Shown here piece after piece: positions 1 to 64,000 of a DNA stretch of 64,000 nucleotides. The first letter of the stretch is position 1, and every line of letters begins with the position of its first letter. The DNA lies in the NCBI GenBank assembly GCA_021785515.1, contig JAJYEX010000002.1:219328-283327 (forward strand), given 5' to 3'. The notes under the pieces were generated by a model, which did no database searches, had not been told where the DNA came from, and worked only from the letters and a program-made list of their open reading frames with translations. Made by a program: the position numbers and the translations under genes. Origin of the DNA: Pseudomonadota bacterium (GTDB taxonomy: Bacteria > Pseudomonadota > Gammaproteobacteria > Acidiferrobacterales > UBA6901).

Positions 1-451
1 CATCCGCCCCATTGGTGCCGTAATGTGAGCCGGCGATGTACTGCGTGTCATGTGGATCAGGCAGCGGCACTCCGTTAAACGGGGCTCGGTAGGTGGCGTT
101 GTAAGTCGGATCTTGATCCGGCCAGGCGCCAGACCACTTGTCGAAAATATTCGTGCCGGATCCGTTATCCCATACAAGCGGCGCAGCGGTCGGTTTGGTA
201 CCAAATCCAGACCCCGTCACTGTCACAGTCACGTTCTGGGTCCAGGTACCGTTGAGCTCTGTGATTGCAGGCGTTGAGGACGTATTCGTACTGCTTCCGG
301 AGGAAGTAACTGGGGTGGATCCGGTGGCTGGGCTTGAGCTGGATCCGGCGCTACAAGCAGCAAGTCCAAGGGGCAGTATCAGAGTTACAACGAAATGCGC
401 AAGCAAACGGAGAGCCTGAGAGCGTATGCCAGCATTATTGGCCATTTTCAT
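1..451 (-). CDS. Putative lipoprotein, truncated at its C-terminus by the window edge
   Basis: Reading from an ATG at 451 toward position 1, the frame stays open to the window edge, so about 150 N-terminal residues are present and the stop lies outside. A basic start is followed by a hydrophobic stretch ending in a lipobox (LGLAAC, Cys near residue 30) and a Ser/Thr/Pro/Gly-rich linker, as in an outer-membrane or periplasmic lipoprotein. The mature part has a motif like the start of an IPT/TIG-type beta-sandwich (VTGSGFGTKP followed by W-x-N). No enzyme function can be assigned. No strong Shine-Dalgarno precedes the start, and a second ATG lies two codons later (445). It resembles the NHL lipoprotein further right only in the general lipobox-linker plan. 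Confidence 0.6.
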   Translation of the reverse strand, partial: MKMANNAGIRSQALRLLAHFVVTLILPLGLAACSAGSSSSPATGSTPVTSSGSSTNTSSTPAITELNGTWTQNVTVTVTGSGFGTKPTAAPLVWDNGSGTNIFDKWSGAWPDQDPTYNATYRAPFNGVPLPDPHDTQYIAGSHYGTNGAD

Positions 452-1170
452 GTTTCTGAAAATAATTGTTTGACAATAAGTCCAACCGCAATGCAACAAA
501 CGTGCACCCTAAAAACCTCTTCCACGCTAGAGCTATCAGTAAAAGCACAATCGCGTAATTCGGATACAATCGTTCATGCCATGTCCTCTTCCACTGTGCA
601 CCAGGAAGGCGGAGTGCAGACGCGTGATGCACAGACACAACGAGTGCTGCCCTGATCGAGTGCGCGAGGTCGGCCGGGAAGTCCTGTCATGCATCGCGTC
701 GTTGTTGCACAATCGACACGGGGAAATCTTGCTGTAACAGCTCTTGCCTCGTGATGTATACAAGCGGCGTTATGAAAGCAATAGGATCTGTAGTCACATT
801 GGGTAAGCTAGAGGCAGGCTTCTGATTGATAAAGAAGAAGTTGATATTCGCTCTTTGACTGCCGATGGACGGACGTGACCGTCGCAGGATAACGCGGGGC
901 AGGAGCTTCGGAAGATCTGGAGGGTTGCAAACGCTGCCGCCCTTGATTGTTTCCTCGCCGCTTGCGCAGCGAGAATCCCGAAAGTATCCATTGAGCTCGT
1001 TAAGGACCACGAAGTGCTTCTCGCGTCCTGTTGACGTTCCAGCTGTACGAAAAAAATTCCAACTTTTGGACGGTAGCTTAGGACAGTGCGATGGCACTTT
1101 ACTTTATGCATCGAGCAGATGGCCATGGAGACGGATCTGTCGGCGTGTCTCGGCGCTGGGAACTTTGCAG
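452..1170. other. Intergenic stretch without a supported gene
   Basis: About 0.7 kb between the truncated lipoprotein and the transposase remnant. Open frames exist on both strands, but none has a convincing ribosome binding site, recognisable domain or clear coding bias. I see no RNA gene or repeat. Part of it may be decayed insertion-sequence DNA, because the transposase remnant runs into it. Confidence 0.5.
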
Positions 1171-1640
1171 TCACGGATGGGGTTTGAGTATTCGTTTTCG
1201 GATTCGCGACTCGGTGCGATGAAGTCGGCTGCTGCGCTGGATCTGCGCGAGGAGCGCAAAGAACCCGACATCCGCCGCCATGGCTTGGCTCGGGCAGCGC
1301 GTCGTCCGTTCGCTCCACAATCGCACGGCATGCGTGAAGCGCAGATTCCGCGGATCGACGCACGAGGTGGCCACAACCTGCACCATGAGCAAACGAATGA
1401 GATTATAGGCAAGGAGGCATACCCACAGCTTCTTCACGATCCACTGGCAGATGCGATACAGCCCAACACTTCCGTGCCGAGCGTAGTCTTGATATTGCGC
1501 AGGTCGAGTTCGATGGTCCAGCGCTGAGTATGCAGGCGCGCGAGTTGTTCACCCTTGCGGAGGCTGAATGATCGACCATCTATCGTCACCAGAATCCGCG
1601 GACGTTTCTCACCTCTGTGAGCCGCAACTCAATCGCCTCT
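1171..1640 (-). pseudogene. Remnant of an IS4-type transposase (C-terminal part, frameshifted)
   Basis: Two adjacent minus-strand frames together give a typical IS4-family C-terminal half. The upstream frame (about 1640 to 1435) reads VTIDGRSF, then QRWTIELDLRNIKTTLG, which corresponds to the conserved RWxIE-DL-xxIKTTLGM region around the catalytic Glu of the YREK signature. The next frame (1437 to 1171) continues with LWVCLLAYNLIRLLM and later RFTHAVRLW, as in intact members. The frames are joined by a frameshift near 1435. The N-terminal DDE residues are absent and no terminal inverted repeats were found. This is a dead fragment that shows past IS activity in this sparse region. Confidence 0.7.
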
Positions 1641-2471
1641 ATGCGATGGCGCTCGCCCACTACGGGGTCGTGGACGATCCGGCGCGCGTGCGGGATCCCA
1701 ATGGAAAAGGGACCAATTAGTCAAGAGCCACATACGGCAATTCCGCTTGTACGAATCCGTGCGGGGGCGGTGGGTGACCACCGCCCCTACCGCGACCCCG
1801 CGGAGAGCTGTCAGGGCATGTTAGCGAATAGGGAAGAGCGGTCCCGGCGCAGCAGGGTGGCCGCGATCGATTAACTCGCGGTTGGTAACATGACGTCGGA
1901 GATCCGATTCTGCGATGGGCACAAAACGCATGCTGGGTCGCGGGAGGCTATAGCAGTTATGCCGGGTTCCGGGCACGCACCTGTAAGCGTCCGCCATCGA
2001 CTCGCACGGTAAGGTGTGAAGCGGCTCGTAGGCGGGTGGTGCCACTTCAGGCGATCGGTGTTAGTGGCGGTGCAAATTCGCGCGTATTTGACGAATAGTC
2101 GGCGAATCCGGTTGAAAAACGTGATGGGCAGTGAAAGGATACAGGGTCGGAGACCCGACCATGCATCGTTCGCAGATGCCCCCGGGAGCCTGAAAGGGGT
2201 ATATGGCTCATCACTTCCGTGTTTCGGCCTCGGTGCTTCCGTACGCGAAGTCGTGAAGAACGAATGGTCCATCCCGGATCCTGCGACGCCCGTCTGAAAA
2301 TTTTTTGCTGGCAGTGGGATTGTGATTACCATCGGGTCCTTGGGGCTGACGGTTCTCCCGGCCCCCTATAACCTCCGCCTCTGAAGGCTGAGGATCTGGT
2401 GGAGCAGGTAGCGCTGGCGCACAATCGGTGCATGATCAGTTGCGCTGGCGGTTTACACGGTCAGCCGGCGA
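1641..2471. other. Intergenic stretch, non-coding apart from a hairpin
   Basis: About 0.8 kb between the transposase remnant and the DUF3617 gene. No open frame here has a plausible ribosome site or recognisable product. The only distinct structure is the 10-bp hairpin at 1764-1787, annotated separately. Confidence 0.5.
1764..1787. repeat. Perfect 10-bp stem hairpin (GGGGCGGTGG / CCACCGCCCC)
   Basis: A perfect inverted repeat of 10 bp with a 4-base GTGA loop. There is no T-run, so it is not a standard terminator. It looks like the short GC-rich palindromic units (REP-like or MITE-end-like) dispersed between genes of many gammaproteobacteria. Only one copy was noticed in this window. Confidence 0.4.
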
Positions 2472-2882
2472 TTATTTGCAAGGTCCCAGTCTCTTGCCGC
2501 TGATGTACGAGGTCATTTTTCGTCCATTCGGCATTTCAGTGGTCGTTTTGCCGGTGTAGGAAGTGCCCATTAAGGTTATTTCCCCGGTCATAGTCATCGC
2601 GCCGCCTTCTCCGGCGCAAATCGTCTTCCATGACATGGTATTGCCGTTGATTCTGGTGTGCTGCTCCTTACAGTTTCCCTGGTGCTTGACTACTTTGTTC
2701 TGCTCGATCTGCTGCTTCGTGTAGCAGTACCTGTGCGACATTGGCGGCATGGCCACCGGCATCCCCGGCATCACCATCCTGGTGGTTATCTGCCATTCTC
2801 CCGGTTGCATATGCGCAGGTGCAGCGAAGGCGCAAGGTGTTAATGCCGCGATCAAATATATAGTCGCAAAGATTTTGTTCAT
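2472..2882 (-). CDS. DUF3617 family periplasmic protein
   Basis: 136 residues. The N-terminus (MNKIFATIYLIAALTPCAFA) is a clear Sec signal peptide with an AxA-like cleavage site. The mature protein begins with MQPGEWQIT, the hallmark opening of DUF3617, followed by a Met/Pro-rich patch (MPGMPVAMPPMS) and four Cys residues that could form disulfides (CYT, CKEQ, CAGE and the C-terminal C). The family is small, exported and of unknown function; the Met-rich patch could bind metal but this is a guess. The start at 2882 is supported by an AGGAAAG ribosome site. It stands alone, downstream of and in the same direction as the NHL lipoprotein. Confidence 0.8.
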   Translation of the reverse strand: MNKIFATIYLIAALTPCAFAAPAHMQPGEWQITTRMVMPGMPVAMPPMSHRYCYTKQQIEQNKVVKHQGNCKEQHTRINGNTMSWKTICAGEGGAMTMTGEITLMGTSYTGKTTTEMPNGRKMTSYISGKRLGPCK

Positions 2883-3117
2883 GTGCTTTCCTGCCTTTCC
2901 TTTATATCTAGGCCCCTAGAATCGCGACATGCGCTGGAGCGCGTCCAAAAATTTCAGAAAGTCGCGGGTATTGAAAAAAATAACCCGGCACTCCCCGAAA
3001 CCTTCCGCGTGTCCAATTGGTCGCACCTGTAAAACAGACTACACAACTCGCCAACGGAAATCTCCCTATTTGGATCTGGCAGCGGTGTATATGACCGCTC
3101 CTGGTCTCTCTCATGCC

Positions 3118-4893
3118 TTATGGCCACTGAGGACCGCTGTAGGGGAAATATTGGCCAGCTCCTGCTCCGGAGGAAGCCGCACCGAAGAATGCTGTAACGC
3201 TGTTGCTGCCGCCGTCAATAACCCAGACGTTGCCGGAATTGTCTATGGCGATAGGTCCTGGATTAAGATTGCCGCTGCCCACGGAATAGGTGCCGATTGC
3301 CGTGCCGGAAGGACTGAGCTCGGTAACGGTATTGTCGACCCGATTGGCCACCCAGATGTCACCGGTAGAGTCAATGGCCAGCGCATCAGGCGCGGTCCCT
3401 ACCGTAAACGTATTCTTCTGGTAGCCGTTCGAGGCAGTCAATTCGATAACGGATGTGCTGGTGCTGGAGGAATCGGCAACCCAGACGTTTCCGGAACTGT
3501 CTATTGCCAGGGCGCCGGGGGAAAAGGCGGGGGAGCAGCCGAATGAGATGGTGTTTAAGAGAGCGCCAGAGTGGCTTAACTCCTTAACCGCGCAGTTGCC
3601 CACATCGCCTATCCACAAATTTCCCGAACCATCCATCGCCAATACCGCAGGAGTTCCGGAGAACGTATATGGGCTGTTGTTTGTCGGACTGCCGGTGGAC
3701 GGGTCCAATACCGCGATATTAGCCGTTCCGGCGGTATTGCCCACCCAAATATCGCCGGAGGAATCCAGGATCAATGGGTCCGGATATTGGCCGCCGGAAG
3801 AATATGTATTAACTGAGTCGCCGGATGGAACCAGTTTGAGCACGTAGTTGCTATTTTCGCCGTTGCTCCATATGTTGCCGGATGCATCTATGGCCAAGGC
3901 TGCAAGGTGGTTGTATTTCATGTTGTACGGGGTGGTTGCGCCCGTGGAAGGGATCAGCTCGTTAACGTTGGTGTCCGCCGAGTCGGCTGTCCATATGTTG
4001 CCGGCGGAGTCGATCGCCAAGGCGTCCGGCTGGCTGCCGGCTGGATACGTCTTGGAGGCCAGCACCCAGTGGATGTTGTTTGTGTTGTTTGAAGAGGCCA
4101 TTTCGCTGTTTACCCAATACAGGGTTCCGGCAACACCTGACGCCTTGTTGTTGTACGCCGTGGCCAGGCCGTAGGCGAGCCGTCCATTTCCCGGACTGTA
4201 TCCTGTCACGAAGGGCGTAACGGACGCGCAATAACTCTGGCTTTCAATGCAGGACTGTATCCCGGTGGTCAGCTTTATCACCCCTGCAGCAATATTCGAT
4301 TCAGACGGGGTAAGGGAAGAAGCAGGCACATTGGAGATGTTGGTTATGTACGCCGAAGTGTAACTTTCAAGATTGCCTATCTGGCCCGTAAGCGCAGTGA
4401 GCGATGAATACGAGGTCATAAGATAATCGCCCGTAGCGCTCATGGTGCCACCGCTAAGCACCAGGGCGTCGGCCGCCTCTGCTGTGGTCAGCTCGTTAAC
4501 TGTAAGAGCGGAAGTGGAACCCTGGGAAAAGGCATACAGCGTATTGGTGCCCAGAGCGGTTTGAATCTTGCTGATCACCACGTAAAACAGCGGGTTTGAA
4601 GATGGCTGCGAAGAAACGGTGTAGGTGCAGGAAAAGCCCCCGTTTGAAGTGGTGGTCCCGCAGGAGGCAATGGCACTGGACGCGGAAGTCCCCACAAGAA
4701 ACAGATTGACGCTTGCGCCGCTTATGGGATTGGCTCCGCCCGTGGCCGTTCCGGCTACCGTATACGTGATCATCGCTGATGATCCGCCCCCGCTGCTTCC
4801 GCCCCCGCCCCCGCAGGCGGTGAGCGCGAAAGTGGCGACGGTAATGAGGATCGTGCCGATCACAAGCCGAGTAATGCGGAAAAAGAAGGTCAT
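3118..4893 (-). CDS. Lipoprotein with NHL/Vgb-like beta-propeller repeats
   Basis: 591 residues. The signal sequence ends in a lipobox (ALTAC, Cys27) followed by a run of Gly and Ser, so it is probably lipid-anchored. Residues up to about 270 form an alpha/Ser-rich domain with a few Cys. From about 280 to the end there are at least six repeats of the form (D/A)ALAIDSSGNIWVAD....V.ELSPSG, the pattern of NHL or streptogramin-lyase-like propeller blades. Such propellers usually mediate binding; no catalytic residues are evident and a lyase role should not be assumed. The start has a GAGG ribosome site 9 bases upstream. It is transcribed toward the DUF3617 gene with about 235 bp between them. Confidence 0.8.
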   Translation of the reverse strand: MTFFFRITRLVIGTILITVATFALTACGGGGGSSGGGSSAMITYTVAGTATGGANPISGASVNLFLVGTSASSAIASCGTTTSNGGFSCTYTVSSQPSSNPLFYVVISKIQTALGTNTLYAFSQGSTSALTVNELTTAEAADALVLSGGTMSATGDYLMTSYSSLTALTGQIGNLESYTSAYITNISNVPASSLTPSESNIAAGVIKLTTGIQSCIESQSYCASVTPFVTGYSPGNGRLAYGLATAYNNKASGVAGTLYWVNSEMASSNNTNNIHWVLASKTYPAGSQPDALAIDSAGNIWTADSADTNVNELIPSTGATTPYNMKYNHLAALAIDASGNIWSNGENSNYVLKLVPSGDSVNTYSSGGQYPDPLILDSSGDIWVGNTAGTANIAVLDPSTGSPTNNSPYTFSGTPAVLAMDGSGNLWIGDVGNCAVKELSHSGALLNTISFGCSPAFSPGALAIDSSGNVWVADSSSTSTSVIELTASNGYQKNTFTVGTAPDALAIDSTGDIWVANRVDNTVTELSPSGTAIGTYSVGSGNLNPGPIAIDNSGNVWVIDGGSNSVTAFFGAASSGAGAGQYFPYSGPQWP

Positions 4894-6281
4894 TTAGTTT
4901 GCCTCGATTGCTGTTATCAGTTTCACGCCTGTTAAGATGATGGCCGGCAGTCCACTCCTCATCGGGGGAATGCCGTTCGCTTACAGGACTTAGTTGAGAG
5001 TTCCCCAGCTCTGCACAATCCCTTTATGAATGAGATATGGCGATATTTATAGCGTACGAGGACTAACAGATAGCTTACAGCTCGCGCGGGACGGGTTGCG
5101 ACAACAGTATTTAAGTGCAAACGCCAGCGGCCTAGCCTTGGTCTAGATTCCAGTGACGAACTAGAGAGACGGGGATATGTTGAGATATTGGCTATTCGCA
5201 AAGGACTGACCCGTACCAGCGATACATCCCCTGCATCGCCCGTTCATCGTGCATCTGGGCGCACTTGCAAAAACGGCCGCATTATCGCTTTAAAGTTCAC
5301 CGTGCGCTTGATGCCGGGCAAGTATTGCGCACCGGATCAAGGTGCGGGACTTTCCGGGCTTTCAAAGCGCCTGGCTCCGCAGTCCACCGCCTGCTTGAAT
5401 CGCACGATTGAGCGGCCTGATACGGTAGCCGCAGTTTCTGTCTGGCTCGGGCGCTCCGCAGGGGCGCGGCGCCCCGTCAAAACCGACGCAATCCAGCATC
5501 CGCTTCATGAAGCTCATTCCGCCCTCAGAACGCAAACTTACTTGCCCCTGAACTGAAACTCGGCGTCCACCGATTTCTGGACCTGGATCACCAGAAAAAG
5601 GCGCGTGCGGGACGACCTGCCATCCATGAAACAACACAAAATCATGTACTTGTAAAAACCCATCCCATAAGAAACCCGAGGCTAATAATGGACAATCCGG
5701 AATGAATATGTCGTTTGAAACCCAAATCCGTGAGCGATCGGTAAGCTGCTGTCTTTATCATTAGCAAGTACCGGTGCGCGAAATAACCGCCACCGCCCGA
5801 TGCGCCAGTGGCCGGGGTGCTGCCGCATTGCTCAGCACCACGTCAAAGTCGCGAATGAAGCAGGACCCCTGCGTGGGTTCCTCGTTGTCGAGTTGCCTGG
5901 GAAATCTTCGAGGTCGCGTGGAGAGCCGCCGGCCTGTCGAGGCAGTTAATGCGTTACCGGGGTTTCCTCTCGAGCCCCGACTTCTGAGAACGTCAACCGC
6001 ATCGCAGAGGGCGTCATAAAACGGCGCAAATCATCTGAAAATGGGGCGACGGTGCTGACTTGCATTGACGCGCGCAGCGACAGCAATGTCCATGAGCAGG
6101 TATTCGGCCGAGGCGTAAATCATCATCGGCCAGAGGCCCTCAGGCCTGCAATGCGCTGAACAACATTATGGACCGCACATCAACGCGCCGTGCTTGCGGG
6201 GAGGGTTCACATCAGGCAGATTATGACTGTGACGTAAATAACAAAAATTGCCGAATGGGAGTTTCGGAGGAGGCAACAAAA
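4894..6281. other. 1.4-kb intergenic region with no supported gene
   Basis: Between the divergently placed lipoprotein and STAND regulator genes. Several frames of 80-120 codons are open on both strands, but they lack ribosome sites, recognisable domains or consistent codon bias. It may contain decayed mobile DNA and will contain the promoters of both flanking genes. I see no clear promoter, RNA gene or repeat. Confidence 0.5.
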
Positions 6282-9242
6282 ATGAGCGCCACCGCCATCT
6301 CGGCAGCGTCGCCTTCCCTGTCAAAGTTCACTCGACCGGATGCCCGCGCGGCATGGCCGCGGCAGCGGCTGTTCGACCGCATGGACCGCGCCCGGAAGCG
6401 TCGCATCATTTGGGTCTCGGGGCCCGCGGGATCCGGTAAGACGACGTTCGTCAGCAGCTATATCGACACCCGCAAACTGGCCTCGTTCTGGTACCAGATT
6501 GACCCGGGGGATGCTGATGTAGCCAGTTTTTTTCATTATTTCGGCATGGCAGTCACACGCACTTTGACTCCGACGCCCGTGTCGCTGCCCCAGTTTTCCC
6601 CCGCGCAAGTTTCTGGAGTGGATGCCTTCGCCCGCGCATTCCTGCGTGACCTGTCCGGCGGGCTGGCCGCGCTTGACGTCATCGTCATCGATAATCATCA
6701 GGATGCCGGCAGCGCGCTTGATGACATCATTCGTATCGCAACCTCTGAGCTGCCAATCGGCTGTAATCTGATTGTTTTGAGTCGTCTTCCGCTGCCTCCA
6801 TCGCTGGCAGGTTTGCGCATCACGCGCAATTCCGCGGTGATCGAGCAAGCGGATCTCGATCTCGACATCGAAGAGACGAGGGAGCTGGCGTTCCATCTCG
6901 GCGCGAATGCGGCACCCGAGCTGATCGAGCGTTGGCACGCGACCACCCACGGTTGGGTGGCGGGTCTGGTTCTGCTCTCCGAGAACGCCTCCGCTGCAGG
7001 ATCGGACGCGGGTGTTGGCGATCTGAAAGCGCTTCTTACTGATTACTTTTCAACGGAAATCCTTTCCCACTTGCACCCGGAAGAACGCGACATGCTGCTG
7101 TGCTCCGCGTTTTTGCCGTCGGTGACCTCGGAAGACGTCGCCAACCTGACCGGTGCAGATAACGCCGGCGGGCTGCTCGAGCGGCTCTGTCAACGCAACT
7201 ATTTCACGACGAAACATGATAACAGTTATCAGTTTCATCCTCTTTTTCGCGCCTTCCTGCTGGATGAAGTGCCAAAACGGTTTGATAGCGATACTATTCG
7301 GTCTCTTCGTCGTCGCGCCGCCCTGGTGTCGTTGCAGTCGCATGGCGTTGATCCGGCGGTTGAGCTTTTGGCCGAGGCATGCGCTTGGTCGGAGCTCATT
7401 CCCCTGCTTCTTGAGCATGCGCCATCGCTTGTGGCACAAGGGCGACTGGCGACGCTCGATCGTTGGCTGTCGGCGGTTCCGACCGAGTTCTGCGAGCAGC
7501 AACCGTGGCTTTCCTTCTGGTCGGGTGTTTGCCTGCTGCCGTATGACCCGATGCGAGCACGCGCGGCGTTTGAAGACGCTCTGAGTTGCTTCGACCAGTC
7601 CGGGGACCGGATCGGGTTTGCGGCATCCTGGTCGAAAGTCATGGAAACCACGGTTCAGATCTCCCAGGATCTCTCCTATTTCGACAAACCGCTGATGCAG
7701 CTGGATTCAATTCTGGCCGATGACAGGCTCATCAATCTGCCGCCGAACCTGCGTCACGATCTGCTTATGAATACGTTTATTGCACTTTTCATGCGTTCAC
7801 CCGATCATCCCCGATTGGCGGAACTGGAGCAGCGAGTTCGTGGTTCGCTTCTCACCTGTTCCAACCAGGACGCGCAGGTCGCGTGCTGTTTCCATCTCAA
7901 CGTCTACTACGGCTGGTCCGGAATGTTTCACAAGGTGCGGGCGTTGACAGAAACGCTGCGCGCCTTGACGCGCGATCGCACGCTGCAGCCATTGACAATG
8001 CAGATGACGCAGGTCAAGACTGCGATGACGCACTGGCTTGTCGAGGCCGAGTTTGATCTTGGTCTGGAGGCCATGGACCAGGCATTGCGGAGGTCCGAGG
8101 AGACGGGGGTGCATGTGTGGGATGGGCACCTCGTCGGGCACGCCGTCGCCGCTGCGATCAGCAAGGGTGATCTAGATACCGCCGACAGCCTGCTTGAACG
8201 CATGCGCGTGTTGGCGAAAAACCGCCGCGTTGATGCGGCTCTTTGTTCGGGACTGGCTGCATGGAATGCAAAGGCACGGGGTGACATTGGGTTGGCTCGC
8301 GAGCGGATTACCAGCGCGCTTGAAACTTGCTGCGTGCTCGGGCTTCCCTATGGCATCGGGTTGTGCCGGGCCGGATACGCAATAATCATGGGCCACGAGG
8401 ATCCTGCATACGAATACAATCTAGAGGAGGCCATGGCGCACGCGCGGCGCCAAAAGAGCACGGTCATCGAGTTCGTTGCGCTTCTCGCCCAGATCCGGAA
8501 ATTTCTCGACCTCGGGCGCGATACCGAGGCAGTGGAGCACATTGCCCACCTGTTTGACATCGGTCGCGAGAATAGTGTCTGGAATTGCTACTTTTGGGAT
8601 GGCGTGCTGATGGCCCGCGTCTGTGCCAAGGCGTTGGAGGCCGGCATCGAGACCGATTATGCAGTCAGCCTAATCCGTCGTCGTGGTCTCGTGCCCCCCG
8701 ATCCCCGCAGTGCTCCGTCAAACTGGCCCTGGCCGCTGGCCATCCGTACCTTCGGTGGGCTCAAGGTGCTGCGCAACGGCGAGGCGCTGGCTTTCGAGAA
8801 AAAAAGCCCGGCGAAGCCACTGGCGCTTCTGCAGACGTTGATCGCATTCGGAGGAGTCGACGTTTCGGAGCGACGACTGATCGATGAACTGTGGCCCGAG
8901 GCAGAGGGCGATGCGGCGCTCGGCGCCCTCGACACGACGCTATCGCGCCTGCGCAAACTGCTTGGCGATCCCGTCCTGATCAGGGTCAGCAACAAGCGTC
9001 TTTCGCTCAATCCGGAGATGGTATGGGTCGATGCGGTAGCGTTTGACCGGCTTCTCAGGCATGCCGGGGTCGCTGACCAGGCATCGTCACGCGCCGGTTA
9101 TCAGCAGGCGCTTGATCTCTATTGGGGACCGTTTTTGGATGATGAAGACGGATCGGCGATTGTCGCCACGCGGGAGCGTTTTGCGTGTGCCGCAGCACGC
9201 GCCGTTGAGATGCTCGCACGAGGCCAGGCGGGAGTGGCCTGA
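6282..9242 (+). CDS. Large STAND ATPase transcriptional regulator with C-terminal SARP-like winged helix
   Basis: 986 residues from the ATG at 6282, chosen because a GGAGGAGG site lies 8 bases upstream; the frame is open to 6168 but without a ribosome site. Residues 47-54 (GPAGSGKT) are a Walker A, and DVIVIDNHQD near residue 130 is the Walker B region of a MalT-like NTPase. A sensor/winged-helix segment (TTHGWVAGLVLLSE; FHPLFRAFLLDEV) follows, as in MalT/LuxR-type STAND proteins. The middle is alpha-helical and TPR-like. The last 160 residues (from about IRTFGGLKVLRNG to LRKLLGDP) match the OmpR-type winged helix of SARP/BTAD regulators instead of a LuxR HTH. The family binds a small inducer and ATP, then oligomerises on DNA. 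The inducer is unknown; the divergent and downstream genes are candidate targets. Confidence 0.8.
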   Translation: MSATAISAASPSLSKFTRPDARAAWPRQRLFDRMDRARKRRIIWVSGPAGSGKTTFVSSYIDTRKLASFWYQIDPGDADVASFFHYFGMAVTRTLTPTPVSLPQFSPAQVSGVDAFARAFLRDLSGGLAALDVIVIDNHQDAGSALDDIIRIATSELPIGCNLIVLSRLPLPPSLAGLRITRNSAVIEQADLDLDIEETRELAFHLGANAAPELIERWHATTHGWVAGLVLLSENASAAGSDAGVGDLKALLTDYFSTEILSHLHPEERDMLLCSAFLPSVTSEDVANLTGADNAGGLLERLCQRNYFTTKHDNSYQFHPLFRAFLLDEVPKRFDSDTIRSLRRRAALVSLQSHGVDPAVELLAEACAWSELIPLLLEHAPSLVAQGRLATLDRWLSAVPTEFCEQQPWLSFWSGVCLLPYDPMRARAAFEDALSCFDQSGDRIGFAASWSKVMETTVQISQDLSYFDKPLMQLDSILADDRLINLPPNLRHDLLMNTFIALFMRSPDHPRLAELEQRVRGSLLTCSNQDAQVACCFHLNVYYGWSGMFHKVRALTETLRALTRDRTLQPLTMQMTQVKTAMTHWLVEAEFDLGLEAMDQALRRSEETGVHVWDGHLVGHAVAAAISKGDLDTADSLLERMRVLAKNRRVDAALCSGLAAWNAKARGDIGLARERITSALETCCVLGLPYGIGLCRAGYAIIMGHEDPAYEYNLEEAMAHARRQKSTVIEFVALLAQIRKFLDLGRDTEAVEHIAHLFDIGRENSVWNCYFWDGVLMARVCAKALEAGIETDYAVSLIRRRGLVPPDPRSAPSNWPWPLAIRTFGGLKVLRNGEALAFEKKSPAKPLALLQTLIAFGGVDVSERRLIDELWPEAEGDAALGALDTTLSRLRKLLGDPVLIRVSNKRLSLNPEMVWVDAVAFDRLLRHAGVADQASSRAGYQQALDLYWGPFLDDEDGSAIVATRERFACAAARAVEMLARGQAGVA

Positions 9243-9311
9243 GTGGCTACCGGACCATGACGTACTTGCGGGATGTCCCGCATTGTGTTGACGGGCAAGC
9301 CAGTTAATGGC

Positions 9312-10160
9312 TCATTCGACGTCGGAGAGTCCATTCACCGTGGGTGTGAGGCGTCCGGCCACAAGGGAGCCGGCAGCGAGAAGTGCGACCGCTGTCCAAT
9401 ACACGACCGCCAGTAAAAACAGCCCGAGTGCGGCCACGATGAGCACAGTCACGATGATTAAAGCGAAGATTGGGTGTGCGATATGCAGCGCCTTCACAAC
9501 AAACGCCAAGGGTACGGCAATGACGGCGAAGCCGACTGCACCGAGTAGTGCCCATGCTGCTGCCTGAAAGACCAATCCAATCAGCCGCCGCCGGCCGCGC
9601 TGGAATATACCGGCTGCATGACGCACGGCTGTTGCAGCCGGCAGGGGCTCACGCGCCACCAAGGCGTAGGCGTATCCGAGAACGATGCTCAACAACCAGA
9701 CAAAAATCATGAACAGCAGGGTCAGCATGGCGTGCCCGCGGGTAGCAGCTTGTGCCATGAATTGGAGGGGCGTAACCACTGCAGACAGGACTGGCAGCAA
9801 CCAGAGCTCCGGAAATCTCGCTCCCCACAGGAGGTTGGCGATCCGGAATTCGTCTGCGGACAGTCCAAGCCAGATACTGCGGTAGAGTCCGAGGCTCACC
9901 AATCCGACCACAAAGCCCATGAGCACGCTCGTTATGACCAAGGCGGTGTCCGGGAATGGCGGATACGTCCTAGGATCCGGGTGCATCACGAAGATGCTTG
10001 GCTGAACGTGTTTCTGCAGCGCCAGGGAAATCGCGGTGAAAACGAGAAAAACAACAAAAAAGGGCAGGGAGCGCCAATACCGGGCACGCGCAAACCGCCA
10101 GGCCAGGGACAGCGTTGCACGGTTCGTCATAGGACCGAGCGTCTCAGCAGTCGTTGTCAT
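9312..10160 (-). CDS. Multi-pass inner-membrane protein of unknown function
   Basis: 282 residues from the ATG at 10160 (GGGAG five bases upstream); an upstream in-frame ATG at 10286 lacks a ribosome site. About six to seven hydrophobic segments are visible, for example LPFFVVFLVFTAISLAL, ALVITSVLMGFVVGLVSLGL, LLFMIFVWLLSIVLGYAYAL and a C-terminal pair. A basic RGRRR segment lies on a probable cytoplasmic loop. I do not recognise the family. It ends 69 bp from the convergent STAND regulator stop. Confidence 0.65.
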   Translation of the reverse strand: MTTTAETLGPMTNRATLSLAWRFARARYWRSLPFFVVFLVFTAISLALQKHVQPSIFVMHPDPRTYPPFPDTALVITSVLMGFVVGLVSLGLYRSIWLGLSADEFRIANLLWGARFPELWLLPVLSAVVTPLQFMAQAATRGHAMLTLLFMIFVWLLSIVLGYAYALVAREPLPAATAVRHAAGIFQRGRRRLIGLVFQAAAWALLGAVGFAVIAVPLAFVVKALHIAHPIFALIIVTVLIVAALGLFLLAVVYWTAVALLAAGSLVAGRLTPTVNGLSDVE

Positions 10161-10538
10161 GGAGGCTCCCTGTTTGTGATGGGTGTTGTGGTGAGCTCTG
10201 GTATTAATGATAGCGTATGCCTGCGCCTGCAGGTGCAAGACTTCAAACGACGCACGTGGGGTTATGCTGGGGCGCTCGGCGAGCACATATTAATCAAACC
10301 CCTATGCCATAGGGCATTGGGTGTGCGCGTTCTTGATGGCCACGTTGACCGGGGTGAATTTGCTCAGGCCACCGTCGACTCGGTCGGCGGCTGGCGGGTA
10401 ATGCCCATTTATTGGGTAAAGTATCGGCATAGGTTTTGGATACCAGGCCGCTCCGCCAATGGTACCCTGTGTCGGGTTAGCGATATGATAGTTAAAGTCA
10501 GGAAGTGTAAGTTGTTCTGAGAATTACGAGCACCGGGC
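10161..10538. other. Divergent intergenic region with likely promoters
   Basis: This 378-bp spacer separates the minus-strand membrane gene from the plus-strand HNH-like gene. It holds an AT-rich patch near 10285-10300 and the palindrome annotated separately. A TATGAT element near 10484 could be the -10 box of the HNH-like gene, but no good -35 was found. Confidence 0.4.
10300..10314. promoter_or_regulatory. Perfect 7-1-7 palindrome, possible operator
   Basis: CCCTATG-C-CATAGGG is a perfect inverted repeat with a single central base, beside an AT-rich stretch upstream of the membrane gene at 9312-10160. Its size and position suit a dimeric repressor site. The binding protein is unknown; assignment is by structure only. 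Confidence 0.35.
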
Positions 10539-11060
10539 ATGAATACGAAGGTTCTGGCCTTGCTGACCGTGGCATTCCAGGTTCCAGTGGCGTCCTCGGC
10601 CGGCGGATTGCCTTATCATAGGCTTACACCGGGGGCGATCAATCCGGCGGTCACTCCTGCCACTATCCAGAAGACCATCTGCGTGTCCGGCTACAGCCGT
10701 GCCATACGCCCACCGGAGTCCTACACGGAACACCTCAAAGGGCGGGGTATCCGGGCCTATGGTTACCGGGACAGGCGTTGGCGTGACTACGAGGAGGACC
10801 ATCTTGTGCCGCTCTCGTGGGGAGGGAGCCCGGCAAGTCCGGATAATCTTTGGCCGGAACCCCGCTATGGGTATTGGAACGCCGGGCGCAAAGACCGCCT
10901 GGAGTACGCCGGTTGGCGAATGATCTGTGCCGGGGAGATTCCTTTAGGAGTGGCGCAGCGGGAGATTGCGACCAACTGGGAAGCAATGTACCGGAAGTAT
11001 CATGCCGAGATCCGCAGATACCGTTGGCATGGCGGGCGTGAGCGGCGATCCTGGCGGTAA
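10539..11060 (+). CDS. Secreted HNH-like protein
   Basis: 173 residues. The N-terminus (MNTKVLALLTVAFQVPVASSAG) is a likely signal peptide. A conserved core follows: EEDHLVPLSWGG, then PDNLWPEPR and later NAGRKDRLEY. This DH...L.P..WGG...NLWPEP pattern is the one seen in a family of exported or phage-linked HNH-nuclease-like proteins (DH would be the first metal/base pair, N the middle residue). The usual third His is not obvious, so nuclease activity is uncertain. No immunity gene is evident nearby. Confidence 0.6.
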   Translation: MNTKVLALLTVAFQVPVASSAGGLPYHRLTPGAINPAVTPATIQKTICVSGYSRAIRPPESYTEHLKGRGIRAYGYRDRRWRDYEEDHLVPLSWGGSPASPDNLWPEPRYGYWNAGRKDRLEYAGWRMICAGEIPLGVAQREIATNWEAMYRKYHAEIRRYRWHGGRERRSWR

Positions 11061-11324
11061 AGCCGCCGCCTGGCGGAGGATCTCTAAGAAGCAGCAGACA
11101 CAAGAAAAGCCTGTGCTATGCCCTCGACTCTAAGCAGACGGACCGGAATCTGATACAGGATTATCCGGGCAAACACTCCCAGATCAACTACCATTAGCGC
11201 AAACATACCGATCGCTACCCTGAACGGTGCACAAGGGGCCAGAGAATATCGGTCTGGTTGAGGACGGAAGTTTTCCAGTTGATCGTTCGTTTGGCGGAAT
11301 CCCGCCCGCACCCGAAGTCCGGGA

Positions 11325-12659
11325 TTACGGCTTACCGGATGAGATCTTCGGATGCACTGGCGCGCCCGTCATAATTTCCCGGCCAATCCGGCGCGTGGCC
11401 GTCTCGTTAAGCCCAGCAGCGCCGGCAAACTCGGGCCAGCGCCTGCAGGCACTGCGCACCTCATCGAGCAATGCGTTCGCGCGGGCAGGTTTTATGAAGC
11501 CGGACGCGGCAGCAACAAGGTCTGTATCCGTGATCTCTTCGCGCTTGCCGGCAATGGTCATCTGATGCTGGTCTAGCCAGCGGTTACCCGGGGTGTGGGC
11601 GAACACGAGGTCGTAGGCAGGCGCAAGGCGCCATGTCCCCAGATTGTCCATCAGGAACGAGACATTCTTGGTGTGGTCGTCATGGTTGCGCGCGATCACG
11701 TTGAATACCATGCGCCGAAAGACCTGCTGAAGCGCATCATGGTGTCCGGTCAGAATCTGTGTTAACTGGAACCAGCGTTCGTAGCCGTGCGCGCCGGGTG
11801 TGTTGAAGTCCAAATGATCCAGGGCGCACAGCGTCTGCATATGGAGGCGGCGATTTCCTTCGCGATCGAAGCGGCGGCTCATGAAATGAGCGCGTCCGTG
11901 CTCCTCGAGGAGCGCAGTCTGCGGCGTATCGATCCCGGCAGCGGCGGCCATCAGCGTGTAGGCGCGCTCGATGCGTCCCCAGTCGTGCCCCTCTCCCAGG
12001 ACCGGATCGGCGCCCACCCCGTCGAACTTAAGTATCCAGTGTTCGAACCCGTCTGGAGCATCCTGATGCCCGGAGCGAATCTCCTGGGTCTGCGGATTCC
12101 AGGCAATCACCGCCTTGGCGCGCGCGCCGCCTGCGGAGGTCCCGACGCTCAGGATATCGATCAGCGCCCGTTCGGGCGCCTCGGCAAAATTGCCGCGCAG
12201 CGCCGCCCGGGCGCCCGTGACCAGCGACGACAGCTGAATCGAAAGGGTGGTTTCCGGCAGCCGGCCGGTGGGCAGTGCCGGATGGAACGTCATGGCACCC
12301 ATGGCCCGGTCATGCAGGTAGCAGAGCCGCTCAACCGGACTGAGCGCGTCCGGTGTAAGGCCTTCGCGGGCGAGCCACTGGTTGATGAGCGCGTTGCCGA
12401 AACGGTCGGGCAGGGCATCCGCCAGAAGGCCCGGCAGTCCATGGAAGGTTTCCATGCTGAGTCCGGGGAAGCTGTACACCTGAGAACGTAGCGGCATCTG
12501 CAGTGGTGCCACGGGAAGTCCATCCCGTAGGAACGACGGAGCATACTCGAAAAAGCCCCGTCCTTCGCGCCATAGCACAGCCCCGACGGTGCGCTCCCAC
12601 ATGCGCACCTCCGCTACTTCGATGTGTCCGGGGACTCGGCGACGGGAACCGGGGGGCAT
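11325..12659 (-). CDS. hipA: HipA-family serine/threonine kinase toxin
   Basis: 444 residues. The N-terminal region (VGAVLWREGRGFFEYAPSFL) matches the HipA N-terminal subdomain. Kinase landmarks are present: GGARAKAV (nucleotide loop region), WILKFDG (ATP-binding Lys), ARNHDDHTKNVSFL (catalytic loop, matching the HipA NxDxHxKN pattern) and LAPAYDLVFA (the DFG-like metal-binding Asp). All expected catalytic residues appear intact. HipA kinases phosphorylate translation-related targets (GltX in E. coli) and cause dormancy. It starts 4 bp after the stop of the HTH gene, the usual antitoxin-first order. The first 20 residues are atypical, so a later start is possible. Confidence 0.9.
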   Translation of the reverse strand: MPPGSRRRVPGHIEVAEVRMWERTVGAVLWREGRGFFEYAPSFLRDGLPVAPLQMPLRSQVYSFPGLSMETFHGLPGLLADALPDRFGNALINQWLAREGLTPDALSPVERLCYLHDRAMGAMTFHPALPTGRLPETTLSIQLSSLVTGARAALRGNFAEAPERALIDILSVGTSAGGARAKAVIAWNPQTQEIRSGHQDAPDGFEHWILKFDGVGADPVLGEGHDWGRIERAYTLMAAAAGIDTPQTALLEEHGRAHFMSRRFDREGNRRLHMQTLCALDHLDFNTPGAHGYERWFQLTQILTGHHDALQQVFRRMVFNVIARNHDDHTKNVSFLMDNLGTWRLAPAYDLVFAHTPGNRWLDQHQMTIAGKREEITDTDLVAAASGFIKPARANALLDEVRSACRRWPEFAGAAGLNETATRRIGREIMTGAPVHPKISSGKP

Positions 12660-12663
12660 CGGC

Positions 12664-12972
12664 TCAGTCTCTGGAATGCGATGCCCGCTGCCGTTCGCGC
12701 CCCTTCAGTTTCAGGGTCTCCATGGGGCTTACGCCAGAATCGGGCAGAAAGGTGTCAAGGGCATCCAGCATGGATAGGGCAGACAGGACGCGAACCAGGG
12801 AATCCAGCGTGCCATGGCCGGATTCGAGCGCCTTGATCGTACCTACCGACAATCCGGATCGCCCGGCCAGAATCTTCTGTGTCAGGTTGAGGCGCAAGCG
12901 TGTGCGGCGCAACCGATCACCCAGTTCGCGGGTGATGGCGGCCGGATTCAGAATGGCGGAAATAGTGGTCAT
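12664..12972 (-). CDS. hipB: HipB-like helix-turn-helix antitoxin
   Basis: 102 residues with a Cro/CI-type HTH at about residues 16-75: LRRTRLRLNLTQKILAGRSG, then LSVGTIKALESGHGTLDSLVRVLSAL. It directly precedes the HipA kinase gene by 4 bp, so it is expected to bind the toxin and repress the operon. A palindrome overlaps the region just upstream of its start codon, consistent with autorepression. Confidence 0.85.
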   Translation of the reverse strand: MTTISAILNPAAITRELGDRLRRTRLRLNLTQKILAGRSGLSVGTIKALESGHGTLDSLVRVLSALSMLDALDTFLPDSGVSPMETLKLKGRERQRASHSRD

Positions 12973-12976
12973 AACA

Positions 12977-12991
12977 CCTTATATAATAAGG
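12977..12991. promoter_or_regulatory. Palindrome upstream of the hipBA-like operon, probable operator
   Basis: CCTTAT-ATA-ATAAGG forms a 6-3-6 inverted repeat four bases upstream of the antitoxin start. On the coding strand TATCC begins the site, recalling the TATCC half-site of E. coli HipB operators, but the spacing differs. AT-rich sequence follows upstream, as expected for a promoter. Assignment rests on position and symmetry. Confidence 0.5.
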
Positions 12992-13354
12992 ATACCCTGT
13001 TTCCAGATATGATACAAGGATCATATTTATATCTATTAATTAACTAATAGCGATTTAATACATATTAAACTATATGTTATAAATACACCATCTGGCCGGG
13101 TTGCCTTAAAAGCATCTGGAATCCGCCCTGGCCTTTTGTCGCCGATCCGGCATGCCCGTGCTTGGGCTGTCTTCGCCCGACAACCAATTTTCTGGCGGGG
13201 TAGCGATCTGGAAGCCCGAGGCCCTGATCCAGGTCATCTGATCTCTTGGCTGGAAATGACCTGAACGGCACCTTTGGCCACGACGGAGGACCCGGCCACC
13301 GGTCTGCTGAGCTTGATCCCGGAGCCGGAACCGTCATACCCAGCGGTGTTCAGG
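12992..13354. other. Intergenic region with AT-rich promoter-like part
   Basis: The first 90 bp (to about 13085) are strikingly AT-rich and probably contain the hipBA-like promoter. The rest is GC-rich and shows no gene with a plausible start or recognisable product; an 86-codon minus-strand frame here is unsupported. Confidence 0.4.
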
Positions 13355-13732
13355 CTAAAACCTGAAAGTCTTGACGGCCTCTTCCCAGTGTTGTCCGTCA
13401 AACTGTCTGACTTCGACGTTTTCGATCACATCCCAGTAGTTGTCGAGGCAGCGGACATTGATGCTGTACTGCTCAGGTGCTGCGCGCGGATTGCTGAAGA
13501 GGTGAATCCCGCAGACCTTGCAGAACCAGTGTTTGGCGGTCTTGCTGCCGAACTGGTAGAGGGCGAGAGACTCCTGTCCCGAAAGTAGCCGGAATCGTTT
13601 TGGCGGAACACGGTGATGCAGCGCGCCCTTCTTGGTGCAGACCGAACAGTTGCACTGCGTGGCGGTGCTAAGGTCAGTCTCAATCTCGAACCGAACCTGT
13701 CCGCAGTGGCAGTTCCCGTAATACATCCTCAT
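13355..13732 (-). CDS. GFA/CENP-V family zinc protein
   Basis: 125 residues from the ATG at 13732, preceded by GAGGTG; an ATG six bases later is an alternative. The zinc-binding pattern of the family is complete: GNCHCGQVRFEIE, CNCSVCTKKGAL and WFCKVCGIHLFSNP. The domain was named for glutathione-dependent formaldehyde-activating enzyme (S-hydroxymethylglutathione formation), but many members have no proven activity. It is probably cytosolic. It reads in the same direction as the GGDEF-EAL gene upstream, 118 bp away. Confidence 0.85.
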   Translation of the reverse strand: MRMYYGNCHCGQVRFEIETDLSTATQCNCSVCTKKGALHHRVPPKRFRLLSGQESLALYQFGSKTAKHWFCKVCGIHLFSNPRAAPEQYSINVRCLDNYWDVIENVEVRQFDGQHWEEAVKTFRF

Positions 13733-13850
13733 ATTGCACCTCGACGACAATGAGCCGGTCTGGCAGCTCGGCAATGCGCCGGCTCGTCCAGTGGTGAAAC
13801 GGGTACAGCTCTATTACGGGCGGGTGCCCGAGTATATGCAAAGACGATTA

Positions 13851-16313
13851 TCAGTCTATCTCTTCGGGTCGTCCGAAATAATACCCCTGACCCCAGCTGA
13901 TGCCCGCGTCCTCGGCAAGCCGGGCAGTGGTTTCGTTCTCGATGCCTTCGGCGATGCTGACCAGGCCGAGATCCTGGCTGATACGCTGAATCCCGTTGAC
14001 CATGGCCAGGACACGTGATTCATTGCCAGCACGCTGCACCAGTGCCATCTCGATCTTGAGGAATGATACCGGCAGGTCGGCAAGATAAAGAAACGACGAA
14101 TAACCGCTGCCGAAGTCGTCCACCGCAAGCTTCAGTCCGAAATCCAGCAATGGTTGCAGCACTCGCAAGGCCTGCTGGGGATTTTCCAAAAACTCGCGTT
14201 CCGTGATTTCGATCACCAGAGGCATGTCCGAGATGCCGTGAGTGACGCTGCATAATTGGCACAGTGTTTCCAGGATCCTGTCCACCAGATCGGTGTGGTA
14301 CAGCAGTCCTGTCGAGATGTTCACGAAATAGGGATGCAGCGGTCGGCCTTCTTGCCGGCACGCGTCGTGGTGTGCGATGACCTGGGAAATGATGGCGTGA
14401 TCGATCCGGTGAATCATCCGCAGGGCGGTGGCGGACGCGATGAACTGCCCGGCCGGCATGAAACTTCCGTCCGGCAGCCGCAGACGTGCCAGGGCTTCTT
14501 CCGCAACCACCTGACGTTTGCGCAGATCGACAATGGGCTGAAAGGCCGGCCGTATCCGCTCTTGCGTCAGCGCCTCCTCGATCTGATGGCCGATGAAGAA
14601 GATCCCGGCGGACTCTTCGGCTGCTGTGGCAATTTGGTTGCGGCCGCGGCCCTTGGCCTGGTAGAGGGCGGAATCGATATGGGCCAGCAGGCTTTCGATC
14701 TGCGTGCCGTCACGGGGGTAGCTGGCCAGACCGATGCTGACGGACAGAGGTATGGATCGCCTGTCCGTGTTGGTCGCCAGCGTGGAAATCCGCTCCTGCA
14801 TCCGGTTCGCGATGGGCTTGGCTGCCTCCAGATCCGCGCCCTGCAGCAGCGTCAGAAACTCGTCTCCACCCCATCGTCCCGCCCAGTCGTTTTTTCTCAG
14901 GGTTTCCTGCAGTGCGCGGGCGACGTTGACCAGCACCCAGTCACCGGTTGCATGTCCATACCCATCGTTGATCAGCTTGAGATAGTCGAGGTCGACCAGC
15001 ATCAGACAGTACGGCTGATGGAGTTCTTCGGCCCGCGCATGCTCCGCGGCAAGCATCTCCTGCGCGACACCCCGGTTGAGCAGGCCAGTGAGCGCATCGT
15101 AACGGGCTTGATGGGCGAGTCGTGCCATGGTTTTTTCCTGCATGGCATCTGCAGCACGTTCCCGCAGGAGGACCCAATAATAAAATCCCCCGCTTCCCGC
15201 GAGCATCATCGCGATTAGCAAAAAAAGTAGATGGGTTTCTTGCCACCAGAGTGCGGCGACCGACGTCATCGGGGCAGCCACGAGCGCTGTCATCGGAAAG
15301 TGGCCGAGGCGACGATATGCGCCGATCATCCAGCCCGGCCCGAAGTCCGGATCGTCGTAAAATGTGCCGTTACCCCTCAGCGAATGGCTGCGCACGGCCT
15401 GTTGCAGCGCTCTGTCCAGCGTGTGGTGGTAGAGCGGCGTGGAACCATGTTGTCGTGGCCTTGGCCATAGTTCCTCGAGACCGCCGTCATCGCGCACAAT
15501 GCCGATCACCAGGCCTTTCAGGGGAATGCGGTCGAGCTGCAAACTCCCCCACTGGGCCTCCTGGCGGCGCAGACGTAAGGGTGCAGTGAGCAGGAACTGT
15601 ACCGAACCCGAAGGGGTTCGAACGGCGTAGCGCAGCGGAATCACCCAATGGTTGATCAGCGGGCCATGCGCCGGCCGGGCCACCACCAGACCGCGCTGTT
15701 CCTCGGCCCGATTCAATCCTGGCCACAGATCGGGATTACGATGGAAGTTAGGCAGTAAATGGCCCGGCGGGATGGCGGTGGAGGTGATGATCTGTCCATC
15801 CGGCCGTATCAGATTAACGCTGGCGACGCCGGGATAAATTCGCTGAAAATGTTTCAGCCAGACCCGAGCGCGCAGCGGGTGTTTCCATCCGTGTGTGTGT
15901 CGCAGCTCCATGCCTAACAGGCGCAGCGCGCTGCCGTACTGTCCGAAGGTAGTGTTCAAGGCATTGGCAACCACCTCACTGAGCAAGGAAAACCGCGTAA
16001 GTGTCACACGTTTCGTGACCTGCCAGGCGAACAGTCCGTACCATGTGCCAAATATCAGAAGGACCAGAACGGACAAGACGTAGGACACATGAAGGTGTAT
16101 GCGCGTGTTCTCCGGTTTCAGAAAACCCCTCCACGGGCGTGCCGTTGGTTTGATGTGGTTCGAAGCCGGTTCATCGGTAAGGGCGGATCTTGCTGAGGTC
16201 ACGTTTTCGCTCTCATGATGTCTAGTTTTTATCCCCGATATCGATCTGCAGCAGCTTGAGGCCGCGAGTCGGTCACGTTTGTGGAACCTCATTCTGGGTG
16301 TCCCAAGCGGCAT
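13851..16313 (-). CDS. Membrane-bound GGDEF-EAL protein (c-di-GMP turnover)
   Basis: 820 residues. A transmembrane helix near residues 78-98 (VLSVLVLLIFGTWYGLFAW), a roughly 250-residue periplasmic sensor region, a second helix (LLFLLIAMMLAGSGGFYYWVLL), then GGDEF and EAL domains. The diguanylate cyclase motif GGDEF is intact, with an RKND inhibitory I-site five residues before it. The phosphodiesterase keeps EAL (AEEALARLRLPDG), EITE and DDFGSGYSSF, so either or both activities are possible. The first 60 residues are unlike a normal leader; a GTG at 16202 (GAGAG seven bases upstream) may be the true start. The EAL part closely resembles that of the GGDEF-EAL gene at 27959. Confidence 0.88.
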   Translation of the reverse strand: MPLGTPRMRFHKRDRLAASSCCRSISGIKTRHHESENVTSARSALTDEPASNHIKPTARPWRGFLKPENTRIHLHVSYVLSVLVLLIFGTWYGLFAWQVTKRVTLTRFSLLSEVVANALNTTFGQYGSALRLLGMELRHTHGWKHPLRARVWLKHFQRIYPGVASVNLIRPDGQIITSTAIPPGHLLPNFHRNPDLWPGLNRAEEQRGLVVARPAHGPLINHWVIPLRYAVRTPSGSVQFLLTAPLRLRRQEAQWGSLQLDRIPLKGLVIGIVRDDGGLEELWPRPRQHGSTPLYHHTLDRALQQAVRSHSLRGNGTFYDDPDFGPGWMIGAYRRLGHFPMTALVAAPMTSVAALWWQETHLLFLLIAMMLAGSGGFYYWVLLRERAADAMQEKTMARLAHQARYDALTGLLNRGVAQEMLAAEHARAEELHQPYCLMLVDLDYLKLINDGYGHATGDWVLVNVARALQETLRKNDWAGRWGGDEFLTLLQGADLEAAKPIANRMQERISTLATNTDRRSIPLSVSIGLASYPRDGTQIESLLAHIDSALYQAKGRGRNQIATAAEESAGIFFIGHQIEEALTQERIRPAFQPIVDLRKRQVVAEEALARLRLPDGSFMPAGQFIASATALRMIHRIDHAIISQVIAHHDACRQEGRPLHPYFVNISTGLLYHTDLVDRILETLCQLCSVTHGISDMPLVIEITEREFLENPQQALRVLQPLLDFGLKLAVDDFGSGYSSFLYLADLPVSFLKIEMALVQRAGNESRVLAMVNGIQRISQDLGLVSIAEGIENETTARLAEDAGISWGQGYYFGRPEEID

Positions 16314-16462
16314 TCATGGGTCCGATCTCCCTCCCTATCACAAAGTGGTTCCGGCCCTCCCTGTCCGGCCCCGCCCAGACATCGGTTGGCGGGCCGTCAA
16401 CAGCCGGCTGACGTCCGTCTGTTTGTCAGAAAACGTAGCGATACCCCGGTTCGCAGTGAGGT

Positions 16463-16740
16463 CTATGTCAGACTATCCATAATAGATGGATGAGATTTCA
16501 CGGCTTGTCGCAGTCTCTCCGCTGCAGTGAACGTCTGTGCCGTGTTGGCCTCACGAAAAAGGATGATGAATTCGTCCCCACCCCAGCGGGCGAGATGCAC
16601 ATCCGCCTGTAGTGTCTTGCGCGGGACGTTGAAGATGTGGTGCAAGACAAGATTTCCAGCTGGATGTCTATATTGATAAATAATAGTCGATGACCACTTT
16701 GAAGTTGTCCAGATCGCCGATCGGGATGAAAAAAATGGGT
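16463..16740 (-). pseudogene. Decayed GGDEF domain gene
   Basis: On the minus strand one frame gives IPIGDLDNFKVVIDYY, the D-LD-FK--ND-YGH region of a diguanylate cyclase, then hits a frameshift and stop. A second frame continues with HPAGNLVLHHIF and HLARWGGDEFIILFREAN, including a perfect GGDEF, then ERLRQAV, and stops at 16463 well before a complete domain. No start or sensor region is recognisable upstream. It is a broken third relative of the two intact GGDEF-EAL genes. Confidence 0.7.
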
Positions 16741-17598
16741 CTGATTCCGGTCGACGCAGGTGATTTCCTTCGCTAAACGGGTCCTGGCCGCGTGTCGGCT
16801 AGGCAGAACCGGTCTGACCATCGGGTAAAGCCTGCGTTCGGGGCGTGTCGATATGCATGCTGGAATTTCCCCGTAATTCCATTCCCATGTACTAAGCGCT
16901 GACCCATCCAGACTGGACGGTCCGTTTGTCTGTTCAGGCGGTTTGTGGGGAATCACCTGGGACAATAACCAACGCAAACGCGGAATCCTATTTACGTTTA
17001 CGTGCGTTAACGGGCGGCGATCATCACCGTCTAGGTCACCAGCAACCGGTTGGGCTTAATCGCGACCAACTTCTGTTGGACGGGCGGGGCGAAAGTGCGA
17101 CGTCGAACCGCCGGATGGTGATGTCGTACGGTTTCCCGCCAATGAAATCGCCGCTGGATCTGGATTTTGGTCACCAGATCCGCACACCGGGTGGGACCGG
17201 GTGAAACCGCCCTCCCGGAGATCGACTGGGTCAAGCCGCGCGTCGCAGGCCAGAGCCTGCCTGGTGTGCCCATTCGTGTTATGTGCAGACTGCGGAGAAT
17301 TGAATCGTTGATGGCTGGAGATGACCCGGAACCTGAAGCCCAGGACACCGCAGCCCCCTGGGTTCCTGGTTCGGTTTAGAGATCTGGAGGTGGAACGGAG
17401 CGCCCCAAGGAATGTTCCGGACCCGGTCTTGCTCCCAAGTCCGGCATCAACCGCTGGCGCTACAGGACCGTCCGTACACCGGGTACTCGCACCGCGTGGC
17501 GAGGACTTCTTGTTCGTTCATCGGCCAGAAGGCAGCAGATGGGGCCGTTCGCCGGCGTCGGGAACCTGGTCTGGGGGACCCGGTTCCAATCCGCAGCG
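16741..17598. other. Intergenic region with no supported gene
   Basis: About 0.86 kb between the GGDEF remnant and cyoD. Frames up to 140 codons on the plus strand have no ribosome site or recognisable product and partly shadow cyoD. The left end may hold more of the decayed GGDEF gene. The transcription terminator of the cyo operon should lie near 17500-17598 but no clear hairpin with a T-run was found. Confidence 0.4.
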
Positions 17599-17958
17599 CT
17601 ACATCGGCGATCCGAAACCGTGGGCCATCATGTGGGCGTCAAGAGAGTGGAATATCCAAAGCGACAGCCCGACCAGCAGCACAAAAAGAGGTACTGTCAG
17701 AACCAGGGCAATGGTGTGCCAACGCTGCGTCGGGGACCAGTCCAGATGAAACAGCAGACGCAGCTGGGCGATTACCGCGGCCAGCGCGATAAGCGAGACT
17801 GTGACTTTCTCGGCTATGGGGGGCAGTGTATGCCGGGTAACCAGCATCAGGGACGCCCCCATCATAGCAGTTGCCAGCATAAACCCGGCCATATAGTTGC
17901 CAGCCTTGGCCATCTGTACTTCAGGATGGTCGAGCGGGTTTCTGTGACTGGATGACAT
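17599..17958 (-). CDS. cyoD: Cytochrome bo3 ubiquinol oxidase subunit IV
   Basis: 119 residues with three membrane helices (MAGFMLATAMMGASLMLV, VTVSLIALAAVIAQLRLLFHLD, IALVLTVPLFVLLVGLSLWIF), the size and topology of CyoD. The motif AAVIAQLRLLFHLD corresponds to the conserved VQ--VHL-YFLHM region. CyoD assists assembly and CuB binding in the oxidase. It is last of the four cyo genes, 10 bp after cyoC. No cyoE (haem O synthase) follows here. Confidence 0.85.
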   Translation of the reverse strand: MSSSHRNPLDHPEVQMAKAGNYMAGFMLATAMMGASLMLVTRHTLPPIAEKVTVSLIALAAVIAQLRLLFHLDWSPTQRWHTIALVLTVPLFVLLVGLSLWIFHSLDAHMMAHGFGSPM

Positions 17959-17968
17959 TGTAAGCCTC

Positions 17969-18640
17969 CTACAGATAGATGAAGGTAAAGACGCAGACCC
18001 ATATGACCGCCTGGAACTGCCAGAAGATCTTGAGGTTCAGCAGCCGGTAGATGACTTTGTCAGTGAACCCCTGGCGCAGGATCTGGACGACCATGACGCC
18101 CATCCACAGCAGCCCGAAAATAAGATGGAGGCTGTGTGCCATCACCATCGCAAAGTAGGCCGACAGGAAGGCGCTGCGCTCGGGTGTGATGCCGTGGGTG
18201 ATCAAACCAGAAAATTCACGGAACTCCATACCCAGAAAGACCACGCCGATGGCGAAAGCCACGGCAATGCCGCCGATGAGTCCGGCGCGGTTGCCGTGCT
18301 TGAGGGCAGACATGGACAGACCGACAGCCAAAACACTGGAGAATATCAGCAGCGTTTCCTGGAAGGCGAAGCGCGGATGCATGATGTCTGCGGCAGTCGG
18401 ACCGCCTGCGTAATTGTGGCTGAGCACCGCAAAAGCAGTGAACATGGCGGCGAGAATCATGGCGTCGCTCAACATGTAGAGCCAGAACCCGAAGGTGCGG
18501 GTCGAGATCGTATCGTGCTCGTGATGCGAATCATCCCACAGGGTCGTTGTGCCTGATGACAGCGTGCCGTCGGGGTGATAGCCGCGATCCCACAGTGCAT
18601 CGGAGTCCAGGCCGGCGATCTTGGTTTTTGCTAGAGCCAT
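17969..18640 (-). CDS. cyoC: Cytochrome bo3 ubiquinol oxidase subunit III
   Basis: 223 residues. It shows the haem-copper oxidase subunit III pattern with five helices: FGFWLYMLSDAMILAAMFTAF, ETLLIFSSVLAVGLSMSAL, a third with GIVFLGMEF-like sequence ending in EF, SAYFAMVMAHSLHLIFGLLWMGVMV and a last helix ending WQFQAVIWVCVFTFIYL (compare WHFLDVVWVFIFTVVYL in CyoC). It lies 98 bp after cyoB, with a hairpin in the gap, and 10 bp before cyoD. Confidence 0.92.
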   Translation of the reverse strand: MALAKTKIAGLDSDALWDRGYHPDGTLSSGTTTLWDDSHHEHDTISTRTFGFWLYMLSDAMILAAMFTAFAVLSHNYAGGPTAADIMHPRFAFQETLLIFSSVLAVGLSMSALKHGNRAGLIGGIAVAFAIGVVFLGMEFREFSGLITHGITPERSAFLSAYFAMVMAHSLHLIFGLLWMGVMVVQILRQGFTDKVIYRLLNLKIFWQFQAVIWVCVFTFIYL

Positions 18641-18675
18641 GAGTTGCTACTCCACTGAATTGAAAAGGCATGAGT

Positions 18676-18701
18676 GTCCGGGAACGTTTGCGACCCCGGA
18701 C
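18676..18701 (-). other. Intra-operon hairpin between cyoB and cyoC
   Basis: A perfect 7-bp stem (GTCCGGG / CCCGGAC) with a 12-base loop in the 98-bp cyoB-cyoC gap. It has no T-run, so it may stabilise or help process the upstream cyoAB message more than terminate it. Structure seen; role inferred. Confidence 0.35.
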
Positions 18702-18738
18702 GTTGGTTCCGCCACAAAAAATGCGGTTCCGTTCACTA

Positions 18739-20835
18739 TCAGGTCTCCTGTCCGGTCGGATGGAACGGGCCTTCCGGTGCCGCGCCATCTCCAGGTGATC
18801 GCGTGGTGCCCGGTACCACGGACACGAAGGAACCGCGCCGTTCCATGCGTTCTACATCCGCCGCCGGAATGACGTAATCCGTGTCCTGATTGCAGGACCG
18901 CAGGATGAGCGTAACCACAATGCCCCCCAGACCGAAAAGCGCGAGCCACCAGATCCGCCACACCATTCCGAACCCGAGGATGAAGGACAGGGCGCCGATG
19001 ATGACCGGAACAGCGGTGTTCTTCGGCATGTGAATATCCTGGTAGCGCTCGGGCCGCAGGCTCGTGAACCCCTGTTCCTTGCGCCATGCCCATTCGTCGC
19101 GGGCATGAATCACCGGCGTGACCGCAAAGTTGTAGAAAGGCACCGGAGAATGAGTCATCCATTCCAGACTGCGCGTCGTCCGCCATGGATCCACGTTTAC
19201 GCGATACCGGCGGCGATCGCGGATGCTGACGTAGAACTGCTTGGCCTGGTAGTACAGCGCAATCCAGTAGAGTCCGATACCGACTTCTTCGGCGATGATA
19301 AGGGGCATCCAGCTGGGATGAGCAACGTAGTCCAGCCTGCGGGTCATGCCCATGAAGCCAAGCGTGTACATGGGAATAAATACCATGATGGAGCCGGCGA
19401 CCCAGTACCAGAACACGCGCCGCCCCAGACGTTCATCCAGCCGGAAACCGAAAACTTTCGGGAACCAGTAGCTGACCGCGCCCATGATGGCAAAGGCAAT
19501 GAGCAGAACCATCGAGTGGAAATGGGCGATCACGAACACGCTGTTGTGGACCTGAAAATCGATCGCGGGTACTGCCAGCATCATTCCGGTCAGGCCGCCG
19601 ATGAGCAGCAGGAACAGGGCCCCGATTGCCCACAGCATCGGCGTGTCGAAACGTATCCGCGCGCGGTACATGGTGAACGCCCAGTTGAACATTTTGACGC
19701 CCGTAGGAATGCCTACCAGCATGGTGGCGATGCTGAAGTAGGTATTGACCAGCGGTCCGGCGCCCATGGTGAAGAAGTGGTGGAGCCAGACCGTCCACGA
19801 GGCACCGGCGATCACCAGCGATGCAAGCACCATGGCGGTGTAGCCGAACAGTGGCTTTTCCGAAAATGTCGGAATGATCTCGGACAGAATGCCAAATGCG
19901 GGCAGCACCAGAAAATAGACTTCTGGGTGACCCCATACCCAGAAAAGGTCTGTGTACAGCATGAGATTTCCGCCCATGCCGGCGGTAAAGAAGTGGGTGC
20001 CGAGATAGCGGTCGAGCGAAAGCAGGGCGAGGGTCGCGCCCAGCACCGGAAAGGCGGTGAGGGCGATGATATTGGTGGCCATCGTCGTCCAGGTGAATAC
20101 CGGCAGCCGCATCCAGGTCATGCCGGGAGCGCGCATCTTGACGATCGTGGCGATCAGGTTGATCGCGCCCAGGGTGGTGCCGATACTGCTGATCTGTATT
20201 GACCATATCCAGTAATCGACGCCGACACCGGGACTGTAGGGCAACTCGGTGAGCGGCGTCAGACCAACCCAGCCAGCATGCGAGAAGTCGCCCAGGAACA
20301 GCGAGAGCATCACCAGCCCGGCTCCGACCGCGGTCAGCCACAGCCCCACGGCGTTGAGGTAAGGGTAAGCCATGTCGCGGGCGCCGATCTGCAGCGGCAC
20401 GATGATGTTCATCAGACCGACCAGGACCGGCGTCACCGCGAACAGCAGCATGATGGCGCCGTGGGCGCTGTAGACCTGGTCGAAGTGGTATGGGGGCATG
20501 AAGCCGTGCACCGCCCCCAGGTGTCCGGCGGACTCGGGGCCTACGGCCATCACCTGCTGGGTGCGTATCAGCACGGCGTCGATGAAGCCGCGAAACAGCA
20601 TGACGAGACCGATAATGATGTACATCACGCCGATTTTCTTGTGGTCAACCGTGGTCAGCCACTCGCGCCAGAGATATCGCCAGTTTCCGGTGTAGGTGAC
20701 GCTGCCGACGAGAACCAGGGCTGCAAGGGCCGCGAACAGAAAGGCGCCGATGATGACGGGGTTGTCGTAGGGAACCTGACTTAGGGTCAGGCGTCCGAAA
20801 AGCGGGGTCCAGGGGCCTTGCAGGTGAACGAGCAT
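18739..20835 (-). CDS. cyoB: Cytochrome bo3 ubiquinol oxidase subunit I
   Basis: 698 residues, slightly longer than E. coli CyoB (663). The catalytic haem-copper core is intact: HGAIMLLFAVTP (low-spin haem ligand), WGHPEVYFLVLP (CuB His with the cross-linked Tyr), HHFFTMG (two further CuB His) and AHFHSMVL (haem o3 and haem b His). It reduces O2 to water with ubiquinol electrons and pumps protons. The VDHKKIGVMYI segment near the N-terminus is typical. A GAGGAG site lies 10 bases before the ATG. It follows cyoA by 33 bp and precedes cyoC. Confidence 0.96.
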   Translation of the reverse strand: MLVHLQGPWTPLFGRLTLSQVPYDNPVIIGAFLFAALAALVLVGSVTYTGNWRYLWREWLTTVDHKKIGVMYIIIGLVMLFRGFIDAVLIRTQQVMAVGPESAGHLGAVHGFMPPYHFDQVYSAHGAIMLLFAVTPVLVGLMNIIVPLQIGARDMAYPYLNAVGLWLTAVGAGLVMLSLFLGDFSHAGWVGLTPLTELPYSPGVGVDYWIWSIQISSIGTTLGAINLIATIVKMRAPGMTWMRLPVFTWTTMATNIIALTAFPVLGATLALLSLDRYLGTHFFTAGMGGNLMLYTDLFWVWGHPEVYFLVLPAFGILSEIIPTFSEKPLFGYTAMVLASLVIAGASWTVWLHHFFTMGAGPLVNTYFSIATMLVGIPTGVKMFNWAFTMYRARIRFDTPMLWAIGALFLLLIGGLTGMMLAVPAIDFQVHNSVFVIAHFHSMVLLIAFAIMGAVSYWFPKVFGFRLDERLGRRVFWYWVAGSIMVFIPMYTLGFMGMTRRLDYVAHPSWMPLIIAEEVGIGLYWIALYYQAKQFYVSIRDRRRYRVNVDPWRTTRSLEWMTHSPVPFYNFAVTPVIHARDEWAWRKEQGFTSLRPERYQDIHMPKNTAVPVIIGALSFILGFGMVWRIWWLALFGLGGIVVTLILRSCNQDTDYVIPAADVERMERRGSFVSVVPGTTRSPGDGAAPEGPFHPTGQET

Positions 20836-20868
20836 ACGGTATGTCTCCTCGATTCTGTCCGGTATCGG

Positions 20869-21843
20869 TTACATGTGCACGGTCATCGCCATAGGCGTGA
20901 CGAAAACCTTGCCCATCCTGACCTCTTTCATGACGTGATCGAAAAGGCCAGCCTGTACATGGGAGTAGTACAGTGGCGTGTGATGGAGGTTGATGGTGGG
21001 CCTGGCGAGCGTGTTAAACGCCGTGTAGGTCAGGTGACGCGGGACTCCCTGCATCTGCGTTGTCCACTGCAGGAATTCCTTCTTCGAAACCGCCCGTGTC
21101 GAGAACTGCATCCACGAAAATCCGGGGCCGCTGAGGGCGGCGGAGAACCCCCGGTAGGTTCCCGGATCGCTCACGAGCATCGTCTGTTCAGTGGGCATCC
21201 CGGGCATCACGTAAATCTGGCCGACCAGCTTCGGGATGAAAAAGCTGTTGGTAACCGTCGCCGAGGTCAGGTGGAACTGGACTGCAGTGTGTGCCGGGAT
21301 CACCAGTTCGTTTACAGACGCGATGTGCTGCTTGGGGTAGACGAACACCCACTGCCAGTCGGTGGTGATGACGTCGACCTCGAGCGGATCGTGGTCCTGG
21401 TGTGCGAGGACCAGCGGATGGTAGGGATTGACCTGAAGCGTGCCCTTGTAGGAGTAGTAGCTCAGTGCCCCGACTACCATGAGGGGGATGCTCCAGACGA
21501 CCACTTCGACCGCTACGGAATGGCTCCATTTCGGATCGTAGCGGCCTTTGCCCGTGGAAGCGCGGTAGCGCCATAGAAAGCCGATGACGAGCAAGGCGGT
21601 GGGGATGACGATGCCGAGCATGATGCCGACGTCGATGGCCATCATGTGCAGTTCAGTGGCGGCGATGGGTCCCCTGGGATGAAGGAGGGTCAGGCTGTGG
21701 GTGCTGCAGCCTGTCAGTACTGCCCCCAGGGCCATCAGTATCAGCGCCGAGACCGGCTTGCCATATCGGCGCGAGGAACAGGTGGGGCTCGGGGTTTGGT
21801 GCAGTTCAGGGCTGGAAGTGTCTAGGTGGCCTGGGTTCATCAT
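20869..21843 (-). CDS. cyoA: Cytochrome bo3 ubiquinol oxidase subunit II
   Basis: 324 residues from the ATG at 21843; two ATG codons are adjacent and GGGGG lies 8 bases upstream, whereas the longer frame to 21888 has no ribosome site. A lipobox (GAVLTGC) marks a lipoprotein signal, followed by two membrane helices and a cupredoxin domain (TTDWQWVFVYP; IPAHTAVQFHLTSATVTNSFFIPKL; QIYVMPGM). Where cytochrome c oxidases have the CuA Cys ligands this protein reads SAALSGPGFSWMQF, so it is a quinol, not cytochrome c, oxidase subunit. First gene of cyoABCD. Confidence 0.93.
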   Translation of the reverse strand: MMNPGHLDTSSPELHQTPSPTCSSRRYGKPVSALILMALGAVLTGCSTHSLTLLHPRGPIAATELHMMAIDVGIMLGIVIPTALLVIGFLWRYRASTGKGRYDPKWSHSVAVEVVVWSIPLMVVGALSYYSYKGTLQVNPYHPLVLAHQDHDPLEVDVITTDWQWVFVYPKQHIASVNELVIPAHTAVQFHLTSATVTNSFFIPKLVGQIYVMPGMPTEQTMLVSDPGTYRGFSAALSGPGFSWMQFSTRAVSKKEFLQWTTQMQGVPRHLTYTAFNTLARPTINLHHTPLYYSHVQAGLFDHVMKEVRMGKVFVTPMAMTVHM

Positions 21844-22263
21844 CGTGATGCCCCCGAAGCACGTAAGGTTTCCAAAACTCGGATCCAAGTTGGACTGAAT
21901 GCGTGATTAACGGTTAAAAAATAAGGTGTTATCATGTTTTCCCCTACCCAAAACAGACCGTGATTACCTACGGCATGTGCAGAGTATGGGTGAGTCTAAA
22001 TAAGAAGTTAAATTAAAAATAATATAACCATATACTAATGCAGTTTATAGCCAATCCAAGAGCACCATGACTAGACCATGGGTTTCGTTTGATGCCCATC
22101 GACCCTGACTGAAAGAATTAATTAGGCGAACACTCGGTCAGTACAGCCCCACGAGGACAGCCGGGGTAGCGTCTCGGTCCCGATCCGTTGAGTGGTTGAT
22201 GTCAGCCTGTTCGGCGGGATCGGTGGCACGACCCTCCGGTCAAGTTTCTGCGGGAATATGTCT
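21844..22263. promoter_or_regulatory. AT-rich divergent regulatory region between cyoA and a dienelactone hydrolase gene
   Basis: From about 21900 to 22080 the sequence is much richer in A and T than its surroundings (for example around 22000-22050), in contrast to the GC-rich flanks. It must contain the cyo promoter on the minus strand. No unambiguous -35/-10 pair or symmetrical regulator site (FNR, ArcA or similar) was found by eye. No gene is supported in this stretch. Confidence 0.45.
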
Positions 22264-22287
22264 TATAATGCGCAGTTTCAAAGGAGG
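22264..22287 (+). promoter_or_regulatory. Consensus -10 box and strong ribosome site of the dienelactone hydrolase gene
   Basis: A perfect TATAAT lies at 22264-22269, with only a weak -35 candidate (GTCAAG near 22239). AAGGAGG at 22281-22287 lies 8 bases before the ATG at 22296. If TATAAT is used, the 5' leader would be only about 20 bases. Confidence 0.5.
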
Positions 22288-22295
22288 ATATTCCC

Positions 22296-23015
22296 ATGAC
22301 TGGCACCGCCTACACCTATCAAGACGGCTCCACCGCGCTGGAAGGTTATCTCGCTGTCGATTCAAGCAAGCCGGCAAAACGCCCGGGCGTTCTCGTATTC
22401 CATGAATGGATGGGTGTCGCAGACCATGAAAAGGCTGCCAGCGACGGTCTTGCCCGGGCCGGGTACATCGCCCTGGCGGGGGACATCTTCGGCAAAGGCA
22501 ATCGCCCGTCGACGATGCAGGAGGCTGCGGAAAATGCCAACCGCTACCGCGCCGGGGACCGTGCGCTGATGCGCCAGCGCGCAGTGGCGGCCATGAAGGC
22601 CCTGAGTGCGCACCCTTTGTGCGACGGGAGCCGGATTGCCGCCATCGGATTCTGCTTCGGGGGCACGGTCGCGCTGGAACTGGCGCGTTCCGGTGCCGAT
22701 CTGCGCGGGGTGGTGACCTTCCACGCGGGTCTGGGCACTGAGCGTCCGGCTGCCGCCGGTACCCTTAAGGCCCGGATCCTGGCCCTCCATGGCGCCGAGG
22801 ACCCTTTTGTGCCGGCAGCGGAAGTCGCTGCCTTCCAGACGGAAATGCGCAAAGCGCAGGCCGACTGGCAGTTTGTGCAATTCAGCGATGCCGTGCACAG
22901 CTTCAGCAATCCTGGTGCCGGCAACGAGCCCGGGAAGGGTTTTGCCTATAACGAACGCGCAGCGCGCCGCAGCTGGGCCATGATGCTTGGGTTCTTTGGA
23001 GAGATTTTCGCCTGA
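22296..23015 (+). CDS. Dienelactone hydrolase family protein
   Basis: 239 residues, single alpha/beta-hydrolase domain. The nucleophile elbow GFCFGGTVALELA carries Cys in place of Ser, as in dienelactone hydrolases. HGAEDPFVP supplies the Asp and DAVHSFSNPGA the His of the Cys-Asp-His triad. The N-terminal segment PGVLVFHEWMG is the conserved oxyanion-hole region. No signal peptide, so cytosolic. No catechol pathway genes accompany it, so a role in chlorocatechol breakdown is unlikely; a general esterase or hydrolase role is more probable. The start has a near-perfect ribosome site. Confidence 0.9.
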   Translation: MTGTAYTYQDGSTALEGYLAVDSSKPAKRPGVLVFHEWMGVADHEKAASDGLARAGYIALAGDIFGKGNRPSTMQEAAENANRYRAGDRALMRQRAVAAMKALSAHPLCDGSRIAAIGFCFGGTVALELARSGADLRGVVTFHAGLGTERPAAAGTLKARILALHGAEDPFVPAAEVAAFQTEMRKAQADWQFVQFSDAVHSFSNPGAGNEPGKGFAYNERAARRSWAMMLGFFGEIFA

Positions 23016-23184
23016 GCAGCGGGGTTTGCCGCGGTGACGCGGCCAGGCGGGTGCCGGCTTGGCCTAAGCCGGCAGGAAATCGCGATCAGGCAGGAGCAGA
23101 TGCGTACCGAGATTATCCTGCGCCCCGGTTTGCGCGCGCAGTAGTGTGGCCGCGCCGGCCACGACGGCCGGATGGTGCGGTGTT

Positions 23185-23745
23185 CTAGCCGAGCGCGGAG
23201 AGCAGCGTGGAACGCGCCTCCAGCGCAGCCCGGACCGGCGCAAGTGCCGCCATTACCTGGTCAGGGTCGAATGGCTCCTGCGAGACTTCTCGCAGGAATT
23301 GCGCCGCGCACTGTGCGACGTCCATGTCGGCTTCCGTCAGTCGTGCAAGCAGGTCGCCCTCATTGCGGTGACGCTGCCATACCCTGTCATTTTCCGGAAC
23401 CGGGGCGTTGCGCACCGCCACCTCTACCGCTTCGATGGCCTGCTGGGCGCGAACATAGCTCTGTGCCTTCTCGACGGCCGAGCTGTCGGGGAAGGGGTTT
23501 TCCCTGGTCGGCATTCTGAAGTGGTTGCGGCGATAGTCCGATTCCCTGCCGGAGAGCGTGGCACGTGCCTGCGTGAGCCAGTGTGAAACTTCGGCGCGGA
23601 CCAGCAAGTCATCGGCGCGATCCTTGTTTTCCTGCCGGTAGGCGTTGTATCCGTAGCCGTAGAATAGATTGACGACAAACCGCCGCAACGCCGGCGCGCC
23701 GTCGATCGAATTCGGTACGACAGAAAGCGCTAAATCGTGCGGCAT
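23185..23745 (-). CDS. Hypothetical helical partner of the SPFH protein
   Basis: 186 residues from the ATG at 23745, four bases after the SPFH stop; the frame is open further upstream inside the SPFH gene but that part is a shadow. No domain is recognised. The sequence is mainly helical and charged (DRADDLLVRAEVSHWLTQAR; EKAQSYVRAQQAIEAVEVAV; PDQVMAALAPVRAALEARS), with an early FVVNLFYGYGYNAYR segment. No signal peptide or membrane helix. The tight linkage suggests it works with the SPFH protein. Confidence 0.65.
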   Translation of the reverse strand: MPHDLALSVVPNSIDGAPALRRFVVNLFYGYGYNAYRQENKDRADDLLVRAEVSHWLTQARATLSGRESDYRRNHFRMPTRENPFPDSSAVEKAQSYVRAQQAIEAVEVAVRNAPVPENDRVWQRHRNEGDLLARLTEADMDVAQCAAQFLREVSQEPFDPDQVMAALAPVRAALEARSTLLSALG

Positions 23746-23749
23746 GGCG

Positions 23750-24595
23750 CTAGGTCTGTTTTGACGGCGACGGGTTGGCCGACGGATTGGCGTCCCAGAA
23801 GCCCTGAATCGAACCGCCGACGAAGTACGGCTTGCCGACCGCAGCATTCGGGGCAGAAACCAGTCCCTTTTCAGCCATCTTGAGCGCCAGGTACATGCGC
23901 GCGGCATCCATCTCCGACATGCCGAAGGCACGCAGGGATATGAGTTCACGCATGCGCGGGTCCGCCGGCAGGATCAGAACCTTGAGATCATTGAGATGCA
24001 CGCCGTAAATGGCGAGGAAATCCTTGAGGTGTCCTTGCGCAAGCTCGATGATCTCGCGGATATGTGCGTTGATCTGCTCCATCGGCGTGACCTGAACGAT
24101 CTGGTTGATGGACTGTTCTATTACCGGACCGGCGTAGTTCGCCAGCTCATCGACCAGGATCGAATCCTTTTTGAAAGGCATGTGCGTGATGAGCTTGACG
24201 GCATCTTCTTTCGAATCGATATGAACGTAGTAATCGACTACGTATTCCATCATGGCCATCTCGGAGGAGGTGGCGAACCCCTTGTTCTGCACCCGTAGCT
24301 TGCTGCGCTGAACGAAAATTGGTTCGTACTCCCACGGCGACTGGCCGGAAAAGAAGGCCTTGGTGATGCTCCCGAGCAGAGGTTTGTCCGGCGTCTGTAT
24401 CGGGTACTGGCCTGTTTCATACACATCAAGCACCGCGCCGCGCGATTTGAGGACGGCAAAATGATTGCTTTCCACCGTGAGCAGGGATCCGGAGACGATG
24501 TTGGGGTCGGGATACTTCCATGCGAGCGTCTCGAGCCCCATTACGTCGGTGCCGTCATTGCGCATGGTTGAGATGACGGTACGGGTAACTGCCAT
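23750..24595 (-). CDS. SPFH (prohibitin/band 7) domain protein
   Basis: 281 residues. The N-terminal half (YPDPNIVSGSLLTVESNHFAVLKSRG; YETGQYPIQTPDKPL; PWEYEPIFVQ) matches the virion-core/YdjP-type SPFH proteins with their characteristic opening on a promoter of self-assembly. The middle (VEYVVDYYVHI-like, ANYAGPVIEQSINQIVQ) and the helix after it are typical of SPFH domains. There is no N-terminal membrane helix, which is usual for this subgroup. The C-terminus ends in a Gly/Asn/Pro-rich tail. AGGAG lies just upstream of the ATG. Probably co-transcribed with the next gene, 4 bp downstream. Its role is unknown; relatives are proposed to scaffold membranes or stress complexes. Confidence 0.8.
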   Translation of the reverse strand: MAVTRTVISTMRNDGTDVMGLETLAWKYPDPNIVSGSLLTVESNHFAVLKSRGAVLDVYETGQYPIQTPDKPLLGSITKAFFSGQSPWEYEPIFVQRSKLRVQNKGFATSSEMAMMEYVVDYYVHIDSKEDAVKLITHMPFKKDSILVDELANYAGPVIEQSINQIVQVTPMEQINAHIREIIELAQGHLKDFLAIYGVHLNDLKVLILPADPRMRELISLRAFGMSEMDAARMYLALKMAEKGLVSAPNAAVGKPYFVGGSIQGFWDANPSANPSPSKQT

Positions 24596-25504
24596 GTGAA
24601 TCTCCTATGCGTGGTGTGTGATTGCGGGGGTTTTTCGGATGCCGTTCATGGCCTAGGTGACCGGTTCCGGAAACGCCGAACCATTTTCCTGGTCCCTGAA
24701 GCCTGCCGCACCCTCTGTGAACTGCAGTTTTACCGGCTGAGTGTAGCAGGTTCCCGGAAGCCTGCCTTGGGGCTACTGGCACCGCGGCCGGCAGGCAGGC
24801 GGGCGGGCGGGCGCCTCTGGCCGGCCACAGCCCGGGACGCGACGTCACGTCATTCCGCTGCCATGTAACTGACGGGTTGCTGGCAATTCCCGCAAGCGTG
24901 CGCGTGATGGCTTCGTTCGGCAGGCGCACCTCGACCGCGGTCTGGAGGTTTTCACATGATGCCGGTCTTCGCGTTTGTTGTGTTTTTCCATCGGTCACGT
25001 CAATTTTGGTGATTCGGCTGCTGCTGCTGCTGCTGCTGCTGGTGTTGCTGGTGTTGCTGCCGAACGGTAGAACGTACAGCCGTTCGTGTCCCGGGATTGA
25101 ACAGGCGACTGCGTGATTGGCAAATAGAATCGGCAGTTTTCGGCGATCAGGGTGATGGATTACCGGCATCTTGTTGGTCCTTAGTTTAATTCTTAAATTC
25201 AGCGGGACCTGATTGGGGTTCCGGGCCGAAGTTCATGCCCGGGCGCGCTTCTGTTGTTGGCGGAAAGGCCTCGTGCAGATCCGTGCAGCTTCAGGCGGCC
25301 TGTTCATGAGCGGGTGGCACAGTGTATGCCGCCGCGTAAACGTGTTTCTGGACACGATCTCAATTGTGGCAATTGGTACAGACACGCGCCGGTCCGATAG
25401 CGTAAGAATGTCTATGGGGAGAAAAGAAATTTGTATGACACTTCCCTTTTGTCCGAATGGCGAAACGATTCAACCACTGTCTGGATTAAAAGAGGAGCAA
25501 CAAA
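24596..25504. other. 0.9-kb divergent intergenic region with simple repeats
   Basis: It lies between the minus-strand SPFH gene and the plus-strand AmiS/UreI-like gene. It contains short GGCGGGCGGGCG and trinucleotide repeats. A 204-codon minus-strand frame covering the CAG repeat encodes poly-Ser but has no recognisable product. Promoters for both flanking genes must be here; I could not pick one with confidence. Confidence 0.4.
25018..25061. repeat. CTG trinucleotide microsatellite
   Basis: About eight CTG units followed by two copies of GGTGTTGCT. Trinucleotide tracts are slippage-prone and can vary in length between strains. It lies in non-coding DNA upstream of the AmiS/UreI-like gene. 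Confidence 0.75.
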
Positions 25505-26269
25505 ATGATGAGTTTTTCGAGCAACGGCAGGTTGAGGGCGTCCGCGTGGTCCGGAGCACTTGCGACACTGGCTGTGGGTGCGCTGATGGTGGTAACCCGA
25601 GATGCTGCCGCCGCCACTGCGGCAGCTCAGGCGGGGGCTGCACACGCAGCCACGGCGAGCCATGAACTGGGGATCATTGCCGGTGAGCTGAAGCCGGCCA
25701 AGCCAGCGTTCACAACGTCGGTCGGAAAGTGGATTGCGCCGCTCATGTACATCGGTTCCTTCGCGTTGCTTGCCAATGGGCTGATGCACCTCGACCCTGC
25801 ACGCAAGCGCGCCAGCGAACTCGGTGTGGGCATCATCACCGCCACGGCGGGGCTGATGTGGTGGCCATTCCTGATCGCCATGATTATGGCCCAGGGACTT
25901 GGACCTCTCACCAACTTTGTGACTGGACTGGCGGGGATGTACTCGTTTTTCTTCATCGCGCTCGGGTTGTCGCAGATCTTCCAGGTGCCCAAAAAGCAGC
26001 TCGGAGCGGTGGCGATTTTCATCGGTTGGTTGACCGGAGCCTATGCCTGGTATTTTCTCAAGGCACCCGCCCCTGGTGGCGGAACCTGGGTTTACCACTT
26101 CACGATCGCGCTGGTGTGGTTTATCGCCATGAACCTTGCCGGTTTGTTCATGCAGGGTCGCATGAACGAAAAACTGCTTGGTTGGGTCGTAACATTTGCC
26201 GCGATCTATACGTTCGCTGTGCCGGCGCTACTGTGGTCCATGCCGCCGGGACACCAGGGTCCGTTCTGA
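25505..26269 (+). CDS. AmiS/UreI family acid-activated amide/urea channel-like protein
   Basis: 254 residues. After an unusual 75-residue N-terminal extension with a hydrophobic, signal-like segment (LATLAVGALMVV, then Ala-rich), six membrane helices follow. They align with UreI: LMYIGSFALLANGLMHLDP corresponds to the first helix and GLxxVDP loop, FVTGLAGMYSFFFIALGL to helix 3, and YHFTIALVWFIAMNLAGLF to the conserved W-xxxW-LW-xxF helix. The family moves urea or short amides across the inner membrane, in acid resistance or nitrogen supply. No urease or amidase gene is in the window. GAGGAG lies before the ATG; an adjacent second ATG (25508) is an alternative. It is followed by a microprotein gene. 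Confidence 0.72.
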   Translation: MMSFSSNGRLRASAWSGALATLAVGALMVVTRDAAAATAAAQAGAAHAATASHELGIIAGELKPAKPAFTTSVGKWIAPLMYIGSFALLANGLMHLDPARKRASELGVGIITATAGLMWWPFLIAMIMAQGLGPLTNFVTGLAGMYSFFFIALGLSQIFQVPKKQLGAVAIFIGWLTGAYAWYFLKAPAPGGGTWVYHFTIALVWFIAMNLAGLFMQGRMNEKLLGWVVTFAAIYTFAVPALLWSMPPGHQGPF

Positions 26270-26321
26270 AGAAGAATGCATCGATACACCTGAACCAACA
26301 CGACGAAAATAGGAGGTTATC

Positions 26322-26405
26322 ATGATACCTTGGCCGCTCGTAACGTTTGCCATTATCGGCTGGGCGTTTGCTGTGGTGGTGTGGCTGTCGCTGCCCGCCA
26401 ACTGA
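26322..26405 (+). CDS. 27-residue single-helix membrane microprotein
   Basis: The ATG at 26322 is preceded by a full AGGAGG six bases upstream, a stronger site than most genes here have. The product is almost entirely one hydrophobic helix (MIPWPLVTFAIIGWAFAVVV, then WLSLPAN). It starts 52 bp after the AmiS/UreI-like stop and ends 33 bp before a strong terminator, so the two genes form one transcript. The plan recalls small accessory subunits of membrane transporters and oxidases, but no family is assigned. Confidence 0.7.
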   Translation: MIPWPLVTFAIIGWAFAVVVWLSLPAN

Positions 26406-26437
26406 GTGTGCATATCAGATTGTTGACGTGAAGCCTT

Positions 26438-26486
26438 GGGGCAATGCGGCCGGAGCCTGTGGCGGGCCTGCTGCATTGCCCCTTTT
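26438..26486 (+). terminator. Rho-independent terminator of the AmiS/UreI-microprotein operon
   Basis: A perfect 10-bp stem (GGGGCAATGC / GCATTGCCCC), with a GC-rich internal part, followed directly by TTTT. It lies just after the microprotein stop codon, so it closes the two-gene unit. Confidence 0.85.
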
Positions 26487-26874
26487 CTGTGCGGTTCGAA
26501 AGAACCGGGTCAGCCGGACCGCATGCGAGCCCGTCGACGGGAACGTACCGTGTGCATGGCCCTCCCGGCTGGTTGCATGACGGATGTTCGCGGGTGTCTG
26601 GTCCTGAGGTCACGCACGGGGACCAGGCGGGTGGGCGAAGGCCACCTTGCCAAGGACAGCCGCAACGTCGTTGAGCCGGCGCATATCGAGCGTCGGGTAC
26701 GCATCGGAAACGCGGGTCGCCTGGCTTAAGCAGGGCGACGGTGAAGAAGTCTCTGAAAAAGGGTGCGGCGCGAAATGGGAGGGGGTCATCCGGCGCAGAG
26801 CCAATGGCCAACGGGCGACCGCAAGAAACCACGTTTCTTCGCCCGAAGGTGACAGCCTTCCCCAACGATGGCGC
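26487..26874 (+). other. Probable upstream part of a group II intron remnant
   Basis: No protein gene is supported. This lies directly 5' of a group II intron domain V. Group II introns of this kind often insert just after a terminator hairpin, as exists at 26438-26486. The stretch is too short for a complete intron with its reverse transcriptase, and no RT motif is visible, so it is either an internally deleted intron or unrelated spacer. Confidence 0.35.
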
Positions 26875-26945
26875 GAGCCGTATGAATCGAGAGATTCATG
26901 TGCGGATCCGTGAACACCGCCGGGTGAAATTCCCCTGGGTTACCC
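26875..26945 (+). ncRNA. Group II intron domain V and VI (catalytic tail, remnant)
   Basis: Positions 26875-26908 form a 34-base hairpin with GAGA tetraloop: GAGCCGTATGAATC pairs with GATTCATGTGCGGATC. It carries the AGC triad and length diagnostic of group II domain V. The following sequence (GTGAACACC... to GGGTTACCC near 26945) resembles domain VI and the 3' end of bacterial group II introns. One pair in the lower stem (G3 opposite A) is mismatched. The absence of an RT gene upstream means the element cannot move alone. Confidence 0.65.
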
Positions 26946-27536
26946 GCAACCGCGCGGGTGCGGCCCGGTCGTCCGGTTACGCATCGCAAGGGCCGGTGCA
27001 CAATCGGCGCGTATTCGCATCCAATTGATTTTGTCTTTCCCGCCGATTCTGGCACCGCTTTTTCCTCTTTTCCCGGCTGTGAGTTGAGGGAACCAAGGAC
27101 TTTGTCCGGCATCAGTCTATATTTTAAGGCAAGAAGACGGATGTTATCGCCTGCCAACGGAATACGGTGCCGACCCCGGCTGATGGAACCGATATTGATG
27201 ACGCCAGTCGATTTGCGCCCAATCGGGCGGCGCGTAGAATGCAGTGAGACCCCTGGGACGGCTGAGGGCACGTGGCATGGCCGACGCCACGGTGCGATGA
27301 GCTGCCCGGCTCGATGGTGCGGACGGACCAGCATGGATCCTGGGCCTCTACTAAAATTGCTGCCGGTCAGGAGAAACAGCTGGGATGCCCTGCTTATGCT
27401 ATTGCGCCGCCCCGAAAGGCTAAGCCGGTTGAGTCCGTGGAGTGTGGTGGGCGTTGCGCTCCGCGTGCGACCCGCGCAGGCCCGGGTGCAAATTCCGGCG
27501 GTGTATCGGCGTCCTGTTGCTGTCCCGATACATTAT
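26946..27536. other. Intergenic region before the PstS-like gene
   Basis: About 0.6 kb. A plus-strand frame continuous with the PstS-like gene is open across this stretch, but its translation lacks any domain and the signal peptide begins at 27537, so I treat it as non-coding. No clear promoter was found. Confidence 0.4.
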
Positions 27537-27962
27537 ATGGTGCGGTTCGTGTTCGGACTGTGGATCTGGATACTGCTCACCGGGGCGTGCGCTGCGGCGT
27601 CCGGTGGCATCCTTGTGATCGCCAATCCTGCGGTGCCTGTCAGCACGGTGTCCATGACCGGCTTGCGCGCTATTTATCTGATGCAGATGACCCGCTGGCC
27701 TGATGGTACCCCGATCGTGCCCGTTAACCGCGACAGTGAGAGCGCGTTGCGTGATCGCTTCTCGCATTTGGTTTTCGACGCGCCGCCCCGTGACTTCGCC
27801 CGGTACTGGATACGTCTGCATGCCCAGGGAGAGAGTCCGCCGCTGGTGCTCGGGTCCGACCGAGACGTGGAGTCGTTCGTGGCGCACGTATCCGGAGCAA
27901 TCGGCTATGTCGCGGCGCCTGCGCGGCTGCCTGGCGTCAAGATTCTGAGACGTCTGCCGTGA
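27537..27962 (+). CDS. Small PstS-like periplasmic binding protein
   Basis: 141 residues from the ATG at 27537, giving a signal peptide (MVRFVFGLWIWILLTGACAA). The mature protein reads GILVIANPAVPVSTVSMTGLRAIYLMQMTRWPDG-like, then PIVPVNRD, FARYWIRL and SGAIGYV. These are the S..L..IF.G....W.DG..I.PV.R and GAIGYV motifs of PstS-type phosphate-binding proteins. It is half the size of true PstS (about 320 residues) and has no transporter genes. Its stop overlaps the GTG start of the GGDEF-EAL gene by four bases (GTGA), so it may be a periplasmic sensor partner for that protein. The ribosome site is weak. Confidence 0.75.
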   Translation: MVRFVFGLWIWILLTGACAAASGGILVIANPAVPVSTVSMTGLRAIYLMQMTRWPDGTPIVPVNRDSESALRDRFSHLVFDAPPRDFARYWIRLHAQGESPPLVLGSDRDVESFVAHVSGAIGYVAAPARLPGVKILRRLP

Positions 27963-30358
27963 AGTGGACCAGCGGGTTAAGCCACTCTATCGCAGTGCGG
28001 ATGCTCGCGCTTCTCGCAGGCATCTTTCTGCTGACCTATTTCAGTATTTCCGCCATTGTTCTTACCCGCGTGCGCGATCATCTGCAGGACGCCGCCATGC
28101 GCGCTCAGGTCGACGGTGCACGGCTGCGGGTTGAAAGCGTTCGGAGGCTATTTGCCCAGCAGGTCACCAATATTCGTGCATGGGCCAGGCTCGATGAGAT
28201 GAACGACTTGGTGACTGATGACATTGACCAGCGGGTTGCCCATGCGCTGCGGCAGATGGGCCGTGATTACGCCATTCCCGGAACGCTCTATGCATTCGAC
28301 CGTTCCGGCCAGCTGGTTGCTGCGAGCACCGCTGTCCCCGATTCGAAACTGCGCATGCCGCGGCTTTGGTACCCGCGATCTGGTACAGGGGTTCGCTTTG
28401 TTGACAAGTCGACCGATCCGTACGGTGGCCAGCAGGTTGTCGCATTCAGCGCGCCTGTTTACGCAAGCTATTCCTCGCATGCACGCATCGGAACCCTGGT
28501 GCTTGCCTACCGCTGGTCCGCCGTCAGTTCGATCCTGTCGTTTGGAAACGTTCATCTGCTGATTGCAGGCAGTAATGGAACACCCGTATTTTCCACACTT
28601 CCCGGGCTGTCGGCTCCGGCAATGCGACAGGCTCTGGCTCGCGGTCGGCTGCAAGTGGGCCGGCAGACCTACGCGGTCACCCGCGTGCGTATGCCTGCCG
28701 GCCGATTTACACCGCGATGGATAGTGGCGGTTGCCAGTTCCGGTGCAGAAGTCACGGGCCCCATACGTCTGGCATTGGAGCAGATCGGCCTGCTGGGAGT
28801 TGTGCTGACGATTCCCATGGCAGTTCTCATCGGAATGGCAACCCGCCGATTCATAGACCCTATCCGGCGGCTCACTGTCGCAGCGGAAGAAATCAGCCGG
28901 TCGGCGGACTCTTCGCGGCGGGTCAAGGTCGACCGTGCGGACGAGATTGGCGCACTGCAGGAAGCCTTTAATCGGATGGTTGCGCGCCAGCAGGACGCCC
29001 TGGAGAAGCATGAAAGGGCGGTGCAGTCGGTCTCGCAGTTGAACGAGTCCCTGCAGAATCTGGCGATGACGGACGCGTTGACCGGGCTGCCGAACCGTCG
29101 TGCTGCCGAGGCGCGCCTGAAGGAGGAGTTTGCGGCCGCACGCCGCGCGGGAGCGTCACTTTCGGTGGCACTGTTTGACTTGGATCACTTCAAGGCGGTG
29201 AATGACCGCTATGGGCATGACACCGGAGATTACGTGCTCCAGCACAGTGCTGCCACAGTGCGTAGCGCCCTGCGTGCGGGCGACTGGGCGGCACGTTGGG
29301 GCGGCGAGGAGTTTCTTCTGGTGTTTCGCGATGCCGGACTGGCGGACGCGCACGCGGCCGCGGAACGCGTTTGCGATGCGCTCCGTTCAGCTGTTTTTGA
29401 GCTCAATGGTGTTCCAATGGCGATCCGCGCGAGTGGCGGGCTCAGCACTCTGCGCGAGGCGACACGTGATCTGGCGCAAATGTTGTCCGAGGCTGATCAT
29501 TGCCTGTACGGAGCCAAGCGCAACGGCCGCGATCGCGTGGTTCACGCTGAGCAGATAGCGAGCAATCTCGCGTGGAAGACGGGCCAGCTTAGTGAGGCGC
29601 TGCAGAAGGGCCGGGTGGTGCCTGCGTACCAGGTGATTGTGGATCTGGCCTCGGGGCAGCCGGTTGCCGAAGAGGTCCTCGCGCGCATTCTACTGCCCGA
29701 CGGGCGTATTGCGATCGCCGCGGAATTCATCGATGCGGCTGAAGACATAAATGTAGCGCACCTTGTCGATACCACGATTACCCGTCAGGCTATCGCGCGC
29801 TGCGCCGGATTCGCAGACGGGTCGTCCGGAAGTGCGCGGCGTGCTTATTTTCTGAATCTGTCGCCGCAGTTCCTTGCCCAGCGGCAAAACATGATCGAGC
29901 TGTTGGCGGAGCTCAAACGCGCCTTCCCGGTGTGCACGCAGACCGGCGCGAGCGGAGCAAGCCCCATCGTGCTGGAGATCGCGGAACGCCCGACGCTGCT
30001 CGACATTCGGCGCCTACGGGAGGAGTTGCAGCCGCTTCTCGATTTCGGGTGTCGCATTGCGCTTGACGATTTCGGGAGCGGATATTCATCGTTTCTCTAT
30101 CTTGCTGAATTGCCGGTGAGCTTCATCAAGATCGAGGGGTGGATGGTGCGCAGCCTTAATTCAAACGGGAACATACGACGCATCCTTCAGAGCATTGCCG
30201 TGCTTGCGGGCGAGCTGGGCATCACTACCGTGGCAGAGTCGGTGGAGGATGCGGCTACTGCACAGCAGTTGCGGGACATCGGTATAACGTGGGCGCAGGG
30301 ATACTATTTTGGAAAGCCGCAGTGCGACGGCTCCGATGAGCAGCTCGTTCGGGCTTGA
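27959..30358 (+). CDS. Membrane GGDEF-EAL protein coupled to the PstS-like protein
   Basis: 799 residues from a GTG start that overlaps the previous stop codon. Helix at residues 15-35 (MLALLAGIFLLTYFSISAIVL), a periplasmic CHASE4-like sensor region, a second helix (LLGVVLTIPMAVLIGMATRRF), a HAMP domain (RRLTVAAEEISR...DEIGALQEAFNRM), then GGDEF and EAL domains. The cyclase motif is GGEEF, active in many enzymes, with an RAGD I-site five residues before it. The EAL motif is EVL (AEEVLARI), also an accepted variant, with LEIAE, LDDFGSGYSSF and NLSP present. Likely control of c-di-GMP in response to a periplasmic signal delivered by its partner. Confidence 0.9.
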   Translation: MKWTSGLSHSIAVRMLALLAGIFLLTYFSISAIVLTRVRDHLQDAAMRAQVDGARLRVESVRRLFAQQVTNIRAWARLDEMNDLVTDDIDQRVAHALRQMGRDYAIPGTLYAFDRSGQLVAASTAVPDSKLRMPRLWYPRSGTGVRFVDKSTDPYGGQQVVAFSAPVYASYSSHARIGTLVLAYRWSAVSSILSFGNVHLLIAGSNGTPVFSTLPGLSAPAMRQALARGRLQVGRQTYAVTRVRMPAGRFTPRWIVAVASSGAEVTGPIRLALEQIGLLGVVLTIPMAVLIGMATRRFIDPIRRLTVAAEEISRSADSSRRVKVDRADEIGALQEAFNRMVARQQDALEKHERAVQSVSQLNESLQNLAMTDALTGLPNRRAAEARLKEEFAAARRAGASLSVALFDLDHFKAVNDRYGHDTGDYVLQHSAATVRSALRAGDWAARWGGEEFLLVFRDAGLADAHAAAERVCDALRSAVFELNGVPMAIRASGGLSTLREATRDLAQMLSEADHCLYGAKRNGRDRVVHAEQIASNLAWKTGQLSEALQKGRVVPAYQVIVDLASGQPVAEEVLARILLPDGRIAIAAEFIDAAEDINVAHLVDTTITRQAIARCAGFADGSSGSARRAYFLNLSPQFLAQRQNMIELLAELKRAFPVCTQTGASGASPIVLEIAERPTLLDIRRLREELQPLLDFGCRIALDDFGSGYSSFLYLAELPVSFIKIEGWMVRSLNSNGNIRRILQSIAVLAGELGITTVAESVEDAATAQQLRDIGITWAQGYYFGKPQCDGSDEQLVRA

Positions 30359-30436
30359 CCCGCGTGAAGAAAATGAAGTGAACTCGGCCCAGTTCGAAGC
30401 GCTGGCTTCGGCAGAGGGGCCGGAGCATGTCGGCAG

Positions 30437-31312
30437 CTAGACGGGACGGCGCCAGCGTAGATGTAGGCCACGGTCCCGCAGGAGCTGGAGGGTCGGTTCG
30501 AGACATTGACCAACAAATGCGGCACGCTGAGGACTGGAGCGGGCCGCGCGTGCCCAGCGGTGTCCGGGAGTGAGTCCGGCAGCCTCGTACAGTGCTGGCG
30601 ATGGGTAGTAGAACAGCTGCACGAACTGGCTGATCATCTTGCGCGCAACAGGTTTCAGGGCCACGCGGGCTGCTAGGGAAAGATCCGCCAGCCGTTCCTT
30701 GAGCACCTCGAGCGCGTAGGCAATATGGCGCGCTTCGTCGATGACGTGGGCAGTGGACATCTCTACGATGGCCGGACAGATATCGTGACTGTGGCGGCGC
30801 AAATACCGGTTTAGCCGATCGGGCATCTCCTCTCCCAGGAGGATGGCCAGCCAGAAGCCGGCTGACTCCATAGGGGCATGGCGGCCGAACAAGTCAGCCA
30901 GCAGGAACCGGGGAAGCCGCCTCGGGGGCGTGGCGAGGCCGCTACGCTCTATCAGTTCCACGAACATGAGGCTGTGACCCGCCTCTTCGCGCAGCTCGTG
31001 CAGCCGGTATCGCAGGGTGGCGAGATTGTGGTGGCGAGAACGCAGGGAGTGCACGATGCGTTCCATGAAAATACCCTCCAGCCACAAGCCGGCGTCTACG
31101 AAGTTCAGAAACTCGTACTGGGAAAGCCGGCGGCGCGTCTCCGGTGGCAGGTTCATGAAGGCCGGTATCCCGTGCAGGGAAATGGCCTCCTGCGGTAGCC
31201 ACAGCTGGCTGGTGGTGAGCAGGTCCCAGTGAATCTTCGTCAATGGGTCAAAGTATGGAGTGCTGTTGCGGCTTAGCTGCTCCACAAGGTTTGACGGGGA
31301 GTAGGGCTGCAT
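30437..31312 (-). CDS. AurF-like diiron oxygenase
   Basis: 291 residues, all-helical ferritin-like. Metal ligands of the AurF (p-aminobenzoate N-oxygenase) family are visible in order: Glu84 (FMER), Glu110 and His113 (REEAGH), Glu in LLGEEMPD, then His, Glu and His in TAHVIDEARH. The family oxidises amines or other substrates with O2 at a diiron centre; the substrate here is unknown and no biosynthetic cluster surrounds it. It lies convergent to the GGDEF-EAL gene and upstream of tRNA-Ser on the opposite strand. Confidence 0.8.
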   Translation of the reverse strand: MQPYSPSNLVEQLSRNSTPYFDPLTKIHWDLLTTSQLWLPQEAISLHGIPAFMNLPPETRRRLSQYEFLNFVDAGLWLEGIFMERIVHSLRSRHHNLATLRYRLHELREEAGHSLMFVELIERSGLATPPRRLPRFLLADLFGRHAPMESAGFWLAILLGEEMPDRLNRYLRRHSHDICPAIVEMSTAHVIDEARHIAYALEVLKERLADLSLAARVALKPVARKMISQFVQLFYYPSPALYEAAGLTPGHRWARAARSSPQRAAFVGQCLEPTLQLLRDRGLHLRWRRPV

Positions 31313-31433
31313 GCGCGGGACCTTGGGTTTCCTGACTACTGACCGGAATGTCGGGTATACTCCGTTGCGTGAGACGCAGGAGTAGTTTACCCTTGCGCGT
31401 CCTATCCGGGTAGCAAACCCGGTGCGTTTTTCC

Positions 31434-31524
<91 letters not shown>

Positions 31525-31897
31525 GTTCCGGAAGGGTTTCCCATGGGAATCAGGGGCATGCATGGGATGGATTATTATTTTCCTCCGTTCTGGCCCCAGG
31601 TCCACACCCGCCCGAGGTGACAAAGTGCCTCCTCCGAGCGGGCTTTAGGACAATACCTTCTCATCAATATCTTAGGATAGACATGCCAGTGGTCAGCCGG
31701 CCTTCGCCGGACGGGTTTTGTGTGCGTGCGCCCGGTGCTGTTTGCCCGATAATGGACGAAACCAGTCCGCCATCTCTTTTCCTGCCGCGTCTTGGTGTAG
31801 GAGGTTTGTTCGCCGCGGATTTCTGACGACGATGTATCGTGCTGCGGTGTGCGACGCGGGCGTTGTCCAGTCGTCTCAGGCATCCCGGCCCAATCCA
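31525..31897. other. Intergenic region downstream of tRNA-Ser
   Basis: About 0.37 kb between the tRNA and the tandem duplication. It has a 12-bp palindrome TTCCCATGGGAA at 31538-31549, without a T-run. No gene is supported. Confidence 0.4.
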
Positions 31898-32151
31898 TGG
31901 TTCAGCCCGGTGGACTTTTGATGCATGTGGATCACGGCGAAGTAACGTCTATCGCCCGAGCAGGTGGTCCGTCCGGCCGCCTCATCGATATGCGTCAAAT
32001 CCGAGTCAGACAATCCGACGTCCGTGGTTCAGCCCGGTGGACTTTTGATGCATGTGGATCACGGCGAAGTAACGTCTATCGCCCGAGCAGGTGGTCCGTC
32101 CGGCCGCCTCATCGATATGCGTCAAATCCGAGTCAGACAATCCGACGTCCG
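31898..32151. repeat. Perfect tandem duplication of 127 bp
   Basis: Two identical head-to-tail copies, 31898-32024 and 32025-32151, with no mismatch seen. The unit covers the end of an aldo/keto reductase remnant on the minus strand. As 127 is not a multiple of three, the second copy shifts the frame and a stop follows. Perfect identity suggests a recent event. Confidence 0.9.
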
Positions 32152-32290
32152 TTGCCGCCGCATTCTCGACGAGCCTGTCTGCCCGTCTGGTGCCGGGAGT
32201 GGGTGTGACATCGGGTCCCCAGCTTAACAACCATGCCGGCGCCAGGAATGGTGGGAGCGCTTTGCCGTCTCCCCGTCGTCTCCTGGTTGC
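32025..32290 (-). pseudogene. Aldo/keto reductase C-terminal fragment
   Basis: On the minus strand the frame reads AWLLSWGPDVTPTPGTRRAD, then RLVENAAATDVGLSDSDLTH and IDEAAGR. This matches the C-terminal NADPH-binding end of aldo/keto reductases (AWLLAQG.D..PIPGT...RLEEN..A..V.L...DL..ID.A). The barrel core is missing and the sequence upstream of AWLL is not related. The end runs into the 127-bp tandem duplication. Confidence 0.7.
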
Positions 32291-32737
32291 AGGCGGCTGC
32301 GATAGTCTGCGCTCGGGGAGATCAGTCCTCAGCATAGCGTGCTTCACGTGGCCTCGAACGCTGATTTGACGGTTGTCGTGTTTTAAAGCCACGGAGAACG
32401 ATCGTCAAAAACCCGGTTGCCTGGTGGTGGACGCACGACATCATTGACGGACGTCGAATGGGTTATAAAAACAATTTGTCTGGAAGGCGTTGCGATGGTG
32501 CGTGGCGCGGGACGATATTGCAGCCACTGTCGTCCGAATATCTATTTAACATATTGATTATTCAATGTAACTTTTGGATGCCACGGCAATTTTTTCCGGC
32601 TACCGGGATGTGGTGCGAAACTGGTGCAAATTGCTTGAAACTGTGCAGGGCGCTGTGTACGCTTTTAATTGTGTCAGCCAGAACCATCGCTCAGCATGTG
32701 GGTGAGCCATAAAGAAGAGTCTAAAGGGGGTAACGGC
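32291..32737. other. Intergenic region before the DUF3311 gene
   Basis: About 0.45 kb. It includes an AT-rich stretch near 32540-32570 (TTTAACATATTGATTATTC) that could hold the promoter of the symporter operon, although no matched -35/-10 pair is evident. No gene supported. Confidence 0.4.
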
Positions 32738-32938
32738 ATGACTAGTGCGTCGACCCGTCGTGGTAGCAAGCTCTGGTATCTGTTGTTGATCATTCCGTAT
32801 ATCGGTGTGCTCTGGGTTCCGTTCTACAATTCATTGCAGCCCGAGTTCAACGGCATACCCTTTTTCTACTGGTACCAGTTTCTTTGGGTCATCATCAGCG
32901 CGGTGTTGACGTGGATTGTCTACCGCGCAACGGAATAG
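32738..32938 (+). CDS. DUF3311 small membrane protein
   Basis: 66 residues from the ATG at 32738, with GGGGG upstream. Two helices (LWYLLLIIPYIGVLWVPFY and FFYWYQFLWVIISAVLTWIVY) with the motif FNGIPFFYWYQFLW are diagnostic of DUF3311. These proteins are encoded directly before sodium:solute symporters of the MctP type and are probably small transporter subunits. The symporter follows 99 bp downstream. Confidence 0.88.
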   Translation: MTSASTRRGSKLWYLLLIIPYIGVLWVPFYNSLQPEFNGIPFFYWYQFLWVIISAVLTWIVYRATE

Positions 32939-33037
32939 CAATTCCGTTGCTTAACTTTAATAGGGATTAATAATCATCCTTTCCTGATGAACTGAAACGC
33001 GGTGCCTGGGTACTGAGAGCCAAACGAGGAGATCTCC

Positions 33038-34579
33038 GTGAACTGGACTGCATTGACCGTTTTCATCCTGTTGTTCGCGGTTGTCACCGTATTGGGGTTT
33101 GTAGCTGCGCGCTGGCGCAGGGGTGATCTCAACCAGCTGCACGAGTGGGGGCTCGCAGGACGGCGTTTTGGAACCGTGGTGACATGGTTCCTGCTGGGCG
33201 GGGACCTCTATACTGCCTACACCTTTATCGCCGTGCCGGCGCTGATGTTTGGGGCTGGTGCCATCGGGCTGTTCGCGCTGCCGTATACCATCGTTGTCTA
33301 TCCGTTCGTGCTGATGGTTTTTCCGCGTCTCTGGTCGGTGGCCCATAAGCGCGGCTACATCACCGGCGCCGATTTCGTGCATGGCCGCTATGACAGCCCG
33401 GCGCTGGCCTTGCTGATCGCGTTGACCGGTATTCTGGCGACTATGCCGTACATTGCCTTGCAGCTTGTGGGCATACAGGTGGTGATCGGCGCGATGGGAT
33501 TCAACGGGACCGGATGGGTCGGCGACCTGCCGCTCATCATCGCATTTGCCATATTGGCAGCCTATACCTATACGAGCGGTCTGCGTGCGCCCGCCATTAT
33601 CGCGGTGGTGAAGGATACGCTCATCTACATAACGGTCATCGCCGCCGTCATCATCATTCCGGAACAGCTTGGAGGGTATGGCCACATCTTCGCTAGCATT
33701 CCGGCGAAAAAGCTCCTGCTCGCGACTCCGCCGGCAGGAAGTTGGGGCGCGTACAGTGCCTACGGTACGCTGGCATTCGGTTCTGCGCTGACCCTCTTTC
33801 TCTATCCGCACTCGGTCACCGGTGTCCTGAGCGCCAGCAGCCGCAAGGTCATCAGGCGCAACACGGCGCTGCTTCCGGCCTACACGTTTCTGCTTGGCCT
33901 TATTGCGCTGCTGGGATACATGGCGATTGTGTCCGGGGTGCGCGATATGCCGCAGTATGCGCCGTATTTCAAGCAGTATGGACCGAACTTTGCCGTGCCC
34001 GCGCTGATGTTGCATTCGTTCCCGGCGTGGTTCGCGGGGTTTGCATTCGGCGCCATCGCGATCGGTGCGCTGGTCCCCGCCGCCATCATGTCCATTGCGG
34101 CCGCCAATCTCTTTACGCGTAACATATACCGGCCCTACGTGCAGCCAAATTGCACCGAGAAGCAGGAAGCCAGTATGGCGAAACTGGTCTCGCTTGTTGT
34201 CAAGGTCGGCGCGCTGGCGTTCGTCATATTCCTGCCGCTGAAGTACGCTATTCAGCTTCAGCTTCTCGGTGGAGTGTGGATCATCCAGACACTTCCGGCT
34301 CTCGTCATCGGCCTGTTCAGTCGCTGGCTGCATCGCTGGGCGCTCGTTCTCGGGTGGGCGGTCGGGATGGCCAGCGGAACGTGGATGGTGGCAAAGCTGC
34401 ATTTCGCGGGTACAGTCTATCCGCTGCACATCGACGGTCTGGTGGTGCCCGGTTATGCGGCGCTGTACGCCTTGGTCATCAATCTGGTTGTGGCAGCCGT
34501 GTTTACCGTGGTGTTCAATGCGCTGGGAGTGGCACGCGGGAAGGATCACACTGCCGGTGTGGATTACGAATCTGAGTGA
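33038..34579 (+). CDS. Sodium:solute symporter family transporter
   Basis: 513 residues from a GTG start with GAGGAG eight bases upstream. About 13 membrane helices. The sequence LHEWGLAGRRFGTVVTWFLLGGDLYTAYTF and later GFAFGAIAIGALVPAAIMSIAAANLFTRNIY fit the SSS family (the latter the conserved helix 8-9 region), closest in plan to the MctP-type monocarboxylate permeases paired with DUF3311. The substrate is not predictable beyond small organic acids as a working idea. Confidence 0.88.
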   Translation: MNWTALTVFILLFAVVTVLGFVAARWRRGDLNQLHEWGLAGRRFGTVVTWFLLGGDLYTAYTFIAVPALMFGAGAIGLFALPYTIVVYPFVLMVFPRLWSVAHKRGYITGADFVHGRYDSPALALLIALTGILATMPYIALQLVGIQVVIGAMGFNGTGWVGDLPLIIAFAILAAYTYTSGLRAPAIIAVVKDTLIYITVIAAVIIIPEQLGGYGHIFASIPAKKLLLATPPAGSWGAYSAYGTLAFGSALTLFLYPHSVTGVLSASSRKVIRRNTALLPAYTFLLGLIALLGYMAIVSGVRDMPQYAPYFKQYGPNFAVPALMLHSFPAWFAGFAFGAIAIGALVPAAIMSIAAANLFTRNIYRPYVQPNCTEKQEASMAKLVSLVVKVGALAFVIFLPLKYAIQLQLLGGVWIIQTLPALVIGLFSRWLHRWALVLGWAVGMASGTWMVAKLHFAGTVYPLHIDGLVVPGYAALYALVINLVVAAVFTVVFNALGVARGKDHTAGVDYESE

Positions 34580-35253
34580 AGTTGAGGGCGGCGGAACTCG
34601 ATGTGCCACCGCTGCACCGCGAGGAAGGTGAGGAAACGCAGCCCAGCCTCCGGTCACGCGCGGAGCGCGGGCCTGGAGCAAGGCCTATACGGGGTTAGTC
34701 TGTGGTAGTGGGGGGCTGCTGCGGGCGTGGCGCAGGCTGGTGGTGGTGTGAGCGGCTTTCCCTGCGATGTGCTGCCGGTCGGTTGTTCCGGCAGGAATGG
34801 GTGCGGCCTCATTTCACAACGGGTGACACGCCTCGGCAGTGCGGGCGGTTTCTGCCGATTGCCGCGCAACGCCTGCAGTTCTTTCCGGACCGTGCAAAGT
34901 CACGATGTTATCCGTCCTGCAGGGTGTTTCTGCTTCGTGACCGCTAGAAGTGGAATAGACCCATCAGCGCGCTGTTCGTCCCTGCCAAAAAAATTTGCTC
35001 GTCAATCTGGTCTTCGCGACGCGTTAGTGGTGAAATGTTCTGCATGGACTGCACAACAGCCGAATGTGCAGGTACGTCAGACGAACAAGATCAATAACGG
35101 GAAGCGTTCCAATGCGGATCTTCGCTGCCCCGGCGCGGGGGGCAAGGGAAATTTCCGATTCGGTGCAGCATCGCGGCCAGCAGTGAGCGGCCTGGCGACA
35201 CACGCGGACAGGATGTCTTGTGCCCGATTCCCAGAACCTGCAACAGGAACTGA
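34580..35253. other. Intergenic region between symporter and exporter operons
   Basis: About 0.67 kb, GC-rich. Open frames (up to 190 codons) have no recognisable product or convincing ribosome site. Promoter of the exporter operon probably in the last 200 bp, not identified. No repeat or RNA gene seen. Confidence 0.4.
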
Positions 35254-36252
35254 ATGGCCAAGCCTACCGGCATACGTCTTATTACCGCCGCACTTATAGC
35301 GGCAGTTTTGGTTATCGCCTACCTGTCCTGGAAGCCGCTGAGAAACCTGCTGTTTGGCCCACCATCCGGACCCGCAACGGTTACCGTATCAGGCAACATC
35401 GAAGCGCATCAGAGCGTCCTCAGTTTCACACAGATCCAGGCACCCATTGTCTATCTGCCGTTTGATGAAGGGCACTACGTCAAGGCCGGTACTGTCCTTG
35501 CGCGGGTCGACGACCGGTACTATCAGCAGCAGTACCAGATAGACCAGTCCAACCAGAACGTCGCGCGGGCGCAGGTCGTCGTGGCGCAGAAGAATCTGAT
35601 AGCTGCACGCAATACTGTCGCGAGTGACCGGTTTGATCTGGTCGAGAAGGAGCGGGATCTGCTGCGTGACAGGGTCCAGCTGAAATACGGTGCCGTTTCG
35701 CGACAGACCTACGACCAGGCACTTACCGCCAGAGACCAGTCCCGGGCCGCACTTGCGCGCGATCAGGCGCTGGTCGGTATTGCCGGGGCGAATATTCGGC
35801 TGGCGCGCGCCAACCTCTTATCGGCAACTGCCAGAGTCCATCTGGATCGGGTGACCCTGTCCTACACGAGCCTGCGTGCTCCGTTCAGCGGCGTGCTTGC
35901 GGTGCGCGAGGCTGAGCTCGGCGAACTGGCGGCACCCGGGGTGGCGATCTTCACGCTCGATGATCTCGACCATGTCTGGCTTCGGGCCTACGTGAACGAA
36001 ACGGATCTCGGCAAGGTGCGGCTCGGCGAACCGGTAACCGTCACCACCGATACCTATCCGGGAAAGGTCTATCATGGCCGGATCGGCTTTATTTCCTCGC
36101 AGGCCGAGTTCACGCCGAAGACGGTCCAGACGCATGCAGAGAGGGTATCTCTGGTGTACCGGATACGCATCGATATCGCCAACCCCACCCATGAACTGCT
36201 TCCGGGAATGCCGGCAGATTCGACGATTCCGCTGCTGCAGGCAGGGAGATGA
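35254..36252 (+). CDS. HlyD/YbhG-type membrane fusion protein
   Basis: 332 residues. One N-terminal helix (LITAALIAAVLVIAYLSW) anchors it in the inner membrane. Lipoyl-like halves (VTVSGNIEAHQSVLSFTQIQ; VKAGTVLARVDDRYYQQQY; LRAPFSGVLAVREAELGELA) flank a coiled-coil hairpin (about residues 90-200), followed by a beta barrel (VWLRAYVNETDLGKVRLGE). This is the periplasmic adaptor of an ABC exporter. Its last codons overlap the first ATP-binding gene by four bases (ATGA). Start of a five-gene operon. Confidence 0.92.
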   Translation: MAKPTGIRLITAALIAAVLVIAYLSWKPLRNLLFGPPSGPATVTVSGNIEAHQSVLSFTQIQAPIVYLPFDEGHYVKAGTVLARVDDRYYQQQYQIDQSNQNVARAQVVVAQKNLIAARNTVASDRFDLVEKERDLLRDRVQLKYGAVSRQTYDQALTARDQSRAALARDQALVGIAGANIRLARANLLSATARVHLDRVTLSYTSLRAPFSGVLAVREAELGELAAPGVAIFTLDDLDHVWLRAYVNETDLGKVRLGEPVTVTTDTYPGKVYHGRIGFISSQAEFTPKTVQTHAERVSLVYRIRIDIANPTHELLPGMPADSTIPLLQAGR

Positions 36253-37193
36253 TGGCAACCCCGGCAGATACTGCGATCCGGGTTCAGGGGCTGAGCAAAA
36301 GCTTCGGATCGGTGCGGGCAGTGGCCTCCATCAGTTTTGACGTGGTCCGGGGCGAGATCTTCGGCCTTGTGGGACCGGACGGGGCAGGCAAGACAACCAC
36401 CATGCGAATGCTTGCGGCGGTGCTGCAGAGCGACGAAGGCGAGATCATCATCGATGGCGTGAACGTCGCCGCCGAGCCGGAGCGCGTCAAGCGGCGCCTG
36501 AGCTACATGCCGCAGCGGTTTGGTCTCTATGACGATCTCACGGTTTCGGAGAACATTTTTTTTTACGCCGAACTATTCGGTGTATCGCGCACAGAGCGCA
36601 CAACCCGTAGTGAGACACTGCTCAATGCCGCTGGTCTGTTGTCCTTCCGTCGCCGGCTTGCGGGGCAGCTGTCGGGAGGCATGAAACAGAAGCTGGGTCT
36701 TGTCTGTGCGCTGATCCATACCCCGAAGGTTTTGTTGCTCGATGAGCCGACAACTGGCGTTGATCCGGTATCGAGGCGCGATTTCTGGGCCATCCTCTAT
36801 GACCTCCGCGAGAGCGGTGTGACCATCGTTCTCTCCACCGCTTATATGGACGAGGCGGAACGCTGTTCGCGGCTGGCCTTGCTGCATGCCGGGTCAATCC
36901 GCTACTGCGATACGCCGGCGCGGCTCAAGGAGGCCATGCCGGGAGCACTGCTGTCGGTTTCGGCCGCGGATCCGCGTGGCGTGCGCGAAGCCCTCGCGGG
37001 CAAGCCGGGTGTGCTCGGGACCCTGCTCATGGGTGACCGGGTGCATGTGCGGGTCGACGATGCCGGCAACCGTATCCCCGAACTGCAGGCGCTGTTCGAA
37101 CAGCGCGGCATTGCCACTGCACCGATCGAGCGCGCCGAGCCGGGTATCGAGGACGTATTTGTAGCCTTGGTGGGCGGAGGAAGCCGCTCATGA
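36249..37193 (+). CDS. ABC transporter ATP-binding protein (YbhF N-half-like)
   Basis: 314 residues. Walker A GPDGAGKTT, signature LSGGMKQKLGL, Walker B VLLLDEPTTGVDP and the switch region are all present. The GPDGAGKT and LSGGMKQKLGL variants are characteristic of the first nucleotide-binding half of E. coli YbhF, where the two halves are fused. Here the halves are separate genes with 58 bp between them. C-terminal domain (about 230-314) is the family's regulatory extension. Confidence 0.92.
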   Translation: MMATPADTAIRVQGLSKSFGSVRAVASISFDVVRGEIFGLVGPDGAGKTTTMRMLAAVLQSDEGEIIIDGVNVAAEPERVKRRLSYMPQRFGLYDDLTVSENIFFYAELFGVSRTERTTRSETLLNAAGLLSFRRRLAGQLSGGMKQKLGLVCALIHTPKVLLLDEPTTGVDPVSRRDFWAILYDLRESGVTIVLSTAYMDEAERCSRLALLHAGSIRYCDTPARLKEAMPGALLSVSAADPRGVREALAGKPGVLGTLLMGDRVHVRVDDAGNRIPELQALFEQRGIATAPIERAEPGIEDVFVALVGGGSRS

Positions 37194-37251
37194 GGTGGTC
37201 GCGGCGGAGTAGGCGCAGAGGCTGCAGCCAGCCGGACCGGGGCCAAGTGAC

Positions 37252-38208
37252 ATGAGCGCCAGCGGCGGGCCGGCTGTTCTGGCCGAGGCCCTGACCAAGA
37301 AGTTTGGCGATTTCACCGCGGTTGATCATCTCGATCTGCGCATAGAAAGAGGGCAGGTCATCGGATTTCTCGGTCCAAATGGCGCGGGAAAATCCACCAC
37401 CATACGGATGCTGTGCGGCCTGCTTCTGCCGACCTCCGGACGGGCATCGGTGGCGGGTTTCGATGTTGGCCGCGAACCGGAAGCGGTACGCGAGCACATC
37501 GGCTACATGTCGCAGAAGTTTTCGCTCTACGGTGATTTGACTGTGCGGGAAAACCTGCGGTTTTTCGGGGGAATATACCGCGTGCGCAGGGAAGATTTTG
37601 CCGAACGCATGCGTTTCGCGATTTCCATGGCGGGACTGGAAGGCCGCCAGAATGCGCTGGTGCACACGCTCGCCGGGGGCTGGAAGCAACGTCTGGCGCT
37701 TGGATGCGCCATTCTCCATCGCCCGCCGGTTCTGTTTCTCGACGAGCCGACGTCCGGCGTGGAGCCCGAGGCCCGACGGCAGTTTTGGGATCTCATTCAT
37801 GATCTTGCCGCAGAACACGTCACCATTCTGGTGTCGACCCATTACATGGATGAGGCCGAATACTGCAACCAGGTCGCACTCATCGATCGGGGAACTCTCA
37901 TTGCCATGGGTACGCCAAGCGAGCTGCGTGGTCATCGCCTCAGTGGCCAGCTGTATGAACTGCGCTGTTCCCCGCTTGGCGGTGCCCTGAAGGCGCTGAG
38001 GGGCGTGACGGGAGTGGTCGAGGCCGCCATATTCGGTGATCGGCTGCACGTGGTACTCGCGGAAAACGCGCCCGCTGGAGCCGATATCCGGCGGCTTCTG
38101 TCCGAACACGGAATACAGGCCGATCTGCCGCGCAGGATCATGCCAAGCCTCGAGGATGTGTTCGTGCAGCTGGTTTCGCGCGGAGCGGAACACAGGGTGA
38201 CGGCATGA
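37252..38208 (+). CDS. ABC transporter ATP-binding protein (YbhF C-half-like)
   Basis: 318 residues. Walker A GPNGAGKSTT, Walker B VLFLDEPTSGVEP and a degenerate signature LAGGWKQRLALG, the variant found in the second half of YbhF. The pair with the previous gene forms a heterodimeric ATPase. It overlaps the first permease gene by four bases. Confidence 0.92.
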   Translation: MSASGGPAVLAEALTKKFGDFTAVDHLDLRIERGQVIGFLGPNGAGKSTTIRMLCGLLLPTSGRASVAGFDVGREPEAVREHIGYMSQKFSLYGDLTVRENLRFFGGIYRVRREDFAERMRFAISMAGLEGRQNALVHTLAGGWKQRLALGCAILHRPPVLFLDEPTSGVEPEARRQFWDLIHDLAAEHVTILVSTHYMDEAEYCNQVALIDRGTLIAMGTPSELRGHRLSGQLYELRCSPLGGALKALRGVTGVVEAAIFGDRLHVVLAENAPAGADIRRLLSEHGIQADLPRRIMPSLEDVFVQLVSRGAEHRVTA

Positions 38209-39338
38209 ATCTGCGCAGACTGCTTGCAATGGCGCTGAAGGAGGCACTGCAAATCTGGCGTGACCCACGCAGCCTCGCGGTTGCGCTGCTGATGCCGCTA
38301 ATGCAGATGGCCATTCTTGGTTACGGAGTAAGCCTGGACATCAAGCATGTCCCGCTGTGCGTGTACGACCAGGAAAACAGCCAGACTAGCCGTGCCGTGG
38401 TCGACCGCTTTATATCTTCCGGATGGTTTTCGGTAAGTCACGTCATCACGCGCTATTCGGGTATCCGTCGGGCCATGGACCGGGGCGCGTGCATCGCCAC
38501 GATTGTGATACCGGTGAATTTCTCGCGCACACTGTCGGCCACCGGTAGCGCTCCGATTCAGGCGATCTTCGACGCCACTGATGTCAACACCACCAATATC
38601 GCGCTTGGCTACGCGCAGGGTGTGGTCGCCCAGGCCAATGCTGACATCGTAGCGCAATGGGATGCTGCCCATGGGGTGCAGTCGTCTGCGGATTCAGGGG
38701 TCCAGCTCGATCCCACGGTCTGGTTCAATGAGACGCTCGACAGCCGATATTTCATCATTCCCGGCGTGGTGGCGGTGATTCTCGCGCTGGTGGGTGCCCA
38801 GCTCACATCGCTTACCATTTCACGTGAGTGGGAGCGGGGTACCATGGAGCAGCTCATTTCCACACCGATCAGTGCGCTCGAGGTGATGTTGGGCAAACTG
38901 ATACCGTATTTCCTGATCGGCCTGGTCGATGCGACGTTCTGCCTGAGTGTGGCCATATTCTGGTTCGACGTGCCATTCCGGGGGGAGATAGCGACGCTTT
39001 TTGTCACGACTGCACTGTTCAATCTGGTAGTGCTCGGTATCGGATACCTCATCTCAGTTCGCATCCGCAGCCAGCTTGGAGCAAGCCAGATCGCGCTCTT
39101 GGTGACAATGCTGCCGACAACACTGCTGTCCGGATATACCTTTCCCATCGACCAGATGCCGGCGCCGATCCGTGCACTTACCTATATCGTCTATCCTCGC
39201 TACTACGTCACGATACTGCGGGGCATTTTTCTGAAAGGCAGCGGCTTGTCGGATCTTTGGGGTCCGATGATCGGGCTGTCGCTGTACGCGGCCGGAATCA
39301 TATGGCTCGCTGCCCGGGCATTTCAAAAACGGCTTTAG
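38205..39338 (+). CDS. ABC-2 type permease (YbhS-like)
   Basis: 377 residues. One N-terminal helix (SLAVALLMPLMQMAILGYG), a large periplasmic domain, then five C-terminal helices. LTISREWERGTMEQLISTPISALEVMLGKLIPYF is the conserved ABC-2 coupling element, and MLPTTLLSGYTFPIDQMP the signature before the last helices. Forms the heteromeric channel with the next gene. In E. coli YbhFSR exports drugs and possibly Na+; substrate here unknown. Confidence 0.92.
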   Translation: MNLRRLLAMALKEALQIWRDPRSLAVALLMPLMQMAILGYGVSLDIKHVPLCVYDQENSQTSRAVVDRFISSGWFSVSHVITRYSGIRRAMDRGACIATIVIPVNFSRTLSATGSAPIQAIFDATDVNTTNIALGYAQGVVAQANADIVAQWDAAHGVQSSADSGVQLDPTVWFNETLDSRYFIIPGVVAVILALVGAQLTSLTISREWERGTMEQLISTPISALEVMLGKLIPYFLIGLVDATFCLSVAIFWFDVPFRGEIATLFVTTALFNLVVLGIGYLISVRIRSQLGASQIALLVTMLPTTLLSGYTFPIDQMPAPIRALTYIVYPRYYVTILRGIFLKGSGLSDLWGPMIGLSLYAAGIIWLAARAFQKRL

Positions 39339-39341
39339 CAT

Positions 39342-40472
39342 ATGTTCGGACGTCTGTCGGTAATGCTGTTCAAGGAATTCATCCAGCTGCGACGTGACCG
39401 CTGGATGATGTTCCGGCTGATTGTGCCGCTGTTTATCCAGATGGTTGTTTTTGGTTATGCGGCAACGTTCACCGTGCACCATGTCGCCACGGCGGTGCTC
39501 GATCTGGACCAGAGCCAGGCCAGCCGCAGCCTGATTTCGCATTTCGTTGCGACTTCCCGCTTCGACATCGTCGACATGGCCAGAAACCAGCGGCAGATCA
39601 CGAGAGACATCGTTCACGACAGGGCGGTGGTCGCGATCGTGATCCACGCAGGCTTCAGCCAGGATCTCGAGAGCGGGCGCGCCGCGCCGCTTCAGGTCAT
39701 CGTGGACGGCACGAACTCGAATACGGCACTGATCGCTTTGGGATACCTCAGCCAGATCACGTCGCAGTTTTCGGCGGAATGGGCGGCTCGGGCGATATCC
39801 CTGAACGTGAGCGCCGTGAGGCCGGAGACCGGAATCCGGCTTGAACCGCTGCCGTGGTTCAACGAAGGACTCAATGAGCGCTGGTTCTTCATTCCTGGCG
39901 TGATCGGCACCCTGACGCTGCTTCAGGTGGTGAGCCTGACTGCTTTTGCCGTCGTGCGCGAGCGCGAAGTCGGTACCCTGGAGCAGATCATGGTTAGCCC
40001 CATCCGCCCATTCGAATTCATACTCGGCAAGACCGTGCCGTTCTTTCTGATCGGATTTGGCGACATCGCCCTGGTGACTGCTTTCGGACTTCTGTGGTTT
40101 CGCGTGCCTTTTGTCGGTGATCCGCTGGTGATGCTGGGCGGGTCTTCGCTGTTTCTGATGGCGGCCGTTGGCATGGGGTTGCTGCTGTCAACGTTCTCAC
40201 GCACGCAGCAGCAGGCCTTCGCGCTCAATTTCTTTCTGCTCAACCCGTTTTTCATTCTTTCCGGATTTGCCTTTCCTATCGCGGCCATGCCGCGGTTTCT
40301 GCAGTGGTTCACGATGATCAACCCGCTGCGGTATTTTCTGGTGGTCATCCGGGCTGTTTTTCTCAAGGGCGTCGGAGTTGATGTACTGTGGCCGCAGCTT
40401 CTGGCGCTCGCGGCGCTCGCGGGTGTCATGCTCACCGTGAGTGTATTGCGCTTCAGAAAATCGCTCGAGTAG
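39342..40472 (+). CDS. ABC-2 type permease (YbhR-like)
   Basis: 376 residues, start three bases after the previous stop. Same plan as its neighbour: N-terminal helix, periplasmic domain, five C-terminal helices, with VREREVGTLEQIMVSPIRPFEFILGKTVPFF as the coupling element and FILSGFAFPIAAMP near the end. Paralogue of the preceding permease. Last gene of the operon. Confidence 0.92.
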   Translation: MFGRLSVMLFKEFIQLRRDRWMMFRLIVPLFIQMVVFGYAATFTVHHVATAVLDLDQSQASRSLISHFVATSRFDIVDMARNQRQITRDIVHDRAVVAIVIHAGFSQDLESGRAAPLQVIVDGTNSNTALIALGYLSQITSQFSAEWAARAISLNVSAVRPETGIRLEPLPWFNEGLNERWFFIPGVIGTLTLLQVVSLTAFAVVREREVGTLEQIMVSPIRPFEFILGKTVPFFLIGFGDIALVTAFGLLWFRVPFVGDPLVMLGGSSLFLMAAVGMGLLLSTFSRTQQQAFALNFFLLNPFFILSGFAFPIAAMPRFLQWFTMINPLRYFLVVIRAVFLKGVGVDVLWPQLLALAALAGVMLTVSVLRFRKSLE

Positions 40473-40675
40473 CCGCGACTGCGATCGCTGCTGCACGGGT
40501 CAGCGGAACCTGGCAGACGATGTGTCCGACGGAGCATGCTGGGTCCTGGCGGGAAGGGCAGAGCCAGTGCGCTCCCAGGCAATGCGCGCATGCGCGGAGA
40601 GAGTGATTGTCCGATGGGTCTCCGTCGTGCAGTCTGGCGGGTTTCCATTCTGGCTGGCCAGCGGCCAGTTCATCG

Positions 40676-41470
40676 TCAAACTTCGTGCGCGTTGTGCCAT
40701 TGCTGCAGAAACTGCAGCAATTCATGCGGTGGTTGCAGCCAGAGGTCGGCGCCGCTCGGGCGGGGGGCAGGGCGTACCAGCACGCCTAGGCCGCGTCCCC
40801 GGAGAGCACAGAAGGCATCTTCGTCGGTTTCATCGTCACCGAGATAGGCCACGGCGGTACCGACGCCCAGTTCCCGGAGTACGGCCTCCACCGCATGCGC
40901 CTTGTTGGTGTCGGGTGCCCGTAATTCGATGCCGCCATCGAAGTCGTGCCAGACGAGGTGTTCGTCCATGCGCTGCCATAACCACTGTTCGCGGACGATA
41001 TCGCGGATGACGGTGACCCGCTCAGGCGACAGTCCACGCCAATGGATCGCGAGGGCGGCAGGTTTATGTTCACAGCGCCCGCCGACGGCCTCGATCCGTC
41101 CGGTCCAGCTGTCGGCATCGAGCAGTGGGCGCAGTGTTTCCTCGCGTATGGTAGAGGTCCGGTATTCGCCGTCCGGCCGCAGATGTTCCCACCCGTGCGA
41201 TCCCCAGATTTCCGGCATGCAGTCCAGGTCTAGCAGCGGCAGGAGATCCTTGATCCAGCGGCCTGTCACCAGCACCACGCGCGTGCGGCCCTGCCGCATG
41301 ATGCGATTGAGCTGCTCGCACACTCCTGGATAGGGCAGCGCCGTACCCGGGTCGATCCGGAATGGCGCAAGCGTGCCATCGTAGTCGAGCAGCAGCGCGG
41401 ATTCCCGTGCAGCGCGCAGTGCCCGGAAGAATTCCTCGAAACCATCCTGCCTCGGGATCGTCTGGGCCAT
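40676..41470 (-). CDS. otsB: Trehalose-6-phosphate phosphatase
   Basis: 264 residues from the ATG at 41470 (GGAGG upstream, 13-base spacing). HAD-family motifs: ALLLDYDGTLAPF (nucleophile Asp and acid Asp), VLVTGR, WGSHGWEHLRP (substrate cap region), NKAHAVEAVL (Lys) and AYLGDDETDEDAF (metal Asp). Converts trehalose-6-phosphate to trehalose, an osmoprotectant. No otsA is adjacent, so the synthase is elsewhere or the gene acts on phosphosugars from another route. Confidence 0.9.
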   Translation of the reverse strand: MAQTIPRQDGFEEFFRALRAARESALLLDYDGTLAPFRIDPGTALPYPGVCEQLNRIMRQGRTRVVLVTGRWIKDLLPLLDLDCMPEIWGSHGWEHLRPDGEYRTSTIREETLRPLLDADSWTGRIEAVGGRCEHKPAALAIHWRGLSPERVTVIRDIVREQWLWQRMDEHLVWHDFDGGIELRAPDTNKAHAVEAVLRELGVGTAVAYLGDDETDEDAFCALRGRGLGVLVRPAPRPSGADLWLQPPHELLQFLQQWHNAHEV

Positions 41471-41829
41471 GGTCTCGGCGTGCCTCCGGGTGGTTGGGGC
41501 GCAGCGATCGGGAGTCGGCGCTCCCTTAGTGCTGGCTGAGCGGCTCTGCCGAGCGCTCGTTGTGTGATCGTTCGGTTGCGGGACAAATCCCGCGCCGTAT
41601 GGTCGGGCTGCAAAGTCACCGCCCTTCTTGCCGGGCACATCAGTATTGCCGGATCTTCACATCGCCTAGAAAGCTTATGGCACAGCTCGGGTACAGCGTC
41701 GGCTTGCCATGTCCGGAATCGTTGCGATGCCTCAGGCAAGCCGTGATAGGAACAACGTATTGGCATCATTTTAAACAACAGCCCGGTACCTGGCAACCCG
41801 CACGCAAGGGGGTGTTAGCGCAAAGCAGT
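41471..41829. other. Intergenic region between otsB and the truncated insertion element
   Basis: About 0.36 kb, no gene supported. It should hold the otsB promoter on the minus strand; an in-frame extension of otsB into it has no ribosome site. The insertion-element left end begins near 41830. Confidence 0.4.
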
Positions 41830-42590
41830 AATGTCCCCTCTGTCCCATTCTAAAATGTCCCCTTTTTGCTTTCGGGGGGATCGTGACAGAGGAGCTCGTG
41901 ACGATGAGTCGCAAAGAGGTGGATCGGCTGGGGGTCATCCAGGCGGTGGCCGGCAGGCAGCTGAAACAGGCCACAGCAGCGCAGCGCCTGGGACTCACGG
42001 TTCGCCAGATCAAACGCCTGGTACGCCGGTATCGGCAGGAGGGGGCCCCTGGGCTTATCTCGCGGCATCGCCTGAGGCGGCCCAACAATGCCTGGGCGCG
42101 CCCGCAACGCCGGGCGATCCTCGATCTTGTGCGCACGCGCTACGCCGACTTCGGTCCCACACTGGCCTGCGAGAAGCTCTGTAGCCGGCATGGCTATCGC
42201 CTCTCGAGGGAGACCCTGCGCCAGTGGATGATGGCCGATGGGTTGTGGGCGGGCCGGTCGCGCAAAACCGCGCGCATCCATCAGCGCCGTCCTCGCCGGG
42301 CCTGTCTCGGTGAGCTCGTGCAGATCGACGGCAGCCCCCACGACTGGTTCGAAGGCCGCGCGGGATACTGCAGCCTGATTGTCTTCATCGATGACGCCAC
42401 AAGCCGCCTGATGGCGCTTCATTTTGCCCCGGCCGAGACCACCGAGGCGTATATGCGCACCCTCGGTGTGTACCTGCACCAGCACGGCCGCCCCGTGGCG
42501 CTTTACTCGGACAGGCACAGCATCTTCCGCCTCAACCGTCCCGACCGGGAGGGCGAGCTCACCCAGTTTACCCGCGCCCTGCGCACGCTC
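41830..42590 (+). mobile_element. Truncated ISNCY-type insertion sequence
   Basis: The left end near 41830 shows the repeated ATGTCCCC motifs (41830s and 41850s) typical of this IS group, followed by the transposase gene. The right part of the transposase and the right terminal repeat are gone: homology stops at about 42590, some 130 bp before the SRP RNA gene. The remnant cannot transpose. Confidence 0.7.
41904..42590 (+). pseudogene. C-terminally truncated ISNCY family transposase
   Basis: From ATG 41904 (GAGGAG upstream) the product begins MSRKEVDRLGVIQAVAG, an HTH region (TAAQRLGLTVRQIKRLVRRY) follows, and the DDE core shows LVQIDGSPHDWFEG (first Asp) and ALYSDRHSIFR (second Asp). The normal sequence ends at TRALRTL near 42590; the following D-I...RVER-N-T region with the catalytic Glu is missing, and the frame runs on to 42767 through unrelated sequence into the SRP RNA gene. 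Inactive. Confidence 0.8.
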
Positions 42591-42719
42591 CGCGGCATGA
42601 CCGCGATCGCGTTTACCCGAACTTGCGGGACAGGTACACTAGACAGCATCGCTATGACCGGCAGACTGCCAGCGCATCAGCCCCGTAGCATATATATTGT
42701 TTATGTATCACTGATCACC

Positions 42720-42840
42720 AGCGGTTACGGCGGTGACGGTCGGTCCCTCCGCGACGAAGGGTTGTGAACCCGGTCAGGTCCGGAAGGAAGCAGCCGCAGC
42801 AGTCCGCTCGGGTGCGGAGTGCGGCCGGCCGGAACCGCCA
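42720..42840 (+). ncRNA. ffs: Signal recognition particle RNA (4.5S)
   Basis: GGTCAGGTCCGGAAGGAAGC at 42772-42791, continuing AGCC, is the invariant domain IV core (Ffh binding, GGAA tetraloop). The flanks pair: GCGGTT (42721-42726) with AACCGC (42833-42838). Ends are set by this pairing and are approximate. It lies 48 bp upstream of dnaX, as in many gammaproteobacteria. The truncated IS ends about 130 bp upstream, leaving little room for its promoter. Confidence 0.92.
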
Positions 42841-42888
42841 CCCATTTTCCGGATTCGGGTAGGTGGCGATGTTCAGGAAGATTCGGGC

Positions 42889-44475
42889 ATGAGCTATCAG
42901 GTATTGGCACGCAAGTGGCGGCCGCGCCAGTTTGCGGATCTGGTAGGACAGGAGCACGTGGTGCGCGCGCTGGTCAATGGCCTGGACAGCAACCGTCTGC
43001 ACCATGCTTTTCTTTTCAGTGGTACGCGCGGTGTCGGCAAGACCACGGTAGCGCGCATACTTGCCAAATCCCTCAACTGCGAAAACGGTGTGAGTTCGCG
43101 GCCATGCGGCTCGTGTCCGGCATGCATCGAGGTTGACGAGGGGCGGTTCGTTGACCTCATAGAGGTCGATGCGGCTTCCCGCACGAAAGTCGATGACACG
43201 CGCGAGCTGCTTGAGAATGTACAGTACGCGCCGACGCGGGGACGGTTTAAGGTATATCTCATCGACGAAGTGCACATGCTGTCATCCCACAGCTTCAATG
43301 CGCTGCTCAAGACGCTCGAGGAACCGCCTCCACATGTGAAGTTCCTGCTGGCGACAACCGATCCGCAGAAACTGCCTGTGACAGTTCTGTCGCGGTGCCT
43401 TCAGTTCAATCTCAAACGTCTGCAGCCGCAACAGATCGAGTTGCAGTTAAGCCGCATACTGGCCGCAGAAGGTATCCCGAATGAGGTACCGGCGCTGTCG
43501 TTGCTGGCGCAGGCCGCGGACGGCAGCATGCGTGATGGGCTCAGTCTGCTGGATCAGGCGATTGCCTACTGTGGCGGCACGGTCGCTGAGCGCGAAGTCC
43601 GGGATATGCTCGGCACCATTGACAACGCCACGATCGAACGATTGCTGGCGGCGCTAGCCGCCGGTGATGCGACTGCGGTGCTTGCCGTGGTGGCCGACAT
43701 GTCCGAGCGCAGCGTCGATTACGACGGCCTATTGCAGGAGTTGCTGCGCTGGCTGCACCACGTGGCACTGGCGCAGACCGCGGCGGATGTGCTGCGTGCG
43801 GATGCGCCGGACAGGGCGCAGTTGCTCGGGTTCGCACGGGATATGACGCCTGAGGACGTGCAACTGTATTACCAGACCGGACTCATTGGCCGGCGCGATC
43901 TGGCTCTGGCCCCTGATCCCCGCAGCGGACTGGAGATGGTGCTGCTCAGGATGCTGGCCTTCCGGCCGGCCGGCGCCCTGTCGGCCGGGTCTGATTCGGC
44001 GCAGGGCGCGCGGGGTGGTAACGTTCGCCCGGAAGGGCAGGTCGCCGCCGCGGCGGCGCCAGAAGGTTCCCCGCCACCCCCGGTCGCCGCACCTGTGGTC
44101 GGCGACTGGACGGGCCTGGTCACGCAGCTGCGGATCGCAGGGCTGATGCGCGAGCTCGCCAGTCACATGACTCTTGATTCGAGAGAAGGTAATACCTTTA
44201 ACGTGACGCTGGACCAGGGCATGGGGCATCTGCTCAACAGGGAGCGGGAAGAGGCATTGCGTGCAGCGCTTGGTGAGCACCTCCAGTGCGCGGTCGCGTT
44301 GCGCGTGCGAATAGGGGTGCCGCTCACTGAAACCCCGGCGCAGGTGAAGGTGCGCGAGAGCGATGAACGCCAGCGTGCGGCGGCGCGCGCCATTGAAGCT
44401 GATCCGAATGTGCAGGTGCTGGCTGAGACTTTCAACGCCCGTATCAGTCCTGGATCGGTTCGTCCGAAAGTGTGA
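42889..44475 (+). CDS. dnaX: DNA polymerase III subunits gamma/tau
   Basis: 528 residues from ATG 42889 (AGGAAG upstream); the frame is open into the SRP RNA but the conserved start is MSYQVLARKWRPRQF. Walker A GTRGVGKTT, the four-Cys zinc module (CENGV..PCGSCPAC), LIDEVHML and the SRC motif VLSRCLQF are intact. Loads the beta clamp and organises the polymerase. The C-terminal tau part is short (E. coli tau is 643 residues), with a Gly/Ala/Pro-rich linker at about 410-455. No obvious A-rich slippery site for a gamma frameshift was found. Confidence 0.96.
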   Translation: MSYQVLARKWRPRQFADLVGQEHVVRALVNGLDSNRLHHAFLFSGTRGVGKTTVARILAKSLNCENGVSSRPCGSCPACIEVDEGRFVDLIEVDAASRTKVDDTRELLENVQYAPTRGRFKVYLIDEVHMLSSHSFNALLKTLEEPPPHVKFLLATTDPQKLPVTVLSRCLQFNLKRLQPQQIELQLSRILAAEGIPNEVPALSLLAQAADGSMRDGLSLLDQAIAYCGGTVAEREVRDMLGTIDNATIERLLAALAAGDATAVLAVVADMSERSVDYDGLLQELLRWLHHVALAQTAADVLRADAPDRAQLLGFARDMTPEDVQLYYQTGLIGRRDLALAPDPRSGLEMVLLRMLAFRPAGALSAGSDSAQGARGGNVRPEGQVAAAAAPEGSPPPPVAAPVVGDWTGLVTQLRIAGLMRELASHMTLDSREGNTFNVTLDQGMGHLLNREREEALRAALGEHLQCAVALRVRIGVPLTETPAQVKVRESDERQRAAARAIEADPNVQVLAETFNARISPGSVRPKV

Positions 44476-44507
44476 CGGTGCTCAAAATTGACGGGAGGTA
44501 GACTCGG

Positions 44508-44828
44508 ATGAAAGGCGGATTGGGCAACCTGATGAAACAGGCCCAGGTAATGCAGGAGAACCTGCGCAAGGCCCAGGAACAGCTTGCGCAGGTCGAGGTC
44601 ACCGGCAATGCCGGTGGCGGGATGGTGTCCGTGACCATGACTTGCCGTCACGACGTGCGGCGCGTTCAGATTGACCCGTCGCTCATGCAGGACGACAAAG
44701 AGGTGCTGGAGGACTTGATTGCGGCGGCGATGAACGATGCTGTCCGCAAGGCCGAACAGGCGAGCCAGGAGAAGATGGCAGGATTGACCGCTGGCCTCAA
44801 TATTCCAGGCCTGAATTTTCCGTTCTGA
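44508..44828 (+). CDS. ybaB: YbaB/EbfC nucleoid-associated protein
   Basis: 106 residues. [21 protein letters not shown] and [14 protein letters not shown] are the family's conserved core; the C-terminus ends [17 protein letters not shown] as in E. coli YbaB. Dimeric DNA-binding tweezer-like protein. Lies between dnaX (32 bp) and recR (6 bp), the classical order. Confidence 0.95.
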
Positions 44829-44834
44829 CCGCCG

Positions 44835-45431
44835 ATGTCCGATACTCCCGCAATCGACGGCCTCAAGCAGGCCCTGCGGAGGTTGCCCGGCGTGGGACCG
44901 AAGACCGCCCAGCGCATGGCATTTCATCTGCTCGAACGTGACCGGGACGGGGCCCGTCTGATCGTTGAGGCGCTGGGCAGCGCGCTCGAGCGTGTGCAGC
45001 AGTGCCGGTCCTGCAATAACCTGTGCGAGCAGGAAGTCTGCGCGCTGTGTTCCTCGGCACGTCGCGACGCAGGCCTTCTGTGTATAGTGGAGTCGCCGGC
45101 TGATCTCGCCTCGCTGGAACAGTGCGGGGCGTACACGGGCCGCTACTTTGTGCTCATGGGCCACCTGTCGCCGCTCGACGGGGTCGGCCCAGATGAGCTG
45201 GGTATTCCGCGGCTCGAAGCTCTGCTTGATGCCGGTGGAGTCAGGGAAGTGATTCTTGCGACCAACCTGACGGTAGAGGGGGAGGCTACCGCGCACTACG
45301 TCGGCGAACTTGCCCGGGAAAGGAATATTCTGGTCACCCGGATCGCGCACGGCGTACCGCTGGGCGGGGAGCTTGAGTACACGGATCGCGGCACGCTGGC
45401 GCGGGCCTTCAGCGGCCGGCGCGAGGTCTAA
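44835..45431 (+). CDS. recR: Recombination protein RecR
   Basis: 198 residues, full length. Helix-hairpin-helix (LRRLPGVGPKTAQRMAFHLL), a C4 zinc finger (CRSCNNLCEQEVCALC), Toprim domain (LCIVESPADLASLE) and the C-terminal Walker-B-like motif are present. Acts with RecF/RecO to load RecA at gaps. Last gene of the dnaX operon. Confidence 0.96.
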   Translation: MSDTPAIDGLKQALRRLPGVGPKTAQRMAFHLLERDRDGARLIVEALGSALERVQQCRSCNNLCEQEVCALCSSARRDAGLLCIVESPADLASLEQCGAYTGRYFVLMGHLSPLDGVGPDELGIPRLEALLDAGGVREVILATNLTVEGEATAHYVGELARERNILVTRIAHGVPLGGELEYTDRGTLARAFSGRREV

Positions 45432-45592
45432 GAGCGCTGCCCGAGCAGGCCGGTCCGCCTGGGCGCAATCAGCAGCGTCGGCGGTTCGGTATCATCACTT
45501 CTGGCGGCACCATTATCCTCACCGCTTGCGGTACCGACCAGCTGTTTTCCGGCCGGTCAGGGCCTTGAGTGGGTTCCGGTCCTCATTTTCGG

Positions 45593-45677
45593 CAACGTGA
45601 CAACACTATTATTTAGGTACAGTTGCGCGGCACAGCGTGTAATGTTGTTGGCCACGTCGCTCAAGTGTTGGTTATGC
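45593..45677 (+). repeat. Candidate attC-like site downstream of recR
   Basis: The 3' side (AGTGTTGGTTATGC, ending in GTTATGC at 45671-45677) resembles the 3' half of many integron attC sites. CAACACT at 45602-45608 pairs with AGTGTTG at 45664-45670, and GCAAC lies outside it. The 5' core box does not match the RYYYAAC consensus well. Candidate only. Confidence 0.4.
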
Positions 45678-45692
45678 GGTACTGGGAGGAGC

Positions 45693-46253
45693 ATGAATCA
45701 ACAAACAACAAATGAGATCCAGAGGCAACTCGATTCGAGGGAAAGTGTTTTGTGGTCCGGCCAGCCGCGGCAACGCATCATGCTGCGTGGTTCTGATTTA
45801 TTGGGAATTCCTTTCAGCATGTTGTGGGGTGGGTTCGCAATCTTCTGGGAGTACAGTGCCTTTATTCATGGAGCACCGCCGTTCTTCTTGTTGTTTGGCG
45901 TAGTGTTCGTAGCGATAGGTCTGTACTTGATCGTGGGTCGTTTTTACGTCGATGCAAAACAAAGAGCAAGGACAGTTTATGCCGTTACCACAGACCGCGT
46001 GCTTATCATTTCCGGATTGGGTGGACAAAAAATTCAATCACTCGCGCTTCGAACACTTTCGGACGTATCGCTGACTGAATCAAAAGACGGTTTCGGTTCA
46101 ATTTCATTTGGCAATTCATTTCCGTTAACGTCTTTATTTGGCGGCATGTCGTGGCCGGGAATGGGAAGATTTTCCGGTCCGCGTCTTGATACAATCAATA
46201 ATTCAAAGCAGGTTTACCAAATCATCCGAGAGGCACAGAAAAATGCCACATAA
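45693..46253 (+). CDS. PH-domain membrane protein
   Basis: 186 residues from ATG 45693 (GGGAGGAG upstream). Two helices (LLGIPFSMLWGGFAIFWEYSAF; FFLLFGVVFVAIGLYLIVGRF) are followed by a bacterial PH-like domain (YAVTTDRVLIISGLGGQKIQSL; LTESKDGFGSISFGN), similar to YdbS-type proteins. Function unknown. AT-richer than recR. Its TAA stop lies within an attC-like start sequence (TAACACGTTGTTCG), typical of integron cassettes. Confidence 0.75.
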   Translation: MNQQTTNEIQRQLDSRESVLWSGQPRQRIMLRGSDLLGIPFSMLWGGFAIFWEYSAFIHGAPPFFLLFGVVFVAIGLYLIVGRFYVDAKQRARTVYAVTTDRVLIISGLGGQKIQSLALRTLSDVSLTESKDGFGSISFGNSFPLTSLFGGMSWPGMGRFSGPRLDTINNSKQVYQIIREAQKNAT

Positions 46254-46275
46254 CACGTTGTTCGTGCGACGTCTT
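46251..46275 (+). repeat. Half attC-like sequence at the end of the PH-domain gene
   Basis: TAACACGTTGTTCGTGCGAC begins at the stop codon and resembles the 5' half of the aadA-type attC (TAAC...GTTC...CCGACG). It is partly complementary to the attC-like 3' half upstream of the same gene. The matching 3' half does not follow here, so the site is incomplete. Confidence 0.4.
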
Positions 46276-46517
46276 CTCCGATTTAAGTAGCGCACCGGTT
46301 TCGAGTCCACTCTCATCGGTGAAACCGAGAAAATGCAGTCAACTTCCCAGCATGCACGCCGGTACCGGGATCCTTGACAATTCATTGTTGACAGGATACG
46401 TGTTTAATATCGCCAGCCTACAGCAATCGCCGGTGCGGCTCGGACGATAAAAGCAGTTGATCTATAGCGCGGGGCTAGTGCGCCAGGAAAATTCTAAGGA
46501 GCGAGGCATCGAGATCC
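46254..46517. other. Spacer before the acyltransferase gene
   Basis: 264 bp, no gene. TTGACA occurs twice (46374-46379 and 46388-46393) and either could be a -35, but neither has a good -10 at the right distance. Confidence 0.35.
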
Positions 46518-48518
46518 ATGGAACATCGCAAGGATATTCAGGCGCTACGCGCCCTGGCGGTAATGCTTGTTGTGGCCGCACATGCAAAATGGTCACTGTT
46601 TAAAGGTGGGTACGTTGGCGTCGATGTGTTTTTCGTGCTTTCAGGGTACTTGATTTCCGGACTCATTTTGACGGAAGTTGAGCAAACAGGGCGGTTTGCG
46701 GCGCTACATTTCTACGCAAGACGTATGAAGCGGCTGCTTCCCGGACTTTTTTTGATGCTCGCCGTTACCGCACTGCTAGTGACGCATTTGAATAGCCCCT
46801 GGCATCAGCGCGCAGAAATCGCATCCGCCAAAGCCACGACGTTATGGCTGAGTAACTTCTTTTTTGCTGCTCATGACGTCAACTATTTCTCAGAAGGACT
46901 GAACACATTCGCTCTTTTGCACACATGGTCATTGGGTGTTGAGGAGCAGTTTTATGTGGTCTGGCCCTGGATCATGTTGTTCCTCATAGCCCATTGGAGC
47001 TGGCAGGGCGGCGGAGGCGGGGTAAACCGGCGGCGGCTTTTCATCGGGATGCTATTAATCCTGGTGTTTTCCATGGCCATAAATTTGTTTCTGACTAGCA
47101 CTTCTATCACGGCTGGGTTTTATTTGATGCCTTCCCGGGCTTGGGAATTCGCGCTTGGCGCTATCGTATTCCTCGGGAGGAGGAATATGGCTAATGGACT
47201 CTATCCCAGAATAAGTCGGTGGGCTGGACGCTCGCTTCTGAACCTCATCGGAATTATCGCGATTCTGGCCTCGGCTGTCCTTTATCCGCCTAGTCTTGCC
47301 TATCCTGGCGCCTGGGCCTTGGTGCCCTGTTTGGGTACGGCGTTGGCCTTGTTGGACATGCCGGCTCCAGCAGATAAGTCATGGTTGTCCCGTAACGTTT
47401 TAGCGGGGGCCTATTTTCAGTTCTTTGGCAATATATCGTACAGCTGGTATCTATGGCATTGGCCGATCCTGCTTCTTGGTACCGAAGTGTTCGGAGACAG
47501 TGCGGTCGTTCGCGGCGCTTTGGTAGTGGTTGGGTTGGTGCTGGCAATTGTTGCGTACTATGTCGTGGAGCGTCCTTTGCATCGTATGCCGTTAAGGCAG
47601 CCGCTATATGCATGGGGAGCTACAGCAGCCGCCATACTGATAGCCTTCCATGGCATCGGCATCTGGAGCAAACGTGTGGATGTTTTAGCGCGCTCGCAGA
47701 CTCAAAAGCGCCTACTGATCGCAGCATTTAGCGTCCCCGTGCTTTACGACAGCCCGTGCGACACGTGGTATCACAGTAGTATGTTGTCGGTCTGCAAGTT
47801 TGGACCCAAAGACGCTGGCAACACAGTGGTCGTGCTGGGGGACAGTGTAATGGCGCAATGGTTTCCAGCGCTGTATAAAATATACGTTGATCAGCGCGAT
47901 TGGCGGTTGATCGTGCTGACGAAGTCGGCCTGTGCCGTGCAGGACGAAACCTATTACTATGCGCGTATCAAACGAACGTACACCGTTTGCTCGACGTGGC
48001 GTCAAAGGGCATTGCGCTATATTTCGAAGATCCATCCTCGCTTGGTTATCGCGGGATCGACGTTATATGGGTTTACGCCGGAACAATGGATTGAGGGGAC
48101 GCGAGAAACGATTAATTCGCTCAGCGGATCTAGCCGGAAAGTCCTGCTATTTGCGCCGGCACCTAGCCTTAGGTTTAATGGTCTAGAGTGCCTGTCGGAA
48201 CATGATGTATGGCCAACTTGGCTTGCCGCGGGCAGGCGCTGTTCGGCGCCGGAACAAGCAACGACCCTGCACAGGGTCGACGGCTATTTGAAGCAGGCAA
48301 TATCTGGCTATTCGAACGTCTCGTTGATCGTAGTCAACAAACTACTTTGTCCGCACGGGATCTGCAGTGCCGAACGTGACGGGCAGCCGGAATTCAGGGA
48401 TGAATTACACATTACGGCTTCCTTTGCCTCGTTTTTGACTCCAGGGTTAGAACGGTTGCTCAGTGCAAGAAACATGAAGCAAGGGGGAGGCGCTCGCGTG
48501 AGACAGCCTGTTTCTTGA
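46518..48518 (+). CDS. OafA/YrhL-type O-acyltransferase with SGNH domain
   Basis: 666 residues. The N-terminal acyltransferase-3 domain (RKDIQALRALAVMLVVAAHA; GGYVGVDVFFVLSGYLISGLI; FYARRMKRLLPGLF; WSLGVEEQFYVVWP) has about ten helices and the catalytic-type HIS in VAAHAKWS. The C-terminal soluble part from about 400 carries an SGNH block-I motif VVLGDSVMAQWFPAL. Such enzymes O-acetylate lipopolysaccharide, capsule or peptidoglycan sugars. AAGGAG precedes the start. No O-antigen cluster is nearby, consistent with transfer as a single gene. Confidence 0.88.
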   Translation: MEHRKDIQALRALAVMLVVAAHAKWSLFKGGYVGVDVFFVLSGYLISGLILTEVEQTGRFAALHFYARRMKRLLPGLFLMLAVTALLVTHLNSPWHQRAEIASAKATTLWLSNFFFAAHDVNYFSEGLNTFALLHTWSLGVEEQFYVVWPWIMLFLIAHWSWQGGGGGVNRRRLFIGMLLILVFSMAINLFLTSTSITAGFYLMPSRAWEFALGAIVFLGRRNMANGLYPRISRWAGRSLLNLIGIIAILASAVLYPPSLAYPGAWALVPCLGTALALLDMPAPADKSWLSRNVLAGAYFQFFGNISYSWYLWHWPILLLGTEVFGDSAVVRGALVVVGLVLAIVAYYVVERPLHRMPLRQPLYAWGATAAAILIAFHGIGIWSKRVDVLARSQTQKRLLIAAFSVPVLYDSPCDTWYHSSMLSVCKFGPKDAGNTVVVLGDSVMAQWFPALYKIYVDQRDWRLIVLTKSACAVQDETYYYARIKRTYTVCSTWRQRALRYISKIHPRLVIAGSTLYGFTPEQWIEGTRETINSLSGSSRKVLLFAPAPSLRFNGLECLSEHDVWPTWLAAGRRCSAPEQATTLHRVDGYLKQAISGYSNVSLIVVNKLLCPHGICSAERDGQPEFRDELHITASFASFLTPGLERLLSARNMKQGGGARVRQPVS

Positions 48519-48965
48519 TCCTGAAATTGTTGGCACGTCATCGACATACTCGAATCTATGCTCAACGCCGATATTTTGAACGTTGCAATGCTGGAAGAGT
48601 GAGCGTCTTCTCTGCGAAACCAGGAAGCCATTGATTCAATGGCTTCGATCTGCACATATCGCTTGAAGTATCCCTCACCCATGGAGGACAAGGGCGTGGA
48701 AAGGATGATTAAACGGGCTCTGGACGCGAAACCGAATTGACATGAAAAACCTTAACCGCACGATCCATCAGACATGGAAGAACGCAGGCCTCTTTGCACG
48801 CGCCGATTACGAATCTAGGTTGGTTGATGAGTGTCCCATGTCAAAAGAGCGGTTCGCGAAAATTGTGAAGCAAGCCGTAATATGATTGGCCGCGCTGTGC
48901 GGGAGATCTGCAATGAATCCAGATCACTCGTTGTTGAGCATTAAAACCATTACGCTGTACTAGCC
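48519..48965. other. Spacer between acyltransferase and first GNAT gene
   Basis: About 0.45 kb with only very short frames and no recognised product. It may contain decayed cassette DNA; no complete attC-like palindrome was found here. Confidence 0.4.
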
Positions 48966-49391
48966 GTGGAAATTGACCTCTCAACAGACATTGACCGCAT
49001 TTCATGGCAAGAGTTGGCTCGTCTGTTTGAGCTGGCGCCATTGGGTAAAAAGCGCGAACCGGAGCAGCTCGAAATTGCTTTTCGGAACAGCATGCTGAAG
49101 GTCTTTGCATTCCAGGGGGAAAAACTCATTGGTGCTGGGCGTGCGTTGTCTGATGGGGTTTGGCGTGCCGCAATATACGATGTTGCGGTTTTTCCTGAAT
49201 ATCAGGGCCGGGGCATTGGAAGCATGATCGTTCGCCATTTAATTGATTCTGCAAAAGTCGATGTCATCATGTTGTATGCGGCACCGGGCAAGTCCGAGTT
49301 TTACGAACGATTCGGGTTCCGTAAAATGGTTACCGCCATGGCAATTATGCCCAGTGAAGACGAAGCAAGAAAACGCGGGTTAATTGAATAA
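48966..49391 (+). CDS. GNAT family N-acetyltransferase (first)
   Basis: 141 residues from a GTG start. The acetyl-CoA pyrophosphate loop is clear: VAVFPEYQGRGIGSMIV (V-x-P-x-YQGRGIG). The C-terminus (PGKSEFYERFGFRKM) is the typical last strand-helix. Acetyl acceptor unknown. Its TAA stop is one base from an attC-like core box. Confidence 0.85.
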   Translation: MEIDLSTDIDRISWQELARLFELAPLGKKREPEQLEIAFRNSMLKVFAFQGEKLIGAGRALSDGVWRAAIYDVAVFPEYQGRGIGSMIVRHLIDSAKVDVIMLYAAPGKSEFYERFGFRKMVTAMAIMPSEDEARKRGLIE

Positions 49392-49392
49392 T

Positions 49393-49464
49393 GCCCAACC
49401 CATAATTCCAGCGGACCGTCAAAAATCCGAGTTTTTCACCGTCTGCGGAATTCAAGTGTTAGAG
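49393..49464 (+). repeat. attC-like recombination site
   Basis: 72-bp imperfect palindrome directly after the GNAT stop codon. It starts with GCCCAAC (matches RYYYAAC), has AATTCC (49404-49409) pairing with GGAATT (49447-49452), partial pairing between, and ends in TTCAAGTGTTAGAG; GTTAGAG (49458-49464) matches GTTRRRY except at the last base. Size, spacing, outer arms and position relative to genes all fit an integron attC. Confidence 0.55.
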
Positions 49465-49475
49465 TGGAACACGGA

Positions 49476-49910
49476 ATGGACTGCGAGATCAACATACAGC
49501 TGATTCCGAATGCGGAAATTACGGCCATTATTCCGCTGCTCAGGCTCTTGAACAACGTCATTCCCGAACAAACGCTACGAGACCGGCTCGATGACATGGT
49601 GCGTCAAGGTTACAAATGTGCCGGGCTGTATCTTGGTGGAGAGTTAATCGGAATTTGCGGCCTTTGGATCATAACCAAGTACTACGTCGGTCGTCACATT
49701 GAACCGGATAACGTTGTTATCCTTCCGGAACATCGAGCAAAGGGTTTCGGCAAGCAGCTAATTTCCTGGGTGTGTGAGTACGGCAGATCACAGGGTTGCA
49801 TTGCAAGTGAACTAAACTGCTACATTACGAACGAGTCCGGCCAGGCATTTTGGGAGAAAGAGGGGTACAACAAAATTGGGTATCATTACCAACGCCGTCT
49901 TGAACCCTAG
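49476..49910 (+). CDS. GNAT family N-acetyltransferase (second)
   Basis: 144 residues from the ATG at 49476; a GTG at 49464 overlapping the attC-like site is an alternative. The fold elements (GELIGICGLWII; VVILPEHRAKGFGKQLISWV with the R-x-KG-G-G-type pyrophosphate loop; AFWEKEGYNKIGYHYQR) place it in the family. Low sequence similarity to the first GNAT by eye. Substrate unknown. Confidence 0.85.
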   Translation: MDCEINIQLIPNAEITAIIPLLRLLNNVIPEQTLRDRLDDMVRQGYKCAGLYLGGELIGICGLWIITKYYVGRHIEPDNVVILPEHRAKGFGKQLISWVCEYGRSQGCIASELNCYITNESGQAFWEKEGYNKIGYHYQRRLEP

Positions 49911-50388
49911 AACAGACAGATACGCTGTGTCGACCGCTCTCTATAAAAACCTTCTCGGTTGTTTGGAAACCCGTGGTTATCGAGTTTTGACTTCACAATG
50001 CAAGGCGCCGGGGCGCGGTAGGTTGAAGGCTGACCTCAAAAATGGGACTCAGGTCAGCCTGTGAAACGGGATTCATCTCAGTATGATCAGAGTGATCCTA
50101 TGGGGCTGGCGGAGTGTGGTCGGTGCAGGGGTTGTCAATCATCGGCACTCCGTAGGGGTGCCTGACACTTACAGTGGCATCGCCGGTGGCGGGACAGGCG
50201 AATACGTCGCGAGTTTTATCGCGAAGTTCTTCTCTGCCAACGTGCCGGATGAGATGTCCAACGGCCTTTGTGCTGCGGCGCAAACCGCTCGGTCGGGAGG
50301 GCTCAATGGACTTTCCTGGGGCCGCCATCTCAGCCGCGGTAGCAGCGGCACTCAAGGCGGAAAACCACTGCTTGTGCAAAGTATCGAA
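49911..50388. other. Spacer with no firmly supported gene
   Basis: About 0.48 kb between the second GNAT and a small membrane-protein gene. The frame of the latter is open back to 50083, but this part shows no domain. No complete attC-like site was found. Confidence 0.35.
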
Positions 50389-50631
50389 ATGAATAAGTTG
50401 GAACGCGTGTTGCGTGTTGCCTTGGCCGTACCGGCAACTTGGCTGGCGGGGTACGTGGTGCACTGGGTACGGGGTTTTGTCCATGCGACTTGGAGTCTAA
50501 CCATTCCACCTCTGATATATGAGGTTATTTTGGTGATCGCCGTTGTCGGTGCGATGTGGGCAGTGGCAGGAAGCGTTATTAACGATCTGAAAGCCGGAGC
50601 AAATAGACGAAAAGAGCAAGGCAGAAAATAG
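50389..50631 (+). CDS. Small membrane protein, unknown
   Basis: 80 residues from ATG 50389. Two hydrophobic segments: VALAVPATWLAGYVVHWVRGF and PPLIYEVILVIAVVGAMWAVAG; C-terminal RRKEQGRK is basic. Not recognised. The start is uncertain since the frame is open to 50083. The next frame downstream begins to be open before this stop. Confidence 0.4.
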   Translation: MNKLERVLRVALAVPATWLAGYVVHWVRGFVHATWSLTIPPLIYEVILVIAVVGAMWAVAGSVINDLKAGANRRKEQGRK

Positions 50632-50701
50632 CGGAAACGCCGAAGAGGAGCTCTTCGACAGCTGGAACCGGTACCGTGATCCGGGGACGGGGGTAGACCC
50701 G

Positions 50702-51109
50702 GTGAGTGTGGGGACGCACATCCCGACAACGCTTACCGAGATGCGGCTCCCACAGATTCTGCCAACGATCAGTTCGGATATGGACCTCACGTCCGCGCCC
50801 GATCAGACCCAGATACCTTTCGAGTTTGATCCATATAGTTGCACGGGCGTTAATTTGCCGAGATGGATAGATCGGACCGGCCAAGGGCTCGTTCTCGGTA
50901 CACGGTGCGCGGTGTACGATGCATCCGAATGGGCCTCTGCAGGAATAGGGCTCGTGAAATTGGAACAACAGGCACAAAAACTTCAGCAGGAATACCAGAA
51001 GCTTAGCGAGCGCGGCTACGGTCTGAATGTAACTGACGCTGACGTTCAACGATTAAAAGCCCTGGAAGAGCAAATTGCATCCTTCTGTCGAACCAGATTT
51101 AGTCCCTGA
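50702..51109 (+). CDS. Hypothetical protein, unknown
   Basis: 135 residues if the GTG at 50702 is used, but the frame is open from 50591 (with KPEQIDEKSKAENSG and EEELFDSWNRYRDPGTG), with no ATG in between, so the gene may use a rare start or be fused by frameshift to the preceding one. The C-terminal part (KLEQQAQKLQQEYQKLSERG) is a coiled coil. No domain recognised. Confidence 0.35.
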   Translation: MSVGTHIPTTLTEMRLPQILPTISSDMDLTSAPDQTQIPFEFDPYSCTGVNLPRWIDRTGQGLVLGTRCAVYDASEWASAGIGLVKLEQQAQKLQQEYQKLSERGYGLNVTDADVQRLKALEEQIASFCRTRFSP

Positions 51110-51185
51110 TTCTGGGATTTGAGACAGATGTCAGGGTGGGCGTGTTGGCTTCTTCGGCAATCGAATCCTGATACCATAAACAACC

Positions 51186-53036
51186 ATGCCCGATTCCCGG
51201 TCAGCGCCTATTGGCGCCTCGTCCCAGGATCGTCCGGCGGCCTCCATACGGCAGCTGGCGCCGATCCTCGGATTTCTGCGGCCGTATCGCGGGCGTGTGG
51301 TTGTTGCTTCAGTGGCCCTGGTGGTTGCCGCCGCTATGGTGCTGAGCGTCGGTCAAGGACTGCGTCTACTGGTGGATCGTGGGTTTGCCGGCGGCAACCC
51401 ACACGTGCTCGACCAGATGCTGGTGGTGCTGCTTGCGTTGGTAGTGGTAATGGCGATTGCCACCGGGACGCGTTTCTATCTCGTTTCGTGGATCGGAGAG
51501 CGCGTCAGCGCCGATATCCGCCAGGCGGTGTTTAGTCATGTGCTGAGCCTCAGTCCTGGATTTTTCGAGCTCGCGCGCACCGGCGAAATTATTTCACGTC
51601 TTACAGCCGATACCACGCTGCTCGAGACTGTAGTCGGGTCTTCCGCATCCCTTGCGCTGCGCAACCTGCTTCTGTTCGTAGGCGGAACAGTCATGCTTGC
51701 GGTGACCAGTCCGGCCTTGACCACGCTGGTCATGGTCGGTGTTCCGGTCGTTGTCGTGCCCATCATTTTCTTCGGGCGACGCGTGCGCCGGTGGTCGCGC
51801 GCCAGCCAGGACCGGATTGCTGATGTCGGAGCTTTCGGCGAGGAGACCCTGCATGGCATCCGGACGGTACAGGCGTTCTGCCACGAGGACATCGATCGCA
51901 GCAGGTTCAAGGAGCGAGTCGAGGCCGCCTTCGGGACCGCGACCCGCCGCATACGGCAGCGCGCTCTGCTCACCGCCTTTGTGATCCTGCTCGTTTTCAC
52001 TGCAGTCGGTGTCATACTCTGGGTCGGCGGCCGGGAGGTGATCGCCGGACGTCTCAGCGCCGGAGATCTTTCGGCATTCGTTTTTTACTCGGTGCTGGTG
52101 GCGGGATCGGTCGGTGCGATCAGCGAGGTGGTCGGCGATGTGCAGCGGGCAGCGGGCGCAGCGGAGCGTCTGCTGGAACTGCTGGCCACGCGTCCGGATA
52201 TAAGTGCACCGTCTCCCGCCCAGGCCTTGCCGCATCCTGTGCGCGGCGTCATCGAATTCGAGCAGGTACGGTTCCATTACCCGACGCGTCCGGAGACGCC
52301 GGCGCTTGATCGGTTCACGTTGCACGTCCGGTCCGGCGAACGCCTGGCGCTGGTCGGACCGTCGGGCGCCGGGAAGACCACTGTATTCCAGCTGCTGCTG
52401 CGTTTCTATGACCCGCAGGACGGATGCGTGTGCCTCGATGGAGTGGATGTACGCACGGTGCGGCCGGAAGATCTGCGTAGCCGGATCGGGCTGGTGCCCC
52501 AGGATCCGGTGATTTTCGCGACCGACGCTTGGGAAAACATTCGCTACGGACGGCCCGGTGCGAGCGATGCCGAGGTGCGGGCAGCGGCAGAGGCGGCGTA
52601 TGCGGCGAACTTTCTTGACCGTCTGCCGCAGGGATTCGGCAGCCAGCTCGGCGAACGCGGCGTTCGCCTCTCGGGAGGTCAGCGCCAACGCATTGCCCTT
52701 GCGAGGGCCATCCTGCGTGATCCGGCGGTCTTGCTGCTCGATGAGGCCACGAGCGCGCTCGATGCCGAGAGCGAGCGCATGGTGCAGCAGGCGCTCGAGC
52801 GGCTTATGGTGGGGCGGACGACCATCATTATTGCCCACAGGCTGGCGACCGTGCTCAAGGCTGACCGCATCGCGGTGATGCTTGATGGCCAGATCGTCTC
52901 AAGTGGCCGGCACGACGATCTCATTGCCGAGGGCGGCCTGTATGCGCGTTTGGCGGCGTTACAGTTTGGACAGACCGCCGGAGCCGATCACCGGCGGGCC
53001 GAAGCAGCATTTTCCGGCGGAGGCGGGAGCTCATGA
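51186..53036 (+). CDS. ABC exporter, fused membrane and ATPase domains (MsbA/LmrA type)
   Basis: 616 residues. Six-helix ABC transmembrane domain (residues 25-330; e.g. VVVASVALVVAAAMVLSV) then the ATPase with GPSGAGKTT (Walker A), LVPQDPVIF (Q-loop), RLSGGQRQRIALARAIL (signature), VLLLDEATSALD (Walker B) and IIAHRLAT (switch His). A homodimeric exporter; lipid or drug substrate cannot be deduced. No lpxK follows, so it is not clearly msbA. Overlaps the next gene by four bases. Confidence 0.92.
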   Translation: MPDSRSAPIGASSQDRPAASIRQLAPILGFLRPYRGRVVVASVALVVAAAMVLSVGQGLRLLVDRGFAGGNPHVLDQMLVVLLALVVVMAIATGTRFYLVSWIGERVSADIRQAVFSHVLSLSPGFFELARTGEIISRLTADTTLLETVVGSSASLALRNLLLFVGGTVMLAVTSPALTTLVMVGVPVVVVPIIFFGRRVRRWSRASQDRIADVGAFGEETLHGIRTVQAFCHEDIDRSRFKERVEAAFGTATRRIRQRALLTAFVILLVFTAVGVILWVGGREVIAGRLSAGDLSAFVFYSVLVAGSVGAISEVVGDVQRAAGAAERLLELLATRPDISAPSPAQALPHPVRGVIEFEQVRFHYPTRPETPALDRFTLHVRSGERLALVGPSGAGKTTVFQLLLRFYDPQDGCVCLDGVDVRTVRPEDLRSRIGLVPQDPVIFATDAWENIRYGRPGASDAEVRAAAEAAYAANFLDRLPQGFGSQLGERGVRLSGGQRQRIALARAILRDPAVLLLDEATSALDAESERMVQQALERLMVGRTTIIIAHRLATVLKADRIAVMLDGQIVSSGRHDDLIAEGGLYARLAALQFGQTAGADHRRAEAAFSGGGGSS

Positions 53037-53278
53037 CACAGAGCCGCGAATGGCGCAACGACCAAGAGAGACGTCGCCTCGCAGAGGCGGTCAGGACCGC
53101 CTGTATCCAGGCGCTGGTAACAGGCTATGAAGAGGCCGGTATCAGTGGCTTATGTGCTGAGGGCGCCCTTGAGTACGCCCTGGATGCAGTCCGGATGCTC
53201 GACATCCAGACCGTCATCGACGGGCTGTACGGAGAACCAGACGGTCCGCCTGCGTTCACGCCTCCTGCAGCAGATTGA
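53033..53278 (+). CDS. Small conserved-looking protein coupled to the ABC exporter
   Basis: 81 residues, ATGA overlap with the exporter. Mainly helical, acidic C-terminus (WRNDQERRRLAEAVRTACIQ; YEEAGISGLCAEGALEYALD). No domain recognised. Its 3' end overlaps the convergent pterin dehydratase gene by 23 bp. Confidence 0.65.
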   Translation: MTQSREWRNDQERRRLAEAVRTACIQALVTGYEEAGISGLCAEGALEYALDAVRMLDIQTVIDGLYGEPDGPPAFTPPAAD

Positions 53279-53597
53279 GCTTGGCGGCGCAGATGAAGTC
53301 ATTTTCGGAAAGACCCTTCACCGTGTGTGTGTTATAACGCACGCGGCAGCGGTTGTATCCGACTTCAATGTCCGGGTGATGATCCTCACGGTGGGCGACC
53401 CAGGCGAGTGCATTCACGAATGCCATGGTTTCGTAGTAGTTCTGAAACTGGTAAAGGCGCTCAAGGGACCTGGCATCTGCATCCAGGGACCAGCCGGGCG
53501 TGTGCGCGAGCAGCGCCTGCGCCTGCTCGCGGCTGAGCGCCGCGGCACCCGTCGGGAGGGGTTGGCACCGCCTGCGGCTGAGATCCGAAATGACCAT
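53256..53597 (-). CDS. phhB: Pterin-4a-carbinolamine dehydratase
   Basis: 113 residues. FQNYYETMAFVNALAWVAHREDHHPDIEVGYNRCRVRY with TVKGLSENDFICAAKLN contains the catalytic HH-D motif (HREDHHPD). In bacteria with phenylalanine hydroxylase it recycles tetrahydrobiopterin; no phhA is next to it here. Confidence 0.93.
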   Translation of the reverse strand: MVISDLSRRRCQPLPTGAAALSREQAQALLAHTPGWSLDADARSLERLYQFQNYYETMAFVNALAWVAHREDHHPDIEVGYNRCRVRYNTHTVKGLSENDFICAAKLNLLQEA

Positions 53598-53716
53598 GCC
53601 GACATGCTAAAACGTGTGTCTGGTCGAGTCTAGCGCATCTCCTGGACGGTAATGTCCAGGTCTGAAATTTCGACCGCGCGGGGCTTCAAGAGGCGCAACG
53701 TTCAGGAAAACCGCAA

Positions 53717-54274
53717 ATGGCCGATGATGACCGTACCCGAATAATTCCGACGAGGACGCCGGAATCGGCAGCCATGTTGACAAGCGTCAAGCGGGCCGCA
53801 GCGATCACTGCCCGTCTCAACCGTCTGACATTCAACGATGCGGACGAAGTCCGGACCCTGTTCAGCGAACTTACCGGCAAGAAGGTGGACGACAGCTTTT
53901 TATTGATTCCGCCGTTCTATACCACCGGTGGAGCGGATATTCGGGTCGGGCGCAACGTATTCGTCAATCAGAATTGTACTTTTTATGACCTCGGCGGGAT
54001 CGATATCGCCGACGACGTCATGATTGGTCCGAACGTCAGCATCATCACGTCCAGCCATCCGCTTGAGCCGTCCGAGCGACGCGCGCGGGTGATTGCCAGA
54101 CCGATCGTGATTGAAAAAAACGTCTGGATTGCCGCGGGCGCAACGATCATCGGCGGGGTGAGGGTAGGCGCAAACGCCGTGGTGGCGGCGGGTTCCGTGG
54201 TTACTCGGGACGTTCCCCCGGATACCCTGGTCGGCGGAAACCCGGCACGGGTTATCCGCTCGATTGCCGACTGA
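53717..54274 (+). CDS. Sugar O-acetyltransferase (LacA/NodL/maltose acetyltransferase type)
   Basis: 185 residues. N-terminal helical segment, then left-handed beta-helix hexapeptide repeats (IRVGRNVFVNQNCTFYDLGG; IVIEKNVWIAAGATIIGGVRVG; NAVVAAGSVVTRDVPPDTLVGG). SSHPL contains the catalytic His. Acetyl-CoA donor; sugar acceptor unknown. Confidence 0.9.
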   Translation: MADDDRTRIIPTRTPESAAMLTSVKRAAAITARLNRLTFNDADEVRTLFSELTGKKVDDSFLLIPPFYTTGGADIRVGRNVFVNQNCTFYDLGGIDIADDVMIGPNVSIITSSHPLEPSERRARVIARPIVIEKNVWIAAGATIIGGVRVGANAVVAAGSVVTRDVPPDTLVGGNPARVIRSIAD

Positions 54275-54394
54275 GGGCACACTGCAAACGGCGGCGGCTC
54301 CGGATTCGGACAGGGAGGGGGCGTCCACGGCCTGGTGGCATGTGCCGGAATCGCGGCCACACCCCGCGCAGTTACGGGTGCCGTGGACCGCGAC

Positions 54395-55639
54395 TCAGGA
54401 GGCCAGTGCTTCCAGGTGCGCGATACGCACCGGCGCCGGAGGATGTGAATCATAGAAAGCGGAATACACCGGATCCGGAGTGAGCGTGCTGGCGTTTTCT
54501 CGGTACAGCTTCACCAGTGCGCTGACGAGGGCGTGCGCGTCCGCCTGCTTGGCGGCATAGGCATCCGCTTCGAATTCGTGTCGCCGCGAACTCCATGAGT
54601 GCAAGGGGTGCAGAAAGAACATGAACACCGGTCCGGCCATGAGAAACAGTGCCAGTGCCGCATAGGTAGAGGGCTGCGACATGCCCAGTCCGCGATAAAA
54701 CCAGCTCTGGTGCATCAGCCATGCGAGCAGATAGAGGCCAGCCAGGGCCAGGCCGAAACTCACCAGCAGACGCTTGAGGACGTGGTGGCGACGGAAATGG
54801 CCGAGCTCATGCGCCAGTACTGCTTCGATCTCGCTGACCCCAAGCGTTCCGAGCAGCGTGTCGAAGAACACGATGCGCTTGTTCTTCCCGAAGCCGGTAA
54901 AATACGCGTTGCCGTGAGCCGAACGGCGCGATCCGTCCATCACGAAGATTCCGCGGCTGCGGAAGCCGGTGCGATCGAGCAGTGACTGGATCCGTTCCTT
55001 TACTTCCGCATTGCCTAGTGGCGAGAACCGGTTGAACAGCGGTGCGATCAGCACTGGATAGGCCCAGACCATGAGCATCGTGAACCCCGCCCACAGCGCC
55101 CACACGTAGAGCCACCACAGCGCGCCCATCTTCTGCATCAGCCACAGCACTGCCAAGACCAGCGGTGTTCCGATCACGAGCAGCAGCAGTGCCTGCTTTA
55201 CCAGGTCGGCAATGAACAGCCGGACGGTGGTCTTGTTGAATCCGAAACGTTCCTCAATCACAAAAGTCTGGTAGGCCGAAAACGGCAGATTCAGTGCTCC
55301 CGTGATGATAAAGAGACTTAAAATGAACGCAGCACCGGTCACGAGCGGCCCGTAGCCAAGCCCGCGCCACAGCCGGTCGAGCAGATTCAGCCCGCCACCC
55401 AGGGTCCACAGTGCCAGCAGCAGCGCACCGGCACTGTCGTCGATCAGCGCGAACCGTGCGCTGGCGACGGTGTAGTCGGCCGCCTTGCGGTGGTCGGCAG
55501 GCGAAATGCGGCCCTTGAATGCCGCCGGAACGGCGTCACGGCGGGACTGGACATGGTGCACGTGACGGCGCCCCAGCCAGATCTGGGTTGCGAGCATGGC
55601 GCCCAGCGCACAAAGGAAAAGTATGGAAAAGCCGTTCAT
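54395..55639 (-). CDS. M48 family zinc metalloprotease (Ste24/CAAX protease type)
   Basis: 414 residues. [13 protein letters not shown] carries the HExxH zinc motif and [11 protein letters not shown] the third ligand region. About seven membrane helices surround it, as in Ste24p/CAAX prenyl protease 1-like enzymes of bacteria. [21 protein letters not shown] is the conserved substrate-groove strand. Probably inner-membrane quality control. Divergent from orn with 66 bp between. Confidence 0.92.
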
Positions 55640-55705
55640 CAGTCGGGCAGTGATATCATGGAAAGCAGCCGCAGTTTAGCATCAAGAGAAACCGGGAGAA
55701 AACTC

Positions 55706-56254
55706 ATGCCGCAGGACCCCAATGCCCTGGTCTGGATGGACCTGGAGATGACGGGATTGAATCCGGAGTCGGATCATATCATCGAGATTGCAACGATCAT
55801 TACCGACACCAATCTTGAGGTTATCGACCAGGGCCCGGTGCTGGCGATACATCAGTCTGACCAGGTCCTTGCGGCCATGGACGAGTGGAACACGCGCACC
55901 CATAGCGCCAGTGGTCTGGTCGATCGCGTGCGCGCGTCCACGCTGACCCCGGCGGACGCCGAAAAGCAGACACTGGCATTCATCCAGCGCCATGTGCCGA
56001 AGAACCGCTCGCCGCTGTGCGGCAACAGCATCTGCCAGGACCGGCGGTTCCTCGCGCGGTTCATGCCGCAGCTGGAGTGCTGGCTGCATTACCGCAATCT
56101 GGATGTCAGTTCGATCAAAGAACTGGTGAAGCGCTGGCGACCGTCCTTGTATAGCGGGTTCGAGAAAAAAAACACGCACAAGGCGCTGGACGACATCATG
56201 GAATCGGTGGCAGAGCTGCGATATTACCGCGAGCACTTCCTGCGCCTGTCGTAA
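55706..56254 (+). CDS. orn: Oligoribonuclease
   Basis: 182 residues from the ATG at 55706. DEDDh exonuclease motifs: [11 protein letters not shown] (D, E), [14 protein letters not shown] (D) and [13 protein letters not shown] (H..D). [16 protein letters not shown] is characteristic of Orn. Degrades 2-5mer RNA, including pGpG, the product of the EAL phosphodiesterases of this window. AGGGAG-like site before start. Confidence 0.96.
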
Positions 56255-56280
56255 GACCGGGTGCCGTGGTTTCCGGCGGT

Positions 56281-57369
56281 TTAGACGGCGCGAACGGTGC
56301 CGGCCTGCTGCCGTGCCAGGGCCCAGCGTACGTGTTCGCGTACCAGCTCCGACGGATGATCGCAGCGGGCCAGCAGCGCAGCCCTGACGGCGGCATCGGC
56401 CGGGGCATTGCCGAGCGCTACCGCAATGTTACGCAACCAGCACTCGTAGCCGGTGCGCCGTATGGCCGAACCTTCAGTGCGATGCTGAAATTCCTCCTCG
56501 GTCCAGGCGAAAAGCTGCAGCAGCTTCGAGGCATCTAGACCATGGCGCGGTGCAAATTCGGCGAGGGTGGCGGTCTGTGCTGTCCGGTTCCAGGGGCAGA
56601 CGATCTGGCAGTCGTCACATCCGAAGATGCGGTTGCCGACGAGCGGCCGCAGGTCCTCCGGAATCGCGGCGCGTAGTTCAATCGTGAGGTAGGCGATACA
56701 GCGGCGTGCGTCGAGCTGGTAGGGGCCAACGATGGCGCCGGTTGGGCATGCCTCCAGGCAACGGCTGCAGCTGCCGCAGTGGTCTGCGGCCGGAGCGTCG
56801 AGCGGCAGTGGCAGGTCGGTGTATAGCTCCGCAAGAAAAAACCACGAGCCGGCCTCGCGGCTGATTAGATTGGTGTGCTTGCCGATCCAGCCCAGACTGG
56901 CATTGCGCGCCAGCGGTTTTTCCATCACCGGCGCACTGTCGCAGAAGGCGCGATAGCCGAATGGGCCCGCTGTCGATTCGATGCGCTTCGCCAGCGCCTG
57001 CATCCGGCGGCGAAGCAGCCGGTGGTAGTCCTGCCCCAGTGCATAACGGGCCACGTACGCAAGCGCGCCATCGCCCAGTACCCGATTCATGTCGGCCGCG
57101 TCGGCTGGCAGGTAGTTCATGCGTCCTGATATCACCCGCAGTGTTCCGGGCATGAGTTCCGTCGGGCGACTGCGCCGCACGCCGTGCCGCTCCATGTATG
57201 ACATGGCGCCATGCCGCCCGCGTGCCAGCCAGTCCAGCAGCTGCAGTTCGTCCCGCCCAAGCTCGGTGCCGGCGATGCCGATCTGGTCAAACCCGAGTTC
57301 CCGCCCCCAGGTGCGGATGTCCCGGGACAGGCGATCAAGATCGATGCTCTGCAATGGAGTCGCCGGCAT
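56281..57369 (-). CDS. queG: Epoxyqueuosine reductase
   Basis: 362 residues. Two [4Fe-4S] motifs (CGSCSRCLEACPTGAI; CDDCQIVCPWN) and a cobalamin-binding N-terminal domain (FDQIGIAG) with a C-terminal HEAT-like repeat (FQHRTEGSAIRRTGYECWLRNIAVALGN). Final step of queuosine tRNA modification. Its start is 20 bp from the start of nnr on the opposite strand; convergent with orn. Confidence 0.96.
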   Translation of the reverse strand: MPATPLQSIDLDRLSRDIRTWGRELGFDQIGIAGTELGRDELQLLDWLARGRHGAMSYMERHGVRRSRPTELMPGTLRVISGRMNYLPADAADMNRVLGDGALAYVARYALGQDYHRLLRRRMQALAKRIESTAGPFGYRAFCDSAPVMEKPLARNASLGWIGKHTNLISREAGSWFFLAELYTDLPLPLDAPAADHCGSCSRCLEACPTGAIVGPYQLDARRCIAYLTIELRAAIPEDLRPLVGNRIFGCDDCQIVCPWNRTAQTATLAEFAPRHGLDASKLLQLFAWTEEEFQHRTEGSAIRRTGYECWLRNIAVALGNAPADAAVRAALLARCDHPSELVREHVRWALARQQAGTVRAV

Positions 57370-57389
57370 TATGCTTTTATGATAGCGCC

Positions 57390-58886
57390 ATGGAGGAATT
57401 GCCCGAAGCGCTGTATGGCAGCGAACAGGCGCGCGAGATCGACCGCCGGGTCGATGGTGCTCGTGCTCCGCGGACCGAGCCGCTCATGGAGCGGGCTGGC
57501 AGGGCACTGTTCGACCTGCTCCGCCGGCGCTGGCCGCGGGCGCGGCAGATCGCCGTGGTCTGCGGACCCGGTAACAACGGCGGTGATGGCTACGTGCTGG
57601 CACGGCTGGCGCAGGCGGCCGGAATCGAGCCCCGCGTTATGTGCCCCGGGGGGCTGGGCGAGCTGCGGGGCGATGCAGCCGCCGCACGCGAACGGCTGCT
57701 CGCCAGCGGCGTATTGCCTGGTCCTGCGGATGCGGCCGGGCTGGCGCGGGCCGATGTGGTGGTAGATGCGCTGTTTGGCACTGGTCTGCGGCGGCCGTTG
57801 CAGGGCGAATGGCTGGACACCGTCAGGGCCGTCAACCGCTGCGGTGCGCCGGTGCTGGCGGTGGATCTGCCCTCCGGTCTGGATGCGGATACCGGGCGCG
57901 TTCTCGGTGAGGCGGTGCGTGCCACGGTCACGCTCGCACTGATCGAACTGAAGGCCGGGATGTTTACCGGTTACGGGCGCGACCACTGTGGCGAAATCTG
58001 TCACGACAGTCTGGGCGTTGCCGCCGAGCACTTCGAGGCGGTAAACCCGCTCGCGAGGCGCCTCTCGGCGCGGAGTCTGCAAGGTCTGCTGCGGTCTCGT
58101 TCGCGCTGTGCGCACAAGGGGGACGCCGGTCGGGTGCTGGTGATTGGCGGGGGGCCGGGAATGGCCGGTGCAGCCCATCTTGCCGGGGTGGCCGCCTACC
58201 GTGCCGGGGCCGGGCTGGTCACCGTGGCCACCCATCCCGATCATTCCGCCACGCTCGGTCAGGCGCGGCCGGAACTCATCGTCCGGGGGGTCGATGGCGC
58301 CGGACCGTTGCGGCCGCTGCTGGCCAGCGCGGATGCGGTCGCGATTGGGCCCGGCCTCGGTCAGGACGACTGGGCGGAGGAGCTGTGGCTGGCAGTGCGA
58401 GATATCCCCCAGCCGCTGGTGGTCGATGCGGATGCGCTTAACCTGCTGGCTGCCGGGGCGACCCAGCGTGCGCACTGGATCCTTACGCCCCACCCGGGCG
58501 AAGCCGGGCGCCTGCTCGGGTGTCAGGGGGCCGATATCCAGCACGACCGGTTTGCGGCGGTACAGGGGATCACCCGCCGCTTTGGCGGCGTGTGCGTGCT
58601 CAAGGGTTGCGGCAGCCTGGTGCAGGGTGGCCCGAATGGCGCGACCTGGCTGTGTGATCGCGGCAACCCCGGGATGGCCAGTGGCGGCATGGGCGATGTG
58701 CTGACCGGCGTGATCGTCGGCCTGCTCGCCCAGGGTCTGGCGCCCATGGATGCTGCGCGGCTCGGGGTCTGGTGTCACGCCGTTGCGGCCGACGAGGCGA
58801 GCGCGGCTGGCGGTGAGCGCGGGCTGCTGGCGCAGGACCTGTTCCCGGGAATCCGTTCCACGGTCAACGCACTGGCTCAGCCATGA
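57390..58886 (+). CDS. nnr: Bifunctional NAD(P)HX epimerase/dehydratase
   Basis: 498 residues. N-terminal YjeF_N epimerase (VCGPGNNGGDGYVLARL; DVVVDALFGTGL), C-terminal carbohydrate-kinase-like dehydratase (GRVLVIGGGPGMAGAAHLAG; LTPHPGEAGRLLG; GNPGMASGGMGDVLTG). Repairs hydrated NAD(P)H. Overlaps tsaE by four bases, the usual queG-nnr-tsaE-amiB arrangement. Confidence 0.95.
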   Translation: MEELPEALYGSEQAREIDRRVDGARAPRTEPLMERAGRALFDLLRRRWPRARQIAVVCGPGNNGGDGYVLARLAQAAGIEPRVMCPGGLGELRGDAAAARERLLASGVLPGPADAAGLARADVVVDALFGTGLRRPLQGEWLDTVRAVNRCGAPVLAVDLPSGLDADTGRVLGEAVRATVTLALIELKAGMFTGYGRDHCGEICHDSLGVAAEHFEAVNPLARRLSARSLQGLLRSRSRCAHKGDAGRVLVIGGGPGMAGAAHLAGVAAYRAGAGLVTVATHPDHSATLGQARPELIVRGVDGAGPLRPLLASADAVAIGPGLGQDDWAEELWLAVRDIPQPLVVDADALNLLAAGATQRAHWILTPHPGEAGRLLGCQGADIQHDRFAAVQGITRRFGGVCVLKGCGSLVQGGPNGATWLCDRGNPGMASGGMGDVLTGVIVGLLAQGLAPMDAARLGVWCHAVAADEASAAGGERGLLAQDLFPGIRSTVNALAQP

Positions 58887-59338
58887 ATATCGTCCGTGTG
58901 GTGCCGGATGCCCAAAGCATGGAGGCGCTAGGCGCGGTGCTAGCCAAGCGACTACACGCGGGGCAGCTTGTGTTCCTGCACGGCGAGCTCGGAGCCGGGA
59001 AAACCACGCTTGTCCGGGGTGTACTGCGCGCGCTGGGATACGCCGGACCGGTGAAAAGCCCCACATACACGCTGGTTGAACCATACGATTTCGACAGTGG
59101 TCCGATCTACCACTTCGATCTGTATCGTGTGGAAGATCCCGGCGAACTGGAATTTCTCGGAATCCGTGATTATCTTGAAGGGCAGGGCGTCTGTATCGTG
59201 GAGTGGCCGGAGCGTGGTGTCGGTATTCTGCCGGCGGCGGATGTTGACGTTTTCATTGATAGGGTTGATCATGCGCGCAGCGTGCGACTGGTTTTGAACA
59301 GTGACGACGGTGCAGCTCTCCTGAGCGGTTTGGAATGA
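58883..59338 (+). CDS. tsaE: tRNA t6A synthesis ATPase TsaE
   Basis: 151 residues. P-loop GELGAGKTTLVRGVLRALG, then VKSPTYTLVEPY and FDLYRVEDPGELEFLGIRD, IVEWPERG. Partner of TsaBD for threonylcarbamoyladenosine at tRNA A37. Overlaps both neighbours by 4 bases. Confidence 0.96.
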   Translation: MNIVRVVPDAQSMEALGAVLAKRLHAGQLVFLHGELGAGKTTLVRGVLRALGYAGPVKSPTYTLVEPYDFDSGPIYHFDLYRVEDPGELEFLGIRDYLEGQGVCIVEWPERGVGILPAADVDVFIDRVDHARSVRLVLNSDDGAALLSGLE

Positions 59339-60663
59339 GACCGGTACGGACGCTCTTCCTCTCGATTTTTCTGCTGTTTCCAGTTTCCTGCTGGGCGCGT
59401 CTGGTATCGATCGACGGTGTGCGAATGTGGCCAGCGCCCGACTATACCCGCCTGGTCTTTGCGCTCAGTTCGTCGACCACCTATCGTCTGTTCACGCTCA
59501 CCCAGCCCGATCGCCTTGTGATCGACGTGCACGATGCGCGTCTGCGTAGCCCGTTGCCGAGGCTGGCCGGCCGTAGCGCGATCGTCGCCGACCTGCGTAC
59601 CGGGGTGCGTCGGGGCCACACCGTACGCATCGTTGTCGATCTCAAGATTAACGCCCAGCCCCGCAGTTTCCTCCTGAAGCCGGCCGGACCCTACGGCAAC
59701 CGTCTGGTCATTGACCTCTACGATCCGGTCAAGGCGGCACGTGCCCGCGTGCTCCTGAGAGCGGAGGAAAGGGCGTCGCCATCGCGGCCCTTCACTGTGG
59801 TCATTGATCCCGGACACGGCGGTGAGGATCCGGGGGCGACCGGTCCGGACGGGGTGCACGAGAAAAACATCGTGCTCGCCATTGGCCGCGACCTGGACCG
59901 GCTGGTGTCGGCCCAGCCTGGCATGAAAGCGATTATGACGCGCACCGGGGACTACTATGTGCCCCTGGTGGCGCGTCGACGCATGGCGCGCGGGGCGGAT
60001 GTGTTTGTTTCCATCCACGCGGATTCCGAACCATATCATGAGGACGCAGCCCGTGGCGCCACGGTGTTTGCCCTGTCCGAGCGGGGGGCGACCAGCGCGC
60101 TGGCCAGGGCATTGGCCAATAGTGAAAACGGATCCGACTGGATCGGAGGGGTGAACCTGAACGACCTGGAGAGCGGCGTCGGCCAGGTTCTGGGAGACCT
60201 GACGAAATCAGCGACCATTGCCGCCAGTCTGCGGCTCGGGGATGATGTGCTTCCCTACCTGCGCAGGGTTGCGCCGATGCACTCGAGCTCGGTACAGCAG
60301 GCGGGTTTTGTTGTGCTCAAGTCGCCGGTTCCCTCGATTCTGATCGAAACCGGCTTTATTTCGAATCGCCAGGACGAACGCCGGCTGGTCAATCCGCGCT
60401 TCCAGGAAGCCACTGCCCGTGCGATATTCAACGGGTTGAAGCGCGCGGAGCCCTGGCTGCTGGCCAGGCGTGAAGTGCCGCTGGAGGAGCGCCACGCGCC
60501 GCTCGTGGGCGAATACATCGTGCGTCCCGGCGACACCCTGGATGGCATCGCGCACAGTCACGATATTTCGGTGACCGCGCTGCGCGACGTCAACAGGCTC
60601 GTTGGCAACAATATCCAGGTCGGGCTGAAGCTGCGCATCCCGGCGCCCGCGAGCCCGGGATGA
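59335..60663 (+). CDS. N-acetylmuramoyl-L-alanine amidase with AMIN and LysM domains
   Basis: 442 residues. Signal peptide (MRPVRTLFLSIFLLFPVSCW), AMIN domain (DYTRLVFALSSSTTYRLF), Amidase_3 with Zn ligands in VIDPGHGGEDPGA (His), HEKNIVLAIG (Glu) and FVSIHAD (His) plus catalytic Glu in ILIETGFISN, and a C-terminal LysM (YIVRPGDTLDGIAHSHDIS). AmiB/AmiC type, daughter-cell separation. In many relatives mutL follows; here an APC permease does. Confidence 0.95.
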   Translation: MRPVRTLFLSIFLLFPVSCWARLVSIDGVRMWPAPDYTRLVFALSSSTTYRLFTLTQPDRLVIDVHDARLRSPLPRLAGRSAIVADLRTGVRRGHTVRIVVDLKINAQPRSFLLKPAGPYGNRLVIDLYDPVKAARARVLLRAEERASPSRPFTVVIDPGHGGEDPGATGPDGVHEKNIVLAIGRDLDRLVSAQPGMKAIMTRTGDYYVPLVARRRMARGADVFVSIHADSEPYHEDAARGATVFALSERGATSALARALANSENGSDWIGGVNLNDLESGVGQVLGDLTKSATIAASLRLGDDVLPYLRRVAPMHSSSVQQAGFVVLKSPVPSILIETGFISNRQDERRLVNPRFQEATARAIFNGLKRAEPWLLARREVPLEERHAPLVGEYIVRPGDTLDGIAHSHDISVTALRDVNRLVGNNIQVGLKLRIPAPASPG

Positions 60664-60769
60664 GTGGCGGCAGGGCGGTGCGCGGTCACCGGATGCGGGA
60701 GTCCGGCGGCCTGCGATTGGTCGGAAAGGTTGCCTTTCACAACCAGACATAATGAGAAAGAGAGAAGCG

Positions 60770-62140
60770 ATGAGCCTGCTACGAACCAAACCGATCAATG
60801 CTGATATGTACCGTGATACCGGACTGCGGCGCTGTCTGACTGCCTTCGATCTCACCCTGCTGGGCATAGGCGCCATTATCGGCGCCGGCATTTTTGTGCT
60901 TACCGGCATCGCGGCGGCCACCCAGGCCGGCCCGGCAATCGTGCTGTCCTTCGTGGTATCGGGTTTGGCCTGCGCGTTCTCGGCGCTGTCCTACGCCGAG
61001 CTCGCGTCAGCCATCGGCGGCTGCGGCAGCGCCTACGGTTATGCCTACGCCGGACTGGGCGAGCTGGTGGCCTGGATCATAGGCTGGGACCTTATTCTGG
61101 AGTATGGAGTGGCCGTGGCGGCAGTGGCGATCGGCTGGTCCGGTTACGTCAACAATGCCCTGACCGCGGCCGGCGTGCATATTCCGGCGGTGCTGCTGAA
61201 TACGCCCGGGCATGGCGGGTTCGTCAACCTGCCGGCCGCGCTTATCGTGCTGGTGCTGAGCGGTCTGCTGGTGATCGGCGTGCGCGAGAGCGCACGCTTC
61301 AACGCCATCATGGTGCTGGTAAAGGTTCTCGCGATCGCCACATTCATCGCGGTGGCGATACCCAACGTGCACCCGGTCAACTGGCATCCCTTCATGCCCT
61401 TCGGATGGAAGGGGGTGATGGGCGGTGCCGCGCTCATCTTCTTTGCCTATATCGGCTTCGACGCCGTATCCACGGCAGCCGAGGAAGCCATCAACCCGGC
61501 GCGCGATCTGCCCATAGGCATTCTGGTGTCGCTGGCGGTGTGCACCGTGATCTATATGCTGGTTGCCGGACTGCTTACCGGCATCGTCCCGTATGCGACC
61601 CTGAACGTTGCGTCGCCTGTGGCCGATTCGATGCTGCGGATCGGGTACCGGTGGGCGTCCGCCGTGGTTGCCGCCGGCGCCATCGCCGGGCTGACAACCG
61701 TGATGCTCGTTCTCTACTACGGGATGACCCGCATCTTCCTGTCGATGTCGCGCGACGGTCTGTTGCCGCCGGCGTTCTCGGCGGTCAACACCCACACCCA
61801 TACACCGCTGCGGGTGATTGTGGCGAGCGGCCTGTTGATCGCGGCGATCGCCGGGTTTACGCCAATCGGGGACGTGGCGGAGCTTGTCAACATCGGGACA
61901 CTGGCGGCGTTCGCCCTGGTATGTTTCGGAGTTGTGATCCTGCGCCGCACGCGCCCGGATCTGGAGCGCCCGTTCAAGACACCCTGGAGTCCCCTGATTC
62001 CGTTGCTGGGAATGGCGTTCTGCCTCTATCTCATGGCCAGCCTACCGCTCGTCACCTGGCTGCGTTTTGTGATCTGGCTGGCCATCGGCCTGGTCATCTA
62101 TTTCGGCTACTCCCGCCATCACAGCGCCCTGAACGGGTGA
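60770..62140 (+). CDS. APC family amino acid permease
   Basis: 456 residues from ATG 60770 (AGAGAAG upstream); an ATG 18 bases earlier lacks a site. Twelve helices; LLGIGAIIGAGIFVLTG is the family's helix-1 substrate motif. YIGFDAVSTAAEEAINPARDLPIGIL is conserved in the YfnA/CAT group. Cationic or branched amino acid uptake probable. Confidence 0.9.
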   Translation: MSLLRTKPINADMYRDTGLRRCLTAFDLTLLGIGAIIGAGIFVLTGIAAATQAGPAIVLSFVVSGLACAFSALSYAELASAIGGCGSAYGYAYAGLGELVAWIIGWDLILEYGVAVAAVAIGWSGYVNNALTAAGVHIPAVLLNTPGHGGFVNLPAALIVLVLSGLLVIGVRESARFNAIMVLVKVLAIATFIAVAIPNVHPVNWHPFMPFGWKGVMGGAALIFFAYIGFDAVSTAAEEAINPARDLPIGILVSLAVCTVIYMLVAGLLTGIVPYATLNVASPVADSMLRIGYRWASAVVAAGAIAGLTTVMLVLYYGMTRIFLSMSRDGLLPPAFSAVNTHTHTPLRVIVASGLLIAAIAGFTPIGDVAELVNIGTLAAFALVCFGVVILRRTRPDLERPFKTPWSPLIPLLGMAFCLYLMASLPLVTWLRFVIWLAIGLVIYFGYSRHHSALNG

Positions 62141-62158
62141 CCGCGGACCTCTTTTCCG

Positions 62159-64000
62159 TCAGATCTCGATGACCTCGCTGCCGCGTGCGGCGCCGTCGCT
62201 GGCGTCCCGGTGTTCGGGTTCAAGACGTTCCCGGATGCCCGTGTCCAGGCAGGTCTGGCGGTCGCTGTCGGCAATCAGCTTGCCGTCGCGATCGACGATA
62301 TAGAAGATGTCCTCGGCCCTTTCCCCGTAGGTGGCGACCTTGGCCGTCACCAGACGTGCCCGGCAATGCTGCAGGGCGAGCGCGACCTGGTAGAGCAGAC
62401 CAGGACGGTCCTGTGCCACAACTTCCATCATAGTCTGCTGGCCATTGGGCGCGGTAGCGAAACTCACCCTGGTAGCGATGCGGAAGTGGCGCAGCGCCCG
62501 CGGCAGTCTGGTGCTCCGCAGATCGCGCCCCGGCCTTGGTGCGAGCAGCTGGGCACGCATCGCCGCCTCCAGCTGTTCCAGCTGCTGCGGATCGGTGATG
62601 GGTTTGCCGGCATGGTCCAACACGACAAATGTGTCCAGCGCGAAACCGAATCCAGTGGTATGTATGCGTGCGTCAACGATGGAGAGATTGAGGCGGTCGA
62701 AGCCGCCCGTGATGACCGCGAACAGATCGTCGCGATCAGGCGTAAACACAAAAAACTCCGTGCCGCCGACGTCAGGATGGGACCGTACCGCAACAAGGGG
62801 CAGGTCGGCTGCGGCCGTCGCGCTCATCCGCTCGGCGTGCCACGCCAGGGCATCGGCGTCATGACGCAGGAAATAGTCGCTCTCCATGCGCGACCAGTGC
62901 CGCTGCACGAGTTCCGGATTCACACCCCGGTCCGCCAGAATGCGCAGCGCCTCGTCCTTGAGATCGCGGATCCGCTCATCGAGATCGATGGGTCTCGCAA
63001 AGCCGCGACGTAGCACGCGGGCGGTCGCGGTGTGCAGCTGCGACAACAGCCGGTCTTTCCATACGTTCCAGACGTCGGGGCTGGTGGCGCGCATGTCGGC
63101 TACGGTCAGCAGGTACAGGTTGTCCAGGCGCTCCTGGTCGCCGACTTTCTGGGCGAACTCCAGCACCACTGCTGGATCGGTGATGTCCTGGCGCTGCGCG
63201 GTCCAGGACATGACCAGATGGTTGCGCACCAGCCAGCTGACGAATCGCGTGTCATACTCGCTCAGCCCGTGCCGTTCGCAGAAACTGCGTGCCTCCGTTT
63301 CCCCGAGCACGGAGTGGTCGCCGCCTCGTCCCTTGGCGATGTCATGGAACAGTCCTCCCAGGTACAGCCGTTCCGGTTTCACCAGGTGCTGGATCAGGCG
63401 GCTGGCAAGCGGAAATTCGTGGGCAAACTCTGGTACGGTGAAGCGCCGCAGATTGCGCACCACAAACAGCGTGTGCTCGTCGACGGTATAGACATGAAAC
63501 AGGTCATGCTGCATCTGTCCGACGATGTGTCCGAACGCCGGTATGTAGGCGGCCAGTACGCCGTAGGCGTTCATGCGCCGCAACGCGTGGGTTAGCCCCT
63601 GGGGCTGGCGCAGAATCTCCATGAACAGCCCGCGGCAGGCGATGTCCTGGCGGAAGCCGTTGTTGACGCGGTGAAGGTTTTCGCGCAGAAGACGTATCGT
63701 CTGGGCCCGCACGCCCTTGAGATCCGGATTGTGCTCCAGTACCAGAAACAGCTCCAGGATCGCGTACGGGGATTTTTCAAAGACATTCGCGCGCGTTACC
63801 TCCAGGAAATCATCGCGCGCCTGGAATCGCCGGTTGATGGTACGCACCGCTTTTTTCCGGCCGGGGCTCAGGATGGCTTCCTGAAAATGCTGAAGCAGGA
63901 TTTCGTTCAGGAGCGCGAGCTCCTTGACGACACGGTAATAGCGCTTCATGAACTGCTCGACGGCCAGGCTGCCCGGGCGGTTTGTGTAGCCCAGCTGCGC
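62159..64000 (-). CDS. glnD: PII uridylyltransferase GlnD, truncated at its N-terminus by the window edge
   Basis: The frame is open from the right edge (AQLGYTNRPGSLAVEQF, then MKRYYRVV) to the stop at 62159, about 613 C-terminal residues of an enzyme near 880. HD domain with LFHDIAKGRGGDHS, then two ACT domains (FFVFTPDRDDLFAVITGGFDRLNL; MMEVVAQDRPGLLYQVALAL). Uridylylates and deuridylylates PII in nitrogen control. The nucleotidyltransferase domain lies outside. Confidence 0.95.
   Translation of the reverse strand, partial: AQLGYTNRPGSLAVEQFMKRYYRVVKELALLNEILLQHFQEAILSPGRKKAVRTINRRFQARDDFLEVTRANVFEKSPYAILELFLVLEHNPDLKGVRAQTIRLLRENLHRVNNGFRQDIACRGLFMEILRQPQGLTHALRRMNAYGVLAAYIPAFGHIVGQMQHDLFHVYTVDEHTLFVVRNLRRFTVPEFAHEFPLASRLIQHLVKPERLYLGGLFHDIAKGRGGDHSVLGETEARSFCERHGLSEYDTRFVSWLVRNHLVMSWTAQRQDITDPAVVLEFAQKVGDQERLDNLYLLTVADMRATSPDVWNVWKDRLLSQLHTATARVLRRGFARPIDLDERIRDLKDEALRILADRGVNPELVQRHWSRMESDYFLRHDADALAWHAERMSATAAADLPLVAVRSHPDVGGTEFFVFTPDRDDLFAVITGGFDRLNLSIVDARIHTTGFGFALDTFVVLDHAGKPITDPQQLEQLEAAMRAQLLAPRPGRDLRSTRLPRALRHFRIATRVSFATAPNGQQTMMEVVAQDRPGLLYQVALALQHCRARLVTAKVATYGERAEDIFYIVDRDGKLIADSDRQTCLDTGIRERLEPEHRDASDGAARGSEVIEI

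Follow-up and report, generated by a model that had tools for sequence, protein, structure and literature searches.

Among chromosomal loci that lack an integron integrase, CALIN calls require at least two attC sites (PMC12444791), while a single attC without an integrase is classed as a SALIN (PMC12690207). The locus described here lies between recR and an ABC exporter gene in a window of 64 kb, the window being the whole stretch of DNA that was analyzed (features are collected in Table 1). By sequence it answers to the SALIN description, with one bona fide attC, one attC only and no integron integrase. The two or more nearby attC sites of an integrase-less CALIN are not found at recR, although they are found elsewhere in the same genome, and the intI and attI beside cassettes that define a complete integron are likewise absent, no IntI being present in the genome. 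With a probability of roughly 0.8 we read GNAT1 and its attC as a genuine lone integron cassette without integrase, lying within a block that is missing from sister species. It is thus a genuine if unremarkable stray cassette, of the SALIN kind that is already known.

Table 1. Features of the recR-exporter interval, in positions of the window.
Feature	Position	Strand	Basis and remarks
recR, left flank	44835..45431	+	RecR 87-89% identical in four congeners, with the exporter directly after
Block missing from four congeners	45432..51185		Junction distance in G001-G004 and GC
Protein with weak bacterial PH-domain match	45693..46253	+	bPH_2, E 0.003, under the Pfam cut-off; attC not found
Acyltransferase-3/SGNH fusion	46518..48518	+	Pfam PF01757 and PF19040; attC not found
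GNAT1, cassette gene	48966..49391	+	PF00583; homologues directly 5' of attC at other loci
attC	49393..49464	+	Covariance model R1, 28.7 bits, E 7e-5
attC boxes	R'' 49393-49399; L'' about 49405-49416; L' about 49441-49451; R' 49458-49464	+
GNAT2	49476..49910	+	PF00583; start 17 bp past the crossover point; no attC after
Orphan ORF	50083..50631	+	No Pfam or PHROG match
Orphan ORF	50702..51109	+	Searches of 57 genomes of the order, of plasmids and of phages gave no homologue
ABC exporter, right flank	51186..53036	+	TIGR02204, 879.5 bits; 81-85% identical next to recR in congeners

An initial annotation of this DNA had singled out the spacer behind GNAT1 for its attC core boxes and matching arms directly after a stop codon, and had proposed that 45400-51200 be searched with an attC covariance model. 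We used a model of our own, R1, derived from 47 attC sites in arrays adjoining integron integrases in Gammaproteobacteria, with canonical R and L pairings and with the window site left out of the training set. The search returned that one spacer, with 28.7 bits and an E value of 7e-5 over 64 kb, the opposite strand scoring just 6.8 bits; R1 found no second attC anywhere in the 64-kb window. The same segment is the top site of the window in a structural scan for the R''-L''-L'-R' arrangement, and its 5' half, at 49393, scores highest of all window positions on both strands (20.0; the next on the + strand reaches 11.0). The site begins one base 3' of the GNAT1 stop codon, its boxes read GCCCAAC (R''), ATTCCAGCGGAC (L''), GTCTGCGGAAT (L') and GTTAGAG (R'), and crossover is expected between 49458 and 49459. 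In control searches R1 matched nothing at E<=5 in 1.25 Mb that covered 80 other recR loci; in a family with no integrase over the cut-off (f4), five of six genomes were free of matches at E<=0.01. Folding, which had also been suggested as a check and is on its own a weak test of attC, gave a z-score of -1.73, with 9 of 200 shuffles folding equally well. Judged from its sequence, the spacer is a well-formed, bona fide attC for which recombination activity is predicted.

The gene in front of this site has homologues that are themselves cassette genes, at loci all other than recR. In three genomes (G001, G207 and G323) the GNAT1 homologue stops a few bp short of an attC: in the congener G001 (L228 1-276) the attC scores 36.0 bits and the homologue, its gene cut by the contig start, is 85% identical over the last 61 residues; in G207 the flanking attC sites score 21.6 and 19.5 bits; and in G323, from a different family within the order, a complete integron (IntI, 454.9 bits) has a 46% homologue amid its eleven attC sites. 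A further genome, G107, has an attC just before its homologue. No attC was seen at the GNAT1-homologue locus in seven other genomes of the class, and because 7 of 9 more distant homologues in the class lack an attC at their locus the GNAT1 family is not restricted to cassettes. Plasmids hold only distant homologues of GNAT1 and GNAT2, and no match to the 48.5-49.0 kb stretch.

In a second congener, G002 (L227 7581-8014), a 77% GNAT1 homologue has no detectable attC; a candidate decayed site after it (about p 0.05 by shuffling, with 25 of 429 background segments equally good) was not accepted. When the window is aligned with the G001 region, homology ends at the R'' box and the attC sequences differ. 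Across three loci, GNAT1 and its homologues in congeners (77-85% protein identity) thus show three 3' ends (two attC types, and none in G002). It is conceivable, though we think it improbable, that these ends form a natural series in which a gene acquires an attC or swaps it for another. To our knowledge this step in cassette formation is poorly understood. Because its attC ends differ between sister species, GNAT1 may be of use in studying how genes come to have attC sites.

The surrounding block, 45.5-51.2 kb, has a GC content of 0.49-0.56 in 1-kb windows versus about 0.60-0.66 in the flanks, so that its earlier description as AT-richer is borne out; the label of an old island is a fair one for the whole block. 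A comparison of the recR-exporter junction in relatives, recommended in the initial annotation, showed the ∼5.7-kb block to be missing in 4/4 congeners (G001-G004). Since recR and the exporter are only 51-182 bp apart in all four, the block is, on this comparison, an insertion in the source lineage or, less simply, a segment lost from the other congeners. What remains of the congeners' recR-exporter intergenic DNA aligns too poorly across the block borders to give the target, no target duplication was seen there, and direct repeats, searched for as a border signature, were none of them convincing; the block's apparent route of entry cannot be read from its borders. The recR 3' end was also considered as an insertion hotspot and rejected, the intervening genes in other genomes looking like ordinary chromosomal ones. 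Across the order the interval from recR to the pterin-dehydratase gene ranges from about 20 bp to more than 6 kb, and in one genome, G021 (L130 3691-3774), the last 28 recR codons are duplicated about 1.1 kb downstream of recR. One of the closer named matches to RecR, at 70%, comes from a Sulfuricaulis MAG. An Rfam search of the window gave a sole solid match, outside the block, to the bacterial small SRP RNA (42738-42833, + strand, 71.7 bits); it falls within the 5'-extended part of the listed dnaX ORF, whose true start is therefore probably further downstream.

No integron integrase was found in the source genome, a draft that is 99.92% complete, the best match being an XerC-like protein with 73.7 bits versus a cut-off of 265; the earlier observation that none is seen near the block thus extends genome-wide. 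A second integrase-less locus is nevertheless present, a CALIN of four attC sites of 22-48 bits (G000:C9:27214-28902; L192 7214-8902, minus strand), its sites lying around short membrane-protein-like cassettes that are followed by transposase-like frames. Over the family as a whole, the source genome and six others, attC matches occur in 7/7 genomes and IntI over the cut-off in 0/7. The attC counts from these whole-genome searches are lower bounds, because out of the more than 2000 candidates in each genome just 150 were scored, and the window site itself was missed. In the congener G002 a frame of 112 amino acids (L230 7628-7963, contig C63) matches the IntI C-terminus with 63.8 bits, XerD with 58.1 and XerC with 57.7, and is divergent from the adjoining CALIN, as in a decayed integron; from these scores it is probably a C-terminal remnant of an integron integrase. 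Of the five attC sites in the adjoining CALIN, two are weak at about 20 bits.

In weighing how the locus arose we count for the single-cassette reading the score of the attC, its strong strand asymmetry, the clean controls, the cassette-borne GNAT1 homologues, the lack of the block in G001-G004, the four-site CALIN in the same genome and the absence of an IntI over the cut-off from genome and family, and against it the solitary attC, the lack of an attI, the lack of cassette signs in most block genes, the attC-free loci of seven of the nine more distant GNAT1 homologues and the illegible insertion borders. That the attC is an inverted repeat arisen by chance would agree with the modest folding z-score, yet it is very hard to reconcile with the E value and controls, or with attC sites directly 3' of homologous genes elsewhere, and we regard it as highly improbable. 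The initial annotation had gone further, to a relic array of CALIN type, and an integron origin does stand for one cassette, GNAT1 with its own attC, given cassette-borne homologues elsewhere and the absence of the block from the congeners; an array is not shown, there being one attC. The recR locus holds one cassette rather than an array because the PH-match protein, the acyltransferase-SGNH fusion and the two orphan ORFs carry no attC. Among the proposed cargo genes the two GNATs are clear but the PH-domain assignment is weak; a search of 57 genomes from the order gave the latter protein one weak partial match (37%), and in 369 genomes of the class nothing but the source genome matched it at E<=1e-12. 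PH, GNAT1, GNAT2 and perhaps others might still all have entered as cassettes, every attC but one having since decayed. The distance of the GNAT2 start from the crossover point is typical of cassette genes, G002 has a GNAT2-like gene (29%) as a cassette, ending beside an attC, and attC arrays are common in the order; the closest GNAT2 homologues (36-41%) are found in family f4, without attC, and GNAT2 may be either a next cassette that has lost its attC or a resident gene. Two further spacers had been said to carry half-sites, neither of which rises above chance by profile scoring. The supposed 3' half-site before the PH gene is missing from the top profile matches, and the poor attC-like 5' half after it (46248) scores 2.8 and ranks only 79 in the window on both strands, so that it is mildly suggestive, as located right at the stop codon, and still unsupported. 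Moreover, R1 with its filters off finds nothing in 45400-51200 above 9 bits besides the GNAT1 site, and a 2-kb acyltransferase gene and orphan ORFs are untypical as cassettes. A decayed array is unlikely.

An alternative that we take more seriously, at odds still short of even, sees the block as an accessory island that arose in some other way and brought GNAT1-attC-GNAT2 along inside it, through homologous recombination or a different mobile element and without integrase action at the locus. The absence of attC from most of the block and of any integrase signature at its borders is what such an island would leave, but the block contains neither a transposase nor a phage integrase, and no border repeat is found. 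Our confidence in the several explanations overlaps, since a SALIN may at the same time be a cassette carried by an island. For the lone cassette itself we infer that an integron integrase, lost from or never encoded by the source genome, would have recombined the folded bottom strand of the cassette attC with a partner that could be an attI, another attC or a chromosomal attG-like site, and that the cassette persisted in the chromosome once the integrase had disappeared; it might be mobilized again by an integrase acting in trans.

The lone GNAT1 cassette is thereby placed at a housekeeping locus, in a family where all seven genomes searched have attC sites and none an IntI over the cut-off, as an instance in which cassettes have outlived integrons or spread beyond them. 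A CALIN (PMC12444791) likewise has no integrase nearby but needs two or more attC sites where the window locus has one. Integration into attG sites (Loot et al. 2024), as that work is cited in PMC12690207 and PMC12444791, would similarly put a cassette at an ordinary chromosomal site, joined to host sequence at a G/TT-type target; at recR the target is unreadable, the borders not being alignable with the congeners. The decayed chromosomal integrons of Xanthomonas have also kept scattered attC sites and lost the integrase, but there the platform is at ilvD, whereas no ancestral platform locus was found in the source lineage (PMC12444791 for Xanthomonas). With the SALIN (PMC12690207) our locus shares a single attC, the lack of an integrase, a chromosomal position and a cassette gene directly 5' of the site, and differs in that the site sits inside a larger accessory block.
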